From a virus, in IMG/VR virus record IMGVR_UViG_3300032293_000981, positions 1 to 37,191 of that record: a DNA stretch of 37,191 bases. One strand, 5' to 3'. Made by a program: the position numbers and the translations under genes. How positions within the stretch are numbered: the stretch's first letter is position 1; every line of letters begins with the position of its first letter. Under the pieces are notes generated by a model. It searched no databases. It saw nothing but the letters and a program-made list of their open reading frames with translations, and was not told the origin of the DNA. Positions 1 to 37,191 of the stretch are shown in pieces.

Positions 1-106
1 CGTCAGAAACCAATCCCTGAATTTCAGAAGTTGTTTCCTGTGCGTTTGCTCCTAATGATAACAATGTAATCATTGCCAAAAGGAGAAATTTTCCGATTTT
101 TTTCAT
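1..106 (-). CDS. Secreted protein with signal peptide (5' end only, truncated by window edge)
   Basis: Only the first 35 codons lie in the window; the gene continues to the left. The start has a classic signal peptide: a basic N-terminus (MKKIGKF), a hydrophobic core around residues 7-18, and a likely signal peptidase I site after ANA (residues 20-22), followed by Gln-Glu. This Ala-Gln junction is common in Bacteroidota exported proteins. The leader is A-rich (repeated CAAACAAA) with no Shine-Dalgarno sequence. The product is probably exported by an infected cell, but its function cannot be told from the visible part. A terminator-like hairpin lies about 45 bases upstream of the start, so expression may be attenuated or may use a promoter not identified here. 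Confidence 0.75.
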   Translation of the reverse strand, partial: MKKIGKFLLLAMITLLSLGANAQETTSEIQGLVSD

Positions 107-136
107 GTTTGTTTGTTTTTGTTGTTTAATTGTTTT

Positions 137-150
137 GTGTATATAAAAAT
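137..150 (-). promoter_or_regulatory. Copy 1 of the GTGTATATAAA intergenic element
   Basis: On the plus strand this reads GTGTATATAAAAAT; on the transcribed strand it reads ATTTTTATATACAC. Near-identical elements are found at 8372-8384 and 11812-11824, each in one of the few sizeable gaps. This copy overlaps the T-rich tail of the terminator-like hairpin and ends about 30 bases before the signal-peptide gene. Its role is unknown; a phage-specific promoter or regulator site is a guess. Confidence 0.35.
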
Positions 151-178
151 AAAGGGTGAGGGATACACTCCCCCACCC
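143..178 (-). terminator. Intrinsic terminator-like hairpin
   Basis: The arms 154-162 (GGGTGAGGG) and 170-178 (CCCCCACCC) form a 9-bp GC-rich stem with one mismatch and a 7-base loop. Read leftward on the minus strand, the hairpin is followed directly by TTTATTTTTAT (153 to 143), the layout of a Rho-independent terminator. It stands out in otherwise very AT-rich sequence. It would end a transcript begun at the promoter at 284-315 after roughly 130 nt, before the secreted-protein gene. Confidence 0.7.
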
Positions 179-187
179 AGTGGTTTA

Positions 188-274
188 CTAATTTGTCTGT
201 ACCTGCAAAGAGGTCAGAATACTTCGTTCTAAATTATAATTTTTGTTAAAATTCACTAATAATAAATTGTTCAT
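188..274 (-). CDS. Possible 28-residue leader peptide or micro-ORF
   Basis: An ATG at 274 opens a 28-codon frame ending in TAG at 188-190. It begins MNNLLLVNFN and ends SLQVQTN. It starts within a few bases of the predicted transcription start of the promoter at 284-315, and its stop lies just before the terminator-like hairpin at 154-178. A second possible hairpin (arms 196-204 and 211-218, TCTGTACCT pairing with AGGTCAGA, one bulged base) falls inside the frame. It could be a leader peptide, a tiny gene, or a chance frame inside a non-coding RNA. No homology is recognised. Confidence 0.3.
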   Translation of the reverse strand: MNNLLLVNFNKNYNLERSILTSLQVQTN

Positions 275-283
275 ATATAACCA

Positions 284-315
284 CAAAGATACGAAAATGT
301 TTTAGTATTTCCAAA
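284..315 (-). promoter_or_regulatory. Bacteroidota-type sigma-A promoter
   Basis: On the minus strand there is a TTTG (315-312), a 20-base spacer, and TATCTTTG (291-284), matching the Bacteroidota consensus TTTG / TAnnTTTG. The base context TTTCGTATCTTTGTGG matches the other promoters in the window. Transcription should start near 278. Unlike the other copies, no long gene starts just downstream; a 28-codon frame and a terminator-like hairpin follow. Confidence 0.7.
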
Positions 316-334
316 TCTTTTTCAAAAATAAGTA

Positions 335-1084
335 TTAAGCTTTTTCTTTTAAATCGTATGGTTCTTTAGTATTTTCATCAAACCAATACAAACTTCTATG
401 AGGAGGGTCATCTTCTTTATGAGTAGCATCCGATACATAATAGAACAATCTGAACCCATCCCTTGTAATATGTTCTGGACAATTTAAATGGTTAGGATGT
501 CCATGAAATGCATTCTTTTGGTGTTGCCAGATAACCATATTACCATTTGATGGATAATATTTTGTTACACACTCTTTCCTATCCTTATCCCATAATTGTA
601 TATCCCCATTCCAACTTTCTTCCCATTCAGGATTAAGATAAATTACTAATGTTAATTTTCTATGGAGTTTTAATTTTTCATTCCAATTAAAATCAGAATG
701 TACTTGAAGTGAATCTCCTCTATAACATCTCATATAAGATGCCCCAATTAACCAAGGGTCTGGAATTAATCCATCGATACCCGTTACTCTTTCTAACCAA
801 TTTACAAAATACTTAGAATGTAAATCTCCTATTAAATTATGTGCAATCGGACAAATATCCCCCGCTTCACATAGTTCTACCATATGAGAACCATTCCTAG
901 TAAAATTCTTTAATAGATTGTTATGCTTTCTATAAGAATCCGTAATCTCATTCTTCATACTAAGAACTGATTCGGAATCTAAAAAATTTGGAATTTCTAA
1001 ATTGGGAAATGGTATGTTTGATATGAACCCCTTATTGAGGGATTCATAATCATTATACCTTTCCAAAAAAGAAGAGATAACCAT
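335..1084 (-). CDS. 2OG-Fe(II) oxygenase (prolyl-4-hydroxylase-like)
   Basis: A 249-residue protein with the double-stranded beta-helix dioxygenase signature. The iron ligands are H129 and D131 (QVHSDFNW) and H194 (NAFHGHP), and R212 (GFRLFYY) is placed to bind 2-oxoglutarate. Such enzymes hydroxylate protein side chains, nucleobases or small molecules using O2 and 2-oxoglutarate; the substrate here is unknown. P4H-like genes are frequent in large T4-like phages, often near structural or glycan genes. It is the last gene of the leftward run before a 228-base gap. A second, different member of the family lies at 8385-9077. Confidence 0.85.
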   Translation of the reverse strand: MVISSFLERYNDYESLNKGFISNIPFPNLEIPNFLDSESVLSMKNEITDSYRKHNNLLKNFTRNGSHMVELCEAGDICPIAHNLIGDLHSKYFVNWLERVTGIDGLIPDPWLIGASYMRCYRGDSLQVHSDFNWNEKLKLHRKLTLVIYLNPEWEESWNGDIQLWDKDRKECVTKYYPSNGNMVIWQHQKNAFHGHPNHLNCPEHITRDGFRLFYYVSDATHKEDDPPHRSLYWFDENTKEPYDLKEKA

Positions 1085-1093
1085 ATTGGTATC

Positions 1094-1393
1094 TTACTTC
1101 TTTGCAGGTTTTCTACCTTTTCTAGCTTCAGAAGTTGTAGTTGCTTTAGCTACTTGAGATGCTTGTTTACCTACTGCTTTAACAGCAGTAACTACATCTT
1201 TAGTTTCTTCTACAACTCTTTTTGCTCTTACTTTAGTTTCTTTAACAACTGCTTTAACCTGCTCTACTTTCTCTTCGATTGCATCAGGAATGTTATTATT
1301 GTCTGCATCTTTAACTACTCCCTTTTTCATAAGAAAATAAGTGATACCAGCTGCAGCTCCTAAAACTACTAATACTAAAATGATTGTGTTCAT
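1094..1393 (-). CDS. Small membrane-anchored helical protein
   Basis: A 99-residue protein with one N-terminal membrane segment (residues 4-21, rich in Ile/Val/Leu/Ala), then a short acidic stretch DADNNNIPD (29-37) that resembles a calcium-binding loop. A long charged helix rich in Val/Lys/Glu/Ala follows, and the tail is strongly basic (ARKGRKPAKK). The layout recalls YtxH-like and other phage membrane-tethered helical proteins. No enzymatic motif is present. It may act at the inner membrane; a structural or lysis-related role is only a guess. The gene begins a run after a 38-base AT-rich gap containing TATAAATA. Confidence 0.7.
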   Translation of the reverse strand: MNTIILVLVVLGAAAGITYFLMKKGVVKDADNNNIPDAIEEKVEQVKAVVKETKVRAKRVVEETKDVVTAVKAVGKQASQVAKATTTSEARKGRKPAKK

Positions 1394-1431
1394 GTTTATT
1401 TGTTTAAGTTATAAATGTAAATATAAATATA

Positions 1432-1746
1432 TTATTTTTTTCCAAAAGTTAATCCAAAAAACTCATAATTTAGATGTACTGATTTCTCATCACCTGATAT
1501 AATCGCTTCCTTTTCATCTGAATATATCGCATCCTCAGGACACTCAGGTACACATGCACCACAATTAATACACACCGATGGGTCTATATATAACTGCTTC
1601 CCCACCCTATCTTCTGCACTCATTCCTTCTAACTCATATCCTTCTCCAGTGGGGTTAATTGGTCCATGAATACAATCAACGGGACAAACCTTTAAACAAC
1701 TTCCATCTATACAACTTACACATTTGTCCCCAATTATAAAACTCAT
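1432..1746 (-). CDS. Bacterial-type 2[Fe-S] (7Fe/8Fe) ferredoxin
   Basis: A 104-residue ferredoxin. The first cluster motif is C9-x2-C12-x4-C17-x3-C21-P, followed by VDC; the second is C59-x2-C62-x2-C65-x3-C69-P. The x4 spacing and the CPVDC sequence match the FdxA-type seven-iron ferredoxins (about 107 residues), which carry a [3Fe-4S] and a [4Fe-4S] cluster. It is a soluble electron carrier. Its start overlaps the stop of the nucleotidyltransferase gene by 4 bases (ATGA), implying translational coupling. It could feed electrons to a host or phage reductase, but no partner is evident. Ferredoxins known in cyanophages are usually plant-type, so this type is less usual. Confidence 0.9.
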   Translation of the reverse strand: MSFIIGDKCVSCIDGSCLKVCPVDCIHGPINPTGEGYELEGMSAEDRVGKQLYIDPSVCINCGACVPECPEDAIYSDEKEAIISGDEKSVHLNYEFFGLTFGKK

Positions 1747-2180
1747 TGTTTGTTATTTAAAAGCCAAGAGGAAGATTGAATCTTATCTCCTAACCCATCA
1801 GCTAATTCGATACCTAATTCTTCGCACAATTTAGTTTCTCCGATTGTACTTCGGTTTTGGTCTCCTCCATTAGCAAAGATAACTCTACCAAATTCATCTC
1901 CTCTCCAATTCATAATGAACTTAATAGATTCATTGACAGTTCTTTCAGTATCCACTGCAACCATAGCTGCATCTACACACTTAAGAGATTGGATTATAGT
2001 TTTTCTTTCATCTTCTAACATAAATGGCTTAGAACCTTTCATCTCTCTTTGATGGTCGTTATTAACAATCACAAAAAGAAAATCTCCTAATCCTTTACTC
2101 TTTGTTAAATATTCTATGTGTCCACTATGTAAGGGGTTGAAATACCCACTAACTATTACTAATGTCTTATTCTTCTCCAT
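1743..2180 (-). CDS. Cytidylyltransferase-like nucleotidyltransferase
   Basis: A 145-residue protein of the HxGH nucleotidyltransferase superfamily. It carries the substrate motif NPLHSGHIEYL (H18 and H21), a GGDQNRST segment and a C-terminal QSSSWLL that fits the conserved ISSS/T signature. Length and motifs fit single-domain enzymes such as glycerol-3-phosphate cytidylyltransferase or the heptose-1-phosphate adenylyltransferase half of RfaE/HldE. The likely reaction is transfer of a nucleotide to a sugar- or polyol-phosphate with release of pyrophosphate. Substrate cannot be assigned. It might supply an activated sugar or polyol to the glycosyltransferases at 12-23 kb. It overlaps both neighbours. 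Confidence 0.8.
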   Translation of the reverse strand: MEKNKTLVIVSGYFNPLHSGHIEYLTKSKGLGDFLFVIVNNDHQREMKGSKPFMLEDERKTIIQSLKCVDAAMVAVDTERTVNESIKFIMNWRGDEFGRVIFANGGDQNRSTIGETKLCEELGIELADGLGDKIQSSSWLLNNKQ

Positions 2181-2415
2181 ATAATGAATACTTAGTTACT
2201 TCTTTCTGAACTTCTATTTTTTGTTCGGTACATACAACTCCTTTACGGGCATATACTTTGAAATCAGTTACTCCGCTTTGACCGAAAACAAAATCCAACC
2301 CAGCAGTTAGATTGGGGAACAACTTCTTTCCATCGGTTGTTTCCCATCTATCTCCAGGAGGAACTCTCTTTAGAACGGCCTGTTCTTCGATTTTTTCCTC
2401 AGTTTCTACAAACAT
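2167..2415 (-). CDS. Hypothetical protein (82 aa)
   Basis: A small acidic-to-neutral protein with no recognised domain. The N-terminus is Glu-rich, followed by GDRWETTDGKKLFPN and a Val/Lys-rich C-terminus. No membrane segment or cysteine cluster is seen. Its 3' end overlaps the start of the nucleotidyltransferase gene by 14 bases and it begins 2 bases after the DUF4494-like gene stop, so it belongs to the transcript from the promoter at 2664-2695. The tight coupling on both sides supports its being a real gene. Confidence 0.65.
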   Translation of the reverse strand: MFVETEEKIEEQAVLKRVPPGDRWETTDGKKLFPNLTAGLDFVFGQSGVTDFKVYARKGVVCTEQKIEVQKEVTKYSLYGEE

Positions 2416-2417
2416 AA

Positions 2418-2639
2418 TTAATTAATTACTTCGATGATTTTACTCTCTCTAGCACCTGTAACTTCATAATCTAATTGTACACCAGATTCTTCAAATTGCT
2501 TAACTACTCTAGCTTCTGCTTCCGTAACGGTCATAGCATCTACTAAATAACTTTCCTTTACTTTCTTAATTTTTGTACCACCTTTGCCACCATCTACTTC
2601 GTGGTGAACTGATACCGATACTTCAAAATACTTTGCCAT
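2418..2639 (-). CDS. DUF4494-like small protein
   Basis: A 73-residue protein beginning MAKYFEVSVSVHHEVDGG, with KKVKESYLVDAMTVTEAEARV in the middle (two adjacent segments of the family signature) and a beta-rich end. The pattern of a short beta strand, then SYLVDA and TEAEAR, is what is known from DUF4494, a family found mainly in Bacteroidota and their phages. No biochemical function is established. It is the first gene behind a clear Bacteroidota-type promoter, with a leader of only about 20 bases, so it is probably among the well-expressed early genes. Confidence 0.7.
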   Translation of the reverse strand: MAKYFEVSVSVHHEVDGGKGGTKIKKVKESYLVDAMTVTEAEARVVKQFEESGVQLDYEVTGARESKIIEVIN

Positions 2640-2663
2640 AATTTTAATTTTAAATTGTTTCTA

Positions 2664-2695
2664 CAAATATACGAAAAAAATCCCAAACTACCAAA
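2664..2695 (-). promoter_or_regulatory. Bacteroidota-type sigma-A promoter
   Basis: On the minus strand, TTTG (2695-2692), a 20-base spacer and TATATTTG (2671-2664). The predicted start near 2658 gives a leader of about 20 bases to the ATG at 2639. It lies in the 60-base gap between the 51-residue gene at 2700-2855 and the DUF4494-like gene. Confidence 0.75.
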
Positions 2696-2699
2696 CGTT

Positions 2700-2855
2700 T
2701 TATCGATTATGATAGATAAATGGGTCTCTTTTTCTTAGTTCTTCTAACTTTTTTTGGAATTCTGCCTCCAATTCGGCTCTCCTTTTCTCCCTTTCCTTCT
2801 CCTCTTTGGTTTTGATACCTAAAGACTTACGGATTTTTTCAATTAGTTTTTTCAT
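2700..2855 (-). CDS. Small charged coiled-coil protein (51 aa)
   Basis: A 51-codon frame starting MKKLIEKIRKSLGIKT, followed by an extremely charged helix of Lys/Glu/Arg heptads (residues about 17-43) and ending DPFIYHNR. The start codon overlaps the stop of the upstream SGNH gene in an ATGA junction, which strongly supports translation. No known family. The alternating charge suggests a single alpha helix or a coiled coil, perhaps an assembly or scaffold partner. Confidence 0.65.
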   Translation of the reverse strand: MKKLIEKIRKSLGIKTKEEKEREKRRAELEAEFQKKLEELRKRDPFIYHNR

Positions 2856-3688
2856 ATTATCTTTTTGTTTAATATAATCTTAGATGGTTTTAGTTTTTCA
2901 TCTAAGAAATTCTTTAATAATTTAGCATATTCAATGTGTCCAAAATACCCCGGGTGGCCATCACTACTATAACCATTTAATTCAGCCTTAATTGTTTTAT
3001 CGTTATCGTGACACCAAGTCGCAATATCGTAATTACTCAAATCTATTCTGAATTTAACTATATCGTTTGGTTCAAAACACTCTTTAAAATATACATCATT
3101 TCCTGTCATAACTTTTATAGATATATCATTCTGTTTACAAAATGAATATAGTCCTATGAATTCTCTCTCCACCTTTAACCAATGTTCCTTCATATTAAAA
3201 TGATTACTAAACCATTTTTCAAAGTATCCTCTATGTAAAGAATCCTCTCTTTCCAACTCTTTATTAAAATAGGCTCGTGTTGCTGAATTAAACTGATTCG
3301 TTTCTTTCACACCATCATACCAAGAGTTTACAATGTAGTAAGATTCTGTTTTATTAAAATATACTTCACTTCTACTCGCATCCGGTTTCTCTAATATAAG
3401 AAGTAATTTATCTCTTCTATCCCAATTGTCCAAAAGGAAGTTATAGGTCATCCTCACAACCCTATCTGTCCCTCCTCCCGATTCCGCCTCATTGATGTAT
3501 GGAATTCCTATTAACTCACTTAATCGGTTCGCAAAATTGACCTCTGCCCTATCCTTCCACTTAATCCCATATAGTTTCTCATATATCGGCATTACGGATT
3601 CACCTTTTAGAGTAGGTTCTTCCAATCCACCTCCCTGGCAATGTGAACATCCATTTACATATATCAATTCGTATCCTTTATAACTCAT
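2852..3688 (-). CDS. SGNH/GDSL-like hydrolase family protein
   Basis: Starting at the ATG at 3688 (MSYKGYELIYVNG) the protein has 278 residues and begins 1 base after the previous stop; an alternative ATG at 3721 adds 11 residues but overlaps the upstream gene by 32 bases. Block I is VNGCSHCQGGG with the putative Ser nucleophile, a Gly-rich ESGGGTDRVVR follows, and a DGHPGYFGH near the C-terminus fits the Asp-x-His block V. Enzymes of this fold are esterases, lipases or carbohydrate acetyl-hydrolases. Phage versions with GCS-type blocks are common and mostly uncharacterised. A second, divergent copy is at 25971-26891. Confidence 0.65.
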   Translation of the reverse strand: MSYKGYELIYVNGCSHCQGGGLEEPTLKGESVMPIYEKLYGIKWKDRAEVNFANRLSELIGIPYINEAESGGGTDRVVRMTYNFLLDNWDRRDKLLLILEKPDASRSEVYFNKTESYYIVNSWYDGVKETNQFNSATRAYFNKELEREDSLHRGYFEKWFSNHFNMKEHWLKVEREFIGLYSFCKQNDISIKVMTGNDVYFKECFEPNDIVKFRIDLSNYDIATWCHDNDKTIKAELNGYSSDGHPGYFGHIEYAKLLKNFLDEKLKPSKIILNKKII

Positions 3689-3689
3689 A

Positions 3690-4340
3690 TTATTTGTGTA
3701 TGTATTGATAATCCCACGCATCTTTCTTTACGTTCCTCATCGCCTTTCCAAACAGGTCTCCGTTTATTTGAAACCAACAATTGTAACACAGCATTCTTAG
3801 GTTATCGTATTTGTGGTTTCTTCTATTCCCATCCATATAATCCAAAAGTAGTGGAACTTTATTATCGGTTACTCTCGGTTCATCGTATCCACAATTGGCA
3901 CAGACTTGAGGCATATATCCTGAAGATAGTAACCTCCTTTTTAATTTCCAATTGGGGTATGATGGATTGTTACCTTCTAAGATATTTTCCAGCGCCCAAC
4001 TCTTTCTCCCCTTATTTAATTTTTTGATTCCTACCCCAGCCTCATTCTTACAATTCTCAAACACCCCATACATTTTGGCATATTTCTTATAGGTTGGATA
4101 ACTCACCCCCAATAATCTAGCGCAATGTTTAGCCGATTGAGCCTGTTTCTGCATATCCTCTATTTCCGATTGTAATAGTTGACGTGATAATCTACCCTGT
4201 CTTAGGATTCCCCCTACAGGTTTATCTACTCTGTTTCTCTCAGCTTCTTCTTTGGCTAATTTGTCGTAGTAATCTTTGTAATTGGCGTTTGTGATAAACA
4301 CCTTTTCGACCTTTTTGTCTTCTTCTTCGTTTTCACTCAT
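3690..4340 (-). CDS. HTH plus degenerate HNH-type zinc protein
   Basis: A 216-residue protein. Residues 67-91 (AKHCARLLGVSYPTYKKYAK within it) look like a helix-turn-helix. Residues 147-189 form an HNH-like zinc module: C147-x2-C150, LLLDYMDGNRRNHKYDNLRM, C185-x2-C188. In active HNH nucleases the segment reads like L-x-H-x-(D/N)-G and ends NCH; here the first His is replaced (DYMDG) and the last reads NCW. The zinc cysteines and the asparagine (N180) remain. It is therefore a DNA-binding protein whose nuclease activity is doubtful. It may have descended from a homing endonuclease and been adopted as a regulator. Confidence 0.75.
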   Translation of the reverse strand: MSENEEEDKKVEKVFITNANYKDYYDKLAKEEAERNRVDKPVGGILRQGRLSRQLLQSEIEDMQKQAQSAKHCARLLGVSYPTYKKYAKMYGVFENCKNEAGVGIKKLNKGRKSWALENILEGNNPSYPNWKLKRRLLSSGYMPQVCANCGYDEPRVTDNKVPLLLDYMDGNRRNHKYDNLRMLCYNCWFQINGDLFGKAMRNVKKDAWDYQYIHK

Positions 4341-4385
4341 AACATATACCTTTATGATATATATCGTGTGGGTGAAAATTACACT

Positions 4386-4475
4386 CTAAAATTGACGACT
4401 ATCTTTGTAGTAGTTGTATATTCCTACTCCGGCTGCTATGATAATCAATTGTAGTTTTATTAAGAGTAGTTTCAT
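4386..4475 (-). CDS. 29-residue single-span membrane peptide
   Basis: A short frame starting MKLLLIKLQLIIIAAGVGIY and ending YYKDSRQF. Residues 3-20 form one hydrophobic membrane segment, with a charged C-terminus. Its ATG overlaps the TGA of the upstream 69-residue gene in an ATGA junction, which supports translational coupling. Small one-span peptides are common in phages and may modulate host membrane proteins or lysis. The function is unknown. The remaining 45 bases up to the HTH-HNH gene start hold no further feature that I can support. Confidence 0.55.
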   Translation of the reverse strand: MKLLLIKLQLIIIAAGVGIYNYYKDSRQF

Positions 4476-4681
4476 TCTATTCCACTAAGTTTAAGAAACT
4501 CTTTATCATCGAATGTTACCTTCTCAGAGTAGAACTTTTGCATCATCTTATCAGCAATCTCTTTTCTGTTATCCATATCATTTACCATAAGGAGTATTTC
4601 AGCTACACCTACAACCATATCTCTATCGAAATCATGATTCGGTTCTTCAACTTCTTTTAATAAATGATTAAGTCTTAACAT
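4472..4681 (-). CDS. Hypothetical protein with capsid-targeting-like leader (69 aa)
   Basis: A 69-residue acidic helical protein starting MLRLNHLLKEVEE. This resembles the MKLKQLLNE leaders of the genes at 5341-6348 and 6362-6661, with a possible prohead-protease site after Glu10 (LKE). The rest (DMVVGVAEILLMVNDMDNRK, then ADKMMQKFYSEK) appears as amphipathic helices. No known domain. If the leader acts like the T4 capsid targeting sequence, the product would be packed in the prohead and trimmed. This is inference. Confidence 0.65.
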   Translation of the reverse strand: MLRLNHLLKEVEEPNHDFDRDMVVGVAEILLMVNDMDNRKEIADKMMQKFYSEKVTFDDKEFLKLSGIE

Positions 4682-4696
4682 ATTAATAAGTACTGG

Positions 4697-4737
4697 CTAT
4701 CAAAAAATTTTGGTCTTTTTGAGGACTTTTTTGATAG
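4697..4737. repeat. 11-bp perfect inverted repeat at the 3' end of speD
   Basis: CTATCAAAAAA (4697-4707) and TTTTTTGATAG (4727-4737) are perfect inverted repeats separated by 19 bases, and the loop can pair further (GTC with GAC). The repeat overlaps the last codons and the stop of the SpeD-like gene. It may form a transcript-end or bidirectional terminator structure, though no separate U-tract follows it. Confidence 0.5.
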
Positions 4738-5146
4738 TATCCCCCCACCCCCTTTTTTTCCATACTCCTTTATCGATTACATAGAAATCATCTGTATTTC
4801 TATCAATAAATTGGTAGGTAGCTGATTCTAATCCGAACCAACTATCAATTTCTTCTAATACTACTTTGGGTGAAAATTCACAACAGCTATAAAGGTCAAA
4901 TTGGAACATCGCAGGATTGGTGTTATCCCAAACATGAATTGAACCATGTGATGTAGCTAATGTTACTGTCCCTGTGATACCTTCGTTTCCAGGTTCATTT
5001 ACATATACCGATGTTGGTCCGGCTACAACCTTCATTCCGACTGTATTAACTAATTGTGTAAAAAATATATTGAGGATTTTCTCTGTCTTTGGCGGTGTTT
5101 TCATGTAACCCTTTACCAATAGATGTAAATGATTTGGTATAAACAT
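4700..5146 (-). CDS. speD: S-adenosylmethionine decarboxylase (SpeD) homologue
   Basis: A 148-residue protein fitting the prokaryotic pyruvoyl-dependent AdoMet decarboxylase family. Compared with the Thermotoga enzyme (S63, H68, C83), it has S66 (ATSHGSIHVW), H71 and C88 (FDLYSC), with matching spacing. The residue before the pyruvoyl serine is Thr65 rather than the usual Glu. SpeD normally self-cleaves at Glu-Ser and makes the aminopropyl donor for spermidine; some homologues have changed substrate to arginine or ornithine, so the substrate is open. A perfect AGGAGG lies 8 bases from the ATG. An MTA/SAH-nucleosidase-like gene at 25065-25637 may handle a by-product. No spermidine synthase is visible in the window. 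Confidence 0.75.
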   Translation of the reverse strand: MFIPNHLHLLVKGYMKTPPKTEKILNIFFTQLVNTVGMKVVAGPTSVYVNEPGNEGITGTVTLATSHGSIHVWDNTNPAMFQFDLYSCCEFSPKVVLEEIDSWFGLESATYQFIDRNTDDFYVIDKGVWKKRGWGDTIKKVLKKTKIF

Positions 5147-5154
5147 TATTTAAT

Positions 5155-5160
5155 CCTCCT
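5155..5160 (-). promoter_or_regulatory. Perfect Shine-Dalgarno site of the SpeD homologue
   Basis: AGGAGG is placed 8 bases before the ATG at 5146, directly after the stop of the small basic gene. Most other starts in the window have only A-rich leaders, so this site stands out and fixes the start codon. Confidence 0.7.
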
Positions 5161-5282
5161 TATCGCCCTTGACCGCGATATCTTTTTGGTTTTTGTTCTT
5201 TTGGACCGTAACCTTTCTTTGCCTTACCGGTTGTTTTTTTACCGAAAGAAACTTTATTTGCTGAACCTACTGACTTTGCCAT
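5160..5282 (-). CDS. Small basic phage protein (40 aa)
   Basis: A 40-residue, strongly basic protein: it starts MAKSVGSANKVSFGKKTTGK and ends QKPKRYRGQGR. It has no hydrophobic segment. The Lys/Arg content and the repeated Gly suggest nucleic-acid binding. The C-terminal YRGQGR resembles ends seen in small basic proteins of other large phages. Its stop codon touches the Shine-Dalgarno site of the SpeD homologue, so the two are cotranscribed. No specific function is assigned. Confidence 0.6.
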   Translation of the reverse strand: MAKSVGSANKVSFGKKTTGKAKKGYGPKEQKPKRYRGQGR

Positions 5283-5340
5283 TTTGTTAAAACGTTTTTA
5301 ATGATACAATTTAGCATAACCTTTATTTTATTACCATATA

Positions 5341-6348
5341 CTATTGTATATAAGCATTCAATTCATAAGAATTCTTCATACCATAAACTTGAATCTGAAG
5401 TTTCTTCTTTTGTACCTTACCATCTTTAGATAGTTCGATATCAAATCTATTAGTTTTACCTTCCGATGGTTTACGAGGTCCCATACCTATCTTCGTAAAT
5501 GCATCATCGTTATTTATTTCATATCCTTTTTTCTCCGCATATGCCCTAGCTGCTTCAATAGCTGATGTATATGATTTGTGATATACTTCGTAATCAGATT
5601 TTGCTTCCATTACACCTTTAAGTCTCATTGATTCATTCTTCATATATCCTTTGTTATCGAATATAGATTGAATTTTATCTGCTTCTCTATGGAAACCATT
5701 CATTCTTAAAGTGAATGCTATACCATCCGCTGCTTCAACTCCATTCCATCCTGAAGATGCTGCTACTTTTCTAGCAAATTCATGTGTACCATCTTCTCCA
5801 CCCCAATATTCTGAACTATCTACTCCATTTTTTCTTATATCCGCCATTTTCTCTTTATACTTAGGGTCATCCATCGAAGGATAATTAACCTTTTTAGCCC
5901 ACTCAGGCTTTCCTTCAATAGATGCAATCAATTCTCTTGCCTCATCGTGAAAATTAGCATCAGTTAATGCTTCAACTGCTGCCTGATACATTGCTTTCTT
6001 ATATCCATCATTACCCAACTTATTTGGAGTAATACCAAATTCTTCTGCGTTTTTCTTAGCCGCTTTGTTTACAGTAGGATTACCTGGTCTTTTCTTAGCC
6101 GGCTCTGATTTAGGTTCTTCTTTTTTAGGCTCTTCCGCTTTTTTAGGTTCTACTTTTTTAGAACTTGCAGAAGCTCCACCTTTAGGTTTAGATACCGAAT
6201 CTGATTTTTTAGCAGCTGCACCAGCAGTTGTTTCTTTACCTGCTATGTTTACCTTCGTAGTATCTCTAACTTTGTGCTTTTCTTTATAAGCATCAAAAGA
6301 AGCTTGAGAACCAAAATCTATTTCGTTTAATAATTGTTTAAGTTTCAT
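5341..6348 (-). CDS. Putative capsid-internal protein with MKLKQLLNE leader
   Basis: A 335-residue protein. It opens with MKLKQLLNE, resembling the T4-type capsid targeting sequence with a prohead-protease site after Glu9. Residues 38-100 are low complexity, rich in Lys, Ala, Pro and Ser. Helical domains follow (about 100-235), then a second possible cleavage site VME at 248. The C-terminal domain (about 250-335) has GKTNRFDIEL and KLQIQVYGMKNSYELNAYI, a module I associate with structural proteins of marine T4-like phages. It is probably injected with DNA or left inside the capsid. Protease cleavage is inferred, not shown. Confidence 0.65.
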   Translation of the reverse strand: MKLKQLLNEIDFGSQASFDAYKEKHKVRDTTKVNIAGKETTAGAAAKKSDSVSKPKGGASASSKKVEPKKAEEPKKEEPKSEPAKKRPGNPTVNKAAKKNAEEFGITPNKLGNDGYKKAMYQAAVEALTDANFHDEARELIASIEGKPEWAKKVNYPSMDDPKYKEKMADIRKNGVDSSEYWGGEDGTHEFARKVAASSGWNGVEAADGIAFTLRMNGFHREADKIQSIFDNKGYMKNESMRLKGVMEAKSDYEVYHKSYTSAIEAARAYAEKKGYEINNDDAFTKIGMGPRKPSEGKTNRFDIELSKDGKVQKKKLQIQVYGMKNSYELNAYIQ

Positions 6349-6361
6349 TTATCTTATTATT

Positions 6362-6661
6362 TTAAAATCCTATTGATACCGTTTTGTTATCAAATTCTAT
6401 CCAACGTATTTTTAATGCAATCAAATCTTTTAAATCTGATGGGTCTAATCTCCAATTAGATTGTGACATTTGAATATCCGCAATATTACCATGTATACCA
6501 TCCCAAATTGTAATAACCTTACCACCAAAAAACTTTACAAATTCTTTTACTTGCTTTTGTTTAGCAGAATCTAATTCAGTAAGTTTAATTTCTGATGCTT
6601 CTGTTATCGGTGTTTGATTAACTACTTTATTCGTTTCGTTTAATAATTGCTTTAATCTCAT
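6362..6661 (-). CDS. Hypothetical protein with MRLKQLLNE leader (99 aa)
   Basis: A 99-residue protein starting MRLKQLLNET, nearly identical over nine residues to the leader of the next gene downstream. A second site of the (I/L)xE-Ala form is present at residues 19-22 (ITEA). The body includes DSAKQKQVKEFVKFFGGKV and a beta-rich end WIEFDNKTVSIGF. No known fold. The gene begins 1 base after the polyprotein-like gene stop, so the three are one translational unit. Likely a processed capsid-internal protein by analogy with T4 internal proteins. Confidence 0.65.
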   Translation of the reverse strand: MRLKQLLNETNKVVNQTPITEASEIKLTELDSAKQKQVKEFVKFFGGKVITIWDGIHGNIADIQMSQSNWRLDPSDLKDLIALKIRWIEFDNKTVSIGF

Positions 6662-6662
6662 C

Positions 6663-8078
6663 TTAATTGCTGAATTGTGATATTACTTTTTTCTGAATAG
6701 GATTACCTGGTTTTCCAACTAATGCAGTTACAAAATCCATTCTATCTTTTAAATTACCTTTCTTTAAAAATAGGTATAATTTGTTTGAATTTATGTTATT
6801 CTTTTCCAAAAAATCTTTAACTGCGTTTGCTCTAGAAGCAGTTAAACCTGCTATACCATTTGAATCTGCTGATAAATCTTCGTTAATATGATGTTCATGT
6901 AATCCACCACATCCACAATCATGATTCTCATTACATCCACAATCATGCTCTTCGTTTACCGATTCCTCTAATGACCATTTTTTTAACCAATTTAACCAAT
7001 CTTTAGTATGCCAATCGTTTCTTTCTCTTGCCCCTAAATCCCAGTATTTGTTATATACATCTTTGAATAAGGATTTTAATTTTCCAAATCCAGCAATTTT
7101 AGATGCAACAGTTGCGAATTCACTTTCAGTTGAATAATGTTCCATTGAATTGGATAATATATCAACCAAAGCTAACATAGATTTATCGTTACCCATTGCT
7201 TCGTTTACTGATTCGTTTCTCTTATCTAATTCAAAATATATTTTGTTTTTAACTTTCTGAAATGTATCAGCTGCCAATTTAGCATTACCAACAAATCCCA
7301 TTTCCAATCCTATTTCACTTGCTCTAACACCTTTCTTAGCTAATGCCATAATTTGTGCTGCAACGGGCTTAGATACTACTTGAGTTGGAGTATCTACGTG
7401 GATAACATGCTTAAACTCTTCAGTTACTACCGATTCCATTTTTGAACGAATCTTACTTGCTATAGTTGATAATTGAGATTTATCAATTCCAATCGCATCT
7501 ATTACTTGAGCCAATAATTGTAATTTTGCATTATTACTTAACTTTGAATCTTTTATTTTATCAATAGCCAATTGTAATTTAGCCTTTACAGCTGCCGGTA
7601 TTGTTGCCGGTGGTAATTCAGCTGCATCTTCTTTTACTGAACTGTATTTTTCTCTTATTTCTTTTAATCCTAATTCATCTTCAAACTCTAGTATATCTCT
7701 GTAATCCGCATCAAAAAGTTCCTCTTCTACATCTTTTCTAGATGCTTTAGGGTCTTTACAAATTACTGCACCTATTTTCTTTCTAGTGAATGAACCACCT
7801 CTATCATATAGTTTCATAATATGTTTAAAATGGACATCATTGCTGCTCATTTCATTCATACCACTCTTTTCTCTAATTACTTCTCTAACTACAGATTTAA
7901 GTTGTTCTTTAACATGGTCAGGTAAACCATCGTGAGATGTAGATGCAAAATCTTTAGCATCACTATCTTTCATATCCGCTGATACCTTTGCCACTTCCGG
8001 TGATGCAGGAGTTTCTCCCTTATCTGCGGCGTGAACCATTCCCATAAATCGTTGTTGTGCTTTACTTACTGCTGGCAT
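6663..8078 (-). CDS. DUF3008-like, modular polyprotein-like virion protein
   Basis: A 471-residue mosaic. Residues 1-60 (MPAVSKAQQRFMGMVHAADK and FASTSHDGLPDH) match the DUF3008 pattern of small phage proteins. Short linker motifs ending in Glu separate domains: GMNE (76), VVTE (220), SVNE-Ala (293), SVNE (376) and HINE (400). Between them lie apparently independent helical modules (about 77-140, 160-215, 230-288, 296-370, 405-471). A Cys/His-rich patch, HDCGCNENHDCGCGG followed by LHEHH (378-397), could bind a metal. The Glu-ending linkers resemble sites of T4-type prohead protease, suggesting a polyprotein cut in the capsid. Confidence 0.65.
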   Translation of the reverse strand: MPAVSKAQQRFMGMVHAADKGETPASPEVAKVSADMKDSDAKDFASTSHDGLPDHVKEQLKSVVREVIREKSGMNEMSSNDVHFKHIMKLYDRGGSFTRKKIGAVICKDPKASRKDVEEELFDADYRDILEFEDELGLKEIREKYSSVKEDAAELPPATIPAAVKAKLQLAIDKIKDSKLSNNAKLQLLAQVIDAIGIDKSQLSTIASKIRSKMESVVTEEFKHVIHVDTPTQVVSKPVAAQIMALAKKGVRASEIGLEMGFVGNAKLAADTFQKVKNKIYFELDKRNESVNEAMGNDKSMLALVDILSNSMEHYSTESEFATVASKIAGFGKLKSLFKDVYNKYWDLGARERNDWHTKDWLNWLKKWSLEESVNEEHDCGCNENHDCGCGGLHEHHINEDLSADSNGIAGLTASRANAVKDFLEKNNINSNKLYLFLKKGNLKDRMDFVTALVGKPGNPIQKKVISQFSN

Positions 8079-8087
8079 CTTTTGGAA

Positions 8088-8351
8088 TTATTTTAATGTT
8101 ACTTTGAATTTCTGCTCAGCTAAAGGTAGGAATACATCATATTCAGCATCATCTGTAATAGTGAAGTTTTCCGTTAGTTGAGTCGGAGTAACATAAACAA
8201 GAGTTCCTTCTGGATGTTCATCGGTTACCAAATAACAATCAATAAGGAGTGTACCTTCTTCAGCGTATGTACCATCGAATAAAACTTGACTCTCTGCTAC
8301 CTCTTCGGTGATGTTTTTATGGTTTTCTAATTTGAATTCTGATATTGTCAT
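8088..8351 (-). CDS. Hypothetical protein, probably beta-rich (87 aa)
   Basis: An 87-residue acidic protein with no recognised family. After a helical N-terminus (EFKLENHKNITEE) come short segments GTLLIDCYLVTDE, EGTLVYVTPTQL, NFTITDDAEYDVF and EQKFKVTL, which look like successive beta strands of a small sandwich. A decorating or structural role would fit the neighbourhood. It follows a 33-base gap that holds the second GTGTATATAAA element, 20 bases from the start codon. Confidence 0.6.
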   Translation of the reverse strand: MTISEFKLENHKNITEEVAESQVLFDGTYAEEGTLLIDCYLVTDEHPEGTLVYVTPTQLTENFTITDDAEYDVFLPLAEQKFKVTLK

Positions 8352-8371
8352 AATGTTATGTTTTCTTATAT

Positions 8372-8384
8372 GTGTATATAAATA
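8372..8384 (-). promoter_or_regulatory. Copy 2 of the GTGTATATAAA intergenic element
   Basis: GTGTATATAAATA on the plus strand, TATTTATATACAC on the transcribed strand, filling the left part of the only gap between the dioxygenase gene (stop at 8385) and the 87-residue gene (start at 8351). Identical over 13 bases to the copy at 11812-11824. Candidate phage-specific promoter or regulatory site. Confidence 0.4.
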
Positions 8385-9077
8385 TTATATTATTGAATTA
8401 AAGTAATTTTCTTCCAATAATATACCGGTTAATATAGTGTATCTATGGAAATCTTCTGTTTTTATTGGAGTTACAGAGTGCAATGGGTTTACATGCATAA
8501 AATCTAATATAGCAAAGTTACCAAATAGAGGTTGTTGATTACCAGCCCCATCTATTACTAACTCCCCACCATCTTCTTCTTTCCAATCATCGTTTAGATA
8601 AATAAGTATATTACATACCATTCTTTCCCCTCCGCCATCAGCGTGTGGGTCTATCCAACAATCTTTATTAAAATGAGTAAGGTTTGTATTACTTTCGTTT
8701 ATTTCCCAAATCTTATCCATCATCTCTTCACCATATCCATACTTAAATACCTGTAAGAATAAGTTTCTCATAGTAGGTATTAAACTCATTTTAAGGTGAG
8801 ATGTTTGATTATCATCTGTGTTCCAAGTAAAGAATGTTTGCCAGAGTTTTCCATCCTTATTTCCATCTAAATGCATATTCTTAATCTTCTCCGCTTCATC
8901 ATAACTTTTGGTAGATGTAGCATAGGAAACATTCTTATGATATGAATGTGTTACTCTAGTAAAGTTTTCGGGATTTCTAATAGATTTAAGTTTCTCTAAC
9001 TCTTCTATTAGTGATGGGTTTATATCAGAAAGGTGTCCGAATAGACATCCTTTAGTTTTTAATTCTTCTCTAACCAT
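8385..9077 (-). CDS. 2OG-Fe(II) oxygenase (P4H-like), second copy
   Basis: A 230-residue dioxygenase. Iron ligands are H145 and D147 (IDPHADGGG) and H200 (NPLHSVTPI), with R212 (HRYTILTG) for 2-oxoglutarate. The DPHADGGGERMVC and LIYLNDDWKEEDGGEL stretches are typical of P4H-like hydroxylases of phages. It overlaps the HAD-phosphatase gene by 8 bases. The closeness to putative capsid genes makes a virion protein a possible substrate, but this is a guess; sequence similarity to the family member at 335-1084 is limited to the catalytic pattern. Confidence 0.85.
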   Translation of the reverse strand: MVREELKTKGCLFGHLSDINPSLIEELEKLKSIRNPENFTRVTHSYHKNVSYATSTKSYDEAEKIKNMHLDGNKDGKLWQTFFTWNTDDNQTSHLKMSLIPTMRNLFLQVFKYGYGEEMMDKIWEINESNTNLTHFNKDCWIDPHADGGGERMVCNILIYLNDDWKEEDGGELVIDGAGNQQPLFGNFAILDFMHVNPLHSVTPIKTEDFHRYTILTGILLEENYFNSII

Positions 9078-9621
9078 GTTTAACCAATTGGATTTTCTTT
9101 CTAATATTAGGGTACTTATTTAATCTTCTTCTAACTGCATCTACATTCTTAGATGAGTCATCTACAAAATAAATATTATCATATCCCTTTCTTTCGATTT
9201 CCTTTTCTATCCAATCGGCTTTTGATTCTGGGTTATTATCCCCTAATGCAACTACGAAAACATCTTTGATTCCGCTATCTCTAATGAAGTTATATACAGG
9301 TTGGTAAGCGGCTCTTGCAGTTAAAATATACACTGCTCTATCAGAGGTTGCCGCCATATTCTTAAGTAATTGGAAATATCCCTTAATTACCTTTGGATTC
9401 TTTACTTTATCAAAATCTTTGAAATCATACACATCTCCTGGTTTCTCTTTGTAAACTGCATATTGTCCAGGTGTAAGTTTGGATTTTGCTCCATTCTTAT
9501 GTGTAATATAAATAAAGGATGTAGTTTTTACTAAGGTATCATCGAAATCGAATACCCTAAGTTTCTTATCTTCTGTAAATAAACTTCTAGCTATCATAGT
9601 CAAATATAGTGAATTATTCAC
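9070..9621 (-). CDS. HAD-superfamily phosphatase
   Basis: A 183-residue protein with all four HAD motifs: I, FDFDDTLVKT (D25 nucleophile, D27); II, YILTAR (T101); III, ESKADWIEKEI (K134); IV, FVDDSSKNVDA (D154, D155). No cap domain of any size. Similar small HAD proteins occur in many marine T4-like phages and are presumed phosphatases of nucleotides, sugars or nucleic acid ends. An internal ATG at 9597 (MIARSLF) is an alternative start, since residues 1-8 are unconserved-looking. Substrate unknown. Confidence 0.8.
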   Translation of the reverse strand: MNNSLYLTMIARSLFTEDKKLRVFDFDDTLVKTTSFIYITHKNGAKSKLTPGQYAVYKEKPGDVYDFKDFDKVKNPKVIKGYFQLLKNMAATSDRAVYILTARAAYQPVYNFIRDSGIKDVFVVALGDNNPESKADWIEKEIERKGYDNIYFVDDSSKNVDAVRRRLNKYPNIRKKIQLVKHG

Positions 9622-9633
9622 AGACTTCCAAGT

Positions 9634-9948
9634 TTATCCGTTAATTTGTCTCTTAGTCTTTGGAAGTGATTTTTCTAACTTATCATTTTCTTTGGTAAGG
9701 AACTCAACTTTAACACTCAATGCTGCTACTTCTCTTGTAAGTTCTAACACCATAGTACGAAGTTCATCTTTCTCTTTTGAACTATTTTCCAATAAGGCTT
9801 CCAATTTAGAGATACGGTCTTTACAATCGTGTCTGATAAACTCATCATCTCTTTCTTTATTTAGTGCTCTCTTTTCGTAATATCTCCAAGCACCTGTTCC
9901 ACCTAATACGGTAATTGCCGTAATTAATACTGAATATAAGTTTTCCAT
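9634..9948 (-). CDS. Membrane-anchored coiled-coil protein
   Basis: A 104-residue protein with an N-terminal hydrophobic segment (residues 5-20, SVLITAITVLGGTGAW), then a long charged coiled coil (about 25-95) with regular Leu/Val heptads, and a Lys/Arg-rich end. Topology (single N-terminal anchor and long helix) is shared with some phage lysis-accessory and membrane scaffold proteins. No catalytic motif. Its start overlaps by one base the stop of the next gene upstream (9948). The exact role cannot be told. Confidence 0.65.
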   Translation of the reverse strand: MENLYSVLITAITVLGGTGAWRYYEKRALNKERDDEFIRHDCKDRISKLEALLENSSKEKDELRTMVLELTREVAALSVKVEFLTKENDKLEKSLPKTKRQING

Positions 9949-10253
9949 TATTTATTACCTTTTTTCATTGCTTCAGCCCAATCTTTAATCATTTTCATAA
10001 CATCAGATGGAATTTCTATATCTCTGATACTGATTTTTCCATAAGGGTCAATGTGTGCAATGATTCTATAATCACCATGCTCTTCTTCTGCTCTGTTCCA
10101 TATAGTTAAACCATTTCCCATATATCCAGCTCCAACATCGTATTTCTTTGCCTCTTTTACTACCTCAGCTTCTACTACAGGAGTTGGTGAATTTTTACTC
10201 ATCCCTAAAGAAGGAAGAGTTACTATACTATTTACTATATCCATTAATCTCAT
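9948..10253 (-). CDS. Hypothetical phage protein with processed-type N-terminus (101 aa)
   Basis: A 101-residue protein. The N-terminal third has two possible prohead-protease sites of the VxE-Ala type (VVEA at 26-29, and VKEA at 32-35). The rest (KKYDVGAGYMGNGLTIWNRA, then EEEHGDYRIIAHIDPYGKIS) forms a compact domain seen in similar form in other large-phage hypothetical proteins, and a final helix DVMKMIKDWAEAMKKG. It begins 7 bases after the previous gene. Likely part of the capsid-internal block. Confidence 0.6.
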   Translation of the reverse strand: MRLMDIVNSIVTLPSLGMSKNSPTPVVEAEVVKEAKKYDVGAGYMGNGLTIWNRAEEEHGDYRIIAHIDPYGKISIRDIEIPSDVMKMIKDWAEAMKKGNK

Positions 10254-10260
10254 TGTAGTG

Positions 10261-11013
10261 TTATTTTAGTTTGGTTAATCTTAGTGATTTGTTTACTGAT
10301 TCATCCTTTCTAGAGAAAAAATACTTTCTTAATCCTTCTAAATCTTTTACCACTCTCTGGAGGGTATTTTTTACACCACTTTCTAATTTCTCATCTTTTA
10401 AATACATACCTAACACTGCGGTTGCACCATTGATAAATTGATAAGCATTATCTGCTTTAACATTATATGATACTTCATTCACCGATTCCATTTTCAAACT
10501 TCTCTGTGCATTAGTTAAACCACTAACGATAGATTTGATAGCCTTTTTAGTTGCATCTTCATCCTTAGAAAGAACTCTTTTCTCTAATTCCTTAGTATTT
10601 GCTTTTAAAAATTTAACAAATACGTTATGAATAGTATCCCAATCTTTAACTTCCTCACTTATTGATTCGGCATTTAAAGTAGGGAATCTATCTGCTCCAT
10701 TAATACCAGCTTCGTTTGTTCCGTATTCGTGATAGTTAGATGATGCTTGTGAAATGAAGTTCTCAGCGTTTGTAATATGGTCTTGAATCCAAGCAGGAAT
10801 ATCCTTTTCGTTTTCTCCCATCTTAGCTTTCAATTCAGTTGCCATCTTAATGATAGTATCCAATGAATTGTTTGCCATAGAAACTTCGTGGTCTTCTTCC
10901 TCTTTAACGATAGTTTCAACTTGTGGTGTAAAAGCTCTAACATATGGGTTTGATACCACTTGTCCAGGTTTTGCTCCCAATGTTTGCATTATTCCTTTTA
11001 AATTCATATTCAT
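10261..11013 (-). CDS. Putative processed capsid-associated protein
   Basis: A 250-residue mostly helical protein. Residues 42-100 (SMANNSLDTIIKMATELKAK, then DIPAWIQDHITNAENFISQA and SNYHEY) form a module that I recognise in several marine T4-like phage proteins. Possible cleavage sites follow: GTNE-Ala (101), SISE (120), SVNE (180), and a decayed copy SVNK (239-242). These separate three segments, about 42-100, 121-178 and 181-237. The same SVNE linkers appear in the 471-residue protein, so both may share a protease. Function in packaging or in the capsid core is inferred. Confidence 0.6.
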   Translation of the reverse strand: MNMNLKGIMQTLGAKPGQVVSNPYVRAFTPQVETIVKEEEDHEVSMANNSLDTIIKMATELKAKMGENEKDIPAWIQDHITNAENFISQASSNYHEYGTNEAGINGADRFPTLNAESISEEVKDWDTIHNVFVKFLKANTKELEKRVLSKDEDATKKAIKSIVSGLTNAQRSLKMESVNEVSYNVKADNAYQFINGATAVLGMYLKDEKLESGVKNTLQRVVKDLEGLRKYFFSRKDESVNKSLRLTKLK

Positions 11014-11018
11014 ATTAT

Positions 11019-11810
11019 TTATCTAGCTAATATTTTCCATGCCATGTTAACCATAGAAATTAAACCACCATTAACGTATTTGATTCTATTTGAAGTTCCT
11101 AACCCATTATATATGTGAACAACTGCGTTTGCACTTTGTACATCTACAGTTACAGTCTTTCCGTTTTTACCATCTCTGATTTTCTGAGCCTGATGATTCT
11201 TTACTATATCTTTCAATGCAGTAATTACATCTGGTTCTGTGTCCGGTGAAGTTAATGCTTCCTTATCTAATTGTTTTCTTGTATTATTAACGTCATCTTC
11301 AGTAGGTGAGCCATTTATTGTTCCTCCAGGAAAGGTTAATCCAGTTCCTGCTGCCGGTAATGCAATTTCACTATGAGGTGCTTTAATACCATGTCCCTTC
11401 TTTATATTAGAAAGTGTTTGTAAAGCATTCTTTAATCTATCTTGAAATAATTTCTTTTGTTCTGCTGATTTAGTATCCGATAGTTTCTGCTTCAAAGCCT
11501 TAATTCTATCGTTTATTTTTTGGATTCTATCCCCTTCTTCTGATTCTTCTAACCCACTTTCTACGAATTTTTTGAGTTCGGATTTAACAACCATATTATT
11601 GATTGCTTCTTTCACCTGGTCTTTATTCAACCCTATCACTTTTACTTCACCCTCTTCATTTGTGTATGCAGCGTGCTTTAACCCCATATCCTCTAAATAC
11701 TTAATGAACTTCTCGCCAATAGGAGACTGTTCTTTTTCTTTAGTTTGAGGGAGACCTTGAGCTACTCTCTGTGGTTCTCCTCCTTCTTTAAGTTTTTTCT
11801 TATTATTCAT
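11019..11810 (-). CDS. Hypothetical protein, possible capsid-core component
   Basis: A 263-residue protein. It starts MNNKKKLKEGGEP, which has a possible LKE-Gly protease site at residue 9. A charged coiled-coil region (about 80-140, rich in Lys/Gln/Leu) is followed by a Gly/Pro-rich segment (LPAAGTGLTFPGGTINGSP) and a C-terminal domain with DVQSANAVVHIYNGLGTSN and YVNGGLISMVNMAWKIL. No known domain is recognised. It is the first gene of its run; the third GTGTATATAAA element lies immediately before its ATG, which would leave almost no leader. Confidence 0.6.
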   Translation of the reverse strand: MNNKKKLKEGGEPQRVAQGLPQTKEKEQSPIGEKFIKYLEDMGLKHAAYTNEEGEVKVIGLNKDQVKEAINNMVVKSELKKFVESGLEESEEGDRIQKINDRIKALKQKLSDTKSAEQKKLFQDRLKNALQTLSNIKKGHGIKAPHSEIALPAAGTGLTFPGGTINGSPTEDDVNNTRKQLDKEALTSPDTEPDVITALKDIVKNHQAQKIRDGKNGKTVTVDVQSANAVVHIYNGLGTSNRIKYVNGGLISMVNMAWKILAR

Positions 11811-11811
11811 A

Positions 11812-11824
11812 GTGTATATAAATA
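11812..11824 (-). promoter_or_regulatory. Copy 3 of the GTGTATATAAA intergenic element
   Basis: GTGTATATAAATA on the plus strand, ending 1 base before the ATG at 11810. It lies in the 47-base gap between the glycan block and the capsid-type block. At this distance it cannot be an ordinary -10 box for the ATG at 11810 unless the mRNA is leaderless or initiates elsewhere, so its role is open. Confidence 0.35.
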
Positions 11825-11857
11825 TACGATTTTAAGAATAAGAGTAGATTATACTAT

Positions 11858-12292
11858 CTAATCTATTTCTTTAAATGATAATATATTTTCCGACACTATA
11901 CCCTTTAGTGGTAGAGATGCATACTCATAATCTTCGGTTAATAATAATGTATCCCCTTCATACCCTTCTATAAGTTGGTCTGTTATAATGTATCCGCCAT
12001 CGGTTAGAAGTGGCTCACCTTTATAATAGAAACAATGTGGGGATTTATACTCCTTAAGTTTAAGAAGTGTTTCAAAGTTCATTGCATTACTCCAAAGTGA
12101 GAACATATTGATAAACGATGGTTTGACAGGATACTTTGGTTTATGCGTTCCTAACCAAAACTGCTCTTCGTGCCACCAAACATCTATCCAACAATGAAAC
12201 CCCATCCGAATAACTTCCGTTACCTGATAGGGTTTATTTTCTTTCTGCTCATCTACTCCTAAGATGTTTCCTCTATATGAAATTAAATACAT
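11858..12292 (-). CDS. Degenerate GDPD/PI-PLC-fold protein
   Basis: A 144-residue protein resembling the start of glycerophosphodiester phosphodiesterases: SYRGNILG (for HRGN), ENKP (for the ENT-like region), GFHCWIDVWW (for G-x-x-x-E-x-D-V) and FWLGTHKPKY (for LGHDxP). Catalytic positions are altered: Y6 for the first His, W35 for the Glu and T49 for the second His. Only D37 is kept. It is short compared with the family (about 240 residues). It overlaps the glycosyltransferase gene upstream by 10 bases, so a role in surface-glycan work, perhaps ligand binding, is likely; enzymatic activity is doubtful. Confidence 0.6.
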   Translation of the reverse strand: MYLISYRGNILGVDEQKENKPYQVTEVIRMGFHCWIDVWWHEEQFWLGTHKPKYPVKPSFINMFSLWSNAMNFETLLKLKEYKSPHCFYYKGEPLLTDGGYIITDQLIEGYEGDTLLLTEDYEYASLPLKGIVSENILSFKEID

Positions 12293-13434
12293 TTTCTAGT
12301 ATACCATTCCGATTTTAATGTAATCAGTTTATGATGATAGGTGTTAAATGCTATGATTTGGAGATTTACCCCTTCTACTTGATACATCCCTACTTTTTGA
12401 GCCTGAGAGATTATATTAGGTAAAGTTGTTAATGCTTGATACCCCTTTTCTGTTAATTGTGCAAAATCAAATGAAACTATTATGTCGTTATCTCTAGGTG
12501 TTTCGTATGATTTAATCTTTTTAGTAAGGTTAAACTTAGTCTTAGATTGATTTAAGTTAATATATTCCGTTGGGTCACAATCTACATATACATTTGAAAA
12601 GAAGGGTTCTAATACATCTAATGCTTCTGTTGAACCATTCTTAAGAACTAATCCTATATCATATGTGTTCTTAACAGGGTTACCACCATGTCTTCCCCAC
12701 TTTCTTAAGAAGTTTTTATTGGATGCCATTTCTTTAACCTTTGTATCTCTTTCGTGCTCCGGAGAGAAACGAGATGTTTTAGATACAAAGTGATAAACTA
12801 CACTATCTAATGCAGTATATTGTTCAAACCCTAATAAACTTAATCTAAAAATTAGGTCATCGTCTTCGGAAAACATAGGGTTATATAGGTTATCCATTCC
12901 TCCCATTTGTAAGTATCTTTTTCTACTTTGACACATAAAGAATGAAATACCAGCAGATGTTTTATCAGCTTCATTTTTAACTTCTCTTTCCGCATATTGT
13001 TCTAACTCCTCTAATTTTAATGTATCAAAATCTCCACCAAAATCCATAATGATTTTACCTGGTCTAGCATGCCCCGCAAATACAGGTGGTTCAATTGTTG
13101 TATATGAAACTACTTTTCTATCTCCACAATGTTTCTGTAAGTTCTCTAAGAATCCATTACATACTACTATATCATTATGACAGAATACTATGTACTCTTT
13201 GGTTGCTAACTCAGCACACTTATTAAATGTATCTGAAAATGTTTTACTTTCCTCTGAATAGAAGTAAATAAGATTTTCATCATTAAGTGAATCCAACCAC
13301 TCATGTGTGCCATCGGATGAACCCCAACTAACGAATACCAATTCTTCCGTTGGGTATATCTCTCTAAATCTTTTATAGAACTTTTGAGAGTATTCTAAAT
13401 TGTTTCTTAATCCTACTAATGTTGAAATTGTCAT
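12283..13434 (-). CDS. Family 2 glycosyltransferase with C-terminal extension
   Basis: A 383-residue protein. The first 230 residues form a GT-A glycosyltransferase domain: a nucleotide-binding start (ISTLVGLRNNLEYSQ), WGSSDGTHEWL, and a metal-binding triad of HND type (residues 86-88, FCHNDIVV), and later FSEDDDLIFRLSLLGFEQY with the catalytic-base region. The C-terminal 150 residues are an additional domain of unknown kind. It probably transfers a sugar from a nucleotide donor to a growing glycan. It sits 2 bases from the heptosyltransferase-like gene. Confidence 0.8.
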   Translation of the reverse strand: MTISTLVGLRNNLEYSQKFYKRFREIYPTEELVFVSWGSSDGTHEWLDSLNDENLIYFYSEESKTFSDTFNKCAELATKEYIVFCHNDIVVCNGFLENLQKHCGDRKVVSYTTIEPPVFAGHARPGKIIMDFGGDFDTLKLEELEQYAEREVKNEADKTSAGISFFMCQSRKRYLQMGGMDNLYNPMFSEDDDLIFRLSLLGFEQYTALDSVVYHFVSKTSRFSPEHERDTKVKEMASNKNFLRKWGRHGGNPVKNTYDIGLVLKNGSTEALDVLEPFFSNVYVDCDPTEYINLNQSKTKFNLTKKIKSYETPRDNDIIVSFDFAQLTEKGYQALTTLPNIISQAQKVGMYQVEGVNLQIIAFNTYHHKLITLKSEWYTRKCI

Positions 13435-13436
13435 AA

Positions 13437-14171
13437 CTATGTATTATCTCCTTGAAAGTAATCAAATTGTGAATAGTATTCTTTATCTTTTATATAATGA
13501 ACATTATCTATTGTTGCTAATAATTCTATCCCCCTGCTAATATTCATTGATGTTGCCCATGCCATTGGACCTGATTGGTTTCCTATGAATAACTTAGAAC
13601 CATTTATCTTTGTAAAAAATTCTTGTAAACTATTCACCTTAATTAACTCACATTGGTCTTTAAGAGTGAAGTTATTATATTGTTCTTCATCAAAACAAAT
13701 AAATGCCTTCTTTTCGAATTGGTTTAAAACAGATTGATATATCCCAGTTACCTGCTCACTCATAGGTTTCATTGAACGATTGATTAGCAATGTATCACTT
13801 AGAGTTTCATCCTTACCCATCTCTATCCATGTGAATTCCTTTGGTGGAGTTATATCATCTAAGAATTCCTTAAAATATATCTCTAACCAATTAGTAGTAT
13901 ATAAAAAACGGCTCTGTCTAAATCTACTTAAGTTAACATCAATAGGTTCTCCATTATGGATACTAAATGAATTTAACCATTCTTGCTTTTCCAAAATTGG
14001 TTTTAAATCATTATATGTAAACTCCATGCCTTTTTCAAACTGCTCACCTACATTTGCAATATATAAATCTGCCTTATACCCAAAGAAATCCCAATTGAAT
14101 TTACATACAACTAAACTATGTATAAAATCTCCTAATTTTCCACCCTGTAGATATGATTTTGTTTCTTTCAT
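13437..14171 (-). CDS. Heptosyltransferase-like (GT9/GT-B) protein
   Basis: A 244-residue protein with a start typical of the ADP-heptose:LPS heptosyltransferase family, LQGGKLGDFIHSLVV (the G-x-GD loop), and the C-terminal signature FIGNQSGPMAWATSMN, where family members read F-x-G-x-x-SGP-x-H-x-A. It is shorter than cellular heptosyltransferases (about 320-350 residues), so a compact version. The likely reaction is sugar transfer to a lipid or oligosaccharide acceptor; the donor is unknown. Its start overlaps the stop of the 116-residue gene by 4 bases. Confidence 0.7.
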   Translation of the reverse strand: MKETKSYLQGGKLGDFIHSLVVCKFNWDFFGYKADLYIANVGEQFEKGMEFTYNDLKPILEKQEWLNSFSIHNGEPIDVNLSRFRQSRFLYTTNWLEIYFKEFLDDITPPKEFTWIEMGKDETLSDTLLINRSMKPMSEQVTGIYQSVLNQFEKKAFICFDEEQYNNFTLKDQCELIKVNSLQEFFTKINGSKLFIGNQSGPMAWATSMNISRGIELLATIDNVHYIKDKEYYSQFDYFQGDNT

Positions 14172-14518
14172 ATTTTAACTTCAGTTACTTTGTTATTAAA
14201 AAATTTGGTTTGAAGCTCTACCTTTTTTAAATATCTTTTATAATTCGCTTCAGCAGTTTGTTTGGATAGAGCAGTTTCTCCTGCCCTATCCACTAAATCA
14301 AATACTTCTTTATTAGCGTGCTTTAAATCAAAATACGCAGAACTGTTAATAATGGAGTGGTGTTTATCTACTCCAATTTGTTTTTGTATTTCCTGTGATA
14401 ATGCGTTGAACGAATCTAAACTTTTCTGTCTCTTATCACCATCACTATTTTCAATCTTTACAGCGTATATTGATAAGATATCATAAACATACGCTTCATC
14501 CAAACTTATCTTTATCAT
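14168..14518 (-). CDS. Hypothetical protein, glycan-cluster companion (116 aa)
   Basis: A 116-residue helical protein: MIKISLDEAYVYDILSIYAV, then KIEN and Lys/Gln-rich helices, EVFDLVDRAGETAL and NYKRYLKKVELQTKFF. The pattern LxEAxxxDxLSIxxxK then a W/F-D-L-x-D-x-x helix and a final Asn-x-x-x-R/K helix recalls the short DUF6165-type proteins found beside glycosyltransferases in phages and bacteria; I hold this only loosely. It overlaps the GT9-like gene by 4 bases and follows the methyltransferase by 1 base. Confidence 0.5.
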   Translation of the reverse strand: MIKISLDEAYVYDILSIYAVKIENSDGDKRQKSLDSFNALSQEIQKQIGVDKHHSIINSSAYFDLKHANKEVFDLVDRAGETALSKQTAEANYKRYLKKVELQTKFFNNKVTEVKI

Positions 14519-14519
14519 A

Positions 14520-15752
14520 TTATTTTCCTATTATTTCAAATGTTGGGCAAGGTACAATAAATTTACCACCTTTAGATAAGAACTCATCTTCTCTTTTAAC
14601 AAACTCAGCGATAAAATGCCAAGGTAACACTAACATATAATCTGGATTCATTGCTCTAACATCTTCTTCTGATAAGATAGGGATATTAGTTCCAATTGTT
14701 TTCAATCCAAACTTATAATGACTTCTTTCTGCAATAGCATCGATTAAAGTATTATCTAAACCGAAGTATTGTAATAAGGTATTTCCTTTTGTAGAAGCAC
14801 CATATCCACATATTACCTTTCCTTTAGCTTTTTCCGCTTTAATGAAATCAACTGTTTCTTTTTTCAATGCTTCTATTCTATTAAAGAAATCTAACCAAAT
14901 CTCTTCCTTATCTAATTTTAATCCCTTCTCCCACTTCAATAAAGATTCAACTCTTACATTACATACATCTCTATAAGGTGCAGTTGCAAATGAAGTTACC
15001 GCTGATTTCTTTTTCTTAATGTAGATTCTGAAACTTCCTCCGTTCACATCATTAACTTGACAATCAACTATTTTCAATCCAGCTTTCTTCAGTAACTTTT
15101 CCATAGAAGCTAATCCCCAATAGTAAACGTGCTCATGACAAATGTTATCAAATGCCAATTGCTTTATCATTAGAGGAGTATAACTCATTTGAATAACAAA
15201 TAATCCATCATCATCCATTACTTTCGATACATCCTTTAAGAAATCAACTGGCTCGTCTAAATCATAAAACATAGCAATACAAGTTACAACCTTTGCTTTC
15301 TTCTTTTTAAATTTAGATTTTTTATAGTTTTCTAATGTAAAGAAATCCTGTACAATATCATCTGCAATTTTAGATGATTCTGCTTTAAATGAATCTTCAG
15401 CGGGGTCAATACCTAATTTCTTAATACCATCTGGTACAAAACTTAAAAGTGTACCATCGTTACAAGCGATATCTAACCATAAATCACCTTCGTTTAATTT
15501 TTGAACTGAGGTAACACTATCAACTATACCTTTTAATTCAGTTCTCATTGTTTGATTGATACCACTTCTGTACCAATACTTCCCAAACATTGAATGGATA
15601 GGTGTACATTTCTCTAAACGAGCTGCTCCATATCTTTCATCTATAACAAGAGTCATATCATGCTTTCCTGCTCTTGCATCTGTATCTACATTAATGAAAT
15701 CCGATACATAAAGGTCTCCTAATGAAAATAACTTTTTCGTAAACTTGCTCAT
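14520..15752 (-). CDS. SAM-dependent sugar C-methyltransferase-like protein
   Basis: A 410-residue protein. Residues 92-106 (WLDIACNDGTLLSF) form the SAM-binding loop, and FDNICHEHVYYWG (around 201-213) is the hallmark of NDP-hexose C-methyltransferases of the TylC3/Methyltransf_14 kind. A C-terminal domain has GYGASTKGNTLLQYFG (around 317-332), also a family signature. The N-terminal zinc-binding region is reduced: the four-Cys motif of the family is not visible. It may methylate a keto-sugar nucleotide, perhaps the GDP-4-keto-6-deoxymannose made by the dehydratase at 17803-18774. Confidence 0.75.
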   Translation of the reverse strand: MSKFTKKLFSLGDLYVSDFINVDTDARAGKHDMTLVIDERYGAARLEKCTPIHSMFGKYWYRSGINQTMRTELKGIVDSVTSVQKLNEGDLWLDIACNDGTLLSFVPDGIKKLGIDPAEDSFKAESSKIADDIVQDFFTLENYKKSKFKKKKAKVVTCIAMFYDLDEPVDFLKDVSKVMDDDGLFVIQMSYTPLMIKQLAFDNICHEHVYYWGLASMEKLLKKAGLKIVDCQVNDVNGGSFRIYIKKKKSAVTSFATAPYRDVCNVRVESLLKWEKGLKLDKEEIWLDFFNRIEALKKETVDFIKAEKAKGKVICGYGASTKGNTLLQYFGLDNTLIDAIAERSHYKFGLKTIGTNIPILSEEDVRAMNPDYMLVLPWHFIAEFVKREDEFLSKGGKFIVPCPTFEIIGK

Positions 15753-15757
15753 ATTTC

Positions 15758-16723
15758 TTATTTTAAATTTTTTACTTGTTCTTCAATCCATTGATATGTT
15801 CTAATCATACCATCTTTTAAACTAATCTTAGGAGTGAATCCTAATTCTTTTTCAGCTTTTGTATTATCACTGTTTCTGCTACTAACTCCAATCGCGCCAT
15901 CAACGTATTCTATTTCTAAACTCTTTCCGCTGATATCGATAATCATTTGAGTAAAATCCTTAATACTAATTTCCTCATCACTTCCAATGTTAACAGGAGT
16001 TTCAATATCAGAATTCATTAATTTAATTAATCCTTCTACCGCATCATCAACGTGACAGAAACTTCTTAATTGAGTACCATCTCCCCAAACTTGAATCTTA
16101 TCACCACTATTTGCTTTCGCAACTTTTCTACATAATGCAGCTGGTGCCTTTTCTTTTCCACCATCCCAAGTTCCTCTTTCACCATATATGTTATGGAATA
16201 CACTAACTTTAGTATTCAATCCAAAATTCTCTCTATAGAATCTACATAAAACTTCTCCCATAATCTTTTCCCATCCATATCCATCTTGTGGATTTGCAGG
16301 GTACGCATCTTCTTCTTTAAGATTAATACTACCTTCCATTTGAATATGCTCTGGATATCTACAGGCTGAAGATGTGAATAGGAATCCCTTTACTTCTTTT
16401 TGTTTTGCGAAATCAATCATATTCAATGTGATTCTTCCGCTATTTTGGATTATTTGTGCATCTTTTCCCGTAACATATCCCATTCCTCCCATATCAGCTG
16501 CTAAACTGTATATGTAGTCGATGTTAGTATTTTCTAATAAATTTTCAAAAGAAGCTTCTCTTCGTAAATCTAAGATATGGAATTCATTTGTAATATCATT
16601 TACATCTTTATATTCTGGGTATTTTACATCAATACCAATAACATAATTTCCTTCTTTTTTTAATCTTTCCGCTAAGTGTGAACCAATGAAACCACCTGCG
16701 CCGGTAACCAATATTGTTTTCAT
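15758..16723 (-). CDS. GDP-mannose 3,5-epimerase-like SDR enzyme
   Basis: A 321-residue extended short-chain dehydrogenase. The NAD loop is GAGGFIGSHLAE (residues 8-19). The features LAADMGGMGYV (75-83), SSACRYPE (118-125), QDGYGWEKIMGE with Y149 and K153, FHNIYGERGTWDGG, EKAPAALCRK and VNIGSDE all match GDP-D-mannose 3',5'-epimerase. C121 and K192 correspond to the two acid/base residues of the plant enzyme (C145, K217). Predicted reaction: GDP-mannose to GDP-L-galactose (or L-gulose). It lies between a C-methyltransferase and a glycosyltransferase in the glycan operon, 1 to 5 bases from each. Confidence 0.8.
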   Translation of the reverse strand: MKTILVTGAGGFIGSHLAERLKKEGNYVIGIDVKYPEYKDVNDITNEFHILDLRREASFENLLENTNIDYIYSLAADMGGMGYVTGKDAQIIQNSGRITLNMIDFAKQKEVKGFLFTSSACRYPEHIQMEGSINLKEEDAYPANPQDGYGWEKIMGEVLCRFYRENFGLNTKVSVFHNIYGERGTWDGGKEKAPAALCRKVAKANSGDKIQVWGDGTQLRSFCHVDDAVEGLIKLMNSDIETPVNIGSDEEISIKDFTQMIIDISGKSLEIEYVDGAIGVSSRNSDNTKAEKELGFTPKISLKDGMIRTYQWIEEQVKNLK

Positions 16724-16724
16724 T

Positions 16725-17801
16725 TTATTTAGTTATTTGTTTAATAATTTTATAATATTCTCCTGCCATTCTAGTAGGTGTCCACTCATTATAAATAAGT
16801 TGCCCTGCACCTGTTGTAGTTTGTTTATCTAACATTTGTTTAATGCTCATATTACCCATATTACCTTCAGTTGATATACTGAAATGTGGATTGATTTCCG
16901 CTGCTTTTGAAGAAATTTCAATTGGACCATAACCACCTAAATAAGGTACTAAATGTCTCATCATACTTGTATGATTTACTATTAATGGTCTTCTAGTTGA
17001 TAAAGCATTATCAGGAGAAGAACTAACACCTCTCATATTGAATGGAACTTGTTGTTGCTCAAAAAAGTAAATATTAACGTGATTTCCATATAACCACTCA
17101 ACTATCTCCTCTTCTGTTTCAAATAAGGTATTGGTAATCTGTAATTCAATTCCAGGTTTAGTAATAAGAGCTCTACATTCATTTTCTATTTGTTTCGCTT
17201 CGGATAAATCTTTATCTCCAAAAAATGATGGTGGCATATTAAATCGTATAATAGCTTCATCAAACTCTTTTTGAATTGCTACCACTATTTCAGGATGCAT
17301 CTTTCTTCTAAATCCAAAACTAGAACTACCAAATATTATTTTACCATTTAAATCCGGAAAATCTTTCCATTCACTTCTTAAAATAGGTCGAGTAGCATTA
17401 AAACAATTTGGTTTGTTTATTACTATAGTAGGGTCGTGTCCAATCCAATAATTAAACAATGTACCACCAAACCAATCTTGTGGTAGTTTTTCTATATTAT
17501 CAATTATAACTTGCTCCTGTTCATGTGTTATACCAATGTGAACAATATTTGGGTCTGGATTACCCATCATATAATCTCTTGCAAATGGAGTTGCAGTTGG
17601 GTGATATGAATATAATACTACATTTGGTTTCAACTCCTCTAACAATTTGGTGTAACTACTTACATCCTGATAGTTTTCAGCATAATGTAATTCCCAATCA
17701 CACCATTCGTTTAAGTATCCTTCCAATGCTTTGTATAATCTCATACCATACTGATATACTCCACATTCTTTATTAGAAGGTCCGATGAATAATACTTTCA
17801 T
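16725..17801 (-). CDS. Glycosyltransferase, probably GT-B fold
   Basis: A 358-residue protein beginning MKVLFIGPSNKECGVYQYG, the typical first strand and glycine turn of GT-B enzymes. Mid-protein IIFGSSSFGFRRKM and the C-terminal RGVSSSPDNALSTRRPLIVN are consistent with the donor-binding half, though the usual Glu-x7-Glu motif is not clear. It begins 1 base after the dehydratase gene stop and ends 1 base before the epimerase gene, so it is surely cotranscribed with them. Donor and acceptor are unknown. Confidence 0.65.
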   Translation of the reverse strand: MKVLFIGPSNKECGVYQYGMRLYKALEGYLNEWCDWELHYAENYQDVSSYTKLLEELKPNVVLYSYHPTATPFARDYMMGNPDPNIVHIGITHEQEQVIIDNIEKLPQDWFGGTLFNYWIGHDPTIVINKPNCFNATRPILRSEWKDFPDLNGKIIFGSSSFGFRRKMHPEIVVAIQKEFDEAIIRFNMPPSFFGDKDLSEAKQIENECRALITKPGIELQITNTLFETEEEIVEWLYGNHVNIYFFEQQQVPFNMRGVSSSPDNALSTRRPLIVNHTSMMRHLVPYLGGYGPIEISSKAAEINPHFSISTEGNMGNMSIKQMLDKQTTTGAGQLIYNEWTPTRMAGEYYKIIKQITK

Positions 17802-17802
17802 T

Positions 17803-18774
17803 TTATTTCTTTAAAAGTTTAATATCATTTTCAACCATTATTTTCACCAATTCTTTGAATGATGTTTTTGGCTCCCATCCTAACACTTTCTTAGCCTTAG
17901 AAGCATCACCTAAAAGATAACTAACTTCAACAGGTCTAATAAACTTTTGGTCAACTTTGATGTAAGAACTCCAATTATCAATTCCAATTAACTTAAATGC
18001 CTCATCTAAGAATTCTCTGATTGAATGAGTTTCACCCGTTGCTAATACATAATCTTCTGATTTCTCTTGCTGCATCATTAGCCACATACCTTCTACATAA
18101 TCCGGTGCATAACCCCAATCTCTTTTAGATTCTAAATTACCCAATGAGATATGGTCTGCTAATCCTAAATGAATCTTAGCAACACCATCTGAAATTTTAC
18201 GAGTAACAAATTCATGTCCCCTTCTTTCGGATTCATGATTAAATAGGATACCACTTACAGCAAACATGCCATGTGATTCTCTATAGTTCTTTGTAATCCA
18301 ATGTGCATATAATTTCGATACACCATATGGAGAACAAGGATAGAATATAGTATCTTCATTCGCAGTACCTTCTTGTTTACCAAACATTTCAGAGGAAGAT
18401 GCTTGGTAGAACTTAGTGTTCTTATTACCATACTCTCTTATGGCCTCCAATACTCTTAACGCACCCAAACCTGTGATATCAGATGTTTGCTCAGGCATTG
18501 TCCAACTCTCTCCCACAAATGATTGTGCTCCTAAATTATAAACCTCATGTGGCTCACAATCTTTAATAGCTCTCAATAATGAGTTTTGGTCAGATAAATC
18601 TCCTTTCAGCAAAGAAATCTTATCATCTAAGTGTGTTATATTAGGTGAATAATAATTCGCCTTTCTTCTTTCGATTCCAAATACTTCATAATCACCTCTT
18701 TTTATTAGGAAGTCAGCTAAGTGCGAACCATCCATACCATTGATACCAGTGATTAGTGCTCTTTTCTTTTTCAT
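17803..18774 (-). CDS. gmd: GDP-mannose 4,6-dehydratase
   Basis: A 323-residue extended SDR that matches Gmd throughout: NADP loop GINGMDGSHLADFL (10-23), NLGAQSFVGESW (80-91), SSSEMFG (126-132), the Y150-x3-K154 pair (PYGVSKLYAHW), FNHESERRG and RDWGYAPDYVEGMW. The catalytic Ser127/Glu129 correspond to Thr132/Glu134 in the E. coli enzyme. Reaction: GDP-D-mannose to GDP-4-keto-6-deoxy-D-mannose, the entry to GDP-fucose, rhamnose or perosamine. No fucose synthase or perosamine synthetase is visible here, so another enzyme, perhaps the host's or the C-methyltransferase above, uses the product. It overlaps the previous gene by 4 bases. Confidence 0.92.
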   Translation of the reverse strand: MKKKRALITGINGMDGSHLADFLIKRGDYEVFGIERRKANYYSPNITHLDDKISLLKGDLSDQNSLLRAIKDCEPHEVYNLGAQSFVGESWTMPEQTSDITGLGALRVLEAIREYGNKNTKFYQASSSEMFGKQEGTANEDTIFYPCSPYGVSKLYAHWITKNYRESHGMFAVSGILFNHESERRGHEFVTRKISDGVAKIHLGLADHISLGNLESKRDWGYAPDYVEGMWLMMQQEKSEDYVLATGETHSIREFLDEAFKLIGIDNWSSYIKVDQKFIRPVEVSYLLGDASKAKKVLGWEPKTSFKELVKIMVENDIKLLKK

Positions 18775-19394
18775 ATATTATTGTAAAAATTGTTTTGCTT
18801 TTCTTGTCTTTCGATTTGTTTGTGGTGGTATAATGAGAACCTTTCTTCTGCAGGGAAATTAGCAAATGTATTGTATCCACTAATTCTCTCATGCACTTTA
18901 CCAAACCATTCTACATCAGTTGTATTCTTATAGATTCTAGTTTGGTAATCAGGAAAGTTAACCCATCCCTTTTCATTAACTTTCCATCCCCATCCTTTAG
19001 TGTGTGCCTCAGTTAATCCGTTTACGGTATTTACTCTAGGTACAAACACTATATCAACATTATTACTTTCCAAAATTGTTTTAATATTTTGCATTAAGTA
19101 TTCAGTTGGTATTTCATCCGCATCAATTTGGAAAATATAATCCCCACTACAATTCTTTTTAAGATTGTTTTTGAATGTTGCGAAATCTTTGTTAAGGGGA
19201 AATGATACTATCTTAGTTTGTTTGTTTATTTCACCAAAGATAGTTAAGAAGTCTGATACTTCCTTTGTAACACCATTTGTGTCGTATTGAATTATAATCT
19301 CATCTTCCTCTTCAATTCTACTTTGAAGAAAGTTGGTTAATTCTGTAATCTCTTTCAGTTCATTACAAACTGTTATTGCGTAACTTATTTTCAT
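18771..19394 (-). CDS. Family 2 glycosyltransferase (WaaE/KdtX-like)
   Basis: A 207-residue GT-A enzyme. The strand MKISYAITVCNELKEITELT is followed by a donor region, FQIDADE with D91 and D93 as the metal-binding DxD, and a C-terminal WFGKVHERISG segment typical of the LPS beta-1,4-glucosyltransferase (WaaE/KdtX) branch. It is shorter than cellular members (about 250 residues). The probable role is addition of a hexose to a glycan. The last 4 bases overlap the dehydratase start. Confidence 0.8.
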   Translation of the reverse strand: MKISYAITVCNELKEITELTNFLQSRIEEEDEIIIQYDTNGVTKEVSDFLTIFGEINKQTKIVSFPLNKDFATFKNNLKKNCSGDYIFQIDADEIPTEYLMQNIKTILESNNVDIVFVPRVNTVNGLTEAHTKGWGWKVNEKGWVNFPDYQTRIYKNTTDVEWFGKVHERISGYNTFANFPAEERFSLYHHKQIERQEKQNNFYNNI

Positions 19395-19399
19395 ATTTC

Positions 19400-20122
19400 T
19401 TATTCTTCTCCGTAGATATTTTTACTTGCTTCTATACCTGCTTCCTGAACTGTTTTTGTATCCTTTGATTCAACTTCTTTTTCTGCTATTTTCTTATCAG
19501 CGTAAACTTTTTCCGCATCTTTTTTCTTTTGTTCTTTTATAGCCGCTTCCTTTTCTTCTTTTTGTTGTTTCAATTTTTCTCTTTGGCTACGTTTCTCATC
19601 CTCAGTAGGGTCTGTCTCATCTTTAATAGTAACTAACCAAGTCTTAAGATATTCTATATTAAAAACAACTTCGTTACAGTCTTTTATAGATGCTAATTTA
19701 TACTCTCTATAAGTGTCTCTGTATATTCTAGGTTTAGTTTTTAAATATTCAAACAAAGGCTTTCCATCCGCTGGATACTTTTTCATAAAATCTTTAAAAT
19801 CCCAACTTTCCCATTCATCAAAATCTTTATTAGCTAAAGGTTTACATGCCCTTTTAATACCTTCAAAAAACGCATCTGGATTAACTTGTTTTAATTTTAT
19901 AGATGCTAACCAATTATGCCCATCTCTTACAAATCTACCTATTATAAAAACAAAACAAGTATCTATACCTACCAATCTCTTTGTTCCAATTTTTTCATCC
20001 GCATATTTGTAAACCTCTAATCTGTAGAAATTACCCTGCTTCATCATCGTTTTAGGTCTGTTTAATTCCTTTACGATTAGGTTTTCCCATTGTCGATTAT
20101 AGTTTCTCTGCGTTAATGCCAT
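19400..20122 (-). CDS. Hypothetical phage protein with charged coiled-coil tail
   Basis: A 240-residue protein. Residues 1-165 form a globular part with aromatic and basic segments (VGIDTCFVFIIGRFVRDG, DEWESWDFKDFMKKYPADGK), followed by a very charged Lys/Glu helix (about 175-225) and a short acidic end. No motif for an enzyme is seen, and no family is recognised. It lies inside the glycan operon, sharing one base with the glycosyltransferase start codon region at 20122. Function unknown. Confidence 0.6.
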   Translation of the reverse strand: MALTQRNYNRQWENLIVKELNRPKTMMKQGNFYRLEVYKYADEKIGTKRLVGIDTCFVFIIGRFVRDGHNWLASIKLKQVNPDAFFEGIKRACKPLANKDFDEWESWDFKDFMKKYPADGKPLFEYLKTKPRIYRDTYREYKLASIKDCNEVVFNIEYLKTWLVTIKDETDPTEDEKRSQREKLKQQKEEKEAAIKEQKKKDAEKVYADKKIAEKEVESKDTKTVQEAGIEASKNIYGEE

Positions 20123-21357
20123 TAGTCAGGTAGTATTAAATCAATTTTTTGCGCAACCTTAATGTGAGTATTAGCTATTTTTTTCAAAGATTCGGTCATA
20201 GAATTCATACTAAACTTTGTTCTATTTCTTTCTCCTAATTTTTTAGATTCAACTGAATACTTATCGTAGTTCTTATAAATATCAAGCATCTTAACCGCTG
20301 CATTACTATAATTTACATAAAACCATTGAGTATCTTTTAATAAGAATTGGTTTGCTGCACTTTCATCTACATTTTTCATTTGGCCTTCCAATAAAACTGC
20401 TCCCTTTTCATCTAAGAAATCTAAGTGTCCGCTCCATTTAGAAACCACTACAGGTTTTCCTGTCATACTGAATTCTAACAGAGGTCTACCATATCCTTCT
20501 CCATGTGTAAACGATATTGATGCTTTTACTTTAGGATGATTATATAATTTCCACATATCTTCCTCACTCAAATCACCATGTAATAAATAGATAGGTGCTG
20601 AACCATTTACTTTAGAACTTGCATCTTCTATTTTTCTTCGCATCTCTTCTCTATCTCTTACAGAAAATCCAGCCGAAGATGTTTTCATAACTAATGCAGG
20701 TTTTTTTCCTTTACTTCTAGCAAATGCCGATAAGAAAGTTTGAATTAATCCTCCGTTATCTTTTCTATCGTGATACAATCCACCTGGTAACCAATGCCCT
20801 ACAAATAAGAAAATAAAATCTTCTTCAATTTGGTCTAACAATTCTAATCCACCGGTTTTATGATAATCACACCCTTCGAATAAAACTTCAATTGGTTTAG
20901 TTAATTTATGTTCAGCTAAAATTTGCTGAGTTTGTTTATCTTTTTCATGATATACCGTTGCAGCTATTCCAACTTTAGAATGTTCTGATGTCGTTATAAT
21001 CAAATCCATTTTATTACATCCATCAATCCAATCCTTTGCTACTAAATTAGTTTCAATACCGGCAGTTATACCGATATTAAATTTACCCATTCTTTGAAAT
21101 TCATTCGGAACAGTTACTTGCACATAGATATCAATTTCTCTATCTACAGATGAAACTGTATTGGAGTTAATCCATTTATGGAATTCATTTTCTGGATTTA
21201 ACTGGTCCATTGGGCAGTTACCCCACTTTGTTGATACTACCTTTATATCATATAAATCTAAATCTTTAAAAGATTTTAAAAGGTCTCTACTATGGTCTCC
21301 GTAACCACTTCTCGTAGATACTGGAGCCTGAAAAACTAATAATGGTTTTTGTGTCAT
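20122..21357 (-). CDS. Family 4-type glycosyltransferase
   Basis: A 411-residue GT-B protein. It opens with a first-strand sequence (LLVFQAPVSTRSGYGDHSRD) and has a donor-binding C-terminal domain: FLFVGHWLPGGLYHDRK, YLLHGDLSEEDMWKLY and SFTHGEGYGRPLLEFSMTGK, where Glu-x7-Glu (EGYGRPLLE) is the family hallmark for retaining GT4 enzymes. Very likely a sugar transferase of the glycan cluster. It begins 4 bases after the dUTPase stop. Confidence 0.85.
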   Translation of the reverse strand: MTQKPLLVFQAPVSTRSGYGDHSRDLLKSFKDLDLYDIKVVSTKWGNCPMDQLNPENEFHKWINSNTVSSVDREIDIYVQVTVPNEFQRMGKFNIGITAGIETNLVAKDWIDGCNKMDLIITTSEHSKVGIAATVYHEKDKQTQQILAEHKLTKPIEVLFEGCDYHKTGGLELLDQIEEDFIFLFVGHWLPGGLYHDRKDNGGLIQTFLSAFARSKGKKPALVMKTSSAGFSVRDREEMRRKIEDASSKVNGSAPIYLLHGDLSEEDMWKLYNHPKVKASISFTHGEGYGRPLLEFSMTGKPVVVSKWSGHLDFLDEKGAVLLEGQMKNVDESAANQFLLKDTQWFYVNYSNAAVKMLDIYKNYDKYSVESKKLGERNRTKFSMNSMTESLKKIANTHIKVAQKIDLILPD

Positions 21358-21361
21358 AACT

Positions 21362-21787
21362 TTATTTTCCTGTTGAACCGAATCCGCCTTCGCCTCTTTC
21401 GGTATTAGATAATTCGTTTACTTCGTTAAATTCAATTGTTGGATGTGGGATAATCATAAGTTGGCAAACTCTATCACCAACTGCATATGATGTTGATACA
21501 ACTCCTCTATGTTTTCTAAATGTAGCTTGTAATTCACCTCTATATCCACTATCAACTACACCAACACAATTGGTTAAACTTAAATCAGTTTTTCTAATTG
21601 ATGAACGAGGAAATACTAATCCTACAAATCCTTCAGATATTTCTAATGCAATACCTAAACCGTATGTAATTTGAAATACTTCTTCGCTTATAATTGATGT
21701 TGCAACTAAATCCATACCGGCATCTCCATTTTTTGCATAAGATGGGATAACTGCATCGGGATGTATTTTTTTAATCTTTACTTTCAT
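21362..21787 (-). CDS. dut: dUTP diphosphatase (dUTPase)
   Basis: A 141-residue trimeric-type dUTPase with all five motifs: AGMDL (23-27), PRSSI (60-64), NCVGVVDSGYRGE (73-85, D79 catalytic), VGDRVCQLMI (103-112) and RGEGGFGSTG (131-140). It hydrolyses dUTP to dUMP and pyrophosphate, keeping uracil out of phage DNA and feeding dTMP synthesis. It overlaps the upstream zinc-finger gene by 17 bases. It is the only replication-related gene lodged in the glycan block. Confidence 0.95.
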   Translation of the reverse strand: MKVKIKKIHPDAVIPSYAKNGDAGMDLVATSIISEEVFQITYGLGIALEISEGFVGLVFPRSSIRKTDLSLTNCVGVVDSGYRGELQATFRKHRGVVSTSYAVGDRVCQLMIIPHPTIEFNEVNELSNTERGEGGFGSTGK

Positions 21788-22040
21788 AATATCTTCTTCT
21801 TACTTTTGCACCCAATTCTTCATTGTTTGGTGTATCTAAAATTGTTCTTTCATCTATTGTTATTAGGTTTCTACTACTTGCCATATAACATTGTCTACAT
21901 AATTGTCCAGCTCCTTCAATATATCCAATTCTGAAATCTATGTGAGTTGTTTTTAATGTATCAGTTTCTACTCCACATTGAATACAGGTTTCAAATATAT
22001 CAAATTCATCTTTTGGAAATAATTCTAATTGCTTTCCCAT
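21771..22040 (-). CDS. Small zinc-binding protein
   Basis: An 89-residue protein with two Cys pairs, C19-x2-C22 (ETCIQCGVE) and C48-x2-C51 (QLCRQCYMA), separated by 25 residues, which could form one zinc finger of treble-clef or ribbon kind. The rest is charged and ends RRRYYESKD. No specific family is recognised; small Cys4 zinc proteins in phages often bind DNA, RNA or host RNA polymerase. It overlaps dUTPase by 17 bases, so the two are tightly coupled. Confidence 0.65.
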   Translation of the reverse strand: MGKQLELFPKDEFDIFETCIQCGVETDTLKTTHIDFRIGYIEGAGQLCRQCYMASSRNLITIDERTILDTPNNEELGAKVRRRYYESKD

Positions 22041-22041
22041 A

Positions 22042-23448
22042 TTATTCTTTTATTTTAAATAAATCAAATCTTTTTCTAGGTTTCCAATTTTCAAATGCCC
22101 CTTCCATTCCATCAATTAAAGTTTGACACATTCTTTTAGCATTGTATCCATATTCAGGTGTCATAAAGAATTCATGTCCTATCATACCCATCTTCTTTCT
22201 CTCTTCTTTAGGAATATCATACCAATATTTCATAGCATTTGCTAAATCCTGAATATCAATTTTATCATCAATGATATAAGGAGTTGGAACAGAACCCGTC
22301 ATTGTCTGTGCTCTTGCCCAAAGTGGTTTAACCCATTCTCCCCATGTTACTTTATCTTCCCACTCTCTCCAATTATGTAATGAGCCAATTTTATAATAAT
22401 CTTCATGTGTAATTAACTCACCACTATCTTTGAAACGGAAACCACATTGGTCTTGTAATCCACCGGTTGTTAATACAATGATTGGCGTACCCGCCATTAC
22501 TGATTCCGCAGTACCTAACCCAAACCCTTCATTACCACAAATGTTAATTGATACATCTGAAATATTTAAAATTTGATTAAGTTGTTCGGTTGATAATCTT
22601 CCTGTCGAAAACTTTATATTAGTAGTAGGAGATAATCTAGCAATAACCGCAGGTAAATCTGTACCATTCTCATCAACTGGTTGAGTGTGCATCAGTAATA
22701 ATACTTTATCCTTTTGCTCAGGTGTTAATTTTTTACAAAATTCATCATACGCCCAAATTACATCTGATGCTTGTTTTCTACGAATATTTCTATTTGACCA
22801 ATGGAATACAAAATCATACTTTTTTCCTTCAAAAATTTGATTCTTAAATGCATCCAATTCAGCGCTTTCTGCTAATGGTTTATATAATTGAGAAACTCCA
22901 TGTGGTACATATGATACTTGCCAATCTTCTCTAGCAACCCAGGTTTTCCCATTTTCTAATTGTCCAACTCTTTTGGTAATACCATAAGTTTGTTTTGAAA
23001 TACAACCAATCCAATCACAACTCTCATAGTAATCTCTGTTGTAATGAGGGTCTGGTAAATCATCCCAAATATGATAGAAAAATATCGGAGTAGTTTGTCT
23101 GATTTCATGTTCGATATCATATAGCCAAATCCAATATCTCGGGTCTGTAAAGTGTAAGATAGCATCTGGATTATGTTTATCGATTAGTTGCTTAACAATA
23201 TTGTAATCACCATATCCACTATAAGGATAAATTGTTACATTACCTTCTGTTACACCTGCAACTCTTCTTGCATCTTCTGATACATCTACGATTTTTCCTT
23301 GTTCAGGATGATTAATCGCTGCACCAACTTGAATCCAATCGTATTTGTGTAAACTACCTAATACTAATTCTTTTGACATTGTGGCTATACCACTATGCAT
23401 TCTTAAATCATCTGATAAAAGTAAGATTGTCTTTCTTTTGTTCGCCAT
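22042..23448 (-). CDS. Family 4-type glycosyltransferase (large)
   Basis: A 468-residue GT-B enzyme. N-terminal ILLLSDDLRMHSGIATMSKE and C-terminal FVFHWSNRNIRRKQ, then NEGFGLGTAESVMAGTPIIV with the Glu-x7-Glu signature (EGFGLGTAE). The HIWDDLPDPHYNRDYYESCD segment in the first half is also typical of phage-borne members. It is the first gene of the glycan operon, about 20 bases after the ribbon-helix-helix gene. It probably adds the first or main sugar of the glycan, though order cannot be determined. Confidence 0.85.
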   Translation of the reverse strand: MANKRKTILLLSDDLRMHSGIATMSKELVLGSLHKYDWIQVGAAINHPEQGKIVDVSEDARRVAGVTEGNVTIYPYSGYGDYNIVKQLIDKHNPDAILHFTDPRYWIWLYDIEHEIRQTTPIFFYHIWDDLPDPHYNRDYYESCDWIGCISKQTYGITKRVGQLENGKTWVAREDWQVSYVPHGVSQLYKPLAESAELDAFKNQIFEGKKYDFVFHWSNRNIRRKQASDVIWAYDEFCKKLTPEQKDKVLLLMHTQPVDENGTDLPAVIARLSPTTNIKFSTGRLSTEQLNQILNISDVSINICGNEGFGLGTAESVMAGTPIIVLTTGGLQDQCGFRFKDSGELITHEDYYKIGSLHNWREWEDKVTWGEWVKPLWARAQTMTGSVPTPYIIDDKIDIQDLANAMKYWYDIPKEERKKMGMIGHEFFMTPEYGYNAKRMCQTLIDGMEGAFENWKPRKRFDLFKIKE

Positions 23449-23469
23449 AACTTATTAATAATCTCTTTT

Positions 23470-23661
23470 TTAAAATTGTGAACCTGATATTTGTAATTCT
23501 CCGAATGAGTCTATCTTTTGTTTAAAGATTGGGTCTTCTACATAAAGTGTAAGTGAGCGGTTAACTAATTTTTGTAAACTCATCTTATCATCTAATGTAG
23601 TTCTCTTAAATGAAGAATACAAATCTCTAAGGATTTTCACACTTGTTAATTTTACATCCAT
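23470..23661 (-). CDS. Ribbon-helix-helix-like DNA-binding regulator (63 aa)
   Basis: A 63-residue protein: a short N-terminal beta strand (DVKLTSVKI), then two helices (LRDLYSSFKRTTLDD and SLQKLVNRSLTLYVED), fitting the MetJ/Arc-type ribbon-helix-helix fold. A 9-bp inverted repeat flanks its upstream region, with one arm touching the start codon, a usual arrangement for RHH repressors that control themselves. It is placed between the replication genes and the glycan operon, so it might control the glycan operon. Dimerisation and target are inferred. Confidence 0.65.
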   Translation of the reverse strand: MDVKLTSVKILRDLYSSFKRTTLDDKMSLQKLVNRSLTLYVEDPIFKQKIDSFGELQISGSQF

Positions 23662-23715
23662 ATCGTTTTGTATTTGTATATATAGATATATATATGTATT
23701 TTTGATAAAACGATA
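23661..23715. repeat. Inverted repeat, possible operator of the RHH gene
   Basis: TATCGTTTT (23661-23669) and AAAACGATA (23707-23715) are perfect inverted repeats separated by 37 bases of alternating AT sequence (including TATATATAG and ATATATATATG). The left arm includes the last base of the RHH gene start codon. The AT stretch is flexible and could bend or hold a promoter; no clean TAnnTTTG is present. Candidate operator or hairpin. Confidence 0.45.
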
Positions 23716-23733
23716 AGTTTTTTGAATATTTTT

Positions 23734-24597
23734 TTAATCTTTATAAAGTGGACAAAGTTTTCTTTCTTTGAACTCACACCAATTACATGATGTTCCTTTT
23801 TTAGTTGGATAATCTATATCTCTATAGTTTCCGGCTTCATCAAACACCGTATTAACAAACTCCATAAATCCATTCCATGCTTTATTTACAGATGGTTTAC
23901 CGCTTGCTGGCACATGCTTTGAGATACGAGGAATTGGGTAATCCGCGTCTTCTTTAACTTTTCTCTTTAGGATATGAAATTCTACTTTAACCTTATCTTC
24001 ACTTATGTTATATTTCTCAGCGTAGAATTTTTTATAGATAAGAATCTGTGCATTTTTAATTGGGTCTGATTTCTGATATTTACTCCAACCTGCAGTTGAT
24101 GTTTTGAAATCTATAATTGTGACTGATTTATCCCATGTATCTCTTACAATAACATCGACAAATCCTATAAAGTTTACATTCTCTTTAATTTGCATATTAA
24201 GTGGTAACTCAATTGCAACCAATTCAAATCCTTTCTTATTAAAAAAACTACTTAATTTAGTTTTGAAGTAATGAATTATTTTTCTACCATCTCCGTAGAA
24301 TTCTTCTAACTCCTCTTTTGTGCAAGGAAATTCTCCTTCACCTAACTTTTCTTTTTCTTTGTTGAAATTTTCAACTAATCTCTTTCCCAATAACTCTTCT
24401 AAATCCAATGCCATAGCAGCGGTTTTAGTTACATTATACATTATATCTAAAAAGTGTTGCAGAGTTTCATGCATAGCAGTACCGAATATCAAATGTATAT
24501 TTGCATTTGATATAGATAACTTATCTATGTAATTTAATTTGTATTGTTGTGGGCAAGTTGACCACATTGAATATTGTGAAAACGAAACTCTTCCCAT
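23734..24597 (-). CDS. Fe-S PD-(D/E)XK nuclease (RecB/AddB/Cas4-like)
   Basis: A 287-residue nuclease. Motifs: SFSQYSMWSTCPQQY with C15, GTAMHETLQ (H43), E130, GFVDVIVRD (D148), VTIIDFKTST (D163, K165) and QILIY (Q184-x3-Y188), the RecB-family signature. The C-terminal C271-x2-C274-x7-C282 together with C15 matches the four-Cys 4Fe-4S site of AddB and Cas4. It likely degrades or trims DNA ends during recombination or host DNA processing. It is not linked to CRISPR repeats or Cas1/2 here. It lies next to the clamp-loader genes, so a role in phage replication/recombination is most likely. Confidence 0.88.
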   Translation of the reverse strand: MGRVSFSQYSMWSTCPQQYKLNYIDKLSISNANIHLIFGTAMHETLQHFLDIMYNVTKTAAMALDLEELLGKRLVENFNKEKEKLGEGEFPCTKEELEEFYGDGRKIIHYFKTKLSSFFNKKGFELVAIELPLNMQIKENVNFIGFVDVIVRDTWDKSVTIIDFKTSTAGWSKYQKSDPIKNAQILIYKKFYAEKYNISEDKVKVEFHILKRKVKEDADYPIPRISKHVPASGKPSVNKAWNGFMEFVNTVFDEAGNYRDIDYPTKKGTSCNWCEFKERKLCPLYKD

Positions 24598-24600
24598 AAG

Positions 24601-25065
24601 TTATTTTTTACCTTTTTTTACTTTTTCTGTTTTTGGAACTTTCTCCTTTCCTTTGTATCCATACTTTTCTTTTAAGTACTTCTTATACTCTTCACCTTCT
24701 TTAATACAGGTCAGTATATGGTAATAATCTATAGCAGTTGATTTTGAACAAGCGTATTCTTGTTGTAATAATTGAACAATCGATTCATCGGATGTTTCCT
24801 CAGATTTACCTTTGATATATCTAAAATAATATCTACCGGATGGTATCATCCCAATAAGTAATTTATAGAATATTTCAGGTTCCATTGTCTGAGTTAATGG
24901 TTGAACCTGTGCAATCAAATCTACAAAATCATAATTCATTGAAAGAAATCTATGAATCATATAATTACTCCACGTCTTCTTATCTTCTTCCGATAAATCT
25001 TTGAAGTAATCAGGTTTCTGGTCTTTTGATATTGCGTTTAAATGGTCAAATAATGTTTTAGCCAT
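24601..25065 (-). CDS. Clamp-loader small subunit (T4 gp62-like)
   Basis: A 154-residue protein with an N-terminal helix, WSNYMIHRFLSMNYDFVDLI, then EIFYKLLIGMIPSGRYYFRY and a C-terminal CSKSTAIDYYHIL helix, and a Lys-rich tail. These conserved points match T4-like gp62 proteins (loader accessory subunit, about 130-190 residues), such as the W-x-x-YM-x-x-R-x-LS core. It would combine with four gp44-like subunits (30369-31316) to load the gp45-like clamp. Similarity in this family is always weak, so the call rests on pattern and neighbourhood. Confidence 0.7.
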   Translation of the reverse strand: MAKTLFDHLNAISKDQKPDYFKDLSEEDKKTWSNYMIHRFLSMNYDFVDLIAQVQPLTQTMEPEIFYKLLIGMIPSGRYYFRYIKGKSEETSDESIVQLLQQEYACSKSTAIDYYHILTCIKEGEEYKKYLKEKYGYKGKEKVPKTEKVKKGKK

Positions 25066-25637
25066 TAGCCTTTGATATAAGTGTTATAAAATTTTTGTTT
25101 AAATTGTTCATACCCAATTCTACAATTTTCCACCCAGTCTTCCGTTCCACCATCATCACTCACCCATTTATAAGAAGTGATAGGTATTTTGAACTCTCTA
25201 CAAACTCGAGTAATTGAGTATAATTCCATCTCAAAGATACTACAATTATTTAATAATTCCAACTTTTGAGGAGGGAAAGATTTAATTTTATCTTTTGTTA
25301 TAAATGTTTCAGTTGTAAAGCATTTAACTCCCATATCCATTACGGGAAACGAACCACCATCTTCTTCAAATGGAGTAACAGAGTATCTTACAAATGGTTC
25401 TGCATCCATATCACCATTGAATACTTCTTTGACTGTTACTAACGTTCCCTTATCTAATTGGAATGAACCACAACTTCCAAAATTACATACAAATTTAGGT
25501 TTATGTTGTTGGATAGCTAATGCGGTTTTATATCCTGCATTTATCTTACCAACGCCAGTATGAATTATCGGTGAACCAAACAAAGTAGTTTCTCCATTTG
25601 ATTCATCCGGCAATGCACATATGAATAATACTTCCAT
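25065..25637 (-). CDS. MTA/SAH nucleosidase-like phosphorylase-fold enzyme
   Basis: A 190-residue protein of the purine nucleoside phosphorylase fold. It has ALPDES with E12 (as in E. coli MtnN), THTGVGKINAG-like HTGVGKINAG (26-35), NFGSCGS (52-58), FEMEL with E136 and E138 (MtnN E174 region) and VSDDGG with D161 (MtnN D197). MtnN cleaves 5'-methylthioadenosine and S-adenosylhomocysteine to adenine and a thioribose. MTA arises from polyamine synthesis via SpeD, SAH from methyltransferases, and both kinds of enzyme are encoded in this window. It is shorter than MtnN (about 230 residues), so substrate remains uncertain. Confidence 0.7.
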   Translation of the reverse strand: MEVLFICALPDESNGETTLFGSPIIHTGVGKINAGYKTALAIQQHKPKFVCNFGSCGSFQLDKGTLVTVKEVFNGDMDAEPFVRYSVTPFEEDGGSFPVMDMGVKCFTTETFITKDKIKSFPPQKLELLNNCSIFEMELYSITRVCREFKIPITSYKWVSDDGGTEDWVENCRIGYEQFKQKFYNTYIKG

Positions 25638-25638
25638 A

Positions 25639-25959
25639 TTAAATTTCTAATGAACTCTTTGTAACTACAGGCTCTTCAGGTGTAGCCGGTGTTTCTGTTT
25701 GAGTAGGTGCTTGTCTTCTTAATTCAGCTGGTAATAACTCATCCAATGGTTTACCACAATTTCCACATAATAATACATCCACAGGTAATACAGCATCTTT
25801 TGCAGTATTAGCTACGAATCTTGAAATCTTTTTCATCATTACTGCCTGAATAAAGTAAGGATAGTTACAATGAGGACAATTCATATCCTGTGCTTGAGAT
25901 AAATCCACTCTAGGTTGTTGCGGTGGAATTCCTGGTTGGTTTCCTAAAATTTGTGCCAT
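25639..25959 (-). CDS. Zinc-ribbon protein
   Basis: A 106-residue protein. C28-x2-C31 (NCPHCNYPY) and C65-x2-C68 (LLCGNCGKP) are spaced to form a zinc ribbon with a Lys-rich middle (MMKKISRFVANTAKD). The C-terminal third is Pro/Thr/Glu-rich and probably disordered, as is the N-terminus. Similar Cys4 ribbon proteins recur in large phages; the role may be in nucleic-acid or protein binding. It lies between the nucleosidase-like and the SGNH-like genes. Confidence 0.7.
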   Translation of the reverse strand: MAQILGNQPGIPPQQPRVDLSQAQDMNCPHCNYPYFIQAVMMKKISRFVANTAKDAVLPVDVLLCGNCGKPLDELLPAELRRQAPTQTETPATPEEPVVTKSSLEI

Positions 25960-25970
25960 TTTGTTTTGTT

Positions 25971-26891
25971 TTAATTTATATTTAATTTTCTTTTCAAATT
26001 CTCTTTTAATACATCATATACTTTTCTATGTCCGTTTTCATTTGGATGTGAGTTATCAGGTGTTCCCATTGGCCTATCCGGTAAAAGAAACTCTTTCCAA
26101 ACAGTTGTATCACTTCCACTATAAATTGGTTCTATGAGTATATCGGTTATTTTATTAGCCTCATCTATCTCATCAACAAAGAAAAAGTTTTCTTGTCTAA
26201 ATGATTCGTAAAACGCATTTCGTTCATCACTATTCTCTGTTAGGAATTTAATCATTGTTTTACCAAAGAAATTGAAATCAGAGAATTCATAATTTCTGTA
26301 CTCCAATTTATATCCCATAACAGGTACAGGTATATCAAAAAATAAATGCTCTACATCATTTGCCTTAAACCATTTATGAACTAAGTATAGAGGGTATGTA
26401 TTCTGTTTATACAACTCCTTCATATATGAAACCCATTTGTTATGGTCAAAATCTTTTTTATACGACCAATACGTTCTTTCATAAAAGGGTTTATAATCTG
26501 TCCAATACCCAACCCAATCATCTATTCGAAGTATATCAGCTTTTTCCTTATACTTCTTTTCAAAATCATCTATTGAAAATGTATTAGTAAATACTTCTTT
26601 ATAAAATCTATTATCATAGAATGGATTTTGTAGAAGGTCTTTATCAATTTGTCTTTCAAAGTATGTAGTCTGAAATAGAACTAATGCATTCTTAAAGAAA
26701 TCTATTGGTTTATTTAGTAATACAGTTGCACCTACGATGTTTCCTGCACCACTAATAGATAAGTTTATAAAGGGAACTCCTAAATCGTCAGCTATTCTTT
26801 GTCCGAATATCTTATCTTTATCAGCGTTCAATCCATATCCGATTGAACATCCCCATAGTATTACTTTATCTATAATTTTTTCCATACCCAC
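25971..26891 (-). CDS. SGNH/GDSL-like hydrolase family protein, second copy
   Basis: A 306-residue protein. Block I is ILWGCSIGYGLN with S16, FINLSISGAGN provides the Gly and Asn of blocks II and III, and block V is DNSHPNENGH with D279 and H282. It matches the same general pattern as the gene at 2852-3688 but is otherwise very different. Probably an esterase or acyl-transferase on glycans or lipids; substrate unknown. It overlaps the methyltransferase gene by 22 bases. Confidence 0.7.
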   Translation of the reverse strand: MGMEKIIDKVILWGCSIGYGLNADKDKIFGQRIADDLGVPFINLSISGAGNIVGATVLLNKPIDFFKNALVLFQTTYFERQIDKDLLQNPFYDNRFYKEVFTNTFSIDDFEKKYKEKADILRIDDWVGYWTDYKPFYERTYWSYKKDFDHNKWVSYMKELYKQNTYPLYLVHKWFKANDVEHLFFDIPVPVMGYKLEYRNYEFSDFNFFGKTMIKFLTENSDERNAFYESFRQENFFFVDEIDEANKITDILIEPIYSGSDTTVWKEFLLPDRPMGTPDNSHPNENGHRKVYDVLKENLKRKLNIN

Positions 26892-28099
26892 ATTGGTTCA
26901 CAAAATCTTTTACCTCTTGCTTCCTCCGCTTTTGCTAATGCTTCCTCCGTATATCTTCCTTCATCTCCTTCTATAATAGCCCCTGCTCCCGCTGAACCAG
27001 GTCTCTTAGCCATTTCCATGCCCAAGCAACCTTCATATTCAGCACCTAATGATTTGATGTAATCGTTCATTGGGTTTGTAATCTCCACATATCCCTTCTC
27101 TCTATCATTTGATTTAGCATATACATCCGCAATATTAACTGCCAAATAACCCCCTTTGCGTAACGTTGGCCATAGGTTATGAATTACTTTATGTAAAAAA
27201 TCTTCATTCCATGCATCGATTGATTTATATCTTACCCAACTCTGAGTATCATCGTATGAATATCTCTCTACATTAAAATAAGGAGGTGAAGTAAATACAA
27301 TATCAAAGTGGTCTGTATAAGGAGAGAAATCAAAATCTTCAGCCGGTGAACAATGGAACTCTGCTCTTTTATCTGTTTCAAAGAATCCATTATGCTTTTT
27401 ATACCATTCTGCCTGTTGATTGTAAATTGGATGGTTTTCTTTTCTAGGGTCAATACCTACATAATGTTCGCCATACTCCGATGCAAAGAAACCTGCTACT
27501 CTATCTCCCCAACCTGCTGAGAAATCCAATACATTCTTACACTCTAAGTAATCATATAATGCTTTCGCTACATTTGGTTTGAATTGTGCACAAATATACT
27601 TTCTTAATCCTAAACAGGTTCTTAATGAGTTTCTATCAATCTCATCAAACTTAAGTGTATATAACCCACCCATAAGTGAAACCATAAACTCTTTTGTTTC
27701 CCAAGTTCTTTTTGGACCAGGTGAAACAGTTCCGTCTACACTCCAACGATTTGCTTGTTGGAAATGATTCGATGCTTCATTACCTATATTGTTTCTACTA
27801 AAATATTGTTGTTTACCCCTGAATGTTATTGGGTATCTACTCTCCGATGCTTTTCTAGGAAACCATTCTCCTTCTTTAAGTAAATCTGCCCACCAAGTTC
27901 CTTTTAATTTTTTATATGAATCCAATGCATCTTTTTCAGAAATCTCTGCATAAGGAATAGGATACTCCATAAGAATAGTTGCTAATGTTTCTTTAACATC
28001 ATCTATAGCAAATGTAGTTTTAATGTAAGTCCAATCTTCTTTTGGTATATGAAGATACGGCTCCATTCCTTTGTATTTATCTAAATAATCTAAGTACAT
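26870..28099 (-). CDS. DNA methyltransferase with TSPPY motif
   Basis: A 409-residue protein. Motif I is NVLDFSAGWGDRVAGFF (189-205) and motif IV is FTSPPYFNVERY (269-280, catalytic TSPPY). The SPPY tetrapeptide is seen in m4C and some m6A enzymes. Here motif I precedes motif IV by about 80 residues, an order unlike classical beta-class enzymes with TSPPY. The long N-terminal region (1-180) and a C-terminal end rich in Gly/Glu (about 370-409) may hold the target-recognition part. Likely protects phage DNA from host restriction or marks it. No partner restriction gene is visible. Confidence 0.8.
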   Translation of the reverse strand: MYLDYLDKYKGMEPYLHIPKEDWTYIKTTFAIDDVKETLATILMEYPIPYAEISEKDALDSYKKLKGTWWADLLKEGEWFPRKASESRYPITFRGKQQYFSRNNIGNEASNHFQQANRWSVDGTVSPGPKRTWETKEFMVSLMGGLYTLKFDEIDRNSLRTCLGLRKYICAQFKPNVAKALYDYLECKNVLDFSAGWGDRVAGFFASEYGEHYVGIDPRKENHPIYNQQAEWYKKHNGFFETDKRAEFHCSPAEDFDFSPYTDHFDIVFTSPPYFNVERYSYDDTQSWVRYKSIDAWNEDFLHKVIHNLWPTLRKGGYLAVNIADVYAKSNDREKGYVEITNPMNDYIKSLGAEYEGCLGMEMAKRPGSAGAGAIIEGDEGRYTEEALAKAEEARGKRFCEPMWVWKKL

Positions 28100-28655
28100 T
28101 TTGTATGAAGTTTAATTTTATTTTAGGTTCGTTTATGTTTTCTATATTCTTTTCAGCAGGCAATCTTAATCTGTAAATTGAGCCTCCAATAGGTCCATCT
28201 TTTTTACTATTCCATAAATTTGGATTAGAATCAACTAATTCAAACCCATTCTTTTCATAGAATTTTCTAGCAATTTCATTTGATGTTCTAACTGAAAGAA
28301 TTATATTTTCACAATGTTGTGTTTTACAATATTTAACAAATTCATTGAATACTCGTTGAGCCGAACCATTTCTTTCTTTTGCCGCAATCTGATGTAGTAT
28401 CATATCGCCTTTCTTTTTTCTTGCAAATGTTTTTCTAGCAACTCTATTATTACTTTTACTTTTTTCAAATGTAATAACTACCCCATCCTGCAATACCACT
28501 CCACCATGTGGTTTATTAAAATATTTTCTTAATTTGAATCCTTGCTTATATAAGTGTGGAAAAAAATGAGGATATATATCAATTGTTTCCATTGCTTCTG
28601 CAATAGCGTTATCCATCTCAGGACCATCTTCATATATGTGTAATACTCTAAGCAT
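28077..28655 (-). CDS. GNAT-family acetyltransferase-like protein
   Basis: A 192-residue protein with the acetyl-CoA binding pattern, GDMILHQIAAKERNGSAQRV (three-residue variation of the Q/RxxGxG/A loop) and SVRTSNEIARKFYEKNGFEL, the latter being the typical fourth helix and strand of GNAT enzymes. The last 40 residues are a basic extension. Acetylates an unknown amine. A promoter-like sequence at 28694-28724, inside the 3' end of the asparagine synthetase gene, lies about 33 bases upstream of its start. It overlaps the methyltransferase gene by 23 bases. Confidence 0.75.
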   Translation of the reverse strand: MLRVLHIYEDGPEMDNAIAEAMETIDIYPHFFPHLYKQGFKLRKYFNKPHGGVVLQDGVVITFEKSKSNNRVARKTFARKKKGDMILHQIAAKERNGSAQRVFNEFVKYCKTQHCENIILSVRTSNEIARKFYEKNGFELVDSNPNLWNSKKDGPIGGSIYRLRLPAEKNIENINEPKIKLNFIQNVLRLFR

Positions 28656-30103
28656 TATTCAAAGAATTTATTTATTAATATATCATTACGATACAAATAT
28701 AAGGATTTTAATTTACTTTTCAAAGTCTCTTTTCGAGCCTCTATTAATTCACCGGTTCTTGCACCTTTAGCAAAGAACACTTTTGGTCTCCATAATAATT
28801 CATCGGAAATTTCACCTCTAAACGCTTCTCTTAATAAAGGTTTCATATGGTTGTTTTCTTTCTGATACAATGGTGGGATGTTCAATGAGTATTCTACAAA
28901 TGGTCTCCAACTATATGGTGTTCTTACCTCTACCGTTCCTCCCCACATAATAGATTGATTAGTAGTTAAGAAGTTTGTTTTATGAACATCTTCTACTAAT
29001 TTCCTTCTAGCTTTATCATAATCTTCCGGTCTCCAATGAAATGCTTGAATGTGACCATAACTTCCCCAAATTTCATCGGAAAGGTCTCCACTAAACACAA
29101 CTTTAAATCCCATCTCATTTATTTTTCTTCCTAATGCAACTTGAGCAATTGCACTACCTAAATTCTGCCATCTTGCTTGCTCAATAACATATAGCGTTTC
29201 CTCAATTGAATCTAATACATCTTTTTCGGTAAGAATGATTTCATTTAAGTTTACACCAAATTCTTTAGCAGCAATTCTAGCATATTTTATATCATCATTA
29301 ATAGTGTTTCCATCTCCCATAGATACAACGAACGCTTGTATATCTGGCTTCCGTTTAGAGAGGAGATAAGTTGTAATAACAGAATCTATACCTCCACTTA
29401 ATATCGTACAAATAGGCACATCGGAAATCATTTTAACACCTACCGCTTCATCCAATAAAGTTCGTATGTTTTTGATAATAGTTTCCCTATCATCATTTAT
29501 AATTTCAGTAGGTAGTTTATAGTATGTTTCGGTAGAATGTTCTAATGTGATGTAATCATATTGTAGATATGTTCCAGGATAAACTGCCTTAACCTGAGTA
29601 TCAAATAACTCACTTATAGGTAATCCTTTTTTCTCTGAACAAAATACTAATTGTCCATCGTTATTTATCGCATACCACAATGGAAGTTCTCCTACAAAAT
29701 CTCTAACTACAAATGCTTTGTTTATTCTTTTATCGACTATACAGAATGAAAACATCCCATCTAGCATTTCAAACGAATTAACACCTATTTCTAAGTAAGC
29801 ATTTAAAATAATTTCAGTATCGGATTTTGTTCGGAACGGAGTTTTCAATGATTTCTTTAATTCCTTTGTTTCAACACTATCCCATAACTCTCCATTATAA
29901 ACAATACAAACCTCACCACTCACATCGAACATTGGTTGATTTGCAGTATCGGAAAGGTCTTGTATAGATAATCGATTGTGACCGGCAAAAAATCCTCCTA
30001 TATCAACAAAGGAAGAGTTGTCTCTTCCTCTGTGTATAGTTTTATCTAACCCCACCTTAATTGTTTTATCGGTAAATCCATTACCTCCTATTATTCCGCA
30101 CAT
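28655..30103 (-). CDS. asnB: Glutamine-hydrolysing asparagine synthetase-like protein
   Basis: A 482-residue two-domain enzyme. The N-terminal glutaminase domain has C2 as nucleophile after Met removal (MCGIIGG), HRGRDNSSF, HNRLSIQDL (R44) and YNGELWD (70-74). The synthetase domain has the PP-loop SGGIDS (236-241). The RDxxG region is RDFVGELPLWY in place of RDRFGIKPLYY. It is shorter than E. coli AsnB (554). Such proteins in phages make asparagine or amidate a sugar or peptide carboxyl group during glycan modification; substrate not certain. Its first base overlap is 13 bases with the membrane protein gene. Confidence 0.85.
   Translation of the reverse strand: MCGIIGGNGFTDKTIKVGLDKTIHRGRDNSSFVDIGGFFAGHNRLSIQDLSDTANQPMFDVSGEVCIVYNGELWDSVETKELKKSLKTPFRTKSDTEIILNAYLEIGVNSFEMLDGMFSFCIVDKRINKAFVVRDFVGELPLWYAINNDGQLVFCSEKKGLPISELFDTQVKAVYPGTYLQYDYITLEHSTETYYKLPTEIINDDRETIIKNIRTLLDEAVGVKMISDVPICTILSGGIDSVITTYLLSKRKPDIQAFVVSMGDGNTINDDIKYARIAAKEFGVNLNEIILTEKDVLDSIEETLYVIEQARWQNLGSAIAQVALGRKINEMGFKVVFSGDLSDEIWGSYGHIQAFHWRPEDYDKARRKLVEDVHKTNFLTTNQSIMWGGTVEVRTPYSWRPFVEYSLNIPPLYQKENNHMKPLLREAFRGEISDELLWRPKVFFAKGARTGELIEARKETLKSKLKSLYLYRNDILINKFFE
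28694..28724 (-). promoter_or_regulatory. Possible internal Bacteroidota-type promoter
   Basis: On the minus strand, TTTG (28724-28721), a 19-base spacer and TATATTTG (28701-28694). It lies in the coding end of the asparagine synthetase-like gene, about 33 bases before the GNAT start codon at 28655. It fits the consensus but is inside coding sequence, so a chance match cannot be excluded. Confidence 0.4.
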
Positions 30104-30369
30104 TCCTCTTTTCGTTTGAAGTATTTTAGTATTATAAGTTTACCAATTGAGCCGGATAATAAAAATAAAATAATAGTAATCCAGTCTCCTTTTAAAAAAC
30201 TATCTACTGACCATGCGGTAGAAGCAATCCAAAACATTGTTTGTATATTAAATAATACTACTGATTTTGTTATATCATTCTCAACTACCCATTTGATTTC
30301 TAACACTTTAAAAACTGCTAAAGCCAATTGAGTTAGTATCACACAAAAATATATTATAATTGGATGCAT
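30091..30369 (-). CDS. Small integral membrane protein
   Basis: A 92-residue protein with about three hydrophobic stretches (residues 4-22, 36-54 and 65-82) and a basic tail (KYFKRKEECAE). No known family. Its start overlaps the clamp-loader gene stop by one base, and its 3' end overlaps the asparagine synthetase gene by 13 bases. It may act at the host inner membrane in a way not predicted from sequence. Confidence 0.6.
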   Translation of the reverse strand: MHPIIIYFCVILTQLALAVFKVLEIKWVVENDITKSVVLFNIQTMFWIASTAWSVDSFLKGDWITIILFLLSGSIGKLIILKYFKRKEECAE

Positions 30370-31316
30370 TATTTATTGAGTATTTGTAATACTGCAATAA
30401 TACCACTCATAAATTGAATCTCTTTATCTACCACTAATGCATCTTTTGCCGATGCTTCCGCTAATGCTATAATAACATTTGCAGTATTACCCTTTGCATA
30501 CTCATCCAATTTATCATAAAGATATGTGTATGTATCGGTAAAATCAGTTACTCTATTATCCGCAACTAACTGTCTAACATTCATAAACTTATTTCTAAGT
30601 TCATCTTTTGATTTAAGTATCTCTACTAATTTAATACGGAAATCTGAATCTACAATTGTAGCACTATCAGTTTTTAATACACCCCCTACGCAAGCTAATT
30701 GACAGGTGTTAATAATTTTTCTAATATCAGGATAATATCCATCTACAATAGGGACTAAATCAGTTGGGTTGAATTGCATCTCCTCTTGCTTTAAGATTTT
30801 AGCAATCTGAACTGCTACATCTTTTTTAGTCGGAGGTACAATTTGAAATGATTGACACCTACTTTGAATTGGTAAGATGATTTTTTCAATATAGTTGCAG
30901 GTTAAAATAAATCTACAATGTCTACTAAATGTTTCCATTAAGTTTCTTAACAATGCTTGTGCGTTTGGAGTCATATAATCAAACTCATCTAAGATAACAA
31001 TCTTATATTTTTTGAAACCAACTCCACTTGCAAAGTTTTTAACCTTATTTCTAACCGTATCAACATTATTTTCATCTGATGCGTTTATAATCATCACATC
31101 TGAATCTATGTTTTTTACAATCAATTTAGCTAAAGTAGTCTTACCTGTTCCTGCTTTACCAAAAAACAAAAGGTGAGGGATATCACCACTTTCGATATAT
31201 CCCTTTACCTTTGCTTTAAGATTCTCATTACCTACATAATCATCTAACTTTGTAGGTCTATATTTCTCAACCCAAAGTGAGTGAACTTCTTCTTCTTGTT
31301 GTTCAAAAAAACTCAT
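30369..31316 (-). CDS. Clamp-loader large subunit, AAA+ ATPase (T4 gp44-like)
   Basis: A 315-residue AAA+ protein of the RFC/gp44 family. WVEKYRPTKLDDYVG (15-29) is the box II signature, GKAGTGKT (53-60) is Walker A, ILDEFD (108-113) is Walker B, and SRC (152-154) holds the arginine finger. It loads the sliding clamp onto primer-template ends with ATP and works as a tetramer with one gp62-like subunit (24601-25065). Length is nearly that of T4 gp44 (319). It is separated from the clamp gene by 18 bases. Confidence 0.92.
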   Translation of the reverse strand: MSFFEQQEEEVHSLWVEKYRPTKLDDYVGNENLKAKVKGYIESGDIPHLLFFGKAGTGKTTLAKLIVKNIDSDVMIINASDENNVDTVRNKVKNFASGVGFKKYKIVILDEFDYMTPNAQALLRNLMETFSRHCRFILTCNYIEKIILPIQSRCQSFQIVPPTKKDVAVQIAKILKQEEMQFNPTDLVPIVDGYYPDIRKIINTCQLACVGGVLKTDSATIVDSDFRIKLVEILKSKDELRNKFMNVRQLVADNRVTDFTDTYTYLYDKLDEYAKGNTANVIIALAEASAKDALVVDKEIQFMSGIIAVLQILNK

Positions 31317-31334
31317 ACTTTATTGGGTTTAAAA

Positions 31335-32051
31335 TTATGATAATTGTACTTCAACTAAATAATAAGATGAAGTGTATCCATCTACTGCGAATTCAACATG
31401 CGATAAACCATCCTTAGATACTGCTAAAGTAGCTTTGTTTGCTTCTTTATTAGCAGAAAGTATTTCTTTGAAGTATTTCGCTGAGAATGAAATTGGTTTA
31501 ACTTCTTGAGTAAAATTATCGTTTACTACAATATCAACTCTGTTTGTATTGATATTAGAATACCCAATAACAATTTTCAATTTACCTTTTTCGGTTAATA
31601 CAGTAAAGTTATCTACATCACTTAACGCACTCTTTGCTTTGATAAATTTATCAATGTAGTTTGCATCTAAATCAATAGAGATACCAAACTCAGGTAATTG
31701 CTTTAAATCAGGTACATTTGGGATAACAGTTAAATCTGCTAATTGATACTGAACAGTTGTAGAATCAGATGTTAATGAAAGAGAAATTGGTTTTTCATCA
31801 ATTTTTTTCAAATCAATCTGCACATCATTACCTAACACATTCAATAAACCTTTTAATGTGTTTGTGTTATACACACCTATAGTAGCATCTTCAAATTCAA
31901 AATTATCCAATGTAACTACTCCTAATACAGTCTTATCATCTGATACGAATTTAGTAGAAAGTTTACCACCTTCTGAATTCCATGCAACTGATTCAACTAA
32001 TCCTGCCAAATTATACTTTGAGATAAAGCGGCTTAAACGATTTTTTTCCAT
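31335..32051 (-). CDS. Sliding clamp (T4 gp45-like)
   Basis: A 238-residue protein consistent with T4-like gp45 (228 residues), a homotrimeric PCNA-like ring that gives processivity to the polymerase and can also serve in late transcription in T4-like phages. It starts MEKNRLSRFISKYNLAGLVE and ends in a beta-rich EFAVDGYTSSYYLVEVQL. The call also rests on its place between the polymerase and the gp44 homologue. Transcription probably begins at the promoter at 32078-32109, with a 20-base leader. Confidence 0.85.
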   Translation of the reverse strand: MEKNRLSRFISKYNLAGLVESVAWNSEGGKLSTKFVSDDKTVLGVVTLDNFEFEDATIGVYNTNTLKGLLNVLGNDVQIDLKKIDEKPISLSLTSDSTTVQYQLADLTVIPNVPDLKQLPEFGISIDLDANYIDKFIKAKSALSDVDNFTVLTEKGKLKIVIGYSNINTNRVDIVVNDNFTQEVKPISFSAKYFKEILSANKEANKATLAVSKDGLSHVEFAVDGYTSSYYLVEVQLS

Positions 32052-32077
32052 AATTTTTGTTTTATTTTTTATTGTTA

Positions 32078-32109
32078 TAAAGATACGAATTGTTTTTCAA
32101 ATTACCAAA
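32078..32109 (-). promoter_or_regulatory. Bacteroidota-type promoter for the sliding clamp operon
   Basis: On the minus strand, TTTG (32109-32106), a 20-base spacer and TATCTTTA (32085-32078), one mismatch to TAnnTTTG. The context AATTCGTATCTTT is like the other promoters here. It fills the gap between the polymerase stop (32110) and the clamp start (32051), so it drives clamp and clamp loader. Confidence 0.7.
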
Positions 32110-34650
32110 TTAAAATGAGAAAAATTTATCAGATTTGGTTATTTTTAATTGTAAATGTCCCCATCCTAATGCTTTGTAGAAATCCTCTAATTTGTTCTGC
32201 ATTTCATGCTCAAAAATCTTATCATAATCGATATAATTTTTGATGAAAGATTCTATTTCCTCCGGGTCATTTGCTCCCTTAAATCCTATGGTATCCAATC
32301 CCAATGGATTTTGCTTAAGATATACCCATTTCATTTTATCACCATTTCTCATAGGAGAGTATTTGAACCCACAATTAAAGTGTTTCAATAATTGATTATA
32401 AGTCCATGCCGCTTTAACGTGAGCAGGAGTTCCTTTTGCGAATTGGAACATAGCTCCTTTAGCCGGTGTATATTTAGATAACTCTTTAACCGAACTACTC
32501 TTAGCAATATCATAGAATCCAATTAATGGTAACGATGCTTTGAATGTCATAATCTTCTCATCCATTACTTCCTTTGGTTCACTTCGTAGGATATCAATTA
32601 ATGTTTGTTTCATAAACACTTTGAATGCTCCTGGAAACGAAGAACGAACTACATCCAATCCTTTTACTTGAAGTGTATCACATTTAATACCATTCTCAGC
32701 AATAATCCATTGAGCATATCGTTTCTTTGCAATCCAAATTCCAGACCTACTTACAAATTCTTTTTTAATCTGTAATCTATGCTTATCCTTTGAAACATTT
32801 AATATTCTTTCAGAGAATACATCATAGAAATTATTTAAGTAATCCTGTGTTTCTCCTGCGATTCCATCCACTTTCATCGCAACTTCATCATCTGGCATAT
32901 CTCTCCAATTAGGATGCCTCTTTTCTAATAAAGGTACAGCTGAAAAGAATACTGAATCGGTATCAATATAAATGTTGTAATCACCATCTGTTGTTCCTAA
33001 CTCTTTATTGTATTTGATGTTAGCCATATCAGCGGTAGATTTAATTACCCTCTGACCCGTTAAGGTTACTGCTTCAGCGTTATCCACATCATAGAATCGA
33101 AATGATGGCAATCCTAATACTCCATATAGTGAGTTAAGTAAAATCTTTTGTACTAATTGTCTTTTCTTATAGAATGCATATTTTTCAGCATCTCCTTCTT
33201 CACCATACTTCTTTTCTAACTTACGATACTCAACACGCTTACTAAACCATTCATCTAATATAGCAGGGATGCATCCTATTTTATCTTGTCTATAAATTAC
33301 ACCATTTGATGCAATTGAATTTCCACTACTCTTTAAAAAATCTTCAAACTTATCTCTTGCTATTTGTTTTCCGCTTATTGTATAGAAATCATCTTCTTTT
33401 TTAAGATACCTCTGAACATCCCAATTATCAACCTTTGCCATCTTTGTTTCAGGTGAAATATTCACCGTCATAATGATTGATGGGTATAGTGAAGTTAAAT
33501 CCAAATCATATATCCAATCATATTTACCAACAATCGGGTCTTTTACATAAGCTCCAATAAACTTCTGGTCTTTTTCTCCTTCATTTATGCCACCCTGTTC
33601 TCGCATTGAATCTAACATTCTATCCGAATCCTCTTTCCTCATTTTGTTTGGTGCTACTAAACCTCTTTGTTTTAGGAAGCATAATAACGCACCTTCTAAT
33701 GAACGAGATGTGAAAAATACATCTTCATAAGCAACGTGTCCGGCGTGAGCAATACCTCTACATAGGTCAATGAATTGTAGTTTCTTATCCATATCTACAA
33801 TCAATCGAACGTCTTCTAAGTTATACTCAATAAACTTTTCAATATCATCCCTAAATAAATCATCCAAATTACCAGAGTATTCTACCTTACCTCTGCCCAA
33901 TTCAATTTTAGCAACGGTATCCAAACGATAGTTATCTAATTCAGTATAGTTGTATTCCTTGTATAATACTAAATAATCTAATGCTGATACTCCTCCTATG
34001 AACCATTTCTTTCTATATGGTGAAAAGAATACTTCTCTAATAGGAGATAATCTTCTCGCTTGCTTTTCACCTAATACATTTTTTAAACGATTGTAAAGAT
34101 AAGGAACGTCAAAGAAATCGATGTTCCACCCAGTAATAATTGTTGGATTTATGTGTTCGTATATGGAAAGAAACTTAGATAGCATCTCTCCTTCTGATTT
34201 GAACGGAACTACAATTCTGTTTTCCGTTTTTGAAGAAGTCATTGTTCCCTTTTTATCGAGAACTAACACATAATAGAAATCTTCCACCGAATCATGTGCA
34301 GCAATAGAAGTTATTTCATTCTGTGCCTTTTCGGTGTCAGGTAGACCAGTAATCATCTCTACCTCAATGTCAAAAGTACATACTCTATGCCCTTCCGATG
34401 GTATATCTGAATTTGTATATAAATCTACTAATACTCTAGTAACTTCAGGTACATCCGATTCGAATAAACCTTCATCTTCTTTTGTGTATTTGTAAATCTT
34501 TGTTAACCTATCACCATAGATACTCTCCCATTCTCCGTTTTGAGCGGGTTTGAAAGCGTATCTTTGGTAAGGTATAGTGAAATATCCTTTTACATCATCC
34601 CAAATATGGACGGTATTGGTATTCCGTTGGTAGTATATGTTTTGATACAT
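32110..34650 (-). CDS. Family B DNA polymerase (T4 gp43-like)
   Basis: An 846-residue replicative polymerase. Exonuclease motifs: I, FDIEVEM (D94, E96); II, GWNIDFFDVPYLYNR (174-188); III, YNLEDVRLI (Y276, D280). Polymerase motifs: A, DLDLTSLYPS (382-391); B, KILLNSLYG (502-510); C, YIDTDSV (561-567). It extends DNA with 3'-5' proofreading. T4 gp43 has 898 residues, so this one is slightly shorter but full in motifs; no intein is present. The C-terminus (SDKFFSF) may be the clamp-interacting tail. Own promoter at 34671-34702. Confidence 0.96.
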   Translation of the reverse strand: MYQNIYYQRNTNTVHIWDDVKGYFTIPYQRYAFKPAQNGEWESIYGDRLTKIYKYTKEDEGLFESDVPEVTRVLVDLYTNSDIPSEGHRVCTFDIEVEMITGLPDTEKAQNEITSIAAHDSVEDFYYVLVLDKKGTMTSSKTENRIVVPFKSEGEMLSKFLSIYEHINPTIITGWNIDFFDVPYLYNRLKNVLGEKQARRLSPIREVFFSPYRKKWFIGGVSALDYLVLYKEYNYTELDNYRLDTVAKIELGRGKVEYSGNLDDLFRDDIEKFIEYNLEDVRLIVDMDKKLQFIDLCRGIAHAGHVAYEDVFFTSRSLEGALLCFLKQRGLVAPNKMRKEDSDRMLDSMREQGGINEGEKDQKFIGAYVKDPIVGKYDWIYDLDLTSLYPSIIMTVNISPETKMAKVDNWDVQRYLKKEDDFYTISGKQIARDKFEDFLKSSGNSIASNGVIYRQDKIGCIPAILDEWFSKRVEYRKLEKKYGEEGDAEKYAFYKKRQLVQKILLNSLYGVLGLPSFRFYDVDNAEAVTLTGQRVIKSTADMANIKYNKELGTTDGDYNIYIDTDSVFFSAVPLLEKRHPNWRDMPDDEVAMKVDGIAGETQDYLNNFYDVFSERILNVSKDKHRLQIKKEFVSRSGIWIAKKRYAQWIIAENGIKCDTLQVKGLDVVRSSFPGAFKVFMKQTLIDILRSEPKEVMDEKIMTFKASLPLIGFYDIAKSSSVKELSKYTPAKGAMFQFAKGTPAHVKAAWTYNQLLKHFNCGFKYSPMRNGDKMKWVYLKQNPLGLDTIGFKGANDPEEIESFIKNYIDYDKIFEHEMQNKLEDFYKALGWGHLQLKITKSDKFFSF

Positions 34651-34670
34651 TGTAACATTTTAGTGTAACA

Positions 34671-34702
34671 CAAAGATACAAAAACTTTTTAATAAAAACA
34701 AG
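34671..34702 (-). promoter_or_regulatory. Bacteroidota-type promoter for the DNA polymerase gene
   Basis: On the minus strand, CTTG (34702-34699; one mismatch to TTTG), a 20-base spacer and TATCTTTG (34678-34671). The predicted start near 34665 gives a leader of about 15 bases to the ATG at 34650. It lies in the 53-base gap after the thioredoxin gene. Confidence 0.65.
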
Positions 34703-34703
34703 T

Positions 34704-34967
34704 CTATTTTAGGTACTCGTTTATTTTGTTTTCATATGTCATCTTTGCATTTACACCTGCCAATCTATCAATCTCAACACCATCTTTTACAAATACTACA
34801 GTTGGTACTGAACGTATTCCATATTTAGATGCCTGCTCGTGGTCCGTATCCACATCGATTGTTTCAAATACTACATTTGAATATTGTGATTTAATTCCTT
34901 CCATTACCGGTGCTAATGCTCTACACGGCCCACACCATACTGCCGAAAATCTTTTTACTTCTAACAT
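34704..34967 (-). CDS. Thioredoxin-like protein
   Basis: An 87-residue thioredoxin. Active site WCGPC (11-15), DVDTDHE and the cis-Pro loop RSVPTVVFVKDG. It is shorter than cellular TrxA (about 108), lacking part of the N-terminal strand. It lies 22 bases after the ribonucleotide reductase large-subunit gene, so it most likely reduces the NrdA C-terminal cysteine pair, as T4 NrdC does. Confidence 0.92.
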   Translation of the reverse strand: MLEVKRFSAVWCGPCRALAPVMEGIKSQYSNVVFETIDVDTDHEQASKYGIRSVPTVVFVKDGVEIDRLAGVNAKMTYENKINEYLK

Positions 34968-34989
34968 GTCTTTATCTTTTATTTAAATA

Positions 34990-36771
34990 TTATCCTTCAC
35001 AACTTACACATTCTGGGTCCATTGCTTTTGCCGCAATATCACCTCTTAATACCGATTCAGTTCTCATATAGTAAAGTGTTTTTACACCTTGCTTCCATGC
35101 TTCTAAGTGAACTTGATTAATCCACTTTGGTTCTGCGATTGCAGGAAATGCTAAATTTAGAGAAACTGCTTGGTCTATATATTGTTGTCTAATACCAGCT
35201 TGTCTTACTAAATCTAATTGGTTAATTTCTTTGAATGTTTTAAATACATCCTTTACTGAATAACATCTTCCTTTGTGAGATTCTTCGGTAACTTCATTGC
35301 ACTCAACTAACTTACCATCTAAATAACACCATTCATCTAAGAAATCTAATTCCATTACAGAACCACCATCTGCTAAAATCTTGTCCCAAGTTTCTTTTGT
35401 ATCAAAACCAATTTTCTTTAATACTTTTCTCAATTCAGGATTCTTTCTGATAAAAGTTCCTTTTGATGTTTGTTCGGTAAATACATTCGCCGCCCAAGGT
35501 TCAATACCACTACTAACATTACCACTCAATTTAGAGTTTGATACCGTAGGTGCTACTGCTCTTAAGTGTGTATTACGAAATCCACTTTCTTTACACCATA
35601 GTGGTTCACCATATTCAGATGCTAAATCTCTACTTGCTCTTTCACTTTCAATTTTCATCTGAGAGAAAATCTTACGGGTTTCAAATTGAGCTTGCAATCC
35701 TTCAAATGGTAATCCTTTTTGTTGTAAGTAAGTGTGCCATCCTAATACACCCAATCCCAATGCTCTACCTCTTTCTGCTGAACGAACTGAATTCTCAAAT
35801 CCTTTCATATTCTTAGCTCTTTGTAAGAACTCCTCTAATACACCATCTAAGAAAATAGTAGATGTATATACTAAATCAGTATCTTTCCACTCATCATACT
35901 TTGCCAAATTTAATGAACTTAGGCAACAAACAAATGAATGCTGTTCATCTGTATGTAATACAATCTCTGAACATATATTAGTCATATGGACTTTCAAACC
36001 ATTTTTCTTATACATTTCAGGATTTGCTTTGTTCACATTTCCTTTGTACATAATATAAGGTTCACCAGTTGCTTTTCTTTTCTGAAGTAACTTACCCCAT
36101 TTACGTCTAGCTTCCGAATCACCTTCCTCAACTTTTTTCATAAATCTATCACTAACTACAACACATTGATGTAAGTTTAATGATTGACGATTCACATCAC
36201 CTTTAGGTTCTCTAATCTCTAAAAAATCTTCAAAATCTTTGTGTTCAATTTTAATATTCACCGATGCTGCTCCTCTACGAACACTTCCTTGATTGGTTGC
36301 AAGTATCGTAGAATCGTATATCTTTGCAAACGGTACAATACCATCACTTGTTCCGTTTCCGGTGATTTTAGAACCTGCAGGTCGTATCATATTGATTCCA
36401 ATACCAACACCACCTCCATGTTTCGCTAACAACATCAATTCTAAATTCTTTGAACCGATTTCAAAAATGCTATCACCCACGTCAATACCAAAACAAGATA
36501 TTGGTAAACCTCTATCCGTACCTGTGTTTGATAATACTGGTGTAGCTAAACATAGCCAACCTTTCCAAATGTAATCGAAAAATTTTGTTGCTAATTGTGG
36601 CTTTTCTAATCTCTTAGCAACTGCTGTAGCAACTCTCCAATATGCATCTTTTGGTTTTTCACCAGCTTGCAAATATGTTTTGGATATGGTCTTTACATAT
36701 ATCTCATTATTTCCCCAAGATGGAAAATCAACATCTACTTCCCACCCTAATTCTTCTGCGTAATTTTTCAT
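34990..36771 (-). CDS. nrdA: Ribonucleotide reductase large subunit, class I, short form
   Basis: A 593-residue protein, much shorter than E. coli or T4 NrdA (754-761). ISCF (C93) and VCCLSS (C282/C283) give the redox cysteines, NICSE (N265, C267, E269) is the radical-cysteine site, LYYMRTES contains the Tyr pair for radical transfer, and the C-terminal CVSCEG pair (C588, C591) shuttles electrons from thioredoxin. There is no N-terminal ATP-cone, so overall activity control by ATP/dATP is probably lost, as suits a phage. It makes deoxynucleotides with NrdB, the gene 9 bases upstream. Confidence 0.93.
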   Translation of the reverse strand: MKNYAEELGWEVDVDFPSWGNNEIYVKTISKTYLQAGEKPKDAYWRVATAVAKRLEKPQLATKFFDYIWKGWLCLATPVLSNTGTDRGLPISCFGIDVGDSIFEIGSKNLELMLLAKHGGGVGIGINMIRPAGSKITGNGTSDGIVPFAKIYDSTILATNQGSVRRGAASVNIKIEHKDFEDFLEIREPKGDVNRQSLNLHQCVVVSDRFMKKVEEGDSEARRKWGKLLQKRKATGEPYIMYKGNVNKANPEMYKKNGLKVHMTNICSEIVLHTDEQHSFVCCLSSLNLAKYDEWKDTDLVYTSTIFLDGVLEEFLQRAKNMKGFENSVRSAERGRALGLGVLGWHTYLQQKGLPFEGLQAQFETRKIFSQMKIESERASRDLASEYGEPLWCKESGFRNTHLRAVAPTVSNSKLSGNVSSGIEPWAANVFTEQTSKGTFIRKNPELRKVLKKIGFDTKETWDKILADGGSVMELDFLDEWCYLDGKLVECNEVTEESHKGRCYSVKDVFKTFKEINQLDLVRQAGIRQQYIDQAVSLNLAFPAIAEPKWINQVHLEAWKQGVKTLYYMRTESVLRGDIAAKAMDPECVSCEG

Positions 36772-36780
36772 AAACTTTTT

Positions 36781-37191
36781 TTAAAATATATCATCCCAAT
36801 TTTCTCCCTCGCCAGCCTTACTATAATCAGTAGGTCTCATAGCAAAGAAATCTGTATGTGTTACTCCACCTGTAAGATGATAAAACCAATCTAATTCAGA
36901 TGCTTTCTTTTCGTTAAACTCAAAGTAATCATCTCCACCTTTAATTGGGTTATATCCTAACTCTCCCAATTTCTCATTAACTCTTTTTGTAATGAACTCT
37001 TTTAGGTCATTCTTTTTAAGATTCTCCAAATCGCCCATTTCAAAAATCTTATCAATGAATTTATGTTCTAAATCTCTAATGATTAGAGCTGCTTCATAGA
37101 TATCTTTTTTAGCTTCCTCTAATAATTCAGGAAACTCATCACACATATGTCTGAACAATTGGCAACCCATCTTTGAGTGAAGTGATTCATC
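36781..37191 (-). CDS. nrdB: Ribonucleotide reductase small subunit, class I (C-terminal part)
   Basis: The frame runs through the right edge; residues DESLHSKMGCQLFRHM just inside the edge are a family signature, with the His and Glu of the second half of the diiron site. The visible part (137 codons including the stop) has the helix-rich region and ends NWDDIF, resembling the flexible NrdA-binding tail. The radical tyrosine and the first ligands lie outside the window. It is followed by nrdA after 9 bases. The internal ATG at 37170 is not the true start. Confidence 0.9.
   Translation of the reverse strand, partial: DESLHSKMGCQLFRHMCDEFPELLEEAKKDIYEAALIIRDLEHKFIDKIFEMGDLENLKKNDLKEFITKRVNEKLGELGYNPIKGGDDYFEFNEKKASELDWFYHLTGGVTHTDFFAMRPTDYSKAGEGENWDDIF

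Follow-up and report, generated by a model that had tools for sequence, protein, structure and literature searches.

Background

The internal proteins of bacteriophage T4 are known as the products of single genes, and one of them, IPI*, can disarm a restriction enzyme of the host. Core proteins of the gp67, gp68 and gp22 kind are cut by gp21 at several Glu sites, and in the T4 gene order 67 and 68 stand just before gp21. Cleavage by T4 gp21 takes place after L/I-x-E, a site that the protease itself carries as LIE-9, and gp21 also removes a capsid-targeting peptide of 10-19 residues from the internal proteins (PMC9026906), the mature IPI* being 76 aa long (PMC9026906, PMC3012670). For cyanophage S-SCSM1, mass spectrometry of phage purified on CsCl gave 45 virion proteins, and a 69-aa DUF3008 protein is annotated as one of them, together with its neighbours SSCSM1_89-92; the authors allow for carry-over of some non-structural proteins (PMC9602691). 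The DUF3008 family was not named in any paper searched.

In this study, we report the analysis of a 471-aa ORF in a 37,191-nt stretch of viral DNA (IMG/VR record IMGVR_UViG_3300032293_000981, referred to here as the window), which a first-pass annotation had proposed to encode a cleavable capsid polyprotein, its compact modules being separated by short Glu-ending stretches (joints). Sequence comparison places this protein in a large family of mosaic proteins, and what had been seen at first was one member of a much larger system of exchangeable cassettes. We consider with good confidence that the protein is a prohead-core polyprotein, which gp21 would cut into small internal proteins of the T4 kind that are probably ejected into the host.

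Methods

A blind search was made among 2.9 million viral contigs for the joint DNA occurring twice, 190-220 nt apart, and contigs were not chosen by context. For the module census, 105 polyproteins were divided into 443 segments. Ends of homologous blocks were obtained by BLAST between different proteins with the S-phi-x-E joints masked. Head genes in about 25 further contigs were identified by phmmer using queries from L008 and L009, and a rough base rate was taken from arbitrary pieces (up to 20 kb) of three relatives, 2 of 16 of which held a head gene.

Results

The 471-aa protein and its parts

The first-pass annotation had placed the ORF at 6663-8078 without giving a strand; the coordinates were correct, and the ORF lies exactly there on the minus strand, the plus strand being riddled with stops. 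The DUF3008-like domain suspected in it matched Pfam PF11450 over residues 3-56 (26.2 bits against a gathering score of 24). No other Pfam match rose above the cut-off, and the strong PHROGs matches, at the DUF3008 end, belonged to families without a known function. All five linkers that had been described are present at the residues given (GMNE76, VVTE220, SVNE293, SVNE376 and HINE400), and a sixth joint, SVKE150 between modules 2 and 3, had been missed. The reported recurrence of SVNE in the 10261-11013 protein was also seen, as ESVNE176-180, together with ESISE116-120. The coordinates of all parts are listed in Table 1.

The 471-aa protein contains 15 [VILM]xE sites versus 8.3 in shuffled sequences (P 0.007) and four S-[VILM]xE sites versus 0.7 (P 0.004). 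Some of the 15 fall within modules, so for this protein alone the counts are only suggestive; nine lie elsewhere than at the joints, several of them within modules, and the motif by itself therefore does not define a cut. The strict T4 form L/I-x-E is matched by HINE only, GMNE, VVTE, SVNE and SVKE having M or V at P3. The protein lacks a short N-terminal capsid-targeting peptide ending in a cleavage site and starts with DUF3008 instead, and it is therefore filed here as working like an internal protein, not as an internal protein.

In the AlphaFold2 model (pLDDT 68.5, pTM 0.36) the modules are helical, the model being weak overall because MAFFT misplaced several module fragments in the alignment. 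It had been suggested that a structure prediction might show whether the linkers are disordered: pLDDT fell below 50 at residues 216-220, 294-297 and 370-410, regions that take in VVTE220, the start after SVNE293, SVNE376 and HINE400, whereas the joints at 76 and 150 were not clearly disordered. Foldseek searches with the model found nothing below an E value of 0.001 in PDB or BFVD, and no known function was found for any module in the Pfam, PHROGs and Foldseek searches. Matches by VIA-align were middling and helical (Z up to 6.5), and the top one, a chain of a cyanophage pre-ejectosome, was not trusted. The T4 late promoter motif (TATAAATA) occurred on the wrong strand only and not above chance. 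The Cys/His-rich segment between two of the joints is conserved in L002 and L004 and is possibly a metal-binding peptide.

Table 1. Parts of the 471-aa gene and neighbouring genes, in window coordinates
Feature	Position	Strand	Remarks
Modular polyprotein ORF, 471 aa, whole gene	6663..8078	-	ORF; relatives with shuffled modules
Module 1, DUF3008, residues 1-56	7911..8078	-	Pfam profile; N-terminal domain in many family members
Joint GMNE, Glu76	7851..7862	-	Relatives have NLTE, NLME, KINE or VITE before the same module
Module 2, residues 77-147	7638..7850	-	Helical, pLDDT up to about 95
Joint SVKE, Glu150	7629..7640	-	
Module 3, residues 152-216	7431..7625	-	
Joint VVTE, Glu220	7419..7430	-	Relatives have IME, ITE, LNE or INE before the same module
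Module 4, residues 221-288	7215..7418	-	In at least 5 different parent proteins; present or absent between sister phages
Joint ESVNE, Glu293	7200..7214	-	DNA GAATCAGTAAACGAA
Module 5, residues 294-373	6960..7199	-	
Joint ESVNE, Glu376	6951..6965	-	DNA GAATCGGTAAACGAA
Short Cys/His-rich segment EHDCGCNENHDCGCGGLHEH	6891..6950	-	Predicted disordered
Joint HINE, Glu400	6879..6890	-	
Module 6, residues 405-470	6669..6866	-	Largest census family: 15 members, 12 different left neighbours
Second polyprotein, 250 aa, joints ESISE120 and ESVNE180	10261..11013	-	
Stand-alone module form (AKKYDVGAGYMGNGL...)	9948..10253	-	Fused behind ESVNE in L004 and L044
99-aa protein, starts MRLKQLLNE	6362..6661	-	Capsid-targeting-like N-terminus
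335-aa protein, starts MKLKQLLNE	5341..6348	-	
69-aa protein, starts MLRLNHLLKE	4472..4681	-	
263-aa protein	11019..11810	-	Last module (EPDVITALKDIV...) follows ESVNE in L137 and L158

Relatives as mosaics of modules

Pieces of the 471-aa protein recur in other orders in nine IMG/VR loci, in proteins of 349, 667, 335-502 aa and other lengths whose joints read ESVNE, ESINE, ESLSE, ESITE, ESVTE and similar. Profiles made for each module found the same module in different parent proteins. Module 2 occurs also in L077 and within the 1449-aa protein of L009, module 5 in another parent protein, encoded within the head cluster (L006, L007, L091, L092), and the last module of the 5341-6348 protein, which follows VME, in the L157 polyprotein. 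Module 4 is preceded in all listed cases by a hydrophobic-x-Glu triplet (VTE, IME, ITE, INE, LNE or VNE) and followed by another. The separate compact modules of the first-pass annotation are thus borne out by observation, being separable and shuffled at Glu joints in relatives.

In the census, the 251 inner segments had a median length of 76 aa (quartiles 69 and 95), and the 349 non-first segments fell into 185 families, of which 120 had a single member. Among the 31 families with three or more members, 30 had two or more different left neighbours. One ORF can hold up to about eight joints. A single-copy version was flagged as a candidate for 16 families; several of these candidates are short ORFs with a targeting-like start (MKSTRLTSILNE, MISLQELLKE, MIKLKDILNE), and a few are larger ORFs, which count less. 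The modules of ten polyproteins gave very little in Pfam and PHROGs besides DUF3008 and families of unknown function, and the L045 polyprotein had no match in annotated phage genomes.

Three very large proteins are encoded upstream of gp17, at L009:7325-11671 (1449 aa), L031:9934-14172 (1413 aa) and L059:37-2298 (754 aa). Their domains include a cytidylyltransferase-like one (L009, L031) and DUF5661 (L009, L059); the L059 protein holds an ESVNE joint, and that of L009 holds module 2 as mentioned above. They may be packaged, given that virions of cyanophage S-SCSM1 contained its NMNAT. A short recurring module, CWKGYKQVGMKxKGGKxVPNCVP, often stands beside a joint (L076, L079, L094 and others, from IMG/VR and cyanophage proteins). 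In cyanophage S-PRM1 (L221:7788-8414), a 208-aa protein with the start MKTYNQFVLE-A, which we take to resemble a T4-type capsid-targeting peptide, adjoins a 707-aa protein with other Glu joints, and cyanophages may have the same cassette system with different joints.

Association with T4-type head genes

The module proteins of L006-L008 are encoded in a head cluster of the T4 type, alongside genes that match Peptidase_S77 (gp21) and Gp23 above the Pfam cut-offs. About 25 further contigs carry the family within a gp17-gp20-...-gp21-...-gp22-gp23 cluster, the DUF3008 or module-3 protein standing mostly directly before gp21 and in some before gp22. The N-terminal DUF3008 domain is often encoded directly upstream of gp21 in family members, and module 3 is in many phages part of the protein encoded directly before gp21 (as a tandem pair in L079). 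The blind search matched at least 120 viral contigs, and 80 loci among the matches listed were examined, 79 of which encode a protein with two or more joints. T4 head genes were present in the fetched stretch of 71 of these 79 loci among the matches listed, and gp21 in 51. The linkage of the family to head clusters and to gp21 in relatives is therefore an observation. Within the blind set, joints were found in genes beside gp21 in 19 of 51 cases upstream and 14 of 48 downstream, over a background of 0.19, an excess that is modest because the background is already head-cluster DNA.

It had been suggested that a prohead protease gene be looked for elsewhere in the genome. None was detected in the 37-kb window, and in relatives gp21 is found beside the family. 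Neither gp21 nor gp23 was detected in the window or in the 141-kb relative G004, both of which are fragments. In the clade of the window the polyprotein is encoded outside the head cluster: in G011 (88 kb), a member of this clade, gp21 is directly preceded by a module-3-like protein, and some 76 kb separate it from a near relative of the 10261-11013 protein. The same head cluster with module proteins is also present in L089, a jumbo-size contig of 273,997 bases, and the system is therefore not limited to genomes of T4 size.

This setting bears on the alternative that survives best, namely that these proteins belong to the assembly core only, as T4 gp67, gp68 and gp22 do, and are cut up and expelled without a role in the host. 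The cleavage step is common to this alternative and to the explanation preferred here, and the difference lies in the fate of the modules. Several relatives occupy the T4 67/68 position, directly before gp21, as such a core protein might. In T4, moreover, the core proteins are fragmented and the head loses most of the pieces (PMC9026906). Modules that are conserved and domain-like, about 76 aa long, very diverse and optional between sister phages nevertheless fit accessory internal proteins better than an essential scaffold, and the DUF3008 protein of S-SCSM1 is retained in virions (PMC9602691). A core-only role is unlikely in our view, though it cannot be set aside.

Form of the joints

The gp21 of these phages starts with MK.LLIE and has a second site, K[VIL]xE, near the N-terminus, the middle residue of which varies while P3 stays V/I/L and P1 stays Glu. 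Their gp23 carries an invariant QLLDE before AT, a presumed propeptide site; we take QLLDE-AT to be the end of the gp23 propeptide, a position judged from alignment with T4. In G011, gp21 carries KINE and gp23 carries QLLSE before AT. The likeness to prohead-protease sites claimed for the linkers is supported by these proteins: gp21, with LIE and [VIL]xE near its N-terminus, and gp23, with QLLDE or QLLSE, have sites of the same form as the joints. Acceptance of V at P3 by the gp21 of these phages is inferred.

Targeting-like N-termini of the form [KR][LI]..[LI][LIV]xE were found in 90 of 782 ORFs near head genes (11.5%) versus 17 of 1324 elsewhere (1.3%), while shuffled N-termini gave 2; the enriched ones near head genes are of the M[IK]KLxxLLxE type. 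Three genes beside the 471-aa ORF (4472, 5341, 6362) have such N-termini.

A [VILM]xE triplet stood no more than 6 aa from 50% of the ends of homologous blocks, versus 23% of random positions, with [VILM]xD, xK and xS depleted and x[GA] not enriched. Overlapping motifs were enriched as well (E.[VILM] 1.9-fold, [VILM]..E and [KR].E 1.6-fold), which is expected in part because the same joint can be read with an offset. In the module-anchored test, the frequency of [VILM]xE was 0.77 upstream (0.34 in shuffled sequences) and 0.83 downstream (0.37). Since modules had first been excised at S-phi-x-E joints, the subset without them is the fairer part of this test, and here the values were 0.47 versus 0.29 upstream and 0.51 versus 0.30 downstream; control motifs showed no comparable excess. 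The joints keep [VILM]xE whatever the P2 residue. Glu at P1 is kept only slightly better than other Glu (0.72 versus 0.66), and conservation at P5 is equally high (0.72), a feature not explained by a protease motif. As far as comparison of sequences can tell, the data on the joints go far beyond chance.

These results also weigh on the idea that the protein is packaged and remains uncut, either as a multidomain core scaffold or as a 'polyvalent' ejected protein in which the ESVNE joints are mere flexible linkers. Polyvalent multidomain proteins delivered with the DNA have been described (PMC5512222). The joints are charged and polar, several have low model confidence, and the equal conservation of the P5 and P1 Glu would suit linkers. 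A flexible linker, however, needs neither a Glu at P1 nor a hydrophobic residue at P3, and it is [VILM]xE that is enriched at block ends, not its D, K or S counterparts. The same site form stands at the gp21 N-terminus and at the end of the gp23 propeptide, with gp21 encoded in the same cluster. We find an uncut protein rather improbable.

Joint DNA and exchange of modules

The joint DNA (GAATC[A/G]GTAAACGAA) is more uniform than codon use explains: the Val codon is GTA in nearly all of 41 joints (background 0.48) and the Asn codon AAC in about three quarters of them (background 0.32). This uniformity fits recombination between joints. L006 and L008 have about 94% identity in the aligned stretch, yet L006 exceeds L008 by three in-frame modules: those of 285 and 216 nt are cut at joints, and that of 162 nt runs from a joint to the C-terminus of the protein. 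At the 80 loci examined among the matches listed, all 141 joint spacings were multiples of 3 and open in the frame of the joint. In-frame exchange at the joints is thus observed.

The joint might, then, be primarily a DNA repeat, GAATCAGTAAACGAA spreading or recombining as a short homology arm with the encoded peptide incidental. Both the conservation of its DNA beyond codon use and the gain and loss of modules at joints would agree with this; joints of quite different DNA nevertheless keep the peptide form (GMNE, NLTE, HINE, VVTE, ETIME), and the upstream excess of [VILM]xE persists without S-phi-x-E joints. As the sole explanation we judge it very improbable, and a role as DNA repeat can coexist with cleavage. 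Least credible is a cytoplasmic protein outside the head, for which the metabolic neighbours in the window (SAM decarboxylase, HAD-like) and the lack of gp21 in its 37 kb could be cited, against head clusters in most relatives, capsid-targeting-like N-termini in window neighbours and a DUF3008 relative in the virions of cyanophage S-SCSM1 (PMC9602691).

Discussion

According to the preferred explanation, a cleaved prohead-core polyprotein, the 471-aa protein of this T4-related phage would be carried into the prohead core, its DUF3008 end probably acting as a targeting domain, which is inferred and no more than a guess. A gp21-type protease would then cut after Glu at the hydrophobic-x-Glu joints 76, 150, 220, 293, 376 and 400, releasing within the head five or six compact proteins of about 70-80 aa, close in size to mature T4 IPI*. 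Like the T4 internal proteins, these would most likely remain beside the DNA and be delivered into the host together with it. Modules could be gained, lost and moved without harm to their neighbours, because all end in the same kind of joint and the joint DNA is conserved.

Packaging and cleavage of the 471-aa protein are strongly indicated and have not been shown. For cleavage, retention and ejection we rely on inference from T4 and from the joint form. A host-directed function is inferred as well, and so is the delivery of internal proteins at a fixed ratio, which the first-pass annotation named as the advantage of a polyprotein. The weak points are the absence of cleavage data, V at P3, the conservation of P5 equal to that of P1, and the lack of a known function for any module. 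A broader proposal is that one short sequence serves as both prohead-protease site and recombination joint in a cassette system, open-ended in content, by which aquatic T4-related phages join up, exchange, package and inject a very large number of small proteins, hardly any of them annotated and many perhaps with anti-defence roles; this is possible, and the case for it falls somewhat short of persuading us.

Although gp21, the internal proteins and the targeting peptide are already known, the literature searched contained no cassette polyprotein with an exchangeable joint; most subscription journals were outside its range, and the support for novelty is therefore weak. A polyprotein built of modules around a defined joint would account for the ability of phages to carry many internal proteins and to change them fast. 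With hydrophobic-x-Glu joints in head clusters as a simple sequence handle, small phage proteins without annotation could be collected by the hundred. These proteins probably enter the host as infection begins, and the question of where aquatic phages encode new anti-defence proteins would become testable. The string of swapped modules also suggests how one virus head could be loaded with many small internal proteins.

Compared with known systems, the proposed polyprotein would be like T4 IPI, IPII, IPIII and Alt in prohead packaging, cutting by gp21 (in T4 after L/I-x-E), small mature proteins and diverse accessory content (PMC9026906, PMC3012670), and neighbouring genes of the window have N-termini of the MKLKQLLNE type. 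Unlike the T4 internal proteins, which are encoded one per gene and have a 10-residue targeting peptide, the modules here are strung together in a single ORF, and DUF3008 forms the start of the 471-aa protein. The location of the gene between gp20 and gp21 in many relatives is shared with T4 gp67, gp68 and gp22, which in turn do not consist of recombining conserved modules that are optional between sister phages. With the cyanophage DUF3008 (PF11450) proteins it has the N-terminal domain in common, that of S-SCSM1 consisting of DUF3008 alone in its 69 aa (PMC9602691).

Polyvalent proteins are also multidomain, with shuffled architectures, and are thought to enter the host with the phage DNA (PMC5512222). 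They carry recognisable enzymatic domains, whereas the small modules described here, linked through putative prohead-protease sites, almost all lack a match in Pfam or PHROGs. Inner-body or ejection proteins of the phiKZ and SPN3US type are internal to the head and are cut after x-x-Glu by a relative of gp21, sometimes at several sites (PMC10052503, PMC9026906); those cuts remove propeptides from one mature protein, whereas the cuts proposed here would release many separate proteins.
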